From Pseudophaeomoniella oleicola (Eukaryota > Ascomycota > Eurotiomycetes > Phaeomoniellales > Phaeomoniellaceae), in the NCBI GenBank assembly GCA_003868215.1, contig QWDQ01000057.1:62001-126000 (forward strand): a stretch of 64,000 nt of DNA. Reading direction: 5' to 3'. Below are positions 1 to 64,000 of the stretch, piece after piece. A program made the position numbers and the translations under genes. Under the pieces are notes generated by a model. That model was given only the letters and a program-made list of their open reading frames with translations. It searched no databases and had not been told where the DNA came from. Positions within the stretch are counted from its first letter, which is position 1, and each line of letters starts with the position of its first letter.

Positions 1-1865
1 TGGATATATTCCGGAGTAGTCTGAACGAATGCACTGCCATTGCTAGGTGGAGTACCCTCGTTCGAAGGACTATACATCTTGAATAAACGATTTCGTCTAT
101 CGAGGTCGCGAAAGGCAGATGTTCCTGTTCGGATCAAATATCGGAGGAAGAGTGACCGCCAGTCAGGTAATTAGGGTTAGCGCATCTGCACCTGGTTCGT
201 TACTGTCGCAGAGAATTGTGCGCAAGGGCCACACTAATGAAGATGTTTCAACTTCGGTTATTGGATAGGACGTAGGATGACTACGAGTTGAAATTGTACG
301 TGACCTTGCGGTAGTGGGATGAACATACTAAGGCATCGGCGGATGATTTCTAAGAAACGGACAAAGCAGTTTAGGACCCTCATCTTAGATCAGGCAAATC
401 AACGCCAAGGAACCGACCTCGGCCAAAGGTATCAATCAATCACGTGCTTTTCAGCCTGCTTCTCCTCTCTTTGCAAGCAGGTAAATAATGTCTTTGGACA
501 CGTTAATGGCAATAGCAGTGTGCTCAAAGCTCCTTGAGATTGTCCATCTCCTCTAGTTATAACGACATGTCTCCTCCACACCAATTCGCCAGAGGCGTAA
601 TTACATGAAACAGCGAAACTGGCATGGGTCGAGGTCCTGCGAGGAATGTCGGATATCCTTCAGTGGTGTAGGGCCATATCATCATGCATAACCTCGTCTG
701 AATCCTGGATTCCGCCAAATAAACAGAATAGCCGGGTCACAAAGTCACAAACAAATAGGTCGTGCAACTAATGGTTGGTGCAACCTAGTCTGATCTGATC
801 TGATCTGATCTAATCTTGCAGTCAAATCGATGCTTACTAAGCACAGCCTCTACTATCATGTTCGTCCGCTTTTAATCCGAGCCATCAGAACTTTGACTTT
901 TGATGTCCCTTCTCTCGTCCTGGTATCATTGGTTGATCTGCTAATATTCAGACTTGGTCCATTCTTCAGATCTTTGTCCCGCGCTTAGCAGCTTGAGATC
1001 CGGAAAGCTGACGGCGGAGTTCTGAATGGATCCACGACAGTACAACGTTTAGTCCAGTTGCCTACCACTCGCATAGTAAGCATCATTTTACGACGCCTTA
1101 GTAAGACGAAGCATAACGCGGAGCATAACGCCCTTAATCTGACACGGAACAAGATCATGACAACATTCCAAGCCTCCTTCGTCCAGCCCTGCGTCCACTC
1201 CTTTCCACCCTGATGCTCCTGAGAAACTTTCTTGCTGCACCTTGTCCTCAGCAGGGATGACGCTACTGCCGTTTGATGACTCCCATTCCTTCAAAGTCCA
1301 TGCCAGGTTCGTATTCCGGAAAGGCTCATCACACAACAAAGAACTAATCCTTGAATTCTACATCTGGATTTACCGGGTTTTGTTATCTCCATAATGTCCG
1401 GTGTCAGTTATGGCTTTGAACCTCCGGAGACTTATAGCCTCATTACATCAATGACGGCAATATCACTGGCTGGAGATGGCTGATTTGACCTTTTTGGAAT
1501 AAATGGAGATACGACTGAGTCTGCTTACATATGTCCTCTTGTGAGACTTCGGGTCACTACGACTAGAGCTTTCTGACACGGTCCAATATCTGTCCGTCAG
1601 CGAAGGCATCCACTAATCTATGTTGACTACGTGATTGTTCTGGTTCTATGCCAACGTTATGTTCCTTTCGTAGAATCAAATCCTGAATTGCTGGGCATCT
1701 TACGCAAAACTTCCGACGTTGAACCAGCGCAGTCTCCTATAAGTACCTGTAATGTTTCCTGTGTTTCCTAATCATCTCAATTTCCTGTTTGGTTCAATTT
1801 CTTCGCACATTCAAGCTTGATCTTATCCTTCAGAGTCTTTGCTCACCTGCAATCCAATCGTCAGC
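1..1865. other. Left-edge gene-free stretch
   Basis: No open frame here resembles a known protein; those present are short (under about 100 codons), unspliced and without recognisable motifs. A short run of GATCT-type units lies near 791-817. The last few hundred bases probably hold the promoter and 5' leader of the MFS exporter that starts at 1866. A small or fast-evolving gene cannot be excluded by eye. Confidence 0.5.
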
Positions 1866-3788
1866 ATGGTTGAAGAAACACATAACGAGATGCAAAGCAT
1901 CCCAGCACCGCCTTCTTCTGATTTGCAGAAGGAAACACAGAGCGAACCTGATAATGATACTGCACCTTCCCGCTTATCAAACCAATCCAAGGAACGCGAG
2001 CAATACACCGAAGATGTTCCTGTGTCACGTCAGATTTCCCGGATCAACTCAGCCGATTACCCATCGTCCTGGAAACTGGTCATGATTGTGGTGGCACTGT
2101 GCCTGACAGTTTTCCTGGTCTCGCTTGACATGACAATTGTCTCAACTGCAATTCCTCATATAACAGATGACTTTCGTGAGTGTCTGTGCATAGCTGAACT
2201 CTTATCGACGCTAACAATTGCTAAGACTCTCTGAATGATGTGGGCTGGTATGGCTCTGCGTTTTTCTTGACAATGGCTTGGTAAGCTTCAAAACACAACC
2301 CTTCAGTAACACATGGCTGACAATGACTGTTCAGTTTTCAATCTTTCTGGGGAAAGCTTTACAAATTCGCTCCCTTGAAAATTACGCTCCTCGCTTCGAT
2401 CGCTGTTTTTGAGATTGGTAGCCTGATCTGTGCTGTGGCGCAGGACTCTACTACCCTGATTGTGGGGAGAGCCATAGCAGGAATGGGTGGAGCCGGAGCA
2501 TCCAGTGGTTGTTATACAGTGATCGGATTTGCTGCGCGTAAGTTTGTACCTCCCTAAAGGTCTAACCATCACTAACATATCATCAGCTCCCAGACAGCGA
2601 CCTCTGTATACCGGTATCATCGGGGCCGCATATGGTGTCGCCAGTGTCATTGGCCCATTGCTTGGTGGCGTCTTTACCGACAACCTCTCTTGGAGGTGGT
2701 GCTTTTACATCAACCTTCCGCTCGGGGGTGCATCTGTCGCTATCCTCGTACTCTTCTTTCAAACTCCTGCCGCTGCACGCCCTCAGAAAGTGGGACGCAT
2801 GGAATTTATTAAACATATTGACATACCCGGCACGGTTCTCCTCCTATGCGGCGTCGTCTGTTACCTCCTAGCTGTTCAGTGGGGTGGCACGACTAAGCCT
2901 TGGCATTCTGCAGATGTCATTGGTACCCTGGTTGGGTTCTGTGTACTCATCCTTCTCTTTATCGGTGTTGAGGTGTACTCGGGCGATTATGCGTTGATCC
3001 AAGGAAGACTACTCAAGGATCGTTCGATTGGCATGTTGTGTGCATTCGTTTTCTTCATCGCTGGCGGCTATTTCGGTAAGCTTATAAGAGAGAGAAAGTG
3101 GTCGGCTCGCTAACTCTCTCCAGGGCTATTATACTACTTACCTGTTTACTTCCAAGCTACTCGAGGCGCTTCGGCACAGCATTCGGGAATTGACACCCTG
3201 CCTCTAGTTCTCGGGTCAGCCATTTTCACGGTCCTCTCGGGAGGTATAATCAGTGCCACCGGCCATTACATCTTGCCCATCATCATCGGGTCCGCCATTG
3301 GCCTGATTTCCACTGCGCTTACCTACACCCTAGAGATCAACACCGGCACCGGTAAATGGTTGGGATATCAGATTCTCGCAGGTGCTGGTTTTGGATTCGT
3401 GTTCCAGGTTCCAATCATTGTCAACCAGGCTCTCGTCAGTCCATCCGATATCTCCTCCATCTCAGCAACCACGCTGTTCTTTATGACGATCGGAGGGGCC
3501 TTCTTCATCAGCGCGGCACAAGCCGGCTTCGCCAATAAGCTTCTCCAACGCATTCCGCACACAGCACCCGGTATCAATCCACAACTTGTCGCGTCTACTG
3601 GCGCCACGGAACTTCGCAAGGTCTTTGACGCGGATGAATTAGCAGGTATCTTGGTTGCGTATATGGAGGGTCTCAAGGTAGCCTTTGCTGTCGTGATTGC
3701 GACAGCTGCAATTGGGTTCATCCTAGCTTTTAGCCCGCGATGGCGAGACAATATCAAAGGCAAAGTAGGAACGGGGGCTGCAGTTTGA
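1866..3788 (+). CDS. MFS multidrug/toxin exporter, DHA2 (14-TM) family
   Basis: Five exons (1866-2175, 2226-2280, 2335-2537, 2587-3075, 3124-3788) join in frame to give 573 residues. Introns are 48-54 nt with GTGAGT, GTAAGC or GTAAGT donors. The start follows an in-frame upstream stretch that lacks a better ATG. The N-terminus (about 70 residues) is hydrophilic, then hydrophobic segments run to near the end. The first contains [14 protein letters not shown], the TM1 signature of fungal DHA2 pumps. [14 protein letters not shown] and [11 protein letters not shown] (about residues 105-185) are also typical of the TOXA/aflatoxin-pump group. The family exports drugs, fungal toxins and other small molecules at the plasma membrane by proton antiport. 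No biosynthetic core enzyme is nearby, so the substrate is unknown. The Zn2Cys6 regulator 1.8 kb downstream is a possible controller, by proximity only. Confidence 0.92.
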
Positions 3789-5623
3789 TAGCAGTCCCAT
3801 TCGTCGGGCCAAGAGCAAGTGGTTTGTAATGAGGTGGTTCTTTCATAGACTGTTGGCACTTCCGAAGTATGAGAGAACGTATCGAATAATTAGTCGCATT
3901 GAATTGGTCGTAATCGGCAGTCGCTCCCATGTGGTTGCCGATCGTTCTAAATGGAGCTCTGGCCCTTGTACTATGAATCTGTCCAAGAGGTTTGCGTTGT
4001 TGCATCTCGTTGCATTCTGCCGAACCTCGCTTATGCCAGGCAGAGCGGTATCACGACGCATGTCTCCGTGTTTCAAACACATGGAGGCTATTAAAAGTGG
4101 TCCCGATCTGTAGGGTGTACTTGCTATGGGAGATGGGTGCTTTTCTTACCCTTACCTACCTGAGGTACCTAGGTAGGGGTGGAGAGTCGATCGATGAAAG
4201 GATAGTTGATATCTTTTCTTCGCATTCCAACTTAACTTCCTGCTGGAGTGGTATTACCCGATTGGGAAATATGATGAATCGGACCAATCAAAAGTGCCGG
4301 GTGGTGACCTCGTATAGTAGCGTCGAACTAATTGATCCGAAGTGTGGATCTCACTCACGTACGTGTCCGCGTCTCCGTTACCCGGCAGACCATCGTGGCA
4401 TTCGTTCCTTTCCTCTCCTTCTCCTTCTCCTTCCCCTGCCTTGTCCTTGTCCTTTCTTTCACTATCGACATTTGTAGATAACCTCCCGAGCTCTAATGAC
4501 TCGACTACCACTTCGCCTATTTGCATTTGCATGTCCCAAGAGTCACACTACCTCACCAAAACCCGAGTCCATGACCATACTCCACCTCGTCGACCCAGGT
4601 TAGCAAGCATTTGCCCATGCAAGATCTGTCTCTCGGACTATGCTTCAAGTAAGCCGCGAGCATACAATTTCCCCTTTTGGGGTAACAGTGGTTCTATAGA
4701 GTTTAGTGATGGGTCAATATAGGTCATCACCCTCACACCATCTCCTCTTGGTCACCGCCAGGAGATCCGGAGGTATCCCGCCGTCCCTGCATGTCTGGAG
4801 AGGCGTGAACCACTTAGAAGACATGCCGACATCTTTTGCCACAAGTCGGCGGCGGTCAGGACATATATGAACGTGCCCACTGCCTGAGTCTACTGTAACG
4901 CTCAATTCCAGCAGATGACTATTCACAGGATCCCGGCTGAGATATCAGTACCAACCAAAACCACTACCCGCCTTCTTTCTCCAGAGAAAGCACGCCTCAT
5001 TCTAAGGCTGCTTGGAAATCAACTGGGAAGACTTTGGGCCGTGGGTTGTGGCCCCATCTCTAGTTCCGTAGGGCTGGAAACCTTGCTCGCTACGAAGAAT
5101 ACATTACATTCCCCGGAGGCTCAAATTGATTGGCTTTCGTACTTAGGACCATATACTTAACCCCGAATCTCCCAACTCGCCCACGCACACCCTTAGTCAC
5201 CAGAGAAAGGCAGTGGTTGCTGATATCGTCGATCGAGTGGACTCGTACAGTGCTGCACTACCATCAATTGCTGACTTGCAGCTTGTATGCGATTTTTGGG
5301 TTGTTCAACTTCGATCCCGCCACCCTGCGAGAGGGCCACATTTAGGCTTATTCATTCGTCTAAAACAGCGTGGCATGCGTCAGCGAATCTATCATGAAAC
5401 GACCCAGTTCGAAATGTATCCCTCTTCAGCTGCTTCTCTCCTGACATCTGTAATCTCTGAATAGGGTGTTACTACTCCGAGACGCTCCGCAGATCTATAT
5501 ATTACTCTTACATCTCTGCTAGCATTCCAGATCGTTGACCTTTTCCCCTGTCTTGTCCTACGAGTTGTCCCAACCCGTCCAGTCTCAAGCACGACCAAGA
5601 CAACTGTGTCACTGTTCCCCAAG
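3789..5623. other. Intergenic region between MFS exporter and Zn2Cys6 regulator
   Basis: No supported gene in about 1.8 kb. It contains a CCTAGGTA-type palindromic patch at about 4154-4176 and a pyrimidine-rich CTT/CCT stretch near 4405-4460. Open frames of 60-160 codons on both strands lack family resemblance and overlap one another. The 3' half probably serves as promoter and leader of the transcription factor. Confidence 0.5.
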
Positions 5624-7984
5624 ATGCACTCCTTAGCAGAAGACTTGGAACAGCAGGGTCACGTCCCAATGCTACAGGGGTTCTTGGACGTGACTGTCCA
5701 ACCTCCCGGTCAGAGCGCTGACTCCTTACTGTCATCAGCAGAACTGGACGTTCCAGCCCTACCTAGGCAATCACACCCATCGAGCCGTGCATTCCTACAA
5801 CCCACCCCGAACCATGATCAAAGACAGGAATCTCCCGAGTCAAATGGCGACAAGTTGCGAATGCAACGTCGGAGGCATCCCAAAGTCCGCACAGGGTGTG
5901 TGGTATGCAAGAAGCGGAGAATCAAGTGCGATGAAACCAAACCGAAATGTCTACGATGTACTAGATCTGGGTGGGATTGTGAAGGCTACAATCTTCCCAA
6001 GACTTGGCTCTTCGAGCCAGGTAAGCCTGCCTCGCAGCCGCAGCAGGACGAATCAGACCATCAGAGTGCATCGGGAACCTCTGAATCTGGCAGTCCAGTG
6101 GACTGGCAAGGACTATCCAATCAGCTTAGCAACACAGAAGATGCGATCCGTCGCTCAATGTTCTCTCTAGCATCCTTTCACGAAATCGTCTTGAGCGTCG
6201 TTGGTCAATCCACTCTTGATCTAGGAGCGCATGCTTCAGTCCGAAACGCTGCTTTGGAGCAGTGCGCTGCGGCTATAGACATTCTTACATCCACATCTTA
6301 CCCTCACAAGGATGCCATCCTCCGCGCCTGTTCACGTCTAATCTCTTTCGAGAGATTTCACACAAACTACGACCCGGCAATCGCACGGTTTTGCCATGCC
6401 ACCGTAGCTCCACGTCATGACAGCAAGACTCTGATGGATGATCGACTTGCCATGGAGCTACTTGAGACAGCATACGACGAATCCGATACTCATCTAAACT
6501 CGACATCAAGTTCAGTGGCTCCAATACCGTCTTTGCAAACGTTTTCGACAATACAAGAGGCGGACTGGCTACTGCGGCGTACCTTCAAACGTATCACTAC
6601 TCTCATATTGAGCGATCGTGTCACCAAACAACGCATACTATCTCTCCAGGACTACCTATCCAACTGGCTCGCGAAATTCGACGAGGTTTGCCTCCTGCAC
6701 TACTACGATGTCCATCTACATCGCATGGGCTTAATCTCACGAACCAAGTACCTCCTCACGAAAATCATCATTGGCACAGCCACGGAGGATACGGAGTCGG
6801 TTTACGATAATTTTATACCTGAATATGAAGCCATGGTCAACATATGCTGGATCATCTACAATTGCGACAAAAAGGCGCCGATGGACACTCAGGTTCATTC
6901 GGCATTGCTTTTCGTTGCAGCTACATGTCGTCAGCCTTCTATCCGTCTCAGCGCAATGGAGTTGCTTGGCTCCTTTCTTCAAGTTGCTAGCATTGGCCTG
7001 CCAACCGGGGCGACGGGGTATATAGTTTGCGAAAGCATCATATGCATGGAAGCGCGTTCTTGTCCTGGTCCGATCCACAACGCCAGCGACATCCCAGAGA
7101 TGTGCCGAATCCGTGTTGCGAAGACGACGGAATTTCTTGAAAGCGGAAAGATCATGTTGCGGTACTCACACCATCCGTACAGCGAGAATGGCCTTCTCGA
7201 ATGTGAAGAGTTGCACTCTCCGGTCTTTACAGGCAATCACACGCAATCTACCGAGTACGATTCCATTTCGATGGAGCTCGATGGCCCAAGTGCTCTAACA
7301 GATCCTAGGTATCCGTCCACATCCGGAGAAGACTTCGACAGCATGGCCACTCTGATGGACTCAACGGTCACTTATCCCGTAAATGACGGGGGCATTTCAA
7401 CAACCGACGCCGCCAACATCGCGACCAATCCTTTCACTTTCCCCTTATTCATCCAGCCAGAAATGGACTCGACTCAACTCGAAAACATTCACGCTTTGTC
7501 CTCTTCCGCCGCAACAATCGATACGCGGTCGCCAGCTCTAGCTCCACCAGTGACCACCTCTCCCTCCTCTTCCCTCTCCGCCACCACCACCACCAGCCCC
7601 CGTCCAGCATCAACTCGCACAGACACCACCACCAACCACCGCACCATCCTCTCCCGAACCACTTCCAGCAGCAGCAGCAGCAGCGCCGCCAGAAACAAGA
7701 TTTCCACGCCGCGCATCGCTCAAGGTTCGAGAGCGAACACCCGTTCAAGAACGACCGCGATGTCGACGCCACATGACAACGCAGCCGGCAAGACAGCAGT
7801 CATGACTACGAGTACGACATCATCACCACGTCCACCGTCATCATCTCGCTCTTCTCCCTCTCCCTCGTCTTCGTCCTCTTCTTCTTCTTCCTCGTCTCCT
7901 CCTCCCCCTCCATCATCATCATCAACATCAGACATCCGAAAAGCTCCGAGATCGAGAACGATACTTCCATTCCCGTTCGGCTAA
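5624..7984 (+). CDS. Zn(II)2Cys6 binuclear-cluster transcription factor
   Basis: A single open frame of 786 residues from the first in-frame ATG. The zinc cluster lies at residues 92-119 with Cys92, 95, 102, 109, 112 and 119 (C-x2-C-x6-C-x6-C-x2-C-x6-C), preceded by basic MQRRRHPKVRTG. Such clusters bind CGG-type half sites in nuclear DNA. The middle (about 160-480) is helical and resembles the regulatory domain of fungal C6 factors (PEYEAMVNICWIIY region). The C-terminal 200 residues are extremely Ser/Thr/Pro-rich with a Ser homopolymer encoded by TCN repeats. A GTAAGC at about 6020 just after the cluster resembles a donor, but the frame stays open and sensible through it, so I keep it as coding. 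Its targets are unknown; the efflux pump upstream is one candidate. Confidence 0.88.
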   Translation: MHSLAEDLEQQGHVPMLQGFLDVTVQPPGQSADSLLSSAELDVPALPRQSHPSSRAFLQPTPNHDQRQESPESNGDKLRMQRRRHPKVRTGCVVCKKRRIKCDETKPKCLRCTRSGWDCEGYNLPKTWLFEPGKPASQPQQDESDHQSASGTSESGSPVDWQGLSNQLSNTEDAIRRSMFSLASFHEIVLSVVGQSTLDLGAHASVRNAALEQCAAAIDILTSTSYPHKDAILRACSRLISFERFHTNYDPAIARFCHATVAPRHDSKTLMDDRLAMELLETAYDESDTHLNSTSSSVAPIPSLQTFSTIQEADWLLRRTFKRITTLILSDRVTKQRILSLQDYLSNWLAKFDEVCLLHYYDVHLHRMGLISRTKYLLTKIIIGTATEDTESVYDNFIPEYEAMVNICWIIYNCDKKAPMDTQVHSALLFVAATCRQPSIRLSAMELLGSFLQVASIGLPTGATGYIVCESIICMEARSCPGPIHNASDIPEMCRIRVAKTTEFLESGKIMLRYSHHPYSENGLLECEELHSPVFTGNHTQSTEYDSISMELDGPSALTDPRYPSTSGEDFDSMATLMDSTVTYPVNDGGISTTDAANIATNPFTFPLFIQPEMDSTQLENIHALSSSAATIDTRSPALAPPVTTSPSSSLSATTTTSPRPASTRTDTTTNHRTILSRTTSSSSSSSAARNKISTPRIAQGSRANTRSRTTAMSTPHDNAAGKTAVMTTSTTSSPRPPSSSRSSPSPSSSSSSSSSSSPPPPPSSSSTSDIRKAPRSRTILPFPFG

Positions 7985-8270
7985 ATCAGTACTCTTCTTG
8001 GGGAGTAATTAGTGGAAACGTTTTATATATAAACATTTATATATACATATATAGGTATATAAACAGTAATACTTAGGTACCTACTTACTTGTGGCTATTT
8101 TTCATCTTTTCCAAACAGAAATGAAAATTAATTTTTTGAAGTTGAAATTAATGAATATTATTCTCCCTTTTTTCAAAAGAAAGAAAGAGAAGATATGGAA
8201 ATGCTTCTTCGGCGGTCTTGTCATCAAAGGAAAAGGAAAAGAAAGGATCATAACAGGATGGATTTAAAAT

Positions 8271-8294
8271 CCAGATCCAGATCCAGATCCAGAT
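8271..8294. repeat. Tandem hexamer (CCAGAT)4
   Basis: Four perfect head-to-tail copies of CCAGAT, followed by an AT dinucleotide run. Intergenic, in the 3' flank shared by two convergent genes. Confidence 0.95.
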
Positions 8295-8755
8295 ATATAT
8301 ATAGGTATCTACATTACTAGGCATAATTACTCATTTTGCATTTCATCTTCTGCAATGATTTTATTTCGTTTCATTGCATTGATGGTATGTATGTATATAC
8401 CTCAGTATAACATTGGAGAAAAGGAAAAGAGAAAACGCGTTGCTGGGCCAGCTGCCAGTTGGATACCTACCTTAGGTACCTTACCTATACACACGCATAC
8501 GTACATCCAGGAGTGTTCCGCAAGAAAACAAATCCAAAAATGGATTTAAATACAAAAAGTACTTATTATACATACGCAATTACATCCCGACATCCAAACC
8601 CCCCCACGCGCCACAGATCGTTCGTTGGGTTATGTTATGCTCATGGCCATGATCATGATCCATGTACAGCTTTTCTCTTGTGTGTATATATATCGTTTAG
8701 GTCATGTTTCTCGTCATGTGGACATCATCGTCGCTCACTTGCTGCTGCTACTGCT

Positions 8756-8816
8756 CCTTCTTCTTCTTCTTCTTCTTCTTCTTCTTCTTCTTCTTCTTCT
8801 TCTTCTTGTTGTTGTT
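8756..8816. repeat. (CTT)n microsatellite passing into (GTT)3
   Basis: About 17 uninterrupted CTT triplets followed by three GTT triplets. It lies some 60 bp beyond the stop codon of the minus-strand gene that ends at 8874, so it probably falls in that gene's 3' UTR. Confidence 0.95.
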
Positions 8817-8840
8817 ATGATTTATGGTCACGTTTTGATC

Positions 8841-8864
8841 GAGTTTGCGTTTGCGTTTGCGTTT
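8841..8864. repeat. Tandem hexamer GTTTGC, about four copies
   Basis: Short hexamer array immediately downstream of the stop codon of the gene ending at 8874. Confidence 0.85.
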
Positions 8865-8873
8865 GTGGCCACC

Positions 8874-10775
8874 TCAGAAACAATCATCCGGCCATTGCCA
8901 CTCTGAGCTCGGTCTTGCGAGCGGACTCATACCTCTCACGTCGACAGCGTCCTGATGTTTTGAAGTCTGTTGTTTCCTTTCGGCGAAACTTGGGCCAAGG
9001 TGGTGGTTCTTCTGCTGGTAGACATTCTCTTTACCGTGAAGGCTACCATCAGCATCATGGTTGCCCTTTTTGGTCCCGCTGCTGGTCCGACTGCTGATAC
9101 TCCCATCACCTTTACTGTTCACACCAGTGTTGACGAGACTTGCTTGACTAATGGAGGCGGGAATTGCAGGTACTGGTGGAACATCTTCGATTTCCCAATC
9201 TTTTCCAGGCACGATACCCATGCCTTTGCCCGGAACCAATCTTACAGCATCGTCTGCATTCTGGTCTTCCTCACCTCCACTGCCGATACTACCAGGGTCC
9301 ATACTGCTGAGGTTGAGAGACGATAATGATTCAAACCTTTTCCTCTGGCGTTGTTCATCTGCTAAGAGAGCACGGAGGTGCGCGTTTTCCTTTTCCAGAT
9401 CTCGACGGGAGGGTCGCTTACGAAGTGTCGCCAGACTAGATCTGGAACGGAGGGAGGCACTTGATGGCTTTGGTTTGGGAATAGGTGGGGCCGGGATTGT
9501 TGACTCTGGAGAGCGTATTGTCGTTTGTGAGGTATTTAGATTCTGGATTGATGTGAGTGGCTTGGAGAAGTGAGGTATGCTGCTCTCATGGCCTCGTTGC
9601 TTCTTGAACCCGAATTGTTCGGCGTACGCAATTTCAGCTTTGCGCTTACGCTCATCCAGTATTGACTTCAAGGGATCTTGTTCCTCACTCTGATCTGCCG
9701 ACTTGTTTGTCTTTGCGCCAAAGAACCTGAACACCCCTGACAGATTCTGGATGCTGAACGACGAGATGCTCGACCGTAGGCTTAAGCCATGGCCCTTGGA
9801 TTTCTTGTGATTGAGAGATTGATCTGTCGCCTGGTTGGTATCAACTCCATTGGTGTCGACGGTGCTCGTACTTGCGTTGACCTGATATCTTTTGGCTGCC
9901 TTCGAAGGTTCCACATTCGAGGGCGTGGTTGCAGTTTTGAGCAAGGAGAATGACTGTGGTCTGTTCTCTTTTTGCGAGGTCGGCCTCTTCGCCTTTGGGG
10001 TGGCTTCGGCATCACCATCGTTGCTGTCTTCGTTCACCTCGCTGTTGTATTCTCTTTCCGTAGACCAGCTGGAAGCAACACCCTGTGATCGGTCGTTCAT
10101 GCTTCCTTCCAGAAATTTCGACCTTCGCGGCGTACATTGTACCGGTTCGTCTTCTTCAGACGTAGATTCATCGGTAGAAACGTCAGCCGCTTCAGCTGAG
10201 CTCGTTGCCTCTGACGGGGTCGAAGAATGTCGAATCTCAGGATCCGACGTCATCTCCGGCTGAAGAGCTTCGGCGGCAGGAAACATTGTCGTAAACGATG
10301 GTAGAGGTCTGTGTTCGCCATCTTTTTGACCGCGAGATGTTTTGGGACGAGAGATTTCAGGCTCTGAAACCGGTGGAGCTGCATGACATTTCTTGCGGTC
10401 TTCAGGAATGCATATTTCAAAATTCCCATCCATGTGCCGGTCTCTTTTGTTGGAACGATTGGAATGCAATTGACTATTTATAGATCCGGATTCCACTGGG
10501 TCGAGCATGGTCTTCGCATATGCATTCTCGACTAGAGGCTTGCGCCGCTTAGCATGGGCCGGGCTTGGAGATACATTCCATTTCGTGGTAGTGCTTGCAT
10601 AGTTCTCGATATCTTCGGGACGCATTGGCTGCCGTGGCCTCTTTCTCAATGTACTTGGTCTCGACTGTGCTTGACGTACTTCCTGTAAGGCTGATCGAGT
10701 GACGATCGTCCGGCTTGATTGTTGGTGGTTGAGCATATTGCGAACTACTTCTGTCAGCTCTTCGTGAGTCGCCAT
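8874..10775 (-). CDS. Uncharacterised Ser/Lys-rich protein, probably nuclear
   Basis: A 633-residue open frame without introns. The ATG at 10775 sits in a good context (ACC before ATGGC). I do not recognise the family. The N-terminal 100 residues are basic with RKRPRQ and KRRK stretches that could act as nuclear localisation signals. The middle is disordered and rich in Ser, Glu and Asp. Around residues 440-480 there is SLATLRKRPSRRDLEKEN followed by a short leucine-containing helix (HLRALLADEQRQRKRF), a possible coiled coil. The C-terminus ends PSSEWQWPDDCF, a short aromatic/acidic tail that could be a docking peptide. The composition suggests a cell-cycle or chromatin-linked regulatory protein, but that is inference only. 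Confidence 0.7.
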   Translation of the reverse strand: MATHEELTEVVRNMLNHQQSSRTIVTRSALQEVRQAQSRPSTLRKRPRQPMRPEDIENYASTTTKWNVSPSPAHAKRRKPLVENAYAKTMLDPVESGSINSQLHSNRSNKRDRHMDGNFEICIPEDRKKCHAAPPVSEPEISRPKTSRGQKDGEHRPLPSFTTMFPAAEALQPEMTSDPEIRHSSTPSEATSSAEAADVSTDESTSEEDEPVQCTPRRSKFLEGSMNDRSQGVASSWSTEREYNSEVNEDSNDGDAEATPKAKRPTSQKENRPQSFSLLKTATTPSNVEPSKAAKRYQVNASTSTVDTNGVDTNQATDQSLNHKKSKGHGLSLRSSISSFSIQNLSGVFRFFGAKTNKSADQSEEQDPLKSILDERKRKAEIAYAEQFGFKKQRGHESSIPHFSKPLTSIQNLNTSQTTIRSPESTIPAPPIPKPKPSSASLRSRSSLATLRKRPSRRDLEKENAHLRALLADEQRQRKRFESLSSLNLSSMDPGSIGSGGEEDQNADDAVRLVPGKGMGIVPGKDWEIEDVPPVPAIPASISQASLVNTGVNSKGDGSISSRTSSGTKKGNHDADGSLHGKENVYQQKNHHLGPSFAERKQQTSKHQDAVDVRGMSPLARPSSEWQWPDDCF

Positions 10776-13187
10776 GGTATGGACAGGTAAGGAAGAGATT
10801 GGGTATCGACAAGCAGATGTGGTTCTGAAGTAAGTCGCTGGCTATTGTCATCCACAGGGTGTTGACTGTTGACTGTTGACTGTTGACTGTTGACTGTCTC
10901 GGCTCGATGCGCATTCGCGATCAATCAACAATGAGATTGTCATCCACGTAACATAAGATAGAGAAGCGTCCAAGCGGCCCGTCAAACTCTTTGCCCATAT
11001 AGAAATTGTCTGTCGTAAATATTACTACGTAGTACTCAACACTCACAGGAGGAAATCTGATGTCATCAACACAATCACGTTGTGATGAGTGATGGAATTG
11101 TACGACATACTCAGCCATGTTCAGTGACTCGGAAAGGGTCCCATTTGTTTACATGTCCCCAAAAGGGAACAGGGACAGTCACTTAATTAAGCGGGCGCTT
11201 ACCTACCAATAAATTTCCGGGGGACCTTGTGTGCTGACTTGGGGGACAAAACTATCCACTGGCCAATTGCGATGCTTTATCTACTGTAACTATCACTCTG
11301 CATCGTACTGCAGTAGGAACCCTGAAGGGTTGGTCCAGAGGAGGATCGTTGTACACAAACGATGTAATGTAATTATCATCTGAAGACGTGGTAAGATACC
11401 GTAAGTACATCTACTGTCAATTACTAATTACTGTACCTATCTGTCTGTACGACCCATGGCACGGCGTTGAAGAGACTCGACAGTGGGAAGAAGATCACTG
11501 GGACCGTGTCTACTACGTTAGTTATTCTTGATACTATGTACAGTTAAGTCCTAGGCATGCTGAGATGGCGAGATGGGTCCTGACTTCCCCAGGATTCACT
11601 GTAGTATGTCCTACGTACTACGTACCTACCTAGGTAATTAGTACAGTAGACAATAGGGGAAGCGTCATCCTACGATGTCAGCACCGATCATAAGCACCTA
11701 TCTTTAGTCAGATAGACTGCTTGGTGTGATCGTCCTTCTTACTTTTACCTCTTTTCAGATAACACTGGTGATCCAGAAGAAAAAAAAACAAAAATTTAAG
11801 AGAAGGGCAGAGCATCTCTTCCCCCAGTAATTAACTATGGTTTAAACCAAGTCCCGATTTGCGACTGCCCTTTCTTGATCCAGCAACGTGGCCAGCGGTA
11901 GTGGTACATAGTACGTACAATATCCCATCACCTTACCGTGTTCGTCACTTTCGTCAATGCGCAGACGTGCAGTGGAACACGCCGAGAACAAGCTCGACAG
12001 TCGATCTTTTCTTCTAGTCTCTACTCACGCCTTTGTACTACGTAGTACGTAGTAATCGTCGGTCTGTCGGCCGAGTAGCGGCAGTGATGTACATATCCAA
12101 GCCCCTGCCTCATTGCCTCACTTCTTCACTCGCCGTCCACTTGGACTCTGGGCCCGTTGACCTGGAATATCATTACCAAGGGACGTAACGTACAGGATCT
12201 TCATGCCATTCCATTCGGGGAAGAGTGGCCTTTTTTGTATCCAACTCACGTTTTGATATCCCGGCTCTGTTTTCCCTTCAATGCTCCTCCCACCAGATAG
12301 ATTATCACCAGCTTGATTACATCGTCGATGATAGCCCTTAATCAAGCAGTAGCCTTATCGTCTACTTCGGTCATTGTAGTTCTCACCACGCGAAATTGCC
12401 ATTTTCCAGTTTGCCGTAGGGTATGGATCATTGGGGACATATGCTGACATGTCATTAAAAACTACAACCTAATGCTGTCGCGTAGAAAAGGCATCACACA
12501 CATTCAAGGCATGCGTGGACGGCTAGCATGACGGAGGTAGGTCCTACGGGAACACAAGAGAGTTCCAACGTACAGTGACAAGAGAAGTCTTTATTTGATT
12601 CTATGACTAAGTGAATGTGGAATTGGACTGATAGGGGTATTGTCGCATTGATGATATCTTCAAGAATACAGTAATACATCGATTGAGCTTGATCGCAAAA
12701 TCAGGAGTTGGGAAAAGGCCCCCCATTGTTTTCGAATTGAGACCCTCCAATCCGCACGCCCGGCCGATAATCAAAAAGCACAAAGGATGGTGAAAATTTG
12801 AAAGCCATATGTTTTGAATACTCTTGCCTCGGCGACATACTTCTCGATCGATTTCTCCTGGCAAAGCGCCTCTTGCTGCCACCACTGCATTGTCCCCGTC
12901 GAGTAAGTTGGTTGAAAATAGTCCTTGGTAGAAGTCTTGAATAGAAGAACGATCCTCACTCCAGGTGGGATAATATCAGACACCGAGAACGCCATCGGAA
13001 CCATTGTCGTGGAATCGACCGCAAAGACCATACATATATATCCCCAAAACGTCTGGCAGGATAATCGTGGAACCCAAAGTCAAGAACTCCATTTTCGTCG
13101 ATAAGAATGTGAATAGCCCATCTATTTCATGTGATGTTGCCCCCAAAAAACCCCCACAAGGCAAAGTGCCGATAGAATTCAATCGAG
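10776..13187. other. Gene-free region with TACTACGTAGTA-type palindromes
   Basis: About 2.4 kb without a supported gene. It carries several near-perfect palindromes built on TACGTA (about 11023-11036, 11611-11624, 12035-12054) and a CCTAGGTA palindrome at about 11625-11637. The left end is the promoter of the gene at 8874-10775; the right end is the 3' flank of veA. Short minus-strand frames between 12118 and 13187 show no family resemblance. Confidence 0.5.
10861..10895. repeat. Five perfect 7-bp repeats (GTTGACT)5
   Basis: Head-to-tail GTTGACT units 86-120 bp upstream of the start codon of the minus-strand gene at 8874-10775. On that gene's strand the unit reads AGTCAAC. It may be a plain minisatellite or a clustered protein-binding site in the promoter or 5' leader. 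Confidence 0.95.
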
Positions 13188-14824
13188 TCAATATCCCCTT
13201 CGATCGAGAGGTGCATGCGAGAGACCACCGTTGGCTCGCTTGTACTCTAGCATCCCAGGGAAAGAACTGTATGGTTCATCGTAGTTTTGCTCAGCAGATG
13301 GCCTCATTCCGCTCTTCAAAGGATGGTGACTGAATCTCGGTGGACTGTAAGTCCTTTTACCTGTTGCTTGGAGGGCGTCTTGACGGGTGTCAGCATCTCT
13401 GATGAGATCGCTCACAGGAGGAAGCATCGGCTGTTCAGGCGCTATGGTCACCTTGTTCCCCGAGGATGTGTAAGAGTAATGGGCCGCCGGATAAGCTGGA
13501 GCCTGTTGGGTTCGGTAGCTACTTGGATCCGACACAACGTAAGCCGAAGGGTCCGATGGACGACGATAGCTAGACGGTTCAGTTGGACGTGGTGGGTAGC
13601 TAGTGACGTCGGAAGGACGGCGGCTTCCAGCGTCCGAGTTAGAATAGGTCGAAGCATCACTTCCTCGATGCTCATAAGGCCTATACGGAGCCGGTTTCGA
13701 TGTGTAATCCTGAAGTCTACTTGATGGTGCTGGACCAGAGGGGGATGGAAGCGAAGGGTAATGATGCTGTGGGTATGCGGACGAAGGCGGCATTGCCGAG
13801 CTCGGCGTTGTAGGGACAGCAAAGCTGGAGCTGGATGGACCCAATGAAATCGGAGGCTGTTGGGGACGTCCATACATATCACCACTGTGAACGGACAAGC
13901 GACGCTCCCCGTATTGACTTCCGTCGTGGCTGCCATGGCTGAGGGACCTTGGACGATCATGTGGCATCGGCATTCCTTCAGGCGTGGTATATCTGCCTCG
14001 CATAGCATCATCGCCGTAAGGTTCGTTCATCAGCTTTGGCTTCGGCCTCTTCCTCATCCTCACATCTCTCCTGATACGAACACGACAACCTTGATCTGAC
14101 AGACCGATACTTAGACCTGTACTTCTGTCAAGGCCTGGAAATTTCTTTGCGCTGAAAACCTGGAATTCCTCTGATCTCACTTCCAACCTCGAGACGGAAG
14201 AATTGTGCATCTGTGGAGGCCGTTGTCCCTCCTTCTCAAGTGACTTGTCCAATCCGGCTGGAGGAAACGGTCGCTCTGGGTCCGCATCTCGCCAATCCTT
14301 GACTTGCTCATACAAAGCAAAGGTCAGACGATAGAAACCTTCATGGCGAACAGAAAGATCCGGAAAGATGAAGTATCCTGCTGGCGCTGGTCGCTCGAGG
14401 TAATTGATACCAGCGACATTGCAACCGTTTAGCACAGCCATTGACGGTGGTCCTGGAGCGCCAACTCGTCCGGCGGCGATCGGTCTGGCTTCCAGAGTCG
14501 CAAATAGAAAGAAGTTCACATTGTGATAAGATATTGTGATGTCCTTGAGGTTGTTGTCGTCTTCTCCTTCAAATACACGAAGCTCGACTACAGGTGGTGG
14601 ATCGACTGGACGACGATCGGCAGATGCTACAAACTGTCAGTCTATACTCGAAGCAACAATCCGATCTTAATACCTTTGGCCCCGTTCCCACATGCTCTCG
14701 CTCTTTCTGGTTGCTGCAACACATGCAGTTGATATGTCAATCGACGATTATCCACGGTTCGTCGTATCGTCTTCGCCGTAGTAATGTTGGTGGCATTCGA
14801 CCACAAGCTTATTTTGTCCATCAT
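13188..14824 (-). CDS. veA: Velvet-domain global regulator VeA
   Basis: Two exons, 14674-14824 and 13188-14626, separated by a 47-nt intron, give 529 residues. The velvet fold is clear: LTYQLHVLQQPERARACGNG (start of the domain), DRRPVDPPPVVELRVFEG across the splice, then YFIFPDLSVRHEGFYRL and FQVFSAKKFPGL. The GCRVRIRRDVRMRKRPKPK stretch is the basic region typical of VeA. The C-terminal half is Pro/Ser/Tyr-rich and disordered, as in the family. VeA works with VelB and LaeA in the nucleus to link light to development and secondary metabolism. The start is the first of two adjacent in-frame ATGs; upstream of it the frame stays open but has no ATG. The N-terminal 20 residues look unlike other VeA proteins, so a different first exon is possible. 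Confidence 0.93.
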
Positions 14825-15743
14825 ATGATCAGAACAGTCCGTAAACCTATCCCTATGTCCAGATTCCAAACCGTCCTACTCCAATCGCTTTCCGCCTCTG
14901 TACGTCGTGTATAACAAACCCTCGATTTTCCAATTCGTCGGTGGATTGTATGGGATACAGTCGTTACTGCGGATGGCGAACGATGGCGGTTAAGAATGAC
15001 TGCACCCGTCGTAGAATTGGGTGGTGAAAAGGTGACGAGGTGAGAAACGAGAGAAGCAGATGAGGTTTGAGAGAATGAAAGTCAGTCGGACATGTAGGAC
15101 GTTAGATGACAGAAGGATGAGACGACCGGTTAGGTTGGATGTTGCAAGTGGGCATGCGGGCGGTTAGTTAGTTTAGTATGGTGCAGGGGGGAGGGTTGTG
15201 GTGGTAGAGGAGACTCGGCAGTCCTAGGTATCTTTAGTTGGACAGTCGCCAATACAGTATTGTTTCGGTATTGAAGTCTTTCTGATTGCGGCAAAGGCTA
15301 GAAGTCGACCCGACCCAGCAAACGGAACCTTGGGAATCTGTGCAGAGGGACAAAGAAGAAGGACAGACTCCCTTGGACGATCCTCTCCGGTGATTAGGTT
15401 CAGGGTATGGGGAAATGGTACAGTGATCGTTAGGGTTAAAGACTTTAGGCAGTGGGGACCACTGTACTACGTAGTAAGGTAAAGTTTTCTTAACGATGGT
15501 GATGGTGAACGATAAGTACAGTAGTGGAGATATAGCTTATCGATGGATCCCCTATTCTGGCCTTACTTTGCAATTTGCCTCGCTCCTTTAGTGAGAGGAT
15601 CCGCCTGTAATCGTGCAGCCGAGCAGCGACAAAGGTCAAAAGGTATTTGCCCAGTCCTATATACACGCTCAACCGAAAACAGAATAAGGGAGTAATAGGC
15701 CAATAATACTTGTCTACCAACAAGAAACCCAGAGGAGCGCTCA

Positions 15744-15757
15744 GGGGGGGGGGGGGG
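15744..15757. repeat. Homopolymer G14
   Basis: Uninterrupted run of 14 G on the plus strand in intergenic DNA. It could form a G-quadruplex or be a place where assembly length is unreliable. Confidence 0.9.
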
Positions 15758-17031
15758 TAGTCATAGGAAGGGAAAGGAGGCGCTACTATTGATATTTTTT
15801 CGAATGAAGATGGGTAAGGAAAGCTGCACTTGGTCTCAATTGAGGTAGAAATGCGAAGAGAGGGTGGGCAAATGTATCATAGTATCATCCATAGAGACGG
15901 GCCAAATAGATTACACTGTACCGGGAACTGTCAACAGGAATGGGCTGTGCTTATGCCTAAGCGAGTCGCATAGGGAAAAAGGTAAGGTGAGGGTAATTTA
16001 CCCGTTACTTAGGTAGTATCTCTATCGTGAAATATCGCGCTCTTTTATCAGCGAGTCAGGCTGTAGCAGCAGTTCATGATTCATGTACCTAATTAGCTCC
16101 TGGTCCTACCATCTCATTCTTGCCCTTCATACAGGTACTGTACAAGCAGCACTCTTCAGGTCAAGAGACGGGCCACTATTGGGCTGATCATACGTAGCAG
16201 GGCCCCTACACTATTAAATCGCATCATGGATAGTGCCAGGTTCATGTACCTGCACCGCCAGCCCGTGAGCCCTTCCACCGGTTCCTCAACCAACCTCGCG
16301 TGGTTACCTCCTCGGTCATTTCCTTGCTGACCGACCAACTTGTTTATTGTCTCAAAGATGGTCCTGGATCCAGTATCTTGATATTTTATTCACTATATAG
16401 CGCCGCCATGAAAAAGGTGAAAAGTTAGCGAGTCATCAACATCAGATACGATACGGTATTCCCAGGATGTCTGGTGGTAATGCACTACGTATTGGCACTT
16501 CTTGATCCATCCAACACGTAGTAGACCTTAGAGAGAAAAGCTTGGTTAGGCTTATCACTGCATTTACAGCTTCTTTTGGTATAGGCGGGATGGACAAGAG
16601 CGCATGGGAATTAGTGCATGTTGGGGGGGAGCTCTTTCGCTGTGGACGGACATTCGGCACAGTCTTGGCCAGTGACAAGACAGCAAATTCCGAGGTCTGC
16701 AGGGGAATGCTTACCCCTAAGCGAGAGGCCTAGAGAGACCTAGGTAAAATACAGTAAGCCTAGCAACTCAAGTAACGTTCGCTTCCCAGAGGTGGAGGGG
16801 GCCACTTGACTGACCTATACCCATTCAGTAAGTAAATGATGGTTCTCAGCACAAGCCATTCTATCGAAGCGAAGGCATGCTACCCACCTCGATGAGACGC
16901 AAACTTCGGCAAGGCAACTAGAAGGGAATGCTTCAAGTTTATCGATACTGCTTTGGTTCTCGACCCTAGTCGATGGTCAGCGGTGGAGTCAGACGGCACG
17001 TATTACTACGTACTAGTACTGCATTTTACAA

Positions 17032-17047
17032 TGTACTACGTAGTACA
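17032..17047. repeat. Perfect 16-bp palindrome TGTACTACGTAGTACA
   Basis: The strongest member of the TACTACGTAGTA palindrome family that recurs around veA. It is perfectly self-complementary over 16 bases. It could be a dimeric factor site, a cruciform-forming site or an expanded simple motif. Confidence 0.9.
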
Positions 17048-20000
17048 AGGTGTACTATGTACAATATCCCTGATCCATGCCCAATGTCCTTCTACTTAAC
17101 GCGAACTGGTTAAGGACATGGCCCACTGCACGGGCTTCTTCATTCCCCAACTCCCCAGAGTCTGCTCGCTTAGGCTGTAAGTGGTTGTAGATGATGTCGC
17201 ACACAACTGGCGATTGGCACGCCGTCGAGCCGTATCCTAGGAGGTATGGTCTGTGGGTTCTAAAGAGACAAGGATTTGACAGCCAACCTCGTACCTCTCA
17301 GAAGGGATTACAGTACACGTACTAATTACATGCCTGGGATGTGAGAGATACACTTAGTATACTTAGGTCTCGAACCAGCCCATAATCCCTGATCGTCAGA
17401 CTTCCTGCTGGTGATCAGACGGATCTCGGATGTCAGATCCCTCATAAATTCGATTATTCTTTATCCATCCTGTGGACTATTATGTACCATGTACCATGTG
17501 CCATATGGTCGCTCCCGTCCTTACTTTCATCTAGCGAGATAGATCATTTGATCGCATTTTGGGAGACTGAATCCCTAGATCCAAGCTTCCTATCTGTGTG
17601 CATAGCCTACTCTGAAGGTGTGCAACTCGGTAGCCAGAACCAGAACCCTAACCCTAGGAGGAATTGAGCTCAACTCCTACAAGATCATGGGCAAAGGATA
17701 GGTAGACACCTCGACACTGGCCTCAGGCAGTGAGCCAACGGACCTGGTTCAGACACGTTCGTCCTCTACGAAAGTTTCCATGAACTCTCCCGGTCATCAC
17801 GATCGAGAAGGTGGGTTTGCAGCGCTTTCCGTCGAAACACCCGCTCTGGTGACGAGATCATGCCACGTTCATTCTGATGTCAGCAGTGATACGGGAATAA
17901 TTCAAAAGTAAACATGAAAGTCCTTAATCGTGGAGATCGTGGATGGCAAAAGGATCGAGGAGCCAAGTATGCTGCTCCAGGGTAGACCTGGCAGCAAAAG
18001 ATTGTTGACATCTGCTATGAGCATGGGATGTCGGCTCAATCCGACTGGGTCATCCGATTAATCGACTTTAGACTCTACGTGACCCGGCAAGGCTTGTCTC
18101 AGCCCTCGTCCGGTTGAAATATTCATCTTCTTAGACAGGGCTGGTGTATGCGCAGATGACGCTTTCCAGGCGAGTCACCTTTTACTGATCCGGCGTAGCT
18201 TTGCCATCGTTTGAGCTCTTGATAGAAAGTTGAGGTGATTTTTTGACTGGCATGGCAGTGTAAAGACACTTTCCGACCACCACCACCCTTTCAATTGAAT
18301 TGTGCGCTAGGCTGACAGCCTTTCCATGAAACCAGAATGCATCGAGATAGGACAGAAGTCTATGGTATCAAAGAAATGGCCTATCGCAACCTGCATCAGT
18401 ACTGTACTGTATGTATGAGGGCAGTTAATACTTACTTCCTATTGCTCCAACGAAACTGCTTACTTGTACCAGACACCCAAGGTCGTTGGGAGATGGAAGA
18501 GAGCCAAGCTTGGCATATGGATCCTGCCGGCGTCGCTGATTGTATTCCACCCACACAGCAAGGTAAGTAGCCACTAAATTACTTTCACTACGTATAAAGA
18601 GGCATGTACCTCCGTATGTGGCAGGGGTTTTGACCTTGGTCGCCTCGTCGCTTGACAATGACAAGGTTCAGGGTTTCGTGTCTTCATGGGCAGAGTACGC
18701 AAGTGAGTGCGTCTGATTCGTCCGGATGATCAATATTTGCAGATGCGCATGTTGAAAATGGCAATTGCATTCATCTGATGGACCATCACTTAGGAGTCTT
18801 CGGTTTACCCTCCTTTTCTCCTTTTTTCGTCGTTTTACCGGGCCAATCCACTCCTTGACATTTGAAGTCGTTACTTTTGCAATGGATTTTGTCACATTCT
18901 TGCTATCGCTTCTTTAGTGTGCTCACCCGTGTCGAAAGAACCTCAGTCCTGCACCGTTGGTCGGATGCCTACCTTACCTGGCCAACATAACTGCCCTTGG
19001 GTCATGGTGAAACTCGACATTAGATTACAGCGCGCTTATCTCAGACAAGATATGGTCATGCAGCATACAGGTGCAAGGCGAGTGATTGATCGTCGATGAG
19101 TACTCTTTCGAACGGCAAACTCTCTTGGAACATGCCTACCAGGGAACGCCACACACTCGAACCCAATATTGCTCGCACTTTCTCGACTTACCTTCACATG
19201 CAATTGCCATCGAGAAGGCAATTGTTCGTGCATGTCAGCCGGGAGAAATGACCACACGGAGGACGATCACTTCAGAAAGCCAGTTCGATTCGCCGGAAGG
19301 ACAACTTTATATCCTCTATCATTCTCCCTTTTGGCTTGTGCTGTATGTCTTGAGCACGAGCATCACCGAATATGCAAACAGACGTCTCCAAAAACCGTTG
19401 CAATGGAGCTTCCCCAGTCCATGCCTTTGGGACCCGGAGCTTTCTTCCCCCCATTCTTTCCCATGAGCCCGGGGTAAGGAATGCACAATTACGCTGCGCA
19501 CAGCGAATGCAAGGTAAGCCACCCCAAGCCCTTAAGGAATATCCCCAAGCAAAGTGTCACGTCGAGGAACTTTGTCTGTTTCCATCTCGCTCGAGTTGGA
19601 TCACAAAGCTTGGGCTTCATTGTTCGGCACTGTCAGTCTTTCCCAACGTTGATCGCGATGAGGGTGTTGGGTTGTTTGCGTTCATGTTCGTAAAAAGCCA
19701 ATTTAGTATTTTGGTCGTCCTACTTTAGGGCCTACTCCTCACAGTTGTTTATGTCTACTCTTGCGCATCGTTGCAAGGTAGGGAGGGGGCCGCATTTCTT
19801 GTACGATTGATACAAGATCAAGAGGTTGTTTCAATGTCCTCCTGGGAAATGCCGTTTTCATCATGTCATTGTACCTCAAGAGGGTAACATGAATAGTGAC
19901 GGACATTGCTTCCAAATTTTCTAAGGTTACCAGTACGGCTCGACTTGCTATTTCTGTAATTGCCTTCTGCCTTAGGTTTGAACGGAAATCGACGCACATC

Positions 20001-21827
20001 CCCAGCTCTGTCACGGATGGTAACATTGCCATACCTGCAGGTCCCGACATTTCTTCTGTTTATTTGGCCTGCTTTGCTTCGATGGGCCTGCCTGCCTTGA
20101 GGCGCTGCCTTTCGGGTCTATCGATCAGCAAGCCTTTGACAGCCCTCGAACCTCCAGCAACCAAGCCTAGTAGCCAGTTCTAACTTCACGAACGACATTA
20201 GAGTCTTGCTTCGGCTGCATACTGAACCACGATGCTGCTCTCGCATATTACACGGTGATGCTGAATTACCAATCTGCTAAGAAAATCGAAAGTATACATC
20301 CGCTCTTACTGCCCCCATTGATGTTGTCTCCGTCTTGCGAAATGCTCGGATCGCCTGCAAGAGCAAGCAATCTTGCGCTGCTCTTGTGTGACCTTCACCA
20401 TGGACCCTTGCCATGAGTTGCAGAAATACCTAGGTGAACCTTGTGCCTTGGTCTAACATATAAGTAATCGATGTTGGATTTGTGGCACCTCGTCTGTACT
20501 TTGTTGAAACATTCCATCTATTGTCTAGGCGAGCAGGTGCTTGTACGTAGTATGTAATTTCAGGCATGGGACCGTGCACTGTGAACTCTGTAGTGAGTGG
20601 CCATATTTTCACCTCTCGCATGTCGAATTGTCGGATCTTCATGCATCTGTCCTGTTGTGGTCATAGCATGGCTTCGGAAGAACCCTTTGGTTTGTGACCT
20701 TGGACTGCTGAAGAAAACGTGGAGATGGCGCTTCTGGCCGTCGCTTAGATGGAAAAGGAACCTCCGTCAATAGTGTGGCTTGTCAGATGCATGGCATATA
20801 CGGCTCGTTCGAGAACCTGGGAGAATACGTACCAGCATCACACTAGTACAAGTGGTTTGCATGATAAGTCCACAGATGTGGCGACGAATAGAGAACCGTC
20901 TTACCACGATACGCTCCTCACGCACCGTGAATGGCCGTGGTGGTACAATTCGCTACCGCATGAGCGTTTGATATTGTGATGGATCAGATTGTAACATGGT
21001 GTTTACGATGGCGATCGAATACTTCCTAGTGTTTGCTTTGCCTTGCTTACGCTGGCGCACCGTGGTGCTCACAGACCCCCATGTGCATCGAGGACATCAA
21101 TTACAGACAATATATTTGTGTATTCTACTCCGTATATGTGCTGACACTGGCAGTCAGCCTGGTACTTGATGTCCGCATGTTAGCAAAGCATATCCTGTCT
21201 TGTAGAAAAGGGGGAAATTGTATCTGTGTAGCTCACCTACTGTCAGTATCTATCTGTTAAATGTAGTCAGTGCTTGTACCATGGAACCTGTGGTCGCATA
21301 TGTGAATTGCTCTAGCAAACGGTGGTACTACCACTGTGAACTTGCTGTATATCCGAGGTCTTCGAGTTGAGCTTCGACATGGGCACAGGACGGTATGATA
21401 CTCGGTCTTCGTCTCGATAACCTTAGAGGTTCCTTGACTCTCGCAGATTTTCTGGTGTCATCGTGTACGAAGTCGATAGGCCTCTTGCGCTCATAGATAA
21501 AATGTATCACAGATAAAATGTATCAGTGTGTGATGATTTTTTGTGATTGTCGATTGACGTCAGGTAAATGCCGGAGATACTCCAATTTTATTCCACTGGA
21601 ACAGCATCATCGTGTACCTTTCGAATCACTAAACAACAATAAAACCACATCGACCGGTATCCTTTCATGACAACTGTAGATGGCGGCAAGGATGTCTAGC
21701 ACTCCCAATAACCAATAGAACAGGAGGAGTAGTAACGCTCTCAAAGATATCGCACAACTTGAATCCAGAACGTAAGTGACTGTTACTGAGGAAGACCCCG
21801 CGGCGGGGGAGGTCTGCACAGTACAAG

Positions 21828-23884
21828 ATGTTCAAGAAAAAGCCTCAGGTGAGTCAACACCTCTTGATCCGTACATCTTACTTATCCCTATGCTGAAAGA
21901 AAACGTACGTTTCTAGATCAAGAATTTGTCGCCATTGCGATCCTCAGATCGCCGGAAGCTCGCCGACAAGATAATAGCTGAGCTCAGCGTGCCCGTGCCG
22001 TCAGCCCCGTCCACCACTCCCAATGGCTCAAATGCAGAAACTGCACCCCAACCGGAGAACACACTTTCGTCCGTGAGGGCTTCACTACTACCAGAAAACT
22101 GTCAATCAGCCAAGTTCGCTACTTCTGCTGGTCCCGACTCGAAACTAATATCAGGTACGGTGTATGTAGGATCACATCCGGGGCAAGAGGAACGGATACT
22201 ATGGATACAGATGGGTCAGAGGGACCAGAGATTATACCCAACCGTATATACATTATGGAACAACCCTGGCCTCGTACCTCTGCTACACACACCAGGATTC
22301 GTGGTTGAGAAGCTGCAGGGTGGCGCAGATCTGATGACACCGGGACTGGCAAGGGGTCCGCCATTTCCAGAGCGTGCTGTGAAGAATGCCATTGTCGCTG
22401 TTGCTTCCCTGGACAGACCTAGCGTACCGATGTTTGTCGGCATATGTGAGATTGATGTTAGTACTCTAGAGAAGGTCCAGGGTGCCAAGGGGCATGCAGT
22501 GAAGGGTGTCCATTGGAGCGGGGATGAGATTTGGACTTGGAGTGAAACTGGTACTGGTGGGCGGCAACCCCCCGAAGAACTGGAAGGCTGGGGCCAAGGG
22601 CAAGTTGCAACAACTCAGAACGGACTACAGCATCTCTCGCTGTCCGACGAAGATGAAGACGGCGAAGAAGACGTGCAAGAGGGAGGCGCACCTCTGAATG
22701 GCACCGGCGATAATTCAGATGGACAAACAGTGAAATACGCACTCGCCAATCAGGTAGATCCTGACGAAGTGGCGGAAGTTGTGGAAGAGCGAGAACTGAC
22801 AACCAAAGACATCGATGATGCTTTTCACAAAGCTTTCATTTTCGGTATCTACTCCGCAAAACAATCAGGCACCGCACCACACTATGGGATCGAGTTCCCG
22901 CTTCAGGCCTCCCCGCTTATATCCCAACTGGTCCAGCCGTATCTACCCATTTTCAGTGCGGCCCAAGCTCAGCAATATACTATCAAAAAGACTAGTTGGA
23001 AGAATACCAGAAAGTTTATAAAGCACCTAGAGAAGGACAAGCTATTAGTATCGAAGGACCGGAATGGCGGAGAGACTGTCATATTAGACGTCGACTTTAA
23101 CGATTCACAGGTGAAGGATTTCGTCCCTTATAGGCTGCCAAAGGCGAAGTCCGCTTGCGACAAGCCGAAGGATGCTGCGGTATCGGCTAGTGTTTCAGGA
23201 TCTGACTCCTCCATTGGGCAGAAGCTCAATATCCAGACTGTCTATCGACCGTCATCAAAGCTAGTACCTGGCCTTCTTCCCTCCAAAACCGACTTCTACA
23301 CATCATCTGAGATCACAACATACTTGAAGACCTACGCCGAAAATTCAGATCTGGCGAACAAGGGGTCAACGCCCCGGTTTGTCAAATTGGATCCGTTCCT
23401 GGCGAACAACGTCTTCGGCTCCAAACCAAATGCTGCAGACACCAGAGCTTTAGCGGCCGGTGAAATAGCTCGGGATGTCCTTGCAAAGCGCATCCTGGAG
23501 GATTCTCACCTCTGCTCTCCATTCTGGGTGTTGCTTCGAGAGGGGCAACATTGGTCGTCGTCCGATCATTCCTTGCCCAAACCCAAGGCTGGTCCGGCAC
23601 CTCAGGTGACAGTGACGATCGAAAAGCGCACGGGCACCAAGGTTGTGTCAAAGGTCGGTAATGTTGAGACGTTTGGGATCAACCCGGAGCTCCTGGCTAG
23701 CGAGCTGCAGAAGAAATGTGCCAGCAGCACTAGCGTTGGCCAATTAGTTGGCGGCAAGCCTGGCATGTTGGAGGTGCTGGTACAGGGCGATCAGAGAGCG
23801 ACGATCGAGAAGGAGCTGGGAAGACGAGGGGTTGACAGACGATGGGTTGAAATCAACGACAAGACAAAGAAGAAGAAGGGCTGA
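21828..23884 (+). CDS. TMA64: eIF2D / Tma64 ribosome-associated initiation-recycling factor
   Basis: A 21-nt first coding exon (MFKKKPQ, 21828-21848) joins through a 68-nt intron to 21917-23884, giving 662 residues. The N-terminus MFKKKPQIKNLSPLRSSDRR is diagnostic of eIF2D. A PUA-like domain covers roughly 145-200 (ADLMTPGLARGP to PSVPMFVGICEID). An acidic linker follows, then winged-helix and SWIB/MDM2-like regions. A C-terminal SUI1/eIF1-like domain (about 571-645) begins VTVTIEKRTGTKVV. The protein acts in the cytoplasm on the 40S subunit, promoting removal of deacylated tRNA and mRNA after termination and GTP-independent tRNA delivery. Without the tiny first exon the conserved N-terminus would be lost. 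Confidence 0.95.
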
Positions 23885-25104
23885 CGCGTCGAAAAAGAGG
23901 TTTCATGGGAAGAAAATGTTTCAACGCATTGGGAGTAGGGGGACATGTCGGCTGGCTATCTGCTCGGTATTCGGTTCGTTTCGGAGGAGCAACTCCCCTT
24001 GATGCAGCCTTCTCCCAAAGAAGCATTGTCTGGCTGTGGTTCTCAGCTTGACGGAAGGGACCTGTGTAATCATGAGAGGATCGAAGACGATTGGTGGGAC
24101 AAGGGTGAAACGAGGAACGAAACATGAAACTTGGTCATGAGTACTCTATGTTGTACATATGTTACATAAGTGATGTGGACCAAAAAGCTAAGCTATCCTG
24201 AAGAGGAGAATTGCATGAATTCTGGCCTGCTCTAATTATATTCTCGTTGTTGCAGTTTACAGGAATGTCTTGCATCTCAACATTCTCATCTCTAAATCAG
24301 AGATGCCCTTTGCTGTTGTGTGCCTGTGAAGTTTCTAGAATCTCTTAATCACTATCATGACATGTTTCAAACCGAGTGGACAAAGGGCGGCGTCTTTGCT
24401 TCGGTTATTCGTTTCAAGTAAATGTCGCTTGGCAACTAACCCACCAGACCGTCTCCTCTCATCTCCTGCCTTTGCTCTCCAACTCTTCATTTCCATGACA
24501 AACAAATCCAAAATGCTCGATCCTTTGGCCGTTTCCAGTCAAAAGGGATCTCGGTAACCCTCTACCGCAATCTATTCCATGATATAAGGTCCACCGCTGC
24601 AACGACCGTAAGCGCTGGCCCAATATGCCAGGAGTATCACGACAACATTAGCTCCACCGCTTCAATCTATCCTCGACTTCGAAGTGCTTCCGGACTTTGT
24701 GTCAATGCACTGACCTCGAGCTATGCTTGATGACTTTATGCTACCACCCGCATAGACTGCCTTGCACTGTAATCTCGCCCAGTCCTCTGGAGAAACATGG
24801 CCTATGCAATACGGATACGACGGCTCTGGTCAACATGAAACATCGTCTACGATGCCACGAAGGCTACAAGTATATAAACATTCTTTCCCTCTTCTTTCGC
24901 TGCTTTCTCTGTTCTGCATCCATTCAAGCATTGTCTTCTGTACTCTCTACTCATTCATTCGTTTTCAGTCTATTCAGACTATACATTCTTTTCGAGTCTT
25001 CATTGATTGAAGCTGGTCTCACTCTTTTTCACCACCACCACCACACAGCCTTTTAAATTTCAAGTCTCTGCAAACAACAACACAATTTATCAACATATCT
25101 CACA
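23885..25104. other. Intergenic region upstream of the AA9 LPMO
   Basis: About 1.2 kb with no supported gene. The first part is the eIF2D 3' flank. The last 230 bases hold a TATA-like box and a CT-rich leader, fitting a strongly transcribed secreted-enzyme gene. Confidence 0.55.
24871..24878 (+). promoter_or_regulatory. TATA-like box of the LPMO gene
   Basis: TATATAAA lies 234 bp upstream of the LPMO ATG and is followed by a pyrimidine-rich tract typical of fungal transcription starts. The assignment is by position and sequence only. Confidence 0.5.
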
Positions 25105-26340
25105 ATGTCGATGTCAAAGCTTGCTTTCATTGGCGCTCTTGCCAACCTCGCTTCATTTGTTCCTCAAGTTGCAGCTCACGGTTACGTTTCGGGCATTGTT
25201 GTTGACGGCACTTACTACAACGGTTACCTTGTCAACCAGTACCCCTACGAGAACCCCCCTCCAGCTGTGATCGGGTGGACTGAAACCGCTACCGACTTGG
25301 GTTACGTCTCGGACTACACATCCCCTGATATTATCTGCCATAAATCTGCCACCAATGGAAAAGCCTCCGCAACGGTTGCTGCTGGAAAGGACGTCACCTT
25401 CGAATGGACCACCTGGCCTTCATCCCACCACGGCCCTGTGATCAGCTACCTGGCCTCCTGCGGCGCCGATTGTACGACGGTTGATAAGACGTCCTTGGAG
25501 TTTGTGAAGTTCGATGCTGCAGGATTGATCAGCGACTCCGCCAACCCAGGTACATGGGCCTCCGACCAACTGATTGCAAACAACAACAGCTGGACCGTGA
25601 CGATCCCAGCTACCATCAAGCCAGGAAACTATGTCCTCCGTCACGAGATCATCGCTCTGCACAGCGCTGGGAACCAAAATGGTGCCCAAAACTACCCACA
25701 ATGTATCAACCTTGAGATCACTGGCGGTGGCTCGGACGCTCCAGCTGGTACCGCGGGCGAGAAGCTCTACACTGCCACTGACCCCGGTATCTTGGTCAAC
25801 ATCTACCAGACCCTGAGCAGCTATGCTATTCCAGGTCCTGCTATCCCAGCGGCTTTCGCTTCCGGATCCAGCGGCAGCGGTTCCAACCCAGCCCCCTCAT
25901 CCGCTGTCGCTACAAGCGCTGCCCCTGTTGCAACCTCTGCCTCCACCTCAGCCGTCGCTTCTAGCGCAAGTTCCGTTGCAGTCTCATCTGCCGCCTCCGT
26001 TGCACCAACCTCCATTGCTTCAGTCACTCCTGCTTCCAGCCAAGCTCTTGCTGTCACTCCTACCACAACTGCTGTCGCCGTTACTGCAACCGCTCCTGCA
26101 CTTGCATCATCGGTTGCTTCTGCTCTCTCCAGCTTGGCCACTGGACTCCCATCGTCAATTGCTACCGCTCCCGCTCCAACTGCCACTGCCACCACCAGCA
26201 GCGGTCAGACTGTCTCGACTGCCGGGTTGACTGTCTCTCAGCTCATGGATCTTCTCAAGCAGATCCTCCTCCAGCTCTTCAATTCTTCCACCAACAGCAC
26301 CAAGGCACGCCGTCACGCTCGTGACCTCATGGCAGCATAG
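25105..26340 (+). CDS. AA9 lytic polysaccharide monooxygenase with long Ser/Ala tail
   Basis: Intronless, 411 residues. A signal peptide of about 24 residues ends QVAA, so His25 (HGYVSG) becomes the N-terminal histidine of the copper brace. The second copper ligand is His108 in SSHHGPV. The axial tyrosine is Tyr197 in NYPQC, with His186 and Gln195 in the usual second-sphere places. The family is secreted and cleaves cellulose or related glucans oxidatively. The catalytic domain ends near 245. The tail (about 255-375) is Ser/Ala/Thr/Pro-rich and probably O-glycosylated. It is followed by [18 protein letters not shown], an amphipathic helix, and a basic end ([12 protein letters not shown]). There is no CBM1 and no hydrophobic GPI signal at the very end. 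Confidence 0.95.
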
Positions 26341-27180
26341 ATGTGAACTTCGATACTGAATCCTTCTAGGTGGTCAGAGCACCTTTTTCGCTCGGCTCGA
26401 TTTCTTTTCAACAAACATGTTGGAAAGCGTTGATGATTGAACATTTTGCAGTTCTCTATTTCTGTGTATATAAAACCCCTCTTCCTTTCTTGCTACAAAA
26501 GACAACCACAAAGGACATCATAGGTCCTTGAGAATGATGTTCTACGATAACTTAGACAGCTGAATGGAACCACTATTGACTTGATGATTAAAAGAGAACC
26601 AAATTCGCTTTCCTACCGTCAATGGTATCTATCTGCCTTTAGCTGTAGGGTAGTATCATTTGTAACTACGTCAATGTAAAATGAGCACCGGATCTAAGTG
26701 AACATCTGAAGCGAACCATTCAATGGAGTGCGCAGGAACAACTATGTAAATACCTAATTACTCTGTGGCTGATCTCAGACAATTACACAACTGGTAGATA
26801 TGAGGGGCCGCCTCCTTATCGATAAGCGGTGGGATTCATTTAACAGATCCGGATCGACCGATTGACACATAATTGATTAATTACCAATTCCGTTCGATCA
26901 TCATGTCTCTTTCTGCACTGTGCACCAGTATACAACTTTATAGATTTCATTTTTAAGCTGCCCTCACAGCTGCTGACTTCATCTCGTATCCGCTATTCAA
27001 GAGCACCCGTCTGCTCGAATTCGTTGTGGCCCGCGCCGTATTTGCATAGCACATCGCTCCATATGCTCGGACACGCAATCTCTCAAGAACTGTCTTCCAT
27101 GATTCAATAACATTGGCTTGTCATCAATTCCTTCATAAGGGATCGACTCCTAATATCAACGAGATATACGCTCTGTCAAG
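26341..27180. other. Intergenic region between LPMO and Na+/H+ antiporter
   Basis: About 840 bp, AT-rich, with no supported gene. It holds the LPMO 3' flank and the antiporter promoter. Confidence 0.55.
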
Positions 27181-29033
27181 ATGCCGACCCTCCTTCTGAC
27201 CAATTTCAACATCGTATGTGCCACTTTAGGTGGTTTCATTACCCTCTTCGGACTCGTCTCTTTCTTATTCAAGGAGCGGTTCTACCTCTCAGAGGCCCGT
27301 ACGTGCACTGTTATCTTCCGAATGTCAGATGGCTGACTCATTTAGTGATCTCATTCCTCGCCGGTTTGACTCTGTCTCCTCATGCGACGAACTTCATTCA
27401 ACCCATGGACTATGCTGGAGGGATCGAAGAGAACCTCGAGTATATAACTCTATATTTTTCGAGACTTGTCCTAGGTGTCCAATTGGTCATTGCTGGGGTC
27501 CAGCTGCCTAGCAGGTATCTGAAGATCGAATGGCGCAGTCTCGGGCTCCTCTTAGGCCCTGGAATGGTGGCCATGTGGCTGGTCAGCAGCTTGTTGATAT
27601 GGGCCATGGTACCGCACCTTTCTTTCCTGCATGCGCTTGCGGTCGCAGCTTGCGTCACCCCTACCGATCCAATATTGTCGAACTCCATCGTGAAGGGTAA
27701 ATTCGCCGACAAGAATATACCGAAAGAACTGCAAAAAATCATCATCGCAGAATCAGGAGCGAACGACGGTCTCGGTTACCCGTTCCTTTTCCTACCTTTA
27801 TATCTCATGAAATATACCGGAGACAGAGGCTTGGGACAACCGGGAGGGGCGGCGAAAGCTATGGGATACTGGTTCGGAGAGACATGGGGTTACACCATCC
27901 TCCTGAGCATTGTCTATGGCGCAGTGGTTGGCTGGCTTGCTAAAGAGCTCCTACACTACGCCGAAGAAAAGCACTATATCGATAGGGAGAACTTCCTTGT
28001 CTTTGCAATCACTTTGGCTCTTTTCACCATTGGAACATGCGGAATGATTGGCTCTGATGATGTGCTCGCGTGCTTCATAGCCGGTAACGCCTTTACCTGG
28101 GATGATTGGTTTAGACTTGAGACTATGGACGACTCACTACAGCCGACAATCGATATGCTACTCAACGTATCTATATTTTTGTGGTATGGAGCAATCTGCC
28201 CGTGGGCAGCATTTCGCACCAATGACGTCGTTCCACTCTACCGCTTGGTCCCCTTGGGCATCATGATACTTCTGTTCCGGAGATTGCCATATGTTTTCCT
28301 TGTTCACAAGATGATCCCACAAATCGAACATTGGCAGCAAGCCTTATTCGTCGGGTTCTTCGGACCAATTGGTGTCTCTGCGATCTTCTACTTGTATGTA
28401 AGTGTCGACTTCTTACAGCAGGTTACCTATGACGGTCAGCAAAGGGAGGATGCGCAGCATTTGCAAGAGGTCATGAGAATTGTGATCTGGTTCCTGGTCA
28501 CCTGCAGTATTGTTGTCCATGGTCTCTCCGTCCCCCTCGGGAAACTTGGCTATCACCTACCCCGTACGATGTCTTCCGCTTTCAGTGTCAGCCGTGAGAG
28601 GGAGCTCGAGCCAGATCTGCCACTTGCAACCCGTAGGCATCAGCCAGGGGACTTATCGTCCAATTCGTCCGGAAGAGCTGATAAACCACCAGGCTTGCCG
28701 CCTGCAGAGAACGCCACGGAGCCTCCACGTCCAATATTCCGCCCTGGTGGTACTAGGCTGAAGACTGGCCAGGACGCTGAAGAAGCGGGATCTGGTGCTG
28801 CCACGCCAGGCGCCGATAGCACTAGTGGCGAAGCCATTAGAACCGCTGAAGGCACTCACACATACCCAACAAGCCCTGGTGCAAATGACAACGCACAGTC
28901 CCGTCGGAGGGTAATCACGTTCGCAGATTCAACACGGGAGCCGGAACCACAAGCAGTTGAGAGAGGGGCACAGAGAGCTCACAATGTTGGCCGGACTGTT
29001 GATAGAGAAGGGACGGAACCGGTGACCCCGTAG
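27181..29033 (+). CDS. NHA1: Plasma-membrane Na+(K+)/H+ antiporter, Nha1/Sod2 type
   Basis: Two exons (27181-27298, 27346-29033) give 601 residues. The N-terminal half is a multi-span membrane domain. Key family marks are TLSPHATNFIQP early on, VTPTDPILSNSIVKGKFA, IAESGANDGLGYPFLF (the ND motif that carries cations) and DDVLACFIAGNAFTWDDWFR. The C-terminal 150 residues are hydrophilic and disordered, as in Nha1, where the tail regulates transport. These proteins export Na+ and K+ in exchange for protons and set salt tolerance and cytosolic pH. The family is usually 450-1000 residues in fungi, so this is a short-tailed member. Starting inside the intron instead would lose the first membrane span. 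Confidence 0.93.
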
Positions 29034-29983
29034 TCGCTGTCGGTGGTGCCATAGGTCTAGTGGTGATCAATGCAGCTAGAAGCTTTCCCTTCGAGTTTCA
29101 ATTGATGGATGAGGATGCACAGACCTGCGGAAAGCAGCAGCGCCTTGCAGGATTCCCAGACCTCAGCGGCGTCGACTATGCTTGAGTCCCGACTCCAGTG
29201 GCTAGCGGTATCTATATATCCTCGACATGGACATGGCGATGAGATCTATCCAGATGTTATCATGCTTTGTTAGATAGATGTCCTCTTTTTACATAGAACT
29301 TCCATTCGTGTCGTTGTCAATTGGTGAACATAGATACTTTGAATCAGTATATAGTGCATAGCACCGTTGTCTTTATTGTACTGTGCTGACCCATGAAACG
29401 ACATGAGCAGCCTTCACGGACACTGAACAATACCGTTCTCTGTCTCCCATCTACTTCCGTCTTGAAAAGGGTCGTCGACCGGATAGCGTTGAAGGGGGTT
29501 CTTCATGACGAGGGGTGGTTGGACGAAGCAGAGTGAGTCTCCATCTGGACCCCCGCGAATTCTTAGGTCCCCGTAAATCTATATAATAACAAGGTGCAAT
29601 ACTCGTCGCTGTACTTACAGTAACGTTTTATGATAAAATTGTTATGTACTATTCTCGAAGCTCCCCTCATTTCTCATTGGAATTCATGAGGTAAGAAGGG
29701 GATCGTCCTAGTTGATTTGGTGTAGCCGTCGGTCATCATCGCTTCACTTGATATCGTACACGTACACGACCTTGGGACTTCACTGCCCACGTTCCCGATA
29801 TCGCTGATCCATACCTGCCGACTTTCCTCATAATACTGCTGTCTTATTCAGCTTCGACAGGACAATATACCGAGGCTCAGAACTCCGAGCCTACGGGCTG
29901 CGATATCGCGCAAGCCTTTGCACGTCCAGAATATCCGTCGCATACCGCTACCTTTGACTCTGCGAACAAATCGACACGCCAGA
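29034..29983. other. Intergenic region between antiporter and RNase H1
   Basis: About 950 bp, with no supported gene; 3' flank of the antiporter and promoter/leader of the RNase H gene. Confidence 0.55.
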
Positions 29984-31725
29984 ATGACAAGTCCCAAATC
30001 AGCGGCCTCTGCGGTTAAAGGTCTCCCATCACCCGCGCAGAGTTCTGGTTCTATGACAGCAGGTGTCAAGCGCAAGAGACCGACAGAAACCAAATTCTAT
30101 GGTGTTAGAGAAGGGAGGAAACCAGGCGTCTACGCTTCATGGGCCGAGTGTTTAGAACAAGTGAAGGGGCACAAGAATGCACTGTGTACGGTTTGAAGCA
30201 TTCATTTCGTGAGTCCACGCTAACATGGGCCACCTCTGCAGTTCAAGCTTTCCCTACGCTCTCAGCAGCAGAAGCATTCGTGGCCGGACAGTCTCCAGAT
30301 AGTGCCAACGGTTCCTCGGGCGCGAGGTCATATCAACCGACGAAATTCTATGGTGTGCAGGTGGGAAGAGTACCCGGTGTTTATACAGACTGGCCTAGCG
30401 CACAAGCTCAGATAGTAGGATGGAAGAATCCAAAGCACAGGAAATTCGACAACCGAGCAGCAGCAGAAGCTTTCGTTACGGCCGGAAGGATACCAAACGG
30501 CACGACGAGATTATATGGCATAACTAATGGAGAAAAGACGCTTAAAGGAGGTGAGGGATTGGTCGAGGGTGAACAAGACGGTGCTTTGGATGGGCCGGGA
30601 GCTTGGCCACTACCGCCGGGTGCTGAAGACGGGTTCGATCCAAATGTCAAGTTGGGGGAGGATGAGAAGCTTCGGTACCGGACTCTCGAAGAGAAAAAGA
30701 GGCGCAAGATCGTCCCGACGAGCTCCAATTCGAGACCTGGTTCGTTACTCAAAATTTACACAGATGGCTCTAGCTTGAACAATGGGCAAGGAGGTGCGGT
30801 TGGGGGTGTAGGTGTATACTTCGGTCCGGGTCATAAGAGGTAAGTTTGACGGCACCATTCGACGTCTAATTCTACAGCGTCAAGGCAACTGTTCTACCGC
30901 AGTCACTAACATGCTAGCAGTAATGTCTCTGAGCCTCTCCCTGGCCCTCGTCAAACCAACCAACGTGCAGAGCTCTCCGCTCTGCTTCGTGCTCTCGAGG
31001 TGGCTCCTCTTCATCGTCCCGTGGAGATATATACCGATTCTCGCTACGCCATTGGATGCATAACACAGTGGTACGACAATTGGGTCCGAAAGGGGTGGGT
31101 CACGTCCAAGGGCCACAAGGTCGAAAACAAGGATTTGATTGTTGATATCAAGACAATGGTCGATGAACGAAAGGAAGGATACAACGTAGACACCACCTTC
31201 GTCTGGGTAAAAGGACACGGAAACACAGAAGGCAACGTCATGGCAGACAAACTCGCCGTCCAAGGAGCTCACGGCGGCAACCCAAACAGCGGTGCGAAAT
31301 GGGAAGAAACCGACGACGAAGAATACGGAGCAAAAGACGACCAATCAATATCCAAAGAAGACGAAGAAGAAGTAGCAGCCGACGTCGACGGCAACATCAA
31401 CATGAAAGACAACGCCAAAGCCAAAGCCCATATCAAACCCTCCACCAACGGCGGCAAGAACCAAGATGAAGCCACTGAAGAAGACGACGACGATGATGAT
31501 GACGACGAAGAACAGTTCGAACCCTCCGCTTCCCTAACAACTCACATGGCCACCCTTGCCGACGAAGCCGCCACCGCCCAGACCCGAACCATGATGCAAT
31601 CCGGTGGCCATGAAACGCGCGTTGTTGATGATGATGACAAAGATGCCATCGACGGAGAAGAAGACGACGACGATGATGCGTTGCTGCATCCGGCTGTTCG
31701 AGAAGATGGAGAGGAAGATGTTTGA
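29984..31725 (+). CDS. RNH1: Ribonuclease H1 with two hybrid-binding (viroplasmin-like) domains
   Basis: Three exons (29984-30185, 30242-30839, 30921-31725) give 534 residues. Two hybrid-binding domains lie near 35-82 (KFYGVREGRKPGVYASW) and 100-147 (KFYGVQVGRVPGVYTDW). The RNase H fold starts at about 236 (LLKIYTDGSS). The catalytic residues Asp242, Glu284 (TNQRAEL), Asp306 (YTDSRYAI) and Asp376 (GNVMADKLA) are all present. The enzyme removes RNA from RNA:DNA hybrids in nucleus or mitochondria. The tail (about 395-534) is strongly acidic with Asp runs. The first intron uses GTACGG as donor and has a good branch site (GCTAAC); a later GTGAGT would add a stop. The second acceptor could be one codon earlier. 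Confidence 0.9.
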
Positions 31726-32244
31726 TGATTGGATTTGGAGGGGGATAAGGGCGGGGGGTAAATGAATACATACATACATAGGTACTTATTTTTTGCGCTC
31801 TTGTCTTCTTTTTTTCGTTTGTGGATTGTAAATGATGTGTAAGCACCTGGTATGTATCACACTCTTCACAGGTAACTCAGTAGATAGTACGTGTTTATAT
31901 ACCTATTTATGAAGGTAGATAATCTATCTATGCAGCTACCTAGGTAGGTAGGTACCAGGACACCTACATACATAGGTAGGTACATAGGTGTACGTTTTAA
32001 CACAAAACGAGTCTCGACCTACGAAGGAATTGAAAGCCTATACAGGACATCGATGAGATCGGAGGTATGTTATATATTAGGACTATCAAGGGGAGACAAG
32101 ATCGGATGAGATTATTCAGGGCCATACATTACAACGCCGATGCTATGCTATGCTATGCTATACTATTTGAAAGATCGATATGAGAGAATCAGGTCAGTCG
32201 AGTTGGGAATTCATTTTGGAAATAGGAATGATATTCGTCTCATC
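31726..32244. other. Convergent 3' region with CCTAGGTA palindromes
   Basis: Intergenic space between RNase H1 and Ufd1, which point toward each other. It holds a dense patch of CTACCTAGGTAGG-type palindromes at about 31931-31985 and a TGCTA pentamer array at 32141-32160. No gene seen. Confidence 0.6.
32141..32160. repeat. Tandem pentamer (TGCTA)4
   Basis: Four perfect copies, about 85 bp past the Ufd1 stop codon, probably in or beyond its 3' UTR. Confidence 0.9.
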
Positions 32245-33475
32245 TCATCGCAAGCTTCGTCCAGAGCCGACGCTTTTTCCCTTCTTGTCTTTGGGATTGA
32301 TATCAGCGTCACTGCTGACACCGCTTTGTGTTCCGCTGCCTGTCCCGTCGCCCTTCTTCTTGGCTCTCAACGTCTGACCGGCGCCTTGGAAACGTGGTTT
32401 CGATTCTTCAGCCGGGATTACTTCGCCCGTATCAGGGTCCTTTTTCTGCACGGGTTTGATCTGGTAGCCGAAGAAGAGCTTTCCGGGAGGTAGTCGAAGA
32501 GGTTGAGGTCCATTTGTACGGCGTGCTGGAGGTGGTTTGGGAGCATTACTCGAGCTTCCTGCTACAGGGGTTGTAGCTTGTGGAGTTGGTGCTTTTGATC
32601 CTTTCTTGGATGACAGTTTTTGTCCTCCAGTAAGAAAGTGACTTGATACAGCCTTCGCTCCAGCAGCTGCCGAGGTCGCTGATGGGGCTATTGCACCATA
32701 ATTAATAGAATCTGCCATCGTACCCTGGAAATGAAGATGACCACCGACACGTGTAACACCTGGAGCACCGCTTCTTGGTGTGCTCGTCCCAGAGGGCACT
32801 CTCTGCGGCTCTTCATAACCAACCGGAGTAGCGAAGTCAACTTCCAAGTCTGTTTCCATGACCACAATTGCTTTCTTGTCCGTATCAGGCTTCACCTCAA
32901 GCACTGCCATTTCGTAAACCTGATCATTATACGCGAAAGTGAAGACATCTCCCACACTCAAACAAGCGAAGTTCCGGAAAGCATTTTCGAGGACAGCTCG
33001 AGGATCGGAGATATCTAGGAATGCTGGTGATTGCGGTTGAAGCTTAATGAAAGCTCCTGGTGGTAGGTCGGTTGATTTGATCTGAAGGAGATCACCTGGT
33101 TCTAACAGAAGCGTTTGCATGAGCTGGAGACTTGTCAGCGCAATCGACAGATGTAAAGTTGCAGCACCGTACCCAGTATGGGAGATAGATTTTGCCCTCT
33201 TCTGCGATGAACTCCACTACACCAGCGTGGGTCATCTTTTCCTCTTTACCATTATGTAGCTCGAATAGCATAGGGTACGTGATGTGTAACCGAGTGAGCT
33301 TGTCTAGGGCACTTGGTGGCATTATGACTCGACCTCCATGATTGACATTCTCCCTCTCTGGCCCAGGCAGCATGGCAACTGGGTAACATCTGTAGTATTC
33401 ATCGAATCGTCGCATGGACATTCCTACTGGTGGTCGTCGAGGAAACCCCGGAAACATGCCCATAGACATGTCCAT
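32245..33475 (-). CDS. UFD1: Ufd1, ubiquitin-recognition subunit of the Cdc48 complex
   Basis: Two exons (33173-33475, 32245-33123) with a 49-nt intron give 393 residues. FDEYYRCYPVAMLPGPEREN, then PPSALDKLTRLHITYPMLFEL, HAGVVEFIAEEGKIYLPYW and, across the splice, LMQTLLLEPGD are the Ufd1 double-psi barrel. Ufd1 with Npl4 brings ubiquitylated clients to the Cdc48/p97 ATPase for extraction from membranes or complexes and delivery to the proteasome. The C-terminal third is Pro/Ser/Lys-rich, as usual. An ATG at 33544-33546 with a donor directly behind it could splice to 33493 and add the residues MAFYDND to the front; I give the simpler start here and describe the alternative in the findings. 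Confidence 0.94.
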
Positions 33476-33546
33476 GTCGTTGTCGTAGAAAGCCTATGAT
33501 CTGTCAGCTCTGAGTTGCGTGTAACAAGTCAAAGGTGAGCTACCAT

Positions 33547-33970
33547 CCTGGCCAGTAATCAGTGACGGCGGCTAGGCGACAATGTGTAGTCAGTAGCCCA
33601 GGTAGCTAGGAAGCGTAACCCAGTAGTAGGCGTTACCAAATGGGGACGTCAATTCAAAAATTCGAAGTTGAATCAAAGGAAATGGTCTAGATGTACTTAA
33701 GGAGAGAGTACAAGGTGAGAGGTTATTGAAGTGATATCTATGGATGCCGTTCCTAGTGTAAGGCGGGGATGACGCAGCGAAGACTTGAGGACCCCAGGCT
33801 GAAATTGTTGCGGAGCTGCTGCGGAGATTCACTGTACTCTAGGGACTTTCTTGCGACAGACCCAAGTTATTGCAGTGCTCTTGTAAACCAACCACCACGA
33901 CTTACTGCTCTTCTACGGCGTTCATGAAGAACTCTACATATTTGGCGCCAGTCTTTGGTCTATAGTGAAA
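33547..33970. promoter_or_regulatory. Divergent promoter of UFD1 and LIN1
   Basis: About 420 bp separate two divergently transcribed genes, so the promoters must overlap or abut. No clear TATA box is seen; the region is otherwise unremarkable. Confidence 0.5.
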
Positions 33971-35344
33971 ATGTCACGACCATTAGCTCGACCCAAGCGA
34001 GCTGGTGAGGATTTCGCGCGCACGCATTATGAAAACGGGGATGGACCTGCTACAAAGAAACCTCGCTTTGATCCTCGCAATCCTTCTGCTCTTGCACCCG
34101 ATGCCCTGGAGGAAGATGATATGCTGGAATTAGACGAGATTGGCAAGCGTGGTCAGAAAGTGAAGCGAAATGCAGTCAACATTGACGGATACGATTCAGA
34201 TTCAGACAACGAGAACTTTGATACGCGGGCAGAAGCAAAGTCCCGCTTGCAGGAAAAGAGCAAAGATGAGGACCAGATGGACATGTTTGCGGATCTCGAA
34301 GACGACTTCAAAGATGGTGACGAGGACGAGCAGGATGACAAGAGACGAGGGGGCAAGAAGAAAGCCGTGAGATTCCTCCAGGATAATGAGATCGAAGGAC
34401 AAGTTGCGAGCAGTAAAAGCGGGGGGCATGTGTCTGCAGATTTTTCGCTAAACGCAAAGGGTAAAACACGCGACGATGAGGTCGAAAGCAGTAGCGAAAG
34501 TGAGGTCGATGAAGAAGCGAGGGCAGCTTTGGAGGAAGGTATGGACGAGGAGCTGGGAGCAGGCTCGAAAAAGGAACACGCCCCAAAGCTTGACGCCTTT
34601 AACATGCACGCCGAACAAGAAGAGGGGAAGTTTGATGAACAAGGCAACTACGTGAGGCAGGCGGCAGATCCTGATGCTGTATATGATTCATGGCTAGAGG
34701 GTGTCTCTAAGAGGGACATGAAGAAGGCCGCGGAAGCAGCACAGAAGCGCGATGCAGAGCGGCGACAAAAGGATTCGGCAGATGATGCCAGGCTTACAAG
34801 TGACCTATTGGGTACTCTTATTACTATTCTGCAGCGAGGCGAGACCTGCCTGGAAGCCCTGGCAAGATTGGGCAAAGGGAAAAGCAGCAAACCGAAGTGG
34901 TACAAGAAGCAGAAGAATCGTAAAAAGGAACCGGCAGGGGAAACCAACAACGGTAACAAGGACGTAGATATGGGCGAGGATGACCCCGCCGAAATTAAGA
35001 GAAAAGCTACCGTCGAGGCTTTGACGGAAGCAGCTGACCTCTTACTCGGTCGAGGACAGCCAGAAATATATGATACGGAGCGCGAACTGCTGGTACGGCA
35101 GTACCGAAGGGAGACCGGAGAGGACTGGAAAGATCCGCCTTCAGAGGAAGGCAATGAAGAGGCCCCCGAGACGAAGACGTGGGAATACCGCTGGGCAGAC
35201 GCCCGGGATGGGGGAGAAATACACGGCCCGTATGATGGCATAACAATGAATCAATGGAGCGAAGCCGGATATTTCGGAGAGGGAGTAGAGTTCAGGAGGG
35301 TAGGAGAGCAAGGGGAATGGAATCGGGTAGTCGACTTTGTGTAA
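33971..35344 (+). CDS. LIN1: Lin1/CD2BP2-like GYF-domain protein of the U5 snRNP
   Basis: Intronless, 457 residues from the ATG at 33971. The N-terminus (ARPKRAGEDF, ATKKPRFDPRNPSAL) and the DSDSDNENFDTRAE-type motif are those of Lin1/Snu40/CD2BP2. The middle is very acidic and charged. The GYF domain is at the C-terminus: WEYRWADARDGGEIHGPYDG, then MNQWSEAGYFGEGVEFRR, in which the GPYDG and W-x6-YF elements form the proline-binding site. Lin1/CD2BP2 contacts Prp6 and Prp8 in the U5 or tri-snRNP assembly and is absent from the active spliceosome. The RVB2 gene runs toward it, with stops only about 160 bp apart. Confidence 0.92.
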   Translation: MSRPLARPKRAGEDFARTHYENGDGPATKKPRFDPRNPSALAPDALEEDDMLELDEIGKRGQKVKRNAVNIDGYDSDSDNENFDTRAEAKSRLQEKSKDEDQMDMFADLEDDFKDGDEDEQDDKRRGGKKKAVRFLQDNEIEGQVASSKSGGHVSADFSLNAKGKTRDDEVESSSESEVDEEARAALEEGMDEELGAGSKKEHAPKLDAFNMHAEQEEGKFDEQGNYVRQAADPDAVYDSWLEGVSKRDMKKAAEAAQKRDAERRQKDSADDARLTSDLLGTLITILQRGETCLEALARLGKGKSSKPKWYKKQKNRKKEPAGETNNGNKDVDMGEDDPAEIKRKATVEALTEAADLLLGRGQPEIYDTERELLVRQYRRETGEDWKDPPSEEGNEEAPETKTWEYRWADARDGGEIHGPYDGITMNQWSEAGYFGEGVEFRRVGEQGEWNRVVDFV

Positions 35345-35507
35345 CCCAAAGCCTTGACAAGCAAGCAAATCTGTATTGTCTTGACGATCTATGATCCACA
35401 TATCTTCCAAGTGCTTTTCGTATCCGCCGTACCGTCTCCCTGAAACTCCTGATTGGATATCATAGTGTACACAAAACGCCCTCACCACCGCAGTTTGTCC
35501 TTCGCTC

Positions 35508-37011
<1,504 letters not shown>

Positions 37012-37696
37012 GGTGTGAACTTGTCTAGTGGCTTCAGATAGAATAAATCCAGTCAAGAGCTGCGGTGTCCAGAAATCCAAGTATCACTGCATTAATGGGT
37101 GCAAAGAAGTTGAACGGCACGCGATTCTGGGGTTTTGAAGCTGTTCGTTCCCGCGCACCTCTCCGCATTTCACTGCATCACCACAACTGAACCGCAGCAG
37201 CAAGTGATTCAGCAAACACACTATGATAATGATGCGGTGAACGTCATTTATTCATTCTCAGATTCTCTCTCATACGTCTTTCTTCCCTGACTTATATATC
37301 TGCGTTGTTGCGCACTGTTTTTTCAAGGTTTGTCGTTGTCATTGCGACCTGTCCGAGTTCTTTAACTACGCCGACTGAAAGACATGCGCAAGTAAATGCA
37401 TACTCCTGAGGCCTAAAGAGCTCTGTCGCCAGTTCTTGTTATCAAAGGTGGCATACTGCATACTGTATTTTGACGTTCTCCTTTGCGCCGGCATTTCTTA
37501 CCAGCGACCTTGTCTTTCCTGGCGCAATCGCAATCGGCAGATCTCTGATGCAAGCTGTCTATCTACAACCAACATACACTTGCCTGGGACTTCAAGTTCA
37601 TTTTAGTCCTTTGCTATTGGTTTCAGTGGTCTCAGAAAGCGCGCAGATGATTCCAGAACGGGGTAAATATCACCTTACGAAGCGCCAGTTGACACG
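37012..37696. promoter_or_regulatory. Divergent promoter of RVB2 and the coiled-coil gene
   Basis: About 680 bp between divergent start codons. No TATA box is obvious. A short open frame (37470-37700) in the leader of the right gene has no recognisable content. Confidence 0.45.
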
Positions 37697-40030
37697 ATGA
37701 GCGATCCAAGGCGGGCTACGAGCGCATTCGGACGCAGAGACTATCCTAGTCAAAGGTGGGATGAACGGGATCCTAGAAGTCGCCAGAGGCGAAATGGAAC
37801 GGGCGGTGGAGAGGCCTACCGATCTGGCGCTGTACCCGACAAAGATAGAGAGCCGTCACCGATTGAGGAATCTCGCAAAAAGGACGATCTCATAGGCAGT
37901 CGCGCAGGTTCGAGGCCAGCTATTCAAAGGTCTCACTCAGTCACGGAGATGTCAGAACATCATCGTACCTCCATCTCAGACCCCGTACCTTCAAGCAGTG
38001 GTGCGCTTCGGTCTGATGCGGCCTTAAATGCTCTATTAGCTTTCTCGGCTGCAGGGTTTACGGTTGGGAAGTTGAAGGAAGAACAAGTTCAAGCTCGTAT
38101 AAGGTTAGCGAAATGTGTCAGGCAGTTTGAAGCCGATAAGAAGTATGAAGGGCAATTTCCTGCTATGCTCGCAGAAGACGTTAAGTTGAAAAGCGCCGCT
38201 GAATTACAAGTCACCGAAATCGGCAAAGCTCTGGAACTTGCTGAGGCTCAGCTGCTGGCGAGTGCCGTCGAAGTCTCGAAAATACAAGGGCCGATCGAGG
38301 ATTTTGTGAAGCTACAGAGGAAGTTGCAAATACAGGAAGAGAAAACGGGTACACTCTCAGATTCAAATGCTGCAATTCACTCGGTTGTCATGGCAAGGTC
38401 CCATACACTAGAAGAGCACACGAGGCTACTAAACTCCATGAAGGATGAGGCAAAGTGGAACAAGACCACAGAGCAACCAGACTTTGAGGCAAGGATGAAA
38501 GATTTGGAAGACATTCTCAAGACTCAACGAAAGTCTGAACCTTTGCAGTCAGAGCTAACACCTCACGATCTTGATCGTCTACTTGCCAGAAGTGATGCTT
38601 TCAAGACGCTACAGGTTAAGGTTGCGGCAATTGAAGCCAGTCACGCATCAGAATTAAAACGTGTTGGTACTCTTCAAGCTAAGGTTGAGGCGCTTCAAGC
38701 AGAGAAAGAGACTCTCAATTCAAAAGTGAAGCAAATTGATGCTCTCCAAGCAAGTCACGAAACGTTTGCTTCGAAGCTCCAGCAAGTAATACAGACAAGC
38801 GTCGATGCCCTTAAAGACAAGGAAGCAATTGAATCAAATACTCAACAGCTCAAAGCCCAAGTGCAGGCTGACATTGACTCGCAATCGGCATCGATTTCCC
38901 TTCTATCAACTAAAATTGATACATTCACCGCAGAGTTCAGAGAGAATTTTGGGCTAGTAAGCCGGCGTTTTACTGACATCGGTGCGGACCTACTTCGCTT
39001 GAAAGACTACCAGAAAAACAATGGCTGGGAAGAGAAGCACAAGACTCTTGAAGCATCGACAACAGCTTTCGCAGCGTGCATCAATGCTCAAAGTGAAGAT
39101 AGGAACCGCTTATCAGAAATAGAGGCCAAGCTCAGTGCACAAGAACAGAGCGCAAAGAACACCTCCAAAGCTCAAATTAGTCTCCGAGACGATGCCCTCA
39201 AATTGAACCAAAAGATCTCCCACCAGGAAAATCAACTGCAGGCTCTTAAACATGGCATTCAGGGGCTACAAAGTCAATACAATAACCTGACAACTGAGCC
39301 TGTCGTACAAGCGATGACCCATGTGATGTTACAGATCTTCCCTCAGGCCAAAAACGTCGAGGAGGAAATTTCAACGATAAAGAAGAAATTAGATACCTTG
39401 GGCTCTCAAGACAATCATAGGATGGCACAAGATTTGAATGCTCTTCAGGTGCAGATTGCTAGGCTAGAATCGGCTGATCTAAAACCGGCAACGACAGCGA
39501 CATCGCTCCAGCCATTGAAAGATGCTATCAAGGAGTTGGAACGAGTGAATGATAAAAATGTGGAAAAAGATGAACAGCGTATCAAGATCATGCAGGATAC
39601 TAAAACTAACCTCGAAGCTCAGATGGATGCTATCAAGAAATATGTCGAAGACACTGTCGACGACCTGACCGAGAAGTTGGAGGTTCACAAAGCGTCACAG
39701 ACATTGGCAATCGCCGCTGTTGATACTAAGCTGAAAGAGCTCGAAAGGGCGACCACTCGAAGGACACCATCAGCTCCAAATCAATTGTCGGCTTTGACCG
39801 ACAACACCAAAGCTATTTCAAATGGCACTCAACAAAAGCTGGTCAAAGTAGCGCATACAGAACCCGAAAGCAGGACGGGCTCATATTCTCCTGCAGCGTC
39901 AACCCCTGGGCGGTCAATCGATATCGGAAACCGAACCCTCTTGACCAGCAAGAAACGCAAGGACCGATCAGTGTCTGACGACGACGACGGCGACGAGCCT
40001 ATCAGAACTCCTATTCGACGTAGACGATAA
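37697..40030 (+). CDS. Large uncharacterised coiled-coil protein
   Basis: Intronless, 777 residues. I do not recognise the family. Residues 1-100 are basic, Ser/Arg-rich and disordered. From about 118 to 690 the sequence is rich in Lys, Glu, Gln, Ala and Leu with heptad-like spacing and few Pro or Gly, so a long, interrupted coiled coil is likely. Two stretches repeat a similar pattern around VAAIEASHASELKRVGTLQA and VKQIDALQASHETFASKLQQ (about 314-365). The end (about 750-777) has KKRKDRS, an acidic patch and a terminal RRRR, suitable as nuclear localisation signals. A structural nuclear or spindle-related role would fit, but this is inference from composition. Confidence 0.75.
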   Translation: MSDPRRATSAFGRRDYPSQRWDERDPRSRQRRNGTGGGEAYRSGAVPDKDREPSPIEESRKKDDLIGSRAGSRPAIQRSHSVTEMSEHHRTSISDPVPSSSGALRSDAALNALLAFSAAGFTVGKLKEEQVQARIRLAKCVRQFEADKKYEGQFPAMLAEDVKLKSAAELQVTEIGKALELAEAQLLASAVEVSKIQGPIEDFVKLQRKLQIQEEKTGTLSDSNAAIHSVVMARSHTLEEHTRLLNSMKDEAKWNKTTEQPDFEARMKDLEDILKTQRKSEPLQSELTPHDLDRLLARSDAFKTLQVKVAAIEASHASELKRVGTLQAKVEALQAEKETLNSKVKQIDALQASHETFASKLQQVIQTSVDALKDKEAIESNTQQLKAQVQADIDSQSASISLLSTKIDTFTAEFRENFGLVSRRFTDIGADLLRLKDYQKNNGWEEKHKTLEASTTAFAACINAQSEDRNRLSEIEAKLSAQEQSAKNTSKAQISLRDDALKLNQKISHQENQLQALKHGIQGLQSQYNNLTTEPVVQAMTHVMLQIFPQAKNVEEEISTIKKKLDTLGSQDNHRMAQDLNALQVQIARLESADLKPATTATSLQPLKDAIKELERVNDKNVEKDEQRIKIMQDTKTNLEAQMDAIKKYVEDTVDDLTEKLEVHKASQTLAIAAVDTKLKELERATTRRTPSAPNQLSALTDNTKAISNGTQQKLVKVAHTEPESRTGSYSPAASTPGRSIDIGNRTLLTSKKRKDRSVSDDDDGDEPIRTPIRRRR

Positions 40031-40977
40031 AACACACTATCACGATTATTACGGACGTTTTGGAGCTTTCCTGCTCTTTTTTGTTTGATACCAGGCTTTC
40101 GGATTGGGCTTTTCCAGCACCTCATCGGCGTTTTCCAGGGTTGGCAACCTTCGGGGGGTGGTTTTTTTTTTCTTTTTTTTCTTTCGGATTCTACATTGTC
40201 TCTATGTATACATGGCTTGCGAAGCGAATTACGCATAATTAGCGAAGCGCGGGGGAGGGGCAAGTATTTGCGCCCTTTTTTTTGTTGTCTTTCTTTCTCT
40301 TTTCTATATACCCCCAATATCGATATCATGTTTCCTTTTTTTTTTTTTTTTTTTTGCTGTGAAGGATTTTCTTTTAGCGGATCCGCGGGGGAAGGAAACC
40401 AACGTCTTTTTTCTTCTTCCGTTGTTCGGTTTGGATGGGATATCTACACGGTAACAGTGCCTTAGGTACTAACTAACCTTATGTACATAAGGAAAGGAAG
40501 GGAGCAGGATAGGTAAGATACCTACCTAACCTATGTAGGTATCTGCAACAGGGGCTTTTTCTGGGAGGTCTTGATTTCTTTTTTTCTCGAGGTTAAATAC
40601 ATACATACATGCTACTACTGCATAAGGTAATTAGCCCTTTTTTAAGACTTTTCTCTCTCTCTTCCGAGGAAGGAGATGTAGAAGCTGTAGCAGAGTGAGT
40701 TGTATCTAATCCGCCCTCCCCGCCTTCCCTCAAGTTTGTAAACATAGAATGTGAGAGAGTATGAGGAATGACGGGCTAGCGTTGTTTACCAAATGGAAAG
40801 AGACAGGAGACAGACAAGGTTTTATTAATAGCTACGGGAGTAGGTAAATAGGTACTGTATTCCCACGAGTGAAAAGGTACAAAAAGGACATAGACGCAGA
40901 TCACCACAAGTAGATACTAGGTAGCCAGGTATTTTCCGTAGCACGTAGCAGACGCCCCCAACAAGGTCTATCTTCGT
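40031..40977. other. Convergent intergenic region rich in poly(T)
   Basis: The region between the coiled-coil gene and the acetolactate synthase gene. It contains T-rich runs at about 40163-40182 and 40333-40360, a CTACC/TAGGT inverted pair at about 40518-40545 and a short ATAC repeat near 40597. No gene seen. Confidence 0.6.
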
Positions 40978-42660
40978 TTAATTCCACTCCTCAGGAATGA
41001 CTTGCCGGGCCAACTCGCTAACGTTGCTGTAATCGATCTTCACGTCGACGATGCTGACTCCCTTGTACGCCAAGGCCTCTTTCATGACCTGCTCGAGCTC
41101 GCTCGAATCGCTGACGCGGAAAGGTTTCGCGCCGAAGGCTTCGGCAAACTTGACGAAGTCGACGCCGCCGAGCTGCACGCCCGAGCTGCGGCCGTATTTC
41201 ATCTCCTCCTGGAATTCGACCATATTGTAGGCCTCGTCGTTCCAGATGAAGTGCGTGATGTTGCAGCCCTGCTGAACGGCGGTGCTGAGCTCCATGGATG
41301 AGAACATGAAGCCGCCGTCGCCGCTCAGGGAGACCACCTTCTCGGAACATGGGGGAGATTGAATGAGCGATGCTGCGATGGCCCAGGGGAGACCGACGCC
41401 AAGGGTCTGTTGTCCGTTAGAGCAGAGGAGCTTGCGAGGTTGGTATGCGAAGAAGAAACGCATTAGCCAGATGTAGACGGTGCCGACGTCGCTGATGACA
41501 GTGGTCTCATGTGAAACGTATTGTTGCAGGAGGGAGATGAAATGTAAGGGATGGACAAGGCCCGAGTCGCGGCGGGTCTCCTTGCGTTTCTGCCAGGAGA
41601 TGAATTCTTCGGAGAGCTTCTTGCAAAAGTCGGATTCAGTAGGGTCAGCCATGGTATGGATTTCATCGGTGAGATAGTTTAGATTCTCGACTATGGAGCC
41701 GAGAAGTTCGATGTTGGGTTTGTAATGTTCTCCGTAGTCGCAGGAGGTGTAGTCCATGTGAACGACGTTGAGCTTACCGTCTGGATTCCATGAATTGGCG
41801 TCATACTCAGTCGGGTCGTAACCTACGGTAAGGATAAGGTCGGATTTGGCGAGGAGACGGTCACCGGTCTGATTGCTGAACAGACCGACACGTCCGTAGA
41901 ACAAATGGCGGAGTTCATATGAAACTGCTCCAGCTGCTTGGAAGGTTTCGACAACCGGGATGGGATATTTCTCGAGCAATCTGCGAGTCGCAGGGACGAC
42001 TTTGTTGCTGGAAGCTCGCATTCCGAGGAAGAGAACGGGAAGTTTCGCCTGCTGGATGCTGCGCGCCACCTCTTGAAGGAGTGGTCTGGGTGCCGGTCCG
42101 AAACGGGGAGCTGCAAATGCAGAAGGGGCAAAGGCTGTTATCTTGGACTGGCCTGCTGCGACGTCCTGGGGTATCGAGACGACGGCAGATCCTTTGGGAG
42201 AAATTGTAGCAGCTCGGAATGCTGCAACCATGACTTCCGCTGCTTGGTCTTCCACATCAATGTTGGTAGCAGTCTTCGCTGTTGGAGACAGGATCTCTAA
42301 AGCTTTCATAGACTGGTGCGTACGCTTGGTACTCATGGGTCGGGGAACAGAGCCGATGATTGCGACGACTGGGTCGCCCTCCGTGGTTGCTGTGACCAAG
42401 CCCGTAGTCAAGTTCCCTGCGCCGGGGCCTGAGGTAGCTATGCAAACACCAGGGATGCCCGTGATTCTTCCAACAGCAGCTGCCATCATGGCTGCATTCT
42501 GTTCATGTCGGCACACTATGAGTTTGATATCTGGATGGTCTTCGAGAGTATCGAAGATTGCGTCGACTTTGGCTCCAGGAATGCCAAAGGCGACCCGGAC
42601 GCCAGCATTGTACAAGCTTTCGACAACAATCTTAGCGACGCTCTGCTCTTGCGATGACAT
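40978..42660 (-). CDS. alsS: Acetolactate synthase, catabolic (AlsS/BudB) type
   Basis: Intronless, 560 residues, starting at the first in-frame ATG. It is a thiamine-diphosphate enzyme with the usual three domains: N-terminal pyrimidine-binding (FGIPGAKVDAIFDTLED; catalytic Glu53 in CRHEQNAAMMA), a central domain, and C-terminal diphosphate-binding (GDG at 447-449, Asn474 in FIWNDEAYNM). TSGPGAGNLTTGL, ANTEGDPVV-like ATTEGDPVV, VETFQAAGAVS, RVGLFSNQTGDRLL and YDPTEYD match bacterial catabolic acetolactate synthase, not the mitochondrial Ilv2 enzyme. The catabolic type condenses two pyruvates to acetolactate without FAD or a regulatory subunit. No mitochondrial presequence is evident. The acetolactate decarboxylase gene is its divergent neighbour. 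Bacterial origin is likely but untested. Confidence 0.92.
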   Translation of the reverse strand: MSSQEQSVAKIVVESLYNAGVRVAFGIPGAKVDAIFDTLEDHPDIKLIVCRHEQNAAMMAAAVGRITGIPGVCIATSGPGAGNLTTGLVTATTEGDPVVAIIGSVPRPMSTKRTHQSMKALEILSPTAKTATNIDVEDQAAEVMVAAFRAATISPKGSAVVSIPQDVAAGQSKITAFAPSAFAAPRFGPAPRPLLQEVARSIQQAKLPVLFLGMRASSNKVVPATRRLLEKYPIPVVETFQAAGAVSYELRHLFYGRVGLFSNQTGDRLLAKSDLILTVGYDPTEYDANSWNPDGKLNVVHMDYTSCDYGEHYKPNIELLGSIVENLNYLTDEIHTMADPTESDFCKKLSEEFISWQKRKETRRDSGLVHPLHFISLLQQYVSHETTVISDVGTVYIWLMRFFFAYQPRKLLCSNGQQTLGVGLPWAIAASLIQSPPCSEKVVSLSGDGGFMFSSMELSTAVQQGCNITHFIWNDEAYNMVEFQEEMKYGRSSGVQLGGVDFVKFAEAFGAKPFRVSDSSELEQVMKEALAYKGVSIVDVKIDYSNVSELARQVIPEEWN

Positions 42661-43526
42661 GTTTTGATGAGTTGGATGCGATGCTACACTGATGGGAATG
42701 ATTGAGGGACACAATCCGGGGTAGATGTGCTAGAATAGAAGAGCTATGAACCGTTACACAGCACAAAACTTGAGTTCTTGCCTCGCGGACCTGGTTGGTA
42801 TGATATTATGTCAGCAGAATGCAGATGCCCTCGTCGCCGTCCTTGGTAGACAAGGCGAAACAGATGATGGGCTTGCAGCTGTTTATAGAGACATTACAGA
42901 GCCACGACCATGAAAACATTTTTTTTTCGTTAGGCTGCACCTATTTCGCTTCTCTAGATGGGACATAGTACAAGAATTATGGCATCGTCGGAGCCGTATC
43001 GTCGAAGTCTTTCTGCGTCCGTCCAATAATGATGTCAGTATCGAATGGGGCATCTCCATTGACCCAAAATTGTTCGGATTGAGTCGGGATGATGGAGCCT
43101 TTGGGGTATCAAATTTCTGAACATCGGATGGCGTACAGTCGGCCCGACAGCTTTCTATCATGAATACTTGACTACTACGATAGAGAGTAAACCTCGCCAA
43201 CTGCGCAATCGGACACTTGTACCACTAATAGAACCATCTCTACCTATGGTTTAGCGGTGTACAGAGATAAGCTTGTTGGCAGAGATCCTCACCGCATACA
43301 CTCGGCCAAGTGCCCGGAGCCCACTTGGTAGGCAGCAGTTCCATAGAATCTCATCAATCCGACGTGGATGAAGTCCGAGCTGACTAAGACCTAAGGTGTC
43401 GAGAGGACTTATATCTGACAGCGGAAATATCGATAAAGTCTTGTTTGTACACGAGAACATACCGACTTAATCACATAGCCAAGACGATTGATTGCATTGG
43501 TCTATTGCTGCAACTGACCTATCAAA
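42661..43526. promoter_or_regulatory. Shared divergent promoter of the acetoin gene pair
   Basis: An 866-bp space between the start codons of acetolactate synthase (minus) and acetolactate decarboxylase (plus). No gene inside is convincing. A CCGGGG at 42716-42721 matches the fungal carbon-repressor consensus SYGGRG, and CGGAGCCG near 42988 resembles an inverted CGG pair, as bound by zinc-cluster factors; single matches like these arise often by chance. The arrangement suggests joint control of the two genes. Confidence 0.55.
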
Positions 43527-44231
43527 ATGGAGGATAATCAAATCTATTCGTACTCGCTCCTGAACGCCTTGATGGATGGCGTCTGTGAGATGGGAATCCC
43601 TGTTAAAAAGTTTCTTGAGAAAGGGAACCAAGGCCTGGGTACATTCGTCCGGATGAACGGTGAACTGCTCTCCTTGGATGGTGTCGTCTACCAATTGATG
43701 GCCGAGGGAAAAATTCGCGTTGCAGATCCAGAGGATCAGATTCCATACGGCATGTGCACGAACTTCGTCCCCCAGATCACAAAGGAAGTTGCCTTGGAGG
43801 ATAAAACAGCAATAGACCGGGAGTTAGATGCCTTCAACAACCAGTCAGCTAATCTCTTTATGACATACCGAATGACTGGCCGCTTCAAGATGGTCAAAGC
43901 CAGAACGGTACGAGGACAGGAGTACAAGGGGCAAAAACTCTCGGAGCTCGGAAAGAAGCAGCATGTCGCTACATACAATGACATCGAAGGGACCGTAGTT
44001 GGGTTCCGGTCGCCGAACTCCTGGCAGGGGTTCTCAGTTGCCGGGCAACATCTTCATTTTATTGACAAGGATCTGAAGATCGGAGGTCATGTATTGGAGA
44101 TTGAAGCGGATAAGGTGACGATGAGCATGGCAGTGGTATCAAACGTCCATGTTGAGCTCCCAACCTCAGAGGAGTTCAACTCGGCAAGTCTGCTCATGGA
44201 CGATCAGGGCATCCAAGCCGTTGAGGGATAA
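43527..44231 (+). CDS. alsD: Alpha-acetolactate decarboxylase (AlsD/BudA family)
   Basis: Intronless, 234 residues, close to the bacterial length without a secretion signal. The start ATG lies in an AAA-ATGG context. NGELLSLDGVVYQL carries Glu46, matching the metal-site glutamate of the family. The zinc ligands are His175 and His177 (GQHLHFID) and His188 (GGHVLEIE); their spacing is that of the Bacillus brevis enzyme. Arg161 in GFRSP matches its active-site arginine. The enzyme decarboxylates (S)-acetolactate to (R)-acetoin in the cytosol. It lies head to head with a catabolic acetolactate synthase, so the pair would form a complete pyruvate-to-acetoin route. No acetoin reductase or butanediol dehydrogenase gene is seen in the window. 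Confidence 0.94.
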   Translation: MEDNQIYSYSLLNALMDGVCEMGIPVKKFLEKGNQGLGTFVRMNGELLSLDGVVYQLMAEGKIRVADPEDQIPYGMCTNFVPQITKEVALEDKTAIDRELDAFNNQSANLFMTYRMTGRFKMVKARTVRGQEYKGQKLSELGKKQHVATYNDIEGTVVGFRSPNSWQGFSVAGQHLHFIDKDLKIGGHVLEIEADKVTMSMAVVSNVHVELPTSEEFNSASLLMDDQGIQAVEG

Positions 44232-46024
44232 GTCTATGAACGGAGTGGTGGGTGGTGTTTAGCAGTGGTAACACAAGGCGATGGCTGATTCGGGCAGGTA
44301 TACTAGACAGCCCCAGTCAAGAAGGGACTATGCATAGCTGATCGTACGTTGACCAAAGTGATCAACCAGATCTTCCGAGATGGTAACGTTATCCATCATT
44401 TGATACATAAATGAGGAAACCTACAATCATTATCACAGCCATATTAAGACCGCCTACCCCTTGGCCTGGTCAGGATCAAGGAAAGGGCGGCAACGGATAA
44501 CATTAGCGAAGGGGTGATCCCTTGCTGTACCGAGAGCAAACAAGAATAGCACACTGAGGTTTCGAATAATCAATTAGAAGCAAGTATTGGCGGTTGAGAT
44601 TGATCGGTGATTGCATGCATGCATGCATGATTCGTCATTTCTCTTCCAAGCAAAAGCCTCAATATCAACACTACTGCTTCTGTCCCAAATTCCCATGATT
44701 ATCTTTCAGTTTTACCATACGAAGGATTGTAAATTGTCTGGAATAGTGGGAGCAGTGGAGGACTGCGCTACGCTTTAGGAGCAATGGAACAATGGAATTG
44801 TCTGTTGTCTCCCTTTCGATTCACGAATGATTAGTGGCTTAGACGTTTCAGTTCATCGTCTACTACTACGTAGTACTACGGATATGCAGCAGTGGCAGTT
44901 GTCACTAGCGAGCGGCTTCTTGGGGTCATTAGAGGAGATCCCTTACCCATTTAGGTCGATTGGACCAGTTTCTCTTGATTGTTCGAACATCCTGATGAGC
45001 TGAACCTTTCTTAGTGGCTCAATTCCTTGCTTCTGACTTGCGATGGAGTCGAGTATATGGAGTCATTACTAGTAGTCGAGGTGCCTGTCCTGGAGTATCT
45101 TAACTAATTTAACTGTGATGACTTTCCTCGTCGGCCAAAGCATCATCTCCTGGGGCGGATTTTGGTAACGTTAATGGTTTAATTAATAGTTCCCTCAGGC
45201 TGATGGAGTATCATGTCCTGTAGTTGTATCTCTTTTCATTCATGGAAACTGGTTGCCAGGTCATTACTTTCCTACTACGTACGCACACAATAGAACCTCG
45301 GTAACCACACTATAGGCCCAAGTCAGTGCAAGACAGAGCGAGTGACAAGTCGATGGTTATCATCCCGTTAGTTAATGGTAGATACGCTTTGCTGTTGTGC
45401 TGTATTCCTTGCTTCACTTAAGATTGCAATGTGGCTTATGCTTCGTTTAGCCGTGTCCTGCCGTGTCCTGCCAACTTTCTCTCTCTCCCCAACATCGATA
45501 TTGCGGCGTCTCAGTCGACTGTAGATTGGCAAAGGCTTCTTCTTCTTCGTCTTCTCAGAATCCCATTCTTTCAAGGACAAGATAACAACCAATCCGGATA
45601 GACTGTCAGATCGTACGATTGCTATCGGGCGAAACTTGGGTTGCACTGGGGGACCAAACAATCAAACAATATCGACAGGGGTTGCAACCAAATTAGCTAA
45701 AGAACCTGCTTTAGCTTCATCTGCACGACACACCTCATTCGCCCTTTCCCCTTCTGCCAACTTTCCAAGCTCACGGCGGTGCAGAAAGACAACTCATCAC
45801 CACTCACCGCAACCGAATTCACTCCCGACCTCATTCCTCTTCGTCCTGATAACGGCCCATTTTGTCGCAACCGTAGGGTACCAATTGCTGCCTACAGGAG
45901 CCGCGGTTTCTCGGCCAATTGGGTGGTCGCGAGACGGTCAGGACCATTATAAGTCGCCAGCTGCGCCAGATCCTTTGACCCATCCAGTTCTCGAGCAACA
46001 GCGACATTCGCTGAAGCAGACATC
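44232..46024. other. Intergenic region between acetolactate decarboxylase and CHS7
   Basis: About 1.8 kb with no supported gene. It contains a TGCA tetramer array at 44612-44629 and a TACTACGTAGTA palindrome at 44864-44875, plus a TACGTA variant near 45272. The right part should hold the CHS7 promoter and leader. Confidence 0.5.
44864..44875. repeat. TACTACGTAGTA palindrome
   Basis: A perfect 12-bp palindrome of the same family as those around veA, about 30 kb away, which shows that the motif is dispersed and not one local duplication. Confidence 0.9.
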
Positions 46025-47075
46025 ATGGGCTCTACACAGTTCGGCAATTTTCACGTGAGTGAGGAGCGGAGAGGCGCTGTCGCATTAATACTGATGCTTA
46101 TACTTGCTAGAACTTCTGTCGAGATACGACCCTACCAGTTTGTAATGTACGAAGCATGTTTCTCTTGAGATGGGACGACCAGACTAACAGGCGCAGCTCT
46201 TCGTCCGTAATAACCAACCACCAAATGCCGACTATGGTGGTTGTGCCCTGACAGGGATTCATCTGAGTGGACATAGATATTTGGGGAATCTCGGTAAGAA
46301 CGCAGTCTGTTCATGGACGTGCCTTTGCTGACTGGTGATAGGTTCCATACTGTTCTGTGGACTCGCCATAATTGCCGCCATATTTCTTTTGTTGAGATCA
46401 GAACGAAAGGCTGCAGCGGTTGGGCGACGGGAAATGCAGATATTCCTGATCGGCTACATTGTGATTTCGATATGCGAGATCTTTACTGTCGGCGCGTTCC
46501 CTCTTGACCCAATAGTGCGTAAGGGATTTACAGCAGCGCATTTGGCCGCCATTACGGCGACAACATGGATACTCTTGCTCAATGCCTTTGTGGGTTATCA
46601 GTTAATCGACGATGGCACGCCAATGTCCATGCTTTTGATAGTCGGTTCTGCGCTTGCCCTGTTCGTTGGTACGGGCTACATCGCTCTCGACACGGCATTT
46701 TCATGGACAGGTCACTTTGATGGCTCGTTGGGCGGACAAAATCGGAATATCGGGCTCTATGTGTTATATCTCCTCGCACCGCTCGTTTTTCTCTTTCTTT
46801 TCGTCATCCTCGAAACTGTCCTGGTCATCCGGGTCCTCGGTGAAAGGAAGCCAATGCTCTATCTCCTTGCAGCGGTGCTCCTGTTCGCAATCGGCCAAAT
46901 TTTCGACTTCGTCATCTCCACGCACATATGCCAGGGGGTTAATGGAAAGATCAACGGCGCAATGTTCGAGACACTGTTCACGCTGCTATCTGTGGTGGTG
47001 ATATGGGTGTTCTGGAGCAGCATAACGGAGGATGACTGGCCCATGCCTGTGGCAGGAGGACCTGCATATGCTTAA
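46025..47075 (+). CDS. CHS7: Chs7, ER export chaperone of chitin synthase
   Basis: Four exons (46025-46054, 46111-46146, 46197-46293, 46342-47075) give 298 residues. The first two coding exons are only 30 and 36 nt. The N-terminus MGSTQFGNFHNFCRDTTLPV, with paired Cys and NADYGGCALTG, then seven hydrophobic segments and the FDFVISTHICQGVNGKING motif, are those of Chs7. The protein sits in the ER membrane and is needed for chitin synthase (Chs3 in yeast) to fold and leave the ER, so it affects cell wall chitin. All junctions are canonical GT-AG with phases that fit the conserved protein. Confidence 0.94.
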
Positions 47076-47944
47076 TCTGGCTTCTGTCTACTAATGTGCA
47101 GAGGAGACGTATGCCAAATAATGGGATTTCTTTTGGGCGCAATGAGCCAAGAATATACACAGCGCATGGGTTACGACTCTTCTTGTTTGATTTCACGATT
47201 CAGCGGACGGTGTTTTGCAGGGAGGTGTCATTATGATATCCCTCGAGTTTACCAATTTGGGCGTTTTCATGCATTTTGCTCGAGGTTTTTTTCCCACGGC
47301 CACCTCATTTTCTCCTTCCTCCGTCTCTCTCTTACAACTAATCGCCTATCCGCCCGAAAGAATGTATCATGTGGAGGAAATCTGAAGAAATGGATATCGG
47401 CGTGACGAATCATGGACTTTTCCTTTTACCGCTCCCGGTGGTCCTTGCTACTCCTACACTACTACTGAAGTTGCCGTTACTACGACCTTCACAATATCCG
47501 TTTTAATCACATTTCCCGATTGCAGATGGAGTGCCCTTCCCTTTCAGTCTGTTGGTTTGTTCCTCAACATCGACCGAGTTTTCAAGAGGGGAGGGCTCAC
47601 CTGTTACGAGCATCTTCGTCATACATTGATGTAGCTTAGCTTTACTAGCCACGACTAGATAGATTGGACCAGCTTCGACCAGCTTCGAACTCTAGGTGAA
47701 TGGCTGTGTCTGTTGCTTGTGTTTGGATAATATATCAGAACAAGCCAAAAGGATCTTTTATCATGAATGTATCGTAACACCATTGGAATGACTTTAACTT
47801 GAACTTGTCTCGTTTGGAAGAAGCTTACTTTGATATTTTGATAGCGATGCATATTTCAATTCTACTATGGTCAACTGACATGGAACGTTCGGGTTTGGGA
47901 TGCCCTTTCCTTCAAGGAAGTTCTTTTTCTTGGTATTCTCTCTC
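47076..47944. other. Convergent intergenic region after CHS7
   Basis: About 870 bp with no supported gene; 3' flanks of CHS7 and of the minus-strand small protein. A duplicated GACCAGCTTCGA unit occurs near 47667-47690. Confidence 0.5.
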
Positions 47945-48539
47945 TCATAACCGTACTTTCACGTTCACGCAGGGTAGTGTCCACTCCGATCTTCCCAGGA
48001 GGCTGCGCAGCCATCCAAGACCGATCACACCGTTCAGCGCCGTCGCGTTCTGGGCGAGGGGAAGGGTGTCGGCGACTTTGGTTCGGAGCTGGTCGACGGT
48101 CACGTTGAACATGAGGCCCAGCATGGAGTCCATGGGGCCTTGGGCCGAGGAGGAGGCGTTAGAGGCGGCGGGAGGTTGGTTTTGCGCCGTCACCATGCGA
48201 GGTTCGAACCAGGTGTTCCATCCCGCGGAGGAAGAGGAGGAGGAGGATGGGAGATCGACGAAGCATCTGTCGGACCAGTAACAGCTGCTGCTGAAGAGGA
48301 TGATGAGGAGGAACGAGCAGTAGATGCACGGTCGGTTGAGGAGGTAGGTTAGGACGAGGAGGAGGATCAAGTGGATCGGACTGAGGGAAGGGGGGAGCGG
48401 GAGAAGGAGAAGAGGCAGGAAACTGGTAGATTCGCGTGTTAGTATAGACTGCTTCTCCTGGGGTTTGGTATATGATATACGTGGGATATCTCTTCTAGGG
48501 AGTGGGGGAGGTTACGGACCTGCGGAGACAGAACATCAT
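47945..48539 (-). CDS. Small hypothetical secreted or membrane-anchored protein
   Basis: A possible two-exon gene (48520-48539, 47945-48422), 165 residues. The first exon encodes MMFCLRS and links by a 97-nt intron to a long hydrophobic stretch (about 8-45), then a Ser-rich linker and a conserved-looking C-terminus (SMLGLMFNVTVDQLRTKVAD, LGWLRSLLGRSEWTLPCVNV). This could be a signal anchor or signal peptide with a small extracellular domain; one N-x-T and one N-A-T site are visible. The donor GTCCGT is unusual, so the first exon is uncertain; without it there is no good ATG near the hydrophobic part. I do not recognise the family. Confidence 0.4.
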
Positions 48540-49795
48540 CACAAGGGTCTCACCGGGGTTACCAGTGAGAACGGTTCGTAGCAGGGCAGAAGGTGAAAGG
48601 CAGAGGGAGTACGTGCGCTGGTTGGCACCAAGTGGAAATGATCGAAGGTTTGCTCTGAACGACGTCTCTTCCGAGAAACTGGATCGAGACTGGTATGACG
48701 AGTTGCGGTCCTGTTGAGGCTTGTGGGACCCTTTCTTTGACCGGAAAAGATCAAATCGACTGACGTGATATAATAACCAATTTGACGAAGATCTCTGGAA
48801 GCTGGTTCAGAACTCAAGATCGAGCCTAGGATCCCGCACTACTGGCCAGTCTGGAGAGTCAACGCTTGCCCTGACCAGGAAATGAGGCGTCGGATATGAT
48901 ATGCACGAAAAGCAACGGCACCTTCAAAAGAGGATGGTCGAGGATCGATCAAAATGACTTGCTTTCCCGAGGGTACCTAAGTGAGAATCGTGAGCTAATT
49001 GAATAGCTAATCAGTTCAGTTCAGTTCGTGAGAGGTTGACAATCTGAAAGCTTTGATGGGTTGGGACGGTTGGGCACAAATCTCGCATTGAGAGGTGTCT
49101 TGGTCTCTACCTCACCTCACCGGTGCGGAGAGATCATTATTGAGACAAGCGTTTCAGCCTCTAGGATCGAATTCATTGGGCGTTGATTCGTCTTTGTCTG
49201 CTGCGTAGGTATGCGTGGCTTTAATTAAACAATAGTGGAGAAGTGAGCTTTCAGGTAAATCTACTGACGATTTAGGTGCCTGAGGTAGTAACAGTAAAGG
49301 ATCCTTTAGGTGCCCAAGTATCGTCACACAATCAATCGGTTCTTTTACCGTGTGTCCCGTTAGTAACTTACGTTAAACTTCTAGGGACCTTCAAGGGCAA
49401 GTAACGCTATCACTGTTAATACAGTACGAAACTAAGTTACCACGCAATTGATCAGGTTCCATAGTTCTCATCATCATCCAATTTTCCTTCTCCAATACTT
49501 ACAGATATACACTTTGCCTCTGCTTCCACAACCCAGTCCTTCTTGGACAACTACCTCAAGCTACACCTTTCTTTTACTTGTACATTACTGGCATTGCTGC
49601 GGGATTAAGAAGGAAGAGCTGTTATAGGTTGAGACATACCTGTTGACACTCACTCACCCTTCACTTTCTTGCTTGCAAGCTGTATTTCTTCGTTCATTCA
49701 TCCCACTCCATCTGCACCGCAAAATACTTCACTCGCCATTACCAGTTTTTCGTGCACAGTCAACGACGACAAGTGTTAATAATCCAATTACAACC
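48540..49795. other. Divergent intergenic region upstream of EDC4
   Basis: About 1.25 kb between the small minus-strand gene and EDC4. It contains a short CAGTT repeat near 49014-49027 and TTTAGGTGCC given twice (about 49274 and 49306). The CT-rich final 300 bases look like the EDC4 leader. No gene seen. Confidence 0.5.
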
Positions 49796-52700
49796 ATGTC
49801 GAACCCAACGGATCTCCAGGCGTTGTTCGCAAACCTGAAACCCCGCCCGACTTCGACAGCTCCCAGCCCTGCTTCGAATGCGCCTCCGGTGCAATCGACG
49901 AACGGCAACAGTTCGCCTTTCGATCCAGCTGCTTTCCTAGCTCGGCAGACTCAACCGTTGATGACTCCACCAATTCAGTCGTCTTCGAGGATGGCCTCGC
50001 CCCTCCCAGGTGGCAATGCTGGTGGTCAAGATCGGGCACAATCGTTGCTGAGCTTGCTAAAGTCTGGTCAGCCTGCGAAAGATGGCTCACAAGATCATCC
50101 GGGTTCTGACAGCGCAGCTGGTCCTGCATCTGCTGCCCATGGCCGGGGAATTTCTGCTTCCGATCTTGTGGCCAGCTTTATGAGCGGCTCTGGCACGCCG
50201 ACAGCTCGTCAGTCTGTGACGCCTCGGCAATCAACCCCGTCCGTCCCTTCTAATCAACCGGAGACTGCGCAAAATGCTCTTCTCAAGCTTCTTAATCGTA
50301 CACAGTCGTCTTCTAGCCAGCCACATGTGGTTCCGCAACCGGCAAGGGTGGATTCATACCGATCTGGTGAAGATGTATTGCCATCGGTAGAGCAGGATTT
50401 TGTTGGTGGAAGAAATGAACGGAAAGCCTCACCGATTCGGGTCTTTGGGAGCTACGAAAGCAAAGAGAACACACCTTTTCAACCTGAGACCGCTCCTACA
50501 TCGTCAGCTCAGGAGACTAAGCCCTTGTTCACGTACACCAACCCCTTCGAAACTTTAACCGCCATATCTCGCGGCCAGACCCCCCAACCTCAGCGTGCAG
50601 GCGCTCCTCAAGGTCCGGGTCTATCAGCTATTGCGGGTGATAAGCGAGCCTCGAAAGAGGGATCGCCTGAACCCTCTCATACGAGACGTAAGCTGAACCC
50701 ACGCTTGAAAAGAGACTCTGCAGCTCCTGAGGGTGGCAAGGAGGCTGTTTCTGAGAAGCTCGAAGCTGTGGCTGCAGAAGCCAGCAAAGCGGCCGAGGAT
50801 GCTCTTGCAGACGTATCCGATGTTCATGTAAAGCAAGAATCAGTGGATGATCAGAAAGTCGATGTCGACGCATTGGCCGAGAAGCTTGAGGACACTGCTA
50901 TCGAAGCTGCTGTTGAGATTAAGCATGAATTGGAGAGACCTGAGAACGAGGGTGTCCTGGAGCAGGAGCTGCCGGCTTCTCTCGCCCGTGAGGTGCGCTC
51001 TATCATTGATTCAGCGGCTGAAAATGCCAATGGTCAGGATAAAGTCGCCAGCGACGAGGCGGGTGAACCTCGCATTGTTCCGGTTTACAACTTTCCAATC
51101 AAGCCATTCGTTTCCATCGCACTCGCGCTTCCTCAGACACCTGTGGTTGGGCTTCGTGACGATGGCGTAATGGAGATTTCTCGCTTCAAGAAGGAGTTTG
51201 ATCAGCTCGACAGATCGCTTGCAGCTGCTACTAGCAGGTACATCGTCTACGCTCTTGTTAAAAGTGGAGGTATGAGAATCATCAGACAAGACGATGGTGT
51301 CGATCGTCAAATCTTCAAGAACAGCCACGATCGCATTTTCAATGTTGCGATGTGCTCTACCGCTGCGAATAGTACACCAACCGAAGAGCAGGCGGTTCTT
51401 GGCACAGGTGTCGGCGGCTCTGTATATTATGCAACAATATTCCGAGAAGGTAACGACCTGTTCGAGCAAGATGCCTTGGAATCTGAAAGTCTGATCTTCC
51501 CACCTCATCCACTTGGTGATGAGAATACTTCCGGAGGTCAGCTCAAAACAAGAGCCAAGAAAAGCTCACGTCACCCTGAGTTCTTCGCCATTGGTCGAGG
51601 AAAGCACATTCATATCGTCTGGCCTACATTGGCGATGTCGCCGAAGTATGGAGTGCAAGGCGAGAACCGGAAGGTGGATATCGAGAAGTTCTACAAAGAG
51701 CGGACTCTGAAGATCACGACAGGCAAGGCCGGCAAGGATTTCAACTTCAGCGAGGATGATACCACCATTGTCTCCCTGGATAAAGCAGGAAAGCTCAGAT
51801 TCTGGGACATCCGACAACTGATCGATGAGTCCAATGCAACCGCACTGAAGGTCCGTCCGGTTGATATTCGCCTCCCGCTGCTCACACTTTCGACTGCCTC
51901 AGCGAGCGAAAAGGTCTGGCCAACTTCCGCACTCTTCATTGACAAGCTTCGCCCATACAGCAAGGCCACTGCACTGAGATACGTGCTTGTAGGTCTACGC
52001 CAGAACCACACCTTGCAGCTGTGGGATATCAGTCTCGGCAAGGCTGTCCAGGAAATCAACTTCCCTCATGAGACTGAGAACGATGGGATTTGCAGCATCA
52101 ACTATCACCCAGGATCTGGTATCATTGTTGTTGGTCATCCGACCCGCAACTCTATCTACTTCATACACTTGTCGGCGCCACGATATGGTTTACCCCCAAT
52201 GTCACAAGCGACTTACATCGAACGTCTTGCGATCAAAGATCAAGACTTGCCAAAGCCAGAATCTACAGCTTGCATGAGCGGCATCCGCGAGATTTCATTT
52301 GCTCCCAAAGGACAATTGCGAAGCGTTGAGCTACTTCCAGTCCACAAGAGCACTACACAGGGCTCAGATGACACGCCTCCACTCTTTGAGCTTTATGTCG
52401 TTCATTCTCGTGGCGTTACTTGTCTTAGCATCAAGAAACAAGATCTTGGCTGGAACGAAGAGAGCAAGACGATACGGTCAATAAATGCTTTGGACGAAGG
52501 TTTGATCACTATGAGAGGTTTGGATCTGGGAGGCGTCGACGAAGGTGACCCTGAGGCCAACGGAGACATCGACGCGCAACCTGCACCAAAGCCATCCAAG
52601 AAGAAGAGTCAAAAAGCAACAGAAACGAGCGAACCTGCTGCCGAACCTTCTGTCACTGCGCGGGAGCCTTCTCCAACAAAGAAGCAGGTAGATGCAACAG

Positions 52701-54300
52701 CAAGCCGTGGTGTTGTGAATGGCACTGAACAAGTGAATGATACCACAACCTCGAAAAAGAAAAAGAAAAAGGACAAACAACAGGCAACAGCCTTGCCGCA
52801 TCCCCAAAACGAAAATGATGTTCCAAAATCTTCACGTTCTATCTCACCTCAAAAAGCGACAGCAGAAGTCAGAAAATCAGGCGACTTCATCACCGACCCT
52901 GCGCCCACGATGGCTCCTCCAGCTGAGGCATCGTTCTCCAAGCCTCTCTCTACTGCAGATGGCTCCATCAACGTTGGAATTTCAGGTGACTGGCTGAACA
53001 AGGAGATGAGGAAGCTCGAAAACGGGGTGACCGGTGCGCTCAGGAAGGACTTTGAAAATCTCCACCGTCAAATCGACATTGAGCGCAAGGTTCAAGATGC
53101 TGCTGCCAGTACACGTCAAGAAGCGATGTTGCGCCTCATCTCAGAGACTCTTTCTGACAATGTCGAGAAGAGTCTTGCTAGGATTATTGTCACCAACTTT
53201 CAGTCAGCTGTCATTCCGACCATCACTAATGCCACAATCCAGACTGTACAAGATGTCTTGGTTCGACACCTTCATACCATTGTGCCAAATGAGGTGTCCA
53301 AGCATCTACCCATGGCAATCTCAACTGCTACAACTAATCCTCAAGTCATGCGCATCTTGACCGAAAATGTCTCGCAGAAGATTGCTCATAGCGTTGAGAA
53401 TGCCTTCACTGAGTTGTTGCATACCACTATCACGCCATCGTTCAAGAACTTAGCTATCAACACAACCGAGTCCGTGTCCCTCGAAGTTGAGCGCCGTGTC
53501 ATGCAACAGCTCCAGAGCTACGAAGGTGAACGTCAATCCGACCGTCGCAAGATTGACGAGATTACGGATACCGTAAACAATATGGCAAAGACATTGGCAG
53601 ATATGGCACGTTCTCAAGTCGACTTCCAGCAACAAATCTTGGCCGATCGTCAGACAATTGATTCCGGTCGCCGCCCTTCAAATGACGATCCCAGCCAAGG
53701 AAACAAGTCTGAAGTTGATTACGAGATCAATGAAATCAAAGCGTTGATCCGTTCTGGTGACTATCATAACGCTACAATCCAGGTATTTTCACTTTTCCCT
53801 CCTCTACATAGACGCTGACCTAATCTCTACAGTGGCTCAAATCCGACGATCAGATGCGCATATTCGATGAGGTCTTTGCACCCATGGGTCCTAACTACTT
53901 GGCTTCTGAAGTCGCTCCCTTGGTTGCATTCTCTGTTGCCATTACTTTGAGCAACAATCTTTCGACCAATACTGCGATCAAGATCGACTGGATTGATCTA
54001 GCCTTGTCATGCATTGATATGAGAGTATGTCGAAGTCCCATAACCAACCTCAGGTTGACCGTATCAAGAGACTCGTCTGCTAACTTCTTATAGGACTCCG
54101 AGATTGCTTCTATTGCCGACCAAGCCACCTCAATTCTCGCAGATCTAGTTTCCAAGCTCGAATCTTGCTACATGTCAATCCACCAGCAGAACACAGCCGA
54201 TCCACTCCTGAAAGCGATTCCATCCATTACAAAGAGAGCCAAGGAAATCCGTCTGGCATTCGCCCGGGGTAGTGTTCCCGCTAATTATAGATACACATGA
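49796..54300 (+). CDS. EDC4: Edc4/Ge-1-like mRNA decapping scaffold
   Basis: Three exons (49796-53782, 53833-54024, 54094-54300) give 1461 residues. The ATG is in a CAACC context; the frame is open upstream but without conserved content. Residues 1-430 are disordered, Ser/Pro/Gln-rich. A WD40-like propeller spans about 434-845 (SIALALPQTPVVGLRDDGVM, GRGKHIHIVWP, HTLQLWDISLGKAVQEI). A Lys/Ser-rich linker precedes a helical region (about 1063-1300). The conserved C-terminal Ge-1 domain (WLKSDDQMRIFDEVFAPMGP to EIRLAFARG) is split by two introns. Edc4 links Dcp2, Dcp1 and Xrn1 in P-bodies and promotes 5' decapping. Budding yeast lacks it, while Pezizomycotina and S. pombe relatives have related scaffolds. 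Confidence 0.88.
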
Positions 54301-55075
54301 ATTGGGCAGGCATAGGGTCAACTCTAGATCGGACGGAATGGTTCACAAGGGGTCTATGGTGAAAGGAGTCTGGACAAAGCAAGGGGAATGTAGGCTTCGG
54401 TGGATTCGGAAGGGTTTAGTGGGAAAACATCGCTGTACGGCTGTCTGGAGTTTCGGATGATATTGGCTGGCTTCGCCTAGACGAGGCTTGCCAATCAGCC
54501 GTCACTCGTGACAGGTTCTGGTACAGTCGGTTAGCAACCGTACAAAATGGTTAGAAGAAAACTTACACCAACGAGCTTGATCATAGTATGATTTGTCGAA
54601 GATTCCTTGTGATTATGTGCCGTTCGTATAAACTGCGTGGTCTAAACCTCTTGTGCAGTAATTGAATGACGCGAGTGCCGCGGTATCAAGAACCGACGCG
54701 ACTGGATTTCAATTGGACCCTTGATTCTCTCTCCGCTTCCCTTACCAATGACGGTGAATAGATGCGATGAACCTGCACTTGTGCCAATGCCCTACATGAT
54801 CGGGATGTGAGCGCAGTGGAGGTCGCAGGTAGTTGTGAGAGTCCTGTTCACATCATTTCGGCCAGACGTTTCTCTTTTATTGTCTGTGAACAGCTTTCAG
54901 GCGTTTTCACTAGCTTTCTTCTGGCGCATACTGGAGGGGCATTCAACATGCTTTGAGATATTGATGACATACCTCCAGCAGCGCAAAGCTCAGCAGGGAA
55001 ACTGCTCGATTGATCTCTGGTCTTGGTGATCCTCGCATTCGAGACTGAGCGCGCAGTCCTGGTACGGGTGTCACC
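54301..55075. other. Intergenic region between EDC4 and the acidic repeat protein gene
   Basis: About 775 bp without a supported gene; EDC4 3' flank and promoter of the next gene. Confidence 0.55.
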
Positions 55076-57394
55076 ATGGCTAAGCGCAAGCGACGCTCCG
55101 ACGACCAGGATGAGGAGGACAGTATTCATGGGCCGAGGACGTTCTTCTTTAAGGACCTCTATCCTTCCATAGCGACTCAGGATCCAATGTATACACTCTC
55201 TTCGAAGGATAAGTTCCTTTACAACTCCGAAGGCTTCCATGTTATCCTCCCGAACCCGTTGGGCGTGAAACCCCCCTACGTTGCCTACAAACGTGCTCTG
55301 ATCCCCGAACTTCGTCCTTACGTCTTACCAGGTGCGCGACTTACGAGAGGCGGACACATCTCCTTGCGTCAGCCGGATCGCTTGTCAGAGCTACCCTTCA
55401 CGTATTATCTGGCACAGCTAATCCACTACGGCCTAGATTTCGAGTTTTCAAAGGACGCGGCAAGGCTCAGCTTGGCGAGAGCTATACACACGCAAACGTT
55501 GAAGGTACCGATGCCAATATTACGATTGGAAAAGAAGCTCAAACAACTCTGGGACGCAGATCCGGTGGATACTATAAGAGTGTATGATGAATATGTGGAA
55601 GCCACGCAAAGTGGATCAGATCAGTCAGAGATTGAGTGGTATGATGGTGACGACGCTGACAGTGAGGAGGAGGAAGTCACAGACTCCGGAAGCGAGGGTG
55701 ACGAAGAAATGATGTCGATCGACACTCAAGGCGATGACGTGACCCAGGATGAAACTCCGTCAGAGATCGGTGAGACGCCTCAAACAACGGACGAATCAGA
55801 GGACCTTGCTCAGGACTCAGGAGTGGACGACCAGAGTGATCAGATCGATGAGGACAGCGACGGTCAAATGGCAGAGCCTGCGCACACTGATCAGCATGAC
55901 ATAGAGTCCTCATCAAGCGAATCAGCAGCTCAAAGCGACGGAGATAGTGTGCAGGACGAAGAGGAATCCGAATTGGGCTCAACGATAAAAGTTGACAATG
56001 ATGAAGAAGTATATGAAAGTGGGTACGACGAAAACGAAGAAGAGGGAGAAGAACAGCAAAGTCAAGTCTCAGATGATGACATGGAAGACGTTAAACCTGT
56101 TATACACTCGTCTTCAGGCTCCGAAGATGAGGATGATGTTGAAGATGTCAAAACTGTTACACATTCGTCTTCGGGTTCAGAAGATGAGGACGATGAGAAA
56201 GAGGAGAGTAACAATGTAGCCGCCATCTTACATTCAGACTCAAGTTCTGGGGAAGAAGACAGTGATGACGCAGAGGAAGACCAAGATAAGGGGCAGAAAA
56301 GAGGAGGCAATGATGTTGCAGGTTCCGATGAGGACGTTGGTGGCAGCAAGGCCATCGCGCATTCACCGTCCAGTTCCGAAGGCGATCCAGGAGATGACTC
56401 TGATGAGCAAGCCATCGAACCTGTCATAGGGCTGGACTCGTCTTCAGACTCCGACGATCTAGATGCGGAAACGGCTCTCAAGAATTTCCTTCAGGCCGCC
56501 CCGATTGTTCCAAAAAGTATCAAGGATAAAGAATCGCCGGTGATGGCACGCCCTCGTCCTAATCGCCCTCCTCAACCCTTACCGTCTAATCCATATCTAA
56601 TACCGGGTGAATCCGTTCGCGTTCTCGGCTCTAAGCGGAAATACATCCCACCCAAAAAGCCAGTGACTATACAGACTAGGCAGATCCCAGAATCTGTCTT
56701 ACCACGACACCGGGAGCCATCCCCAAGCGCCCAGCTGGCTATGATGATGGATGAAGCGGCGAGTCAGGCTCCCGAAGAATCAACAGAACCTGCTATCATT
56801 AAGACTACACAAGGTCCCATCAGTCAAACTTCTGAAACGCCACAGATATCGGTGAATAAAGCCGGCCCAATGTCCAACAGCGCACCTACAGAGAGAGGAC
56901 ACAAGATTATGAGTACGAAGCCAATATCAACTGCAGCCCTATCTGAGCCATCAAGCCAGCGTACGATACGGTCCAAGCGCCCACCATCCATTCCAGCACC
57001 GAAGACCACCTTGTCACCGCCGACAGATACGTCGATCCTCACAACAGCACCTAGCAGACCCCAACGTACCATTACCAGTATCTTGCCAAACCAAACAGCA
57101 TCTTCAAAGCCAAAACCACAGCCGTCCAAGTCCAAATTCAAACCTAGATCTAAATCCAGACCGAAACAATCCCACCCACACTCCCTATCGCCGGACCCAT
57201 CATCAACACGCCACCGCCCATTCGAGAGCGCGCAGATCTCAGGCCTCACGGTCCGAGAACGACAGAAGCGTTTGATGGCTCTTGGTGGAGGGGGAGGAGG
57301 TGGTGGTGGATGGGGAGCAGAGAACCGCTCTGATTCAAACCAGCGAGGTCGCGATGGTGAGGGCGATGATGAGGACATTTGGGCTGATTGGTGA
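55076..57394 (+). CDS. Uncharacterised acidic protein with degenerate Ser/Asp repeats
   Basis: Intronless, 772 residues; the start is in a strong CACCATGG context. I do not recognise the family. The first 165 residues form a likely folded domain (RTFFFKDLYPSIATQDPMYT, YVLPGARLTRGGHISLRQPD, TYYLAQLIHYGLDFEFSKDA). Residues about 180-470 are very acidic and Ser-rich, with a 19-residue unit repeated twice in tandem (56087-56143, 56144-56200: DVKPVIHSSSGSEDEDDVE and a near copy) and three looser copies after it. The C-terminal part is basic, Pro/Ser/Lys-rich, with PSKSKFKPRSKSRPKQSHPH, a Gly9 run and a final acidic DDEDIWADW. The layout suggests a nuclear protein, perhaps bound to chromatin or SUMO; this is inference. 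Confidence 0.72.
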   Translation: MAKRKRRSDDQDEEDSIHGPRTFFFKDLYPSIATQDPMYTLSSKDKFLYNSEGFHVILPNPLGVKPPYVAYKRALIPELRPYVLPGARLTRGGHISLRQPDRLSELPFTYYLAQLIHYGLDFEFSKDAARLSLARAIHTQTLKVPMPILRLEKKLKQLWDADPVDTIRVYDEYVEATQSGSDQSEIEWYDGDDADSEEEEVTDSGSEGDEEMMSIDTQGDDVTQDETPSEIGETPQTTDESEDLAQDSGVDDQSDQIDEDSDGQMAEPAHTDQHDIESSSSESAAQSDGDSVQDEEESELGSTIKVDNDEEVYESGYDENEEEGEEQQSQVSDDDMEDVKPVIHSSSGSEDEDDVEDVKTVTHSSSGSEDEDDEKEESNNVAAILHSDSSSGEEDSDDAEEDQDKGQKRGGNDVAGSDEDVGGSKAIAHSPSSSEGDPGDDSDEQAIEPVIGLDSSSDSDDLDAETALKNFLQAAPIVPKSIKDKESPVMARPRPNRPPQPLPSNPYLIPGESVRVLGSKRKYIPPKKPVTIQTRQIPESVLPRHREPSPSAQLAMMMDEAASQAPEESTEPAIIKTTQGPISQTSETPQISVNKAGPMSNSAPTERGHKIMSTKPISTAALSEPSSQRTIRSKRPPSIPAPKTTLSPPTDTSILTTAPSRPQRTITSILPNQTASSKPKPQPSKSKFKPRSKSRPKQSHPHSLSPDPSSTRHRPFESAQISGLTVRERQKRLMALGGGGGGGGGWGAENRSDSNQRGRDGEGDDEDIWADW
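56087..56200 (+). repeat. Two tandem 57-bp coding repeats
   Basis: Adjacent 19-codon units in the acidic protein. They share VI/VT, then HSSSGSEDEDD, with synonymous differences, so the duplication is not very recent. Confidence 0.85.
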
Positions 57395-58380
57395 TTAGCT
57401 CTCATTCCGGTCCGGTATGGTCCTGTTTGGCCTTGTATATTTGTATGTACATAATAATATTACGTTTTTATGAATAAGGACAGATATGCTGCTCCTTGTG
57501 TAGGTATATAAGGTAGGTACTTATTTCATGATATGCTCATCAAACAAACAATTCTGTCTTGTGCTATGCTGTGCTGTGAAGATATACAGATACCTAGGTA
57601 CCTAACTGTAGGGCATCTCTTGATAGTTTATATACGAAGACACGGTGGTGTTAATTGAACTTGGGGTTAGAGTAATTTTTACGATCTGATGACTTCATTG
57701 ATTCACGAGAAGTAATAGGAAGGAGGAGAAGTGGTTTGAAGGTGTGTTTTATCTACGGCAGATTATCTTCTGTGTCCGCATACAAAAATTGTGTTCCAAG
57801 AGACCTCTGTCTATCAGAAAAGCCAATCCAGAGATGCAATTATGCTCCCACAATGACTCCGTCATGAAATGAATGGGTATCTTCCCTCCGTAATGCAGTC
57901 AGAAGCTGCTGTGAATGGAATCAGAAACTCCAGGCAATGAGACACTGAACTGAAACAATAACACTAGTGGACGTCATATCCTCACACAAGCCTCCATCGG
58001 GCTTTGGGCAACTCTCCTGCAAGAGCCACCGATTGAACCAGACAATTTATACAAGAATGACAATAACAATAGAACCAAGTGTCGTCAGTAGATCCCAGGT
58101 TCAAGAGAGGATGATGGCCGGTTCAACAAAGATTGTAGTAGTCTAACACGTCCGGAAAGTCGCGAGCCTCGGTTCAATACGTCTTGCACGTCGTGAGAAA
58201 AGTGCTTCTACGCCAAGGGCCAATTGACCGTCCGCATTAGGAACAGTTGGTTGAGACCATTCGCGTCGATGGCGCCACCGAGACAAATATCGACCAAGCT
58301 GTCTCCCTATCACACAGTCAGCCAAGCGGAACCACAATATATTGAAGAAGGGAGCCTATAACATTGTGAAACAACGCCTC
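57395..58380. other. Convergent intergenic region
   Basis: About 990 bp between two convergent genes, AT-rich, with an ACCTAGGTACCT palindrome at about 57592-57603. No supported gene. Confidence 0.55.
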
Positions 58381-61162
58381 TCATCGACGATGATCTGGAT
58401 AAACAGGCCGCTGGTGGGTAGCATAGCCTCCTGAGTGGGAATCGACATTGAAGAGTTGGGGTAACGGTGGAACATCACCCGGTGGTACAACAGGGCCACC
58501 AGCAGGAGGCCATGGCTGAGTCAAAGTTATAGGGTTCGGATGCCCTTCAGTACGGCGGCGTACATCTTCATAATGCCTCGCCGACGATGAGGGTTGGCCA
58601 ACGGACAGTTGTTCCATTTGGCGGGGTAGAGGATCCCTGGGCGGCTCAATACGCCTATATATACCTCTCCCGTCTAGTGGGCGCGTGGGTGCGCCACGAT
58701 CATACCGAGAGAAATTATCCTGGGTGTGGTGACTATGAACTGACGGCACATCTCCAGAAACATATGGTCTCTGAGTTCGGAGTCTTTCCTGTACGTCATC
58801 TACTTGATTTAGTTGTACGATCCTAGGAGGTTCGCCTCTGCGAAAGACGTCACGATCTTGGAAAGACGGCAGTGCCTGTCTGGAGGTACCATATGCGCTC
58901 TCCTGTGCTCCCGATGTCCGGATAGGCTCTTGGGCGATCATCGGACGGGGAAGCGGGTCAATGCCTTGAGGGCGATGGACGTTTAAAGGGATGGGGTCTG
59001 TAGGTCTCTCATAAACCTCGCTCCGCTGGGCTCGTAAATGTAAAGGTTCATGAGACTCTTCAGGAACGCGAGGACGAAATAAACCATAGGAAATGTGCTC
59101 TGATTCAGGGGGGTTCCATACTTTGGGCCCAGGACCATGTTGGGAGGGTGGAATAAAATGATCACCATTAATCCGATCCCTACCTCTTTGAGGGCGAGAA
59201 TGAGGGGAACCATAAGGCTCGACCCTCTCAACCTGTGTAAGCACTCGGTTCTGATATGGACCGGTTTCTTGATGCATAAGACGCGGAGCGGGTGCTCGGG
59301 TGTTATAGTCTGGTTCGAATGTCTCTTCATACCGTCTTTTCTTTGCTTGAGGGCGCTCGATACTGTCGGTTAGATCAATAGCATCATGCAAGCGGTGGTA
59401 ATTGGGCGGTGTGACGCGTAACTCTGTGCGGCCACCGATATGCGGATGCTGCTGCTTCGGTAAAATTACGTCCTCCTTCTCAACGGAGGGAAGAACAATC
59501 TCGCTCTCCCGAGCCAAATTATCCAACGTCGCCGGTGGAAGAGGCAAACTACGAACCGGAAATGGCTGAGCCTGTCGCTGAAGATGCTCTGGTAGCAAAG
59601 GTCGTGACGGATCGTACGGCCCACTAGCCTGCGCGTTCGTGCGTGCCGTAACGGAATGGGGTAAACGAGGAGACGAATCAACGCGCGTGTAAACAGTTCC
59701 ATCCGCTCCAACTATTGTTCGTGGTGGTGGTGCCTGCTGCTGTAAAAGGATAGGTAAGACGAGGTTAGCTGTATCCAATACGGCGAACTAAGACATAGTG
59801 CTCAACGAAGAAGACTTACTTCTGAGCGTAAGAAATCGTCTTTCTGAAAGAAGGAAGAGACGCCATTGGAAACCTGCCCACCATGACGGGGTAGGGTAGA
59901 TGTTTGATGAGTAGGATACGGAACACCAGGAGCAGGCTGTTGTCGCGGACCAGCACGATATTCTTCTCGCACTGCATTCCATATCTGATTATACGCCTGA
60001 CCGCGACGAGCATTCCTGTATTCATCGTCTGGCCGTTTTGTTTTGTGTGAAACCAGGTGGACACCAGGCGGACTTTCATCGTCGGAGACTGTGACAGGCT
60101 CAACATACCCAGACACTCGGTGGTGACCAATGGACTTGGTTGGATGCGATCCTGTGTTAATTCTCCTAGGCATAACTTCGACGCTCAGCTCCTTGAGTGG
60201 AGCCTCAGGGTCATAGTCATCATCATCGCTGTCTTCATCGTCAGAAATGACAACGACTTCTCGGAATACATCTTCTAGGACTTTGGCGCCATTCTCGTCA
60301 TCTCCTCGCCATTCGATAAGCTTCGCAAGAGTTGGTTTCTCTACAACACCTCGAGCATCATGATACCCACCGTTACGCAAAAGCCTATCGTAAGCTGTGT
60401 AGCAATGACGGATATGAGCAACAACCGCAAGTTGTGCGCGGCGTGCCAATGGCAACTCGCTAGCAGTCCCAACTCTTTTTCTCCCTTTCTGAAATGCAGT
60501 CTTGATGATCTGATATAAGTCTTGGTCGGGGATATTTGGAAAAAGATCCTTTATAGCATCTCTCGCTTTTGTGTTTAGGGTGACTTGGTCCCAAGCGTCT
60601 TCCTCGGCTCCGGGGACGCCTTTACCTTTGTATCCCTTCAAATATGTCTCGTAGGCACTACCGATGACGTGACCAGAAGCAGACAGCTGGATTCCGTACT
60701 GATGACAGACTTCCGCTACGATAAGACTAGAAAAATGATATCCGATTCGATGGACTTGCTGCGATAGATCATGCACATTTGCATGAGGCGTGGTCTTGAG
60801 ACGATATCAGATATTGACCACATTTGACATCCGGTATACTTACCGTGACGGTATAGACCTGAGCGTTGGCTTTCCGTGATGCCTCTTTAAGGGCATTCGT
60901 AAGTTCCGGATTGCCAGCAGGAATAAAGGTGTAGCCAACTGGAGGCTTTGCGTTGAATGTGATCTTGCAGAGATAAAAGATGAGATGATATGTCACTTCA
61001 ATCGAGCGGTATACTCACAAGTTGCCGCAATTTCTTCTTCTCTTGTGTCACGCTCTCTAGAACTACTTTATGCTTCCGAGATTTCGATGCTGTATCTGTT
61101 TCATTAGAAGTAGCTGCAGGTCTTGCATCAACTGCTGCAGGGGGCCGTGCCACCAGAGCCAT
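58381..61162 (-). CDS. DUF2293-domain protein with acidic SIM-like motif
   Basis: Four exons (61019-61162, 60844-60963, 59820-60758, 58381-59739), all in phase 0, give 853 residues. DUF2293 covers about 142-247 (ARDAIKDLFPNIPDQDLYQI, GTASELPLARRAQLAVVAHI, RHCYTAYDRLL, TLAKLIEWRGDDE). It is a fungal domain of unknown function. The N-terminus is short and basic, and residues 256-272 read VVVIS followed by an acidic run, like a SUMO-interacting motif. The C-terminal half (from about 400) is Pro/Arg/His-rich and disordered. The ATG at 61162 is the first in frame; further upstream the codon is TTG. The acceptor of exon 4 is ambiguous by one codon (CAGCAG). It lies head to head with an LYR-motif gene. 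Confidence 0.85.
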
Positions 61163-61675
61163 GCTTGCAGCCTTGTATGGTTTCAAGCCCCGAACAGTAA
61201 ATCAAGGAACAAAGGAAGAGTCAAACAGGTCACCAGAACTGTCAGCATGCTAGCATTGTAACTTTGGTGTGGAATTACAGCAATGTGTCATACAGAGACA
61301 CGTCGCTTTCGTTTCTTGAATGCAGCCTGAATCCGGGGTGGAACAGATAGGGAGCAAATCTTAGAGCAAAGCACTTAGGCCCGTACGGAAACAGGGTCCG
61401 ATAGTCGTTATATACAAAGCAGCACACCTTTGACGGAGGGGGATGGTGATGCAACGTGTCGTTGTTGTTGCGGCTGGAGTTGAAATGAAGTCAAGTGCCC
61501 AAAATCATGGACTGACATTAATTATCACTTCCGCGGCGAAACGACAACGCGCTAATCCCGATCAAGTAATTAACAATGTTAGGTACAATTGACCGGACCC
61601 TAAGTTACCCTCAAACTGCACGAGGCATATATTGTATCTTTCGTCAACATCGTGAGAGTGAACCCAACCTTTGAG
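61163..61675. promoter_or_regulatory. Divergent promoter between the DUF2293 and LYR genes
   Basis: A 513-bp space between divergent start codons. A TATATTG-like stretch near 61628 precedes the LYR gene. Nothing else distinctive. Confidence 0.45.
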
Positions 61676-62059
61676 ATGTCAAAGTCCGAGATAATCCAGA
61701 GTTATCGCGCCCTTTACCGAACCGCCTCACGTGCCATTCATTTCTCAAGGCGCAGTCGTTATGAGTTGCGGGACACCATGCGAAGAGCATTCCGTGAGGA
61801 ACCACCCTCTAACTTTTCTGCTGTACGAATAGCAAGAACACTGGAATTTCTACGACGGGCAGGAGACGATAATGGCATGGAGCACAAAATCCTTAAGAAC
61901 ATCCTACGTGTCAAGTCATGGCGCCGTGTTTATGCGCCAGCCAAAACCTTTGTCAAAGACAATACCAACCTTGCAGCTCATATCAGGACAACCTCTTACG
62001 CGCAATTTGAAGAGGTTGTTATGTTACTCAATGAAACCCAGGGACTATGTCTGAGGTGA
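61676..62059 (+). CDS. LYR-motif (Complex1_LYR-like) mitochondrial protein
   Basis: Intronless, 127 residues from the ATG at 61676. Near the N-terminus it has IIQSYRALYRTASRAIHFSR, with a tyrosine-arginine motif in the LYR position, and it continues as a basic helical protein (YELRDTMRRAFR, TLEFLRRAGDDNGMEHKILK, NILRVKSW). LYR proteins are small mitochondrial matrix factors that bind acyl carrier protein and help assemble respiratory complexes, Fe-S clusters or the mitoribosome. This one resembles the fungal group often labelled DUF1763; its particular target cannot be told from sequence. Confidence 0.8.
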   Translation: MSKSEIIQSYRALYRTASRAIHFSRRSRYELRDTMRRAFREEPPSNFSAVRIARTLEFLRRAGDDNGMEHKILKNILRVKSWRRVYAPAKTFVKDNTNLAAHIRTTSYAQFEEVVMLLNETQGLCLR

Positions 62060-63126
62060 AAATGCAGTATCCAGACTCCTATATTTTTAGAAGTTTGAAA
62101 GAGGTTGCTCCTCCTGAGGGAAGTTACCAGATTTGACAACTGCATGCCAGCATCAACACGACGTCACGATCTTTAAGACTCTTGACATCAAGGCAATAGC
62201 TCAGCAAGAGCTTACCGTCTACCGTCAAGGTCCGTGGATACGTTGGCTTGCTGGAATATCGCTGACACACACCGTATAGGACATCTGCTTCTCTCGACAG
62301 TCAAAGTATCGTCACGGAAGCTCCGATATTTCGGATCGCTTGGCCTATACCACAATCACATCTATGAGGGACGAGAACTCCAAAGCTTTACGGAGGTCTA
62401 CAGAAGGCCTACTAGGTCCTGGCAACACAGTCATCGTCAGAAAAAGAATATCAAAGCACTTGGCAGTATTGCATACGGACAGAGAAATGCCTCCAAAAGT
62501 GAACGGGACGAAGTCGAGTCTTCCGCATTGAGAAACAGAGTGAAATCTCAACACAGCTGTGAGGACTTTCTCGATAGCTTGCGCCAGACTTGATGAGTAT
62601 GTCATCTTGTTTCGGGTCAATTTCCAAATACGCGCCGTCCTAGTCTGTAGGGAAAAACAACATCGAGACTGCAGTCATTGCGAATATACAACAAGCAGGG
62701 AGTAGAATGGAGGGTGTTCGTATCTTTCCGTCATTGTTACTAATAGACCCCTACATAAGCCAGTACTTACTACCATTTGGCGTTGCCTCTGGCTTTGGAA
62801 AGGTCATTCCGCTCATTGTGGACCAGGGAACTCCGATAGTTTTATCCAAGTATGATATCAATAAGGCCTATCAACTAAGCAGGGAGCATCTATCCACACG
62901 TTCAAGTCAATGGGTAAGGCCGCAATAAGCCGCAATACAATGCACAAGTTGACAGAACATTTCCCATAGCCATCTTCGTAACTTCACTGCCTGAACGAAA
63001 TAAAAGCTCATGATCGCCAGATCATACATACAGCACTGAATATTTCGCAACTCGTTCATCGTGAATTCTGCAGTCTTGAATCATAAGGCATACTACATTC
63101 TGGAGCGCAATGTGGCCGTATCCAGT
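62060..63126. other. Intergenic region between LYR and CDC37 genes
   Basis: About 1.07 kb between convergent genes. A 119-codon frame at 62234-62593 has no start context, motif or family resemblance, and I do not call it a gene. Confidence 0.5.
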
Positions 63127-64000
63127 TCAGTCGGGGTCTGGATATTCTTCGGCTGGTCCAGGGCCTTCGTCCATCTCCTGAACAGTCCCAAGACTCTCCT
63201 TCTGTTTTCCCTCGTCCTCGATTTGCTTCAACTTGGCTTGGCCTTCTTCTGTCGTTGCATCGATGACTCCCTCTTCCAGGCTGAGCATACCCCCTTGGCC
63301 AAGCTGCTCCACTACCTCTTCGGCTTCTTCAACGCTCATCTTCCCCAAGACGGTGTTGACCTCGTCCAGACTTGCAGATTCCAAGGCCCTCTGTAGCCCT
63401 GGAGGAAATTTCTCGAATATATCCCTTGCGGCCTGTTCAGTCGGATCGTCACTATTAGCTTGTGGTACGACGATGTGAATTTGGGTGTTCGGGTCAACGG
63501 CATGGAGCTGGATCTGTTCGACGCCGGCGGGGTCGGCTTTCTCGTTATTCAACTCTACAGATCGAGCCTTGATACGACCGTATGTACTATTGACATCGTC
63601 CATGAAGACCTTGCTCGCCTGGTGGTCCTTTGTTGTGATGCGTTTGAAGAACAAGCCTGTTCCATCGCGACCGAGCGAGCGACAGTATTGTAGTAGAAGA
63701 CCATGATGTACACAAGTGCGAGCATATGTTTCTTTCCCTTCCATCTGTGCGTTGAAGGCTTCAACAAGCAAGCCGTCCGTCTCACGTTCTGCTACGACTT
63801 CCGGGTGCTCAGAGATGAACTGCAACAAGGCGCGATAGTCGCCCATTCTGATCTTTGCAAATCGTCTCCCCAGTGGTGATATCTTGGCGTCTGAATCCTC
63901 GGGTTCATTTGATATGTCGTCTTCAACATCTGCTTCAGCTCCTGAAGAGATGGCGGAATCTGAACGAGGGAGTGAATCTCGTTTTACTGCGCCTGGATTG
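63127..64000 (-). CDS. CDC37: Cdc37 Hsp90 co-chaperone, C-terminal part (5' end outside window)
   Basis: The open frame runs from the window's right edge to a stop at 63127, giving the last 290 residues. SPLGRRFAKIRMGDYRALLQ, then FISEHPEVVAERETDGLLVE, AFNAQMEGKETYA and HHGLLLQYCRSLGRDGTGLF are diagnostic of the Cdc37 Hsp90-binding domain. Cdc37 loads protein kinases on Hsp90 in the cytosol. The N-terminal kinase-binding domain lies beyond 64000. The C-terminus ends in an acidic tail (MDEGPGPAEEYPDPD). An ATG at 63846 is internal and not the start, because the conserved motif extends upstream of it. Confidence 0.95.
   Translation of the reverse strand, partial: NPGAVKRDSLPRSDSAISSGAEADVEDDISNEPEDSDAKISPLGRRFAKIRMGDYRALLQFISEHPEVVAERETDGLLVEAFNAQMEGKETYARTCVHHGLLLQYCRSLGRDGTGLFFKRITTKDHQASKVFMDDVNSTYGRIKARSVELNNEKADPAGVEQIQLHAVDPNTQIHIVVPQANSDDPTEQAARDIFEKFPPGLQRALESASLDEVNTVLGKMSVEEAEEVVEQLGQGGMLSLEEGVIDATTEEGQAKLKQIEDEGKQKESLGTVQEMDEGPGPAEEYPDPD

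Follow-up and report, generated by a model that had tools for sequence, protein, structure and literature searches.

Bacterial-type acetoin pathway genes form a divergent pair, most likely of bacterial origin, in the fungus Pseudophaeomoniella oleicola

The ascomycete Pseudophaeomoniella oleicola carries, head to head on one contig, the genes for a catabolic-type acetolactate synthase (ALS) and an alpha-acetolactate decarboxylase (ALDC). The pair lies in a window of 64,000 nucleotides, the whole stretch of DNA analyzed here (Table 1), and it is real: the enzyme families, the gene arrangement and most of the proposed active-site residues are confirmed. We consider it highly probable that these genes encode a bacterial-type, two-enzyme acetoin pathway that is long established in Pezizomycotina, that is probably cytosolic and apart from Ilv2, and whose genes are most likely bacterial by descent. 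In the proposed pathway, ALS, with ThDP, would convert two pyruvates to 2-acetolactate, and ALDC, its metal held by three His residues, would decarboxylate acetolactate to acetoin. The gap between the genes would carry promoters for both. From these enzymes we infer that P. oleicola produces acetoin.

Table 1. Features of the divergent gene pair (positions within the window)
Feature	Position	Strand	Remarks
ALS CDS, catabolic type (AlsS/BudB)	40978..42660	-	560 aa, one uninterrupted frame
ALDC CDS (AlsD/BudA type)	43527..44231	+	234 aa, one uninterrupted frame
ALS-ALDC intergenic region	42661..43526		866 bp from ATG to ATG, 46.4% GC; both promoters presumed here

The preliminary description of this DNA had called the synthase catabolic, and the curated models agree. 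ALS has three ThDP-enzyme domains (Pfam) and passes both equivalog cut-offs for AlsS, scoring 717.7 bits against NF006378 (cut-off, 510) and 675.4 bits against TIGR02418 (cut-off, 551.1). Enzymes of this class make acetolactate from pyruvate without FAD or a regulatory subunit. The top solved relatives are likewise catabolic: 9zgl, an ancestral catabolic ALS (609.9 bits), and 4rjj, a natural one (500.9 bits). Where does the protein begin? The list of open reading frames starts it at TTG 42714, and translation from the in-frame ATG at 42660 yields a protein of 560 aa. This ATG is most likely the true start, leaving the TTG unneeded, because the best 120 of 7992 ALS homologues have a median length of 560 aa (110 of the 120 fall within 558 to 566 aa) and because its Met opens every row in a fungal alignment of 12 sequences. 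The sequence begins at the enzyme core, with no space for a long mitochondrial leader, which together with the catabolic active-site set described below suggests that the enzyme is probably cytosolic, acting on pyruvate separately from the Ilv2 of valine and isoleucine synthesis.

Fungal mitochondrial AHAS, Ilv2, also produces acetolactate from pyruvate, so might the window ALS be an ordinary Ilv2 paralogue relocated beside a decarboxylase? The two belong to the same ThDP superfamily, and ALS does score weakly (282.9 bits) against the biosynthetic AHAS model TIGR00118. That score is nevertheless below the cut-off of 538.35, whereas the genome's own Ilv2, on another contig (C72), reaches 732.9 bits. 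ALS is only 25.3% identical to that Ilv2, compared with 38.0 to 48.8% to 22 bacterial catabolic ALS rows, and the two fall in different clades. A tree in which the fungal ALS is forced together with this Ilv2 is worse by 282.9 log units and is rejected (p-AU 2.2e-39), in keeping with the earlier reading of the enzyme as bacterial in type. Tree and residues together refute the paralogue explanation, to which we assign a negligible probability.

The residues in question were compared across 120 fungal homologues, 22 bacterial catabolic rows and 11 Ilv-type rows, "Ilv-type" being a label for rows of low identity and a model result only for the genome's own Ilv2; L029 and L052-L057, neither close to AlsS nor clearly Ilv-type, were left out. 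The ThDP residues named previously were Glu53, the GDG motif and Asn474. Glu53 and, within GDG, Asp448 do not vary in any of the three groups (120/120, 22/22 and 11/11), and this part of the assignment stands. Asn474 fares less well, occurring in just 5 of the 22 bacterial catabolic rows. The next residue, Asp475, is likelier to be the one at the metal site, since it is conserved in every fungal and bacterial catabolic row (120/120 and 22/22) while Asn474 varies; the 11 Ilv-type rows all have Asn at 475. Five columns (31, 115, 418, 475 and 484) set the two kinds of enzyme apart. They read K, H, Q, D and Q in 120/120 fungal ALS rows and in 21, 21, 22, 22 and 22, respectively, of the 22 bacterial catabolic rows, as opposed to A/V/S, F, G, N and W in 11/11 Ilv-type rows. 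In AHAS, a Trp at the position of column 484 favors 2-ketobutyrate, and the Gln found there in its place is consistent with pyruvate as the substrate.

The decarboxylase assignment also holds up. ALDC clears the cut-offs of PF03306 (AAL_decarboxy; 253.1 bits, cut-off 25) and of the equivalog TIGR01252 (191.6 bits, cut-off 180.65), and the solved structures nearest to it by sequence are 6inb (E 3.5e-37), 6j92 and 4bt2. Its length is the median of the best 120 of 1119 ALDC homologues, 104 of which have 234 or 235 aa. The metal-binding His175, His177 and His188 and the active-site Glu46 are invariant in 120/120 fungal and 32/32 bacterial rows (the latter representing 28 distinct loci, as four rows repeat a locus). 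Arg161, put forward with these four, is invariant in the fungal rows and Arg in just 20 of the 32 bacterial ones.

Might such genes come from contaminating bacterial DNA or from an error in assembling the fungal genome? They are of bacterial type and lack introns, as contaminants would, and both frames are open from end to end, as first described. The flanks on the same contig, however, contain frames matching Chs7, TIP49, UFD1, RNase H and CDC37 (Pfam scan), and the GC3 of the pair (0.61 to 0.63) is slightly above that of seven neighboring frames (0.50 to 0.58), not foreign. Moreover, the nearest organism-named relative of both genes is a fungus, Phaeomoniella chlamydospora (lineage checked as Eurotiomycetes), with 83% identity for ALS and 77% for ALDC among the best 120 of 7992 and 1119 matches, respectively. 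Sampled bacteria reach at most 48.8% for ALS (22 rows) and, for ALDC, at most 38.6% in plasmid records and 36.4% in genome contigs. Fungal neighbors and fungal nearest relatives lead us to reject contamination as vanishingly improbable. ALDC has a single match in the whole 26.1-Mb genome of 112 contigs; by the same search, the family is present in 3 of 14 control genomes.

The gene neighborhood also bears on the fate of acetoin. Rather than being the end product, it could be converted further, to 2,3-butanediol or other compounds; alternatively, the main role of the decarboxylase could be to drain leaked acetolactate. An acetoin reductase is indeed annotated beside budA in two bacterial loci (L040 and L037). 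A comparable partner beside the fungal pair was not upheld: there is no reductase-like Pfam match in the 20 scanned of the 25 other window frames of at least 170 aa, and the 17 genome matches to TIGR02415 are all below its cut-off of 304.35 (best, 161.8), though other reductases could serve. We regard these alternatives to acetoin as end product as unlikely.

How does the fungal pair compare with its bacterial counterparts? The alsS-alsD and budB-budA pairs of Bacilli, Enterobacterales and others encode the same two enzyme families, over the curated cut-offs. Their layout differs. Adjacent bacterial pairs lie on one strand in all 11 loci read for orientation, namely, those of Ancylobacter, Serratia, Pediococcus, Staphylococcus warneri, Vibrio and Duffyella, L046-L049 (Kocuria order) and L050 (Desulfobacterales phylum); four more loci (L032, L034, L039 and L044) hold both genes and are outside this count. 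The window pair, by contrast, is divergent across its 866 bp and is not a same-strand, co-transcribed operon of the bacterial als/bud kind. It had been proposed that an operon was rearranged into a divergent pair. The 11 same-strand loci fit that proposal, but bacteria also keep the genes apart: a Listeria plasmid record places them on opposite strands at a distance of about 12 kb, and two Kocuria genomes have both on one contig, about 18.7 kb apart and apparently on opposite strands (assuming common contig numbering). ALDC was likewise not found within the 12-kb stretch at ALS in L060 (Kocuria order) or L059 (Desulfobacterales phylum).

The bacterial sample behind these comparisons is uneven, its Bacillota and Pseudomonadota rows coming from plasmid records and one protein search. 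A scan of genome contigs for ALDC gave 10 loci; 9 of the 10 genomes behind them have an ALS match at 0.001, and 2, both Kocuria, have a strong one. Searches for ALS gave 2/296 in the Kocuria phylum sample at 1e-100 (one being the center itself and one divergent), 6/347 in the Kocuria order sample (center included), 8/198 in the Desulfobacterales phylum sample at 1e-90, and 0/6 and 0/9 in two further genome samples. The protein searches cover the best 120 matches (of 1119 for ALDC, 7992 for ALS and 7993 for an ancestral ALS query). Organisms named among the best 120 for the ancestral query are Bacilli, with no fungus, and the nearest bacterial relatives of the fungal genes may lie beyond these matches.

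Trees bear most directly on origin. In a first ALS tree of 77 rows (35 of 121 fungal rows and 8 Ilv-type), all 35 fungal rows fall together in a single clade (100/100) on the bacterial catabolic side. For a second tree, of 58 rows, eight rows from Actinomycetota and Desulfobacterota were brought in, the fungal rows were reduced to 19 and the listed Bacilli cut from 18 to 9, and G234, which is divergent, was removed along with one Ilv-type row; the five weak matches L053-L057 are in none of the trees. In both ALS trees, grouping with bacterial AlsS apart from the Ilv-type rows (8 and 7, respectively) has 100/100 support. In the second tree, eight Actinomycetota rows form the sister group of the fungal clade, a link whose support rose from 96/57 to 98/93 after all row changes combined. 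The branch leading to the fungi is a long one there, at 1.1 changes per column, and several of the bacterial rows are unusual in composition. The ALDC tree (35 of 121 fungal and 21 of 23 bacterial rows, excluding L005 and L007) lacks an outgroup, and 14 of its 53 inner branches are firm. It too has a single fungal clade, whose stem measures 2.34 changes per column; its position near rows from Kocuria and proteobacteria, at 89/85, is not firm.

The transfer from bacteria suggested at the outset would fit these results in part: there is one fungal clade per tree, and in the ALS trees it is apart from Ilv2. A position of that clade inside the bacterial AlsS is not significantly better than one beside them. 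Forcing the 31 bacterial catabolic rows into a clade with the fungi outside costs 7.0 log units (p-AU 0.232; 0.39 in the first tree), and forcing the fungi with the Bacilli costs 6.3 (p-AU 0.17). The first of these placements is what one would expect had catabolic ALS and ALDC been present early in eukaryotes and been lost elsewhere, with no transfer into fungi. Against such ancient inheritance, the named organisms among the best 120 matches per search with the window proteins are all fungi apart from entries labeled Quercus suber, the genes occur broadly in bacteria, and many losses would be implied. We consider it very unlikely. Bacterial ancestry of the pair appears the simplest reading, and the two genes could have arrived jointly. 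Most likely, both came from bacteria, either before the sampled Pezizomycotina lineages split or with later spread from fungus to fungus. The donor may lean toward Actinomycetota, given the 98/93 support. A named bacterial donor was not upheld: the AU tests fail to separate the placements, and a concatenated ALS and ALDC tree (19 bacterial and 18 fungal pairs) is unrooted.

Do the two genes stay together in other fungi? Besides Phaeomoniella, the named relatives among the best 120 are leotiomycete, dothideomycete and eurotiomycete fungi, with the Quercus suber entries as the exception, and the source annotations of many already read catabolic acetolactate synthase or alpha-acetolactate decarboxylase. 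Linkage was scored as an exact match in the size of the longest source contig between 119 ALDC and 119 ALS rows, with sizes shifted by 1 to 1000 bases as the control. By this measure, 26 of the 119 ALDC rows match an ALS row, against an expected mean of 0.195; the measure covers just the longest contig per 90% cluster, and one of the pairs (P0026 and P0181) carries different species names. Seven of the shared contigs are shorter than 20 kb, the two shortest being 5.3 and 5.8 kb. Consecutive locus tags occur in four species, Hymenoscyphus albidus (HYALB_00011594/5), Cladophialophora chaetospira (H2200_006699/700), Vermiconidia calcicola (LTR37_002620/1) and Friedmanniomyces simplex (B0A55_00527/8), and LTR85_008389 and LTR85_008394 are nearby tags. 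The genes are linked across fungi far above chance, as the preliminary description had thought worth checking.

Within the fungi, the first ALS tree places the window and Phaeomoniella with Phialocephala, Hymenoscyphus and Amylocarpus (100/99), while four Chaetothyriales rows stand apart from this group and Lachnellula falls elsewhere. Because the tree cuts across classes, it suggests that, in addition to a long-standing presence, genes moved between fungi or copies were lost differentially; the weak ALDC tree does not suffice to back up this pattern. Could a single event explain the pair? One speculation is that an ancestor of the leotiomycetes, dothideomycetes and eurotiomycetes acquired a bacterial operon of two genes, perhaps from an actinobacterium-like donor, and that the operon was broken up into two divergent genes sharing a promoter region, which have stayed together as a cytosolic acetoin route apart from Ilv2. 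We put this forward tentatively, as a possibility that falls somewhat short of probable. If one ancient transfer did stay linked across three fungal classes, it would be a clean case of a bacterial operon turned into a eukaryotic gene pair, and the pair would offer genetic access to the making of acetoin in fungi, a volatile for which antifungal effects have been reported.

A two-gene acetoin cluster is already known from a fungus, and it is the likely bacterial origin of the pair that has been explored less; our search of titles and the starts of abstracts, with most subscription journals outside its reach, found no paper on it. As the pathway is documented, what is gained here is evolutionary rather than new biochemistry. 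In Penicillium digitatum, PDIG_14840 (ALS) and PDIG_14850 (ALD) adjoin and have been termed an acetoin biosynthetic cluster (PMC10269557). This filamentous ascomycete shares with P. oleicola the juxtaposition of an ALS and an ALDC gene, the window coordinates matching the reported adjacency, and differs in that its pair belongs to a cluster of five genes responsive to the antifungal protein AfpB (PMC10269557). The part of the article covered here mentions neither bacterial origin nor orientation ("bacterial" and "divergent" are absent, and "horizontal" is merely a figure axis), and no acetoin measurement was found in it (PMC10269557). It does report that PDIG_14840 and PDIG_14850 are transcribed, their mRNA being detected in conidia, in culture and in infected fruit, and that knockouts, whether single or double, are slightly more tolerant of AfpB, with a twofold higher MIC, and unchanged in growth and infection (PMC10269557). 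The P. digitatum ALDC protein also appears in a proteomics table (PMC8775614).

Could the ALS/ALDC pair be contamination, that is, bacterial DNA or a mis-assembly in the fungal genome? Such a reading is disfavored because the neighboring frames match Chs7 (a chitin synthase chaperone), TIP49, UFD1, RNase H, and CDC37, conserved eukaryotic or fungal families all. Three further frames of the window encode a lytic polysaccharide monooxygenase of family AA9, a velvet factor, and a regulator of the Zn2Cys6 type.

Frames accompanying the pair in the window
Frame	Strand	Match
46332-47072	+	conserved eukaryotic/fungal family
35511-36458	-	conserved eukaryotic/fungal family
32248-33216	-	conserved eukaryotic/fungal family
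30109-31722	+	conserved eukaryotic/fungal family
63130-63999	-	conserved eukaryotic/fungal family
25057-26337	+	AA9
13191-14636	-	velvet
5465-7981	+	Zn2Cys6

In both ALS trees, the window ALS and that of Phaeomoniella join the Leotiomycetes rather than the Chaetothyriales, a placement that hints at fungus-to-fungus transfer or copy loss. Vermiconidia calcicola has at least two ALS entries among the matches listed, LTR37_013826 and LTR37_002620 (proteins P0162 and P0178), the latter tag adjoining an ALDC tag, LTR37_002621. Two nr entries labeled Quercus suber (P0086 and P0211; 65% and 71% identity to the window's two proteins) probably reflect a plant assembly contaminated by a fungus.

Among the bacteria, two Kocuria genomes (loci L007, L011, L017, and L018) carry alsS and the ALDC gene on one contig, ~18.7 kb apart and apparently on opposite strands, whereas in loci from the same order (L046-L049) the two genes are adjacent on one strand.
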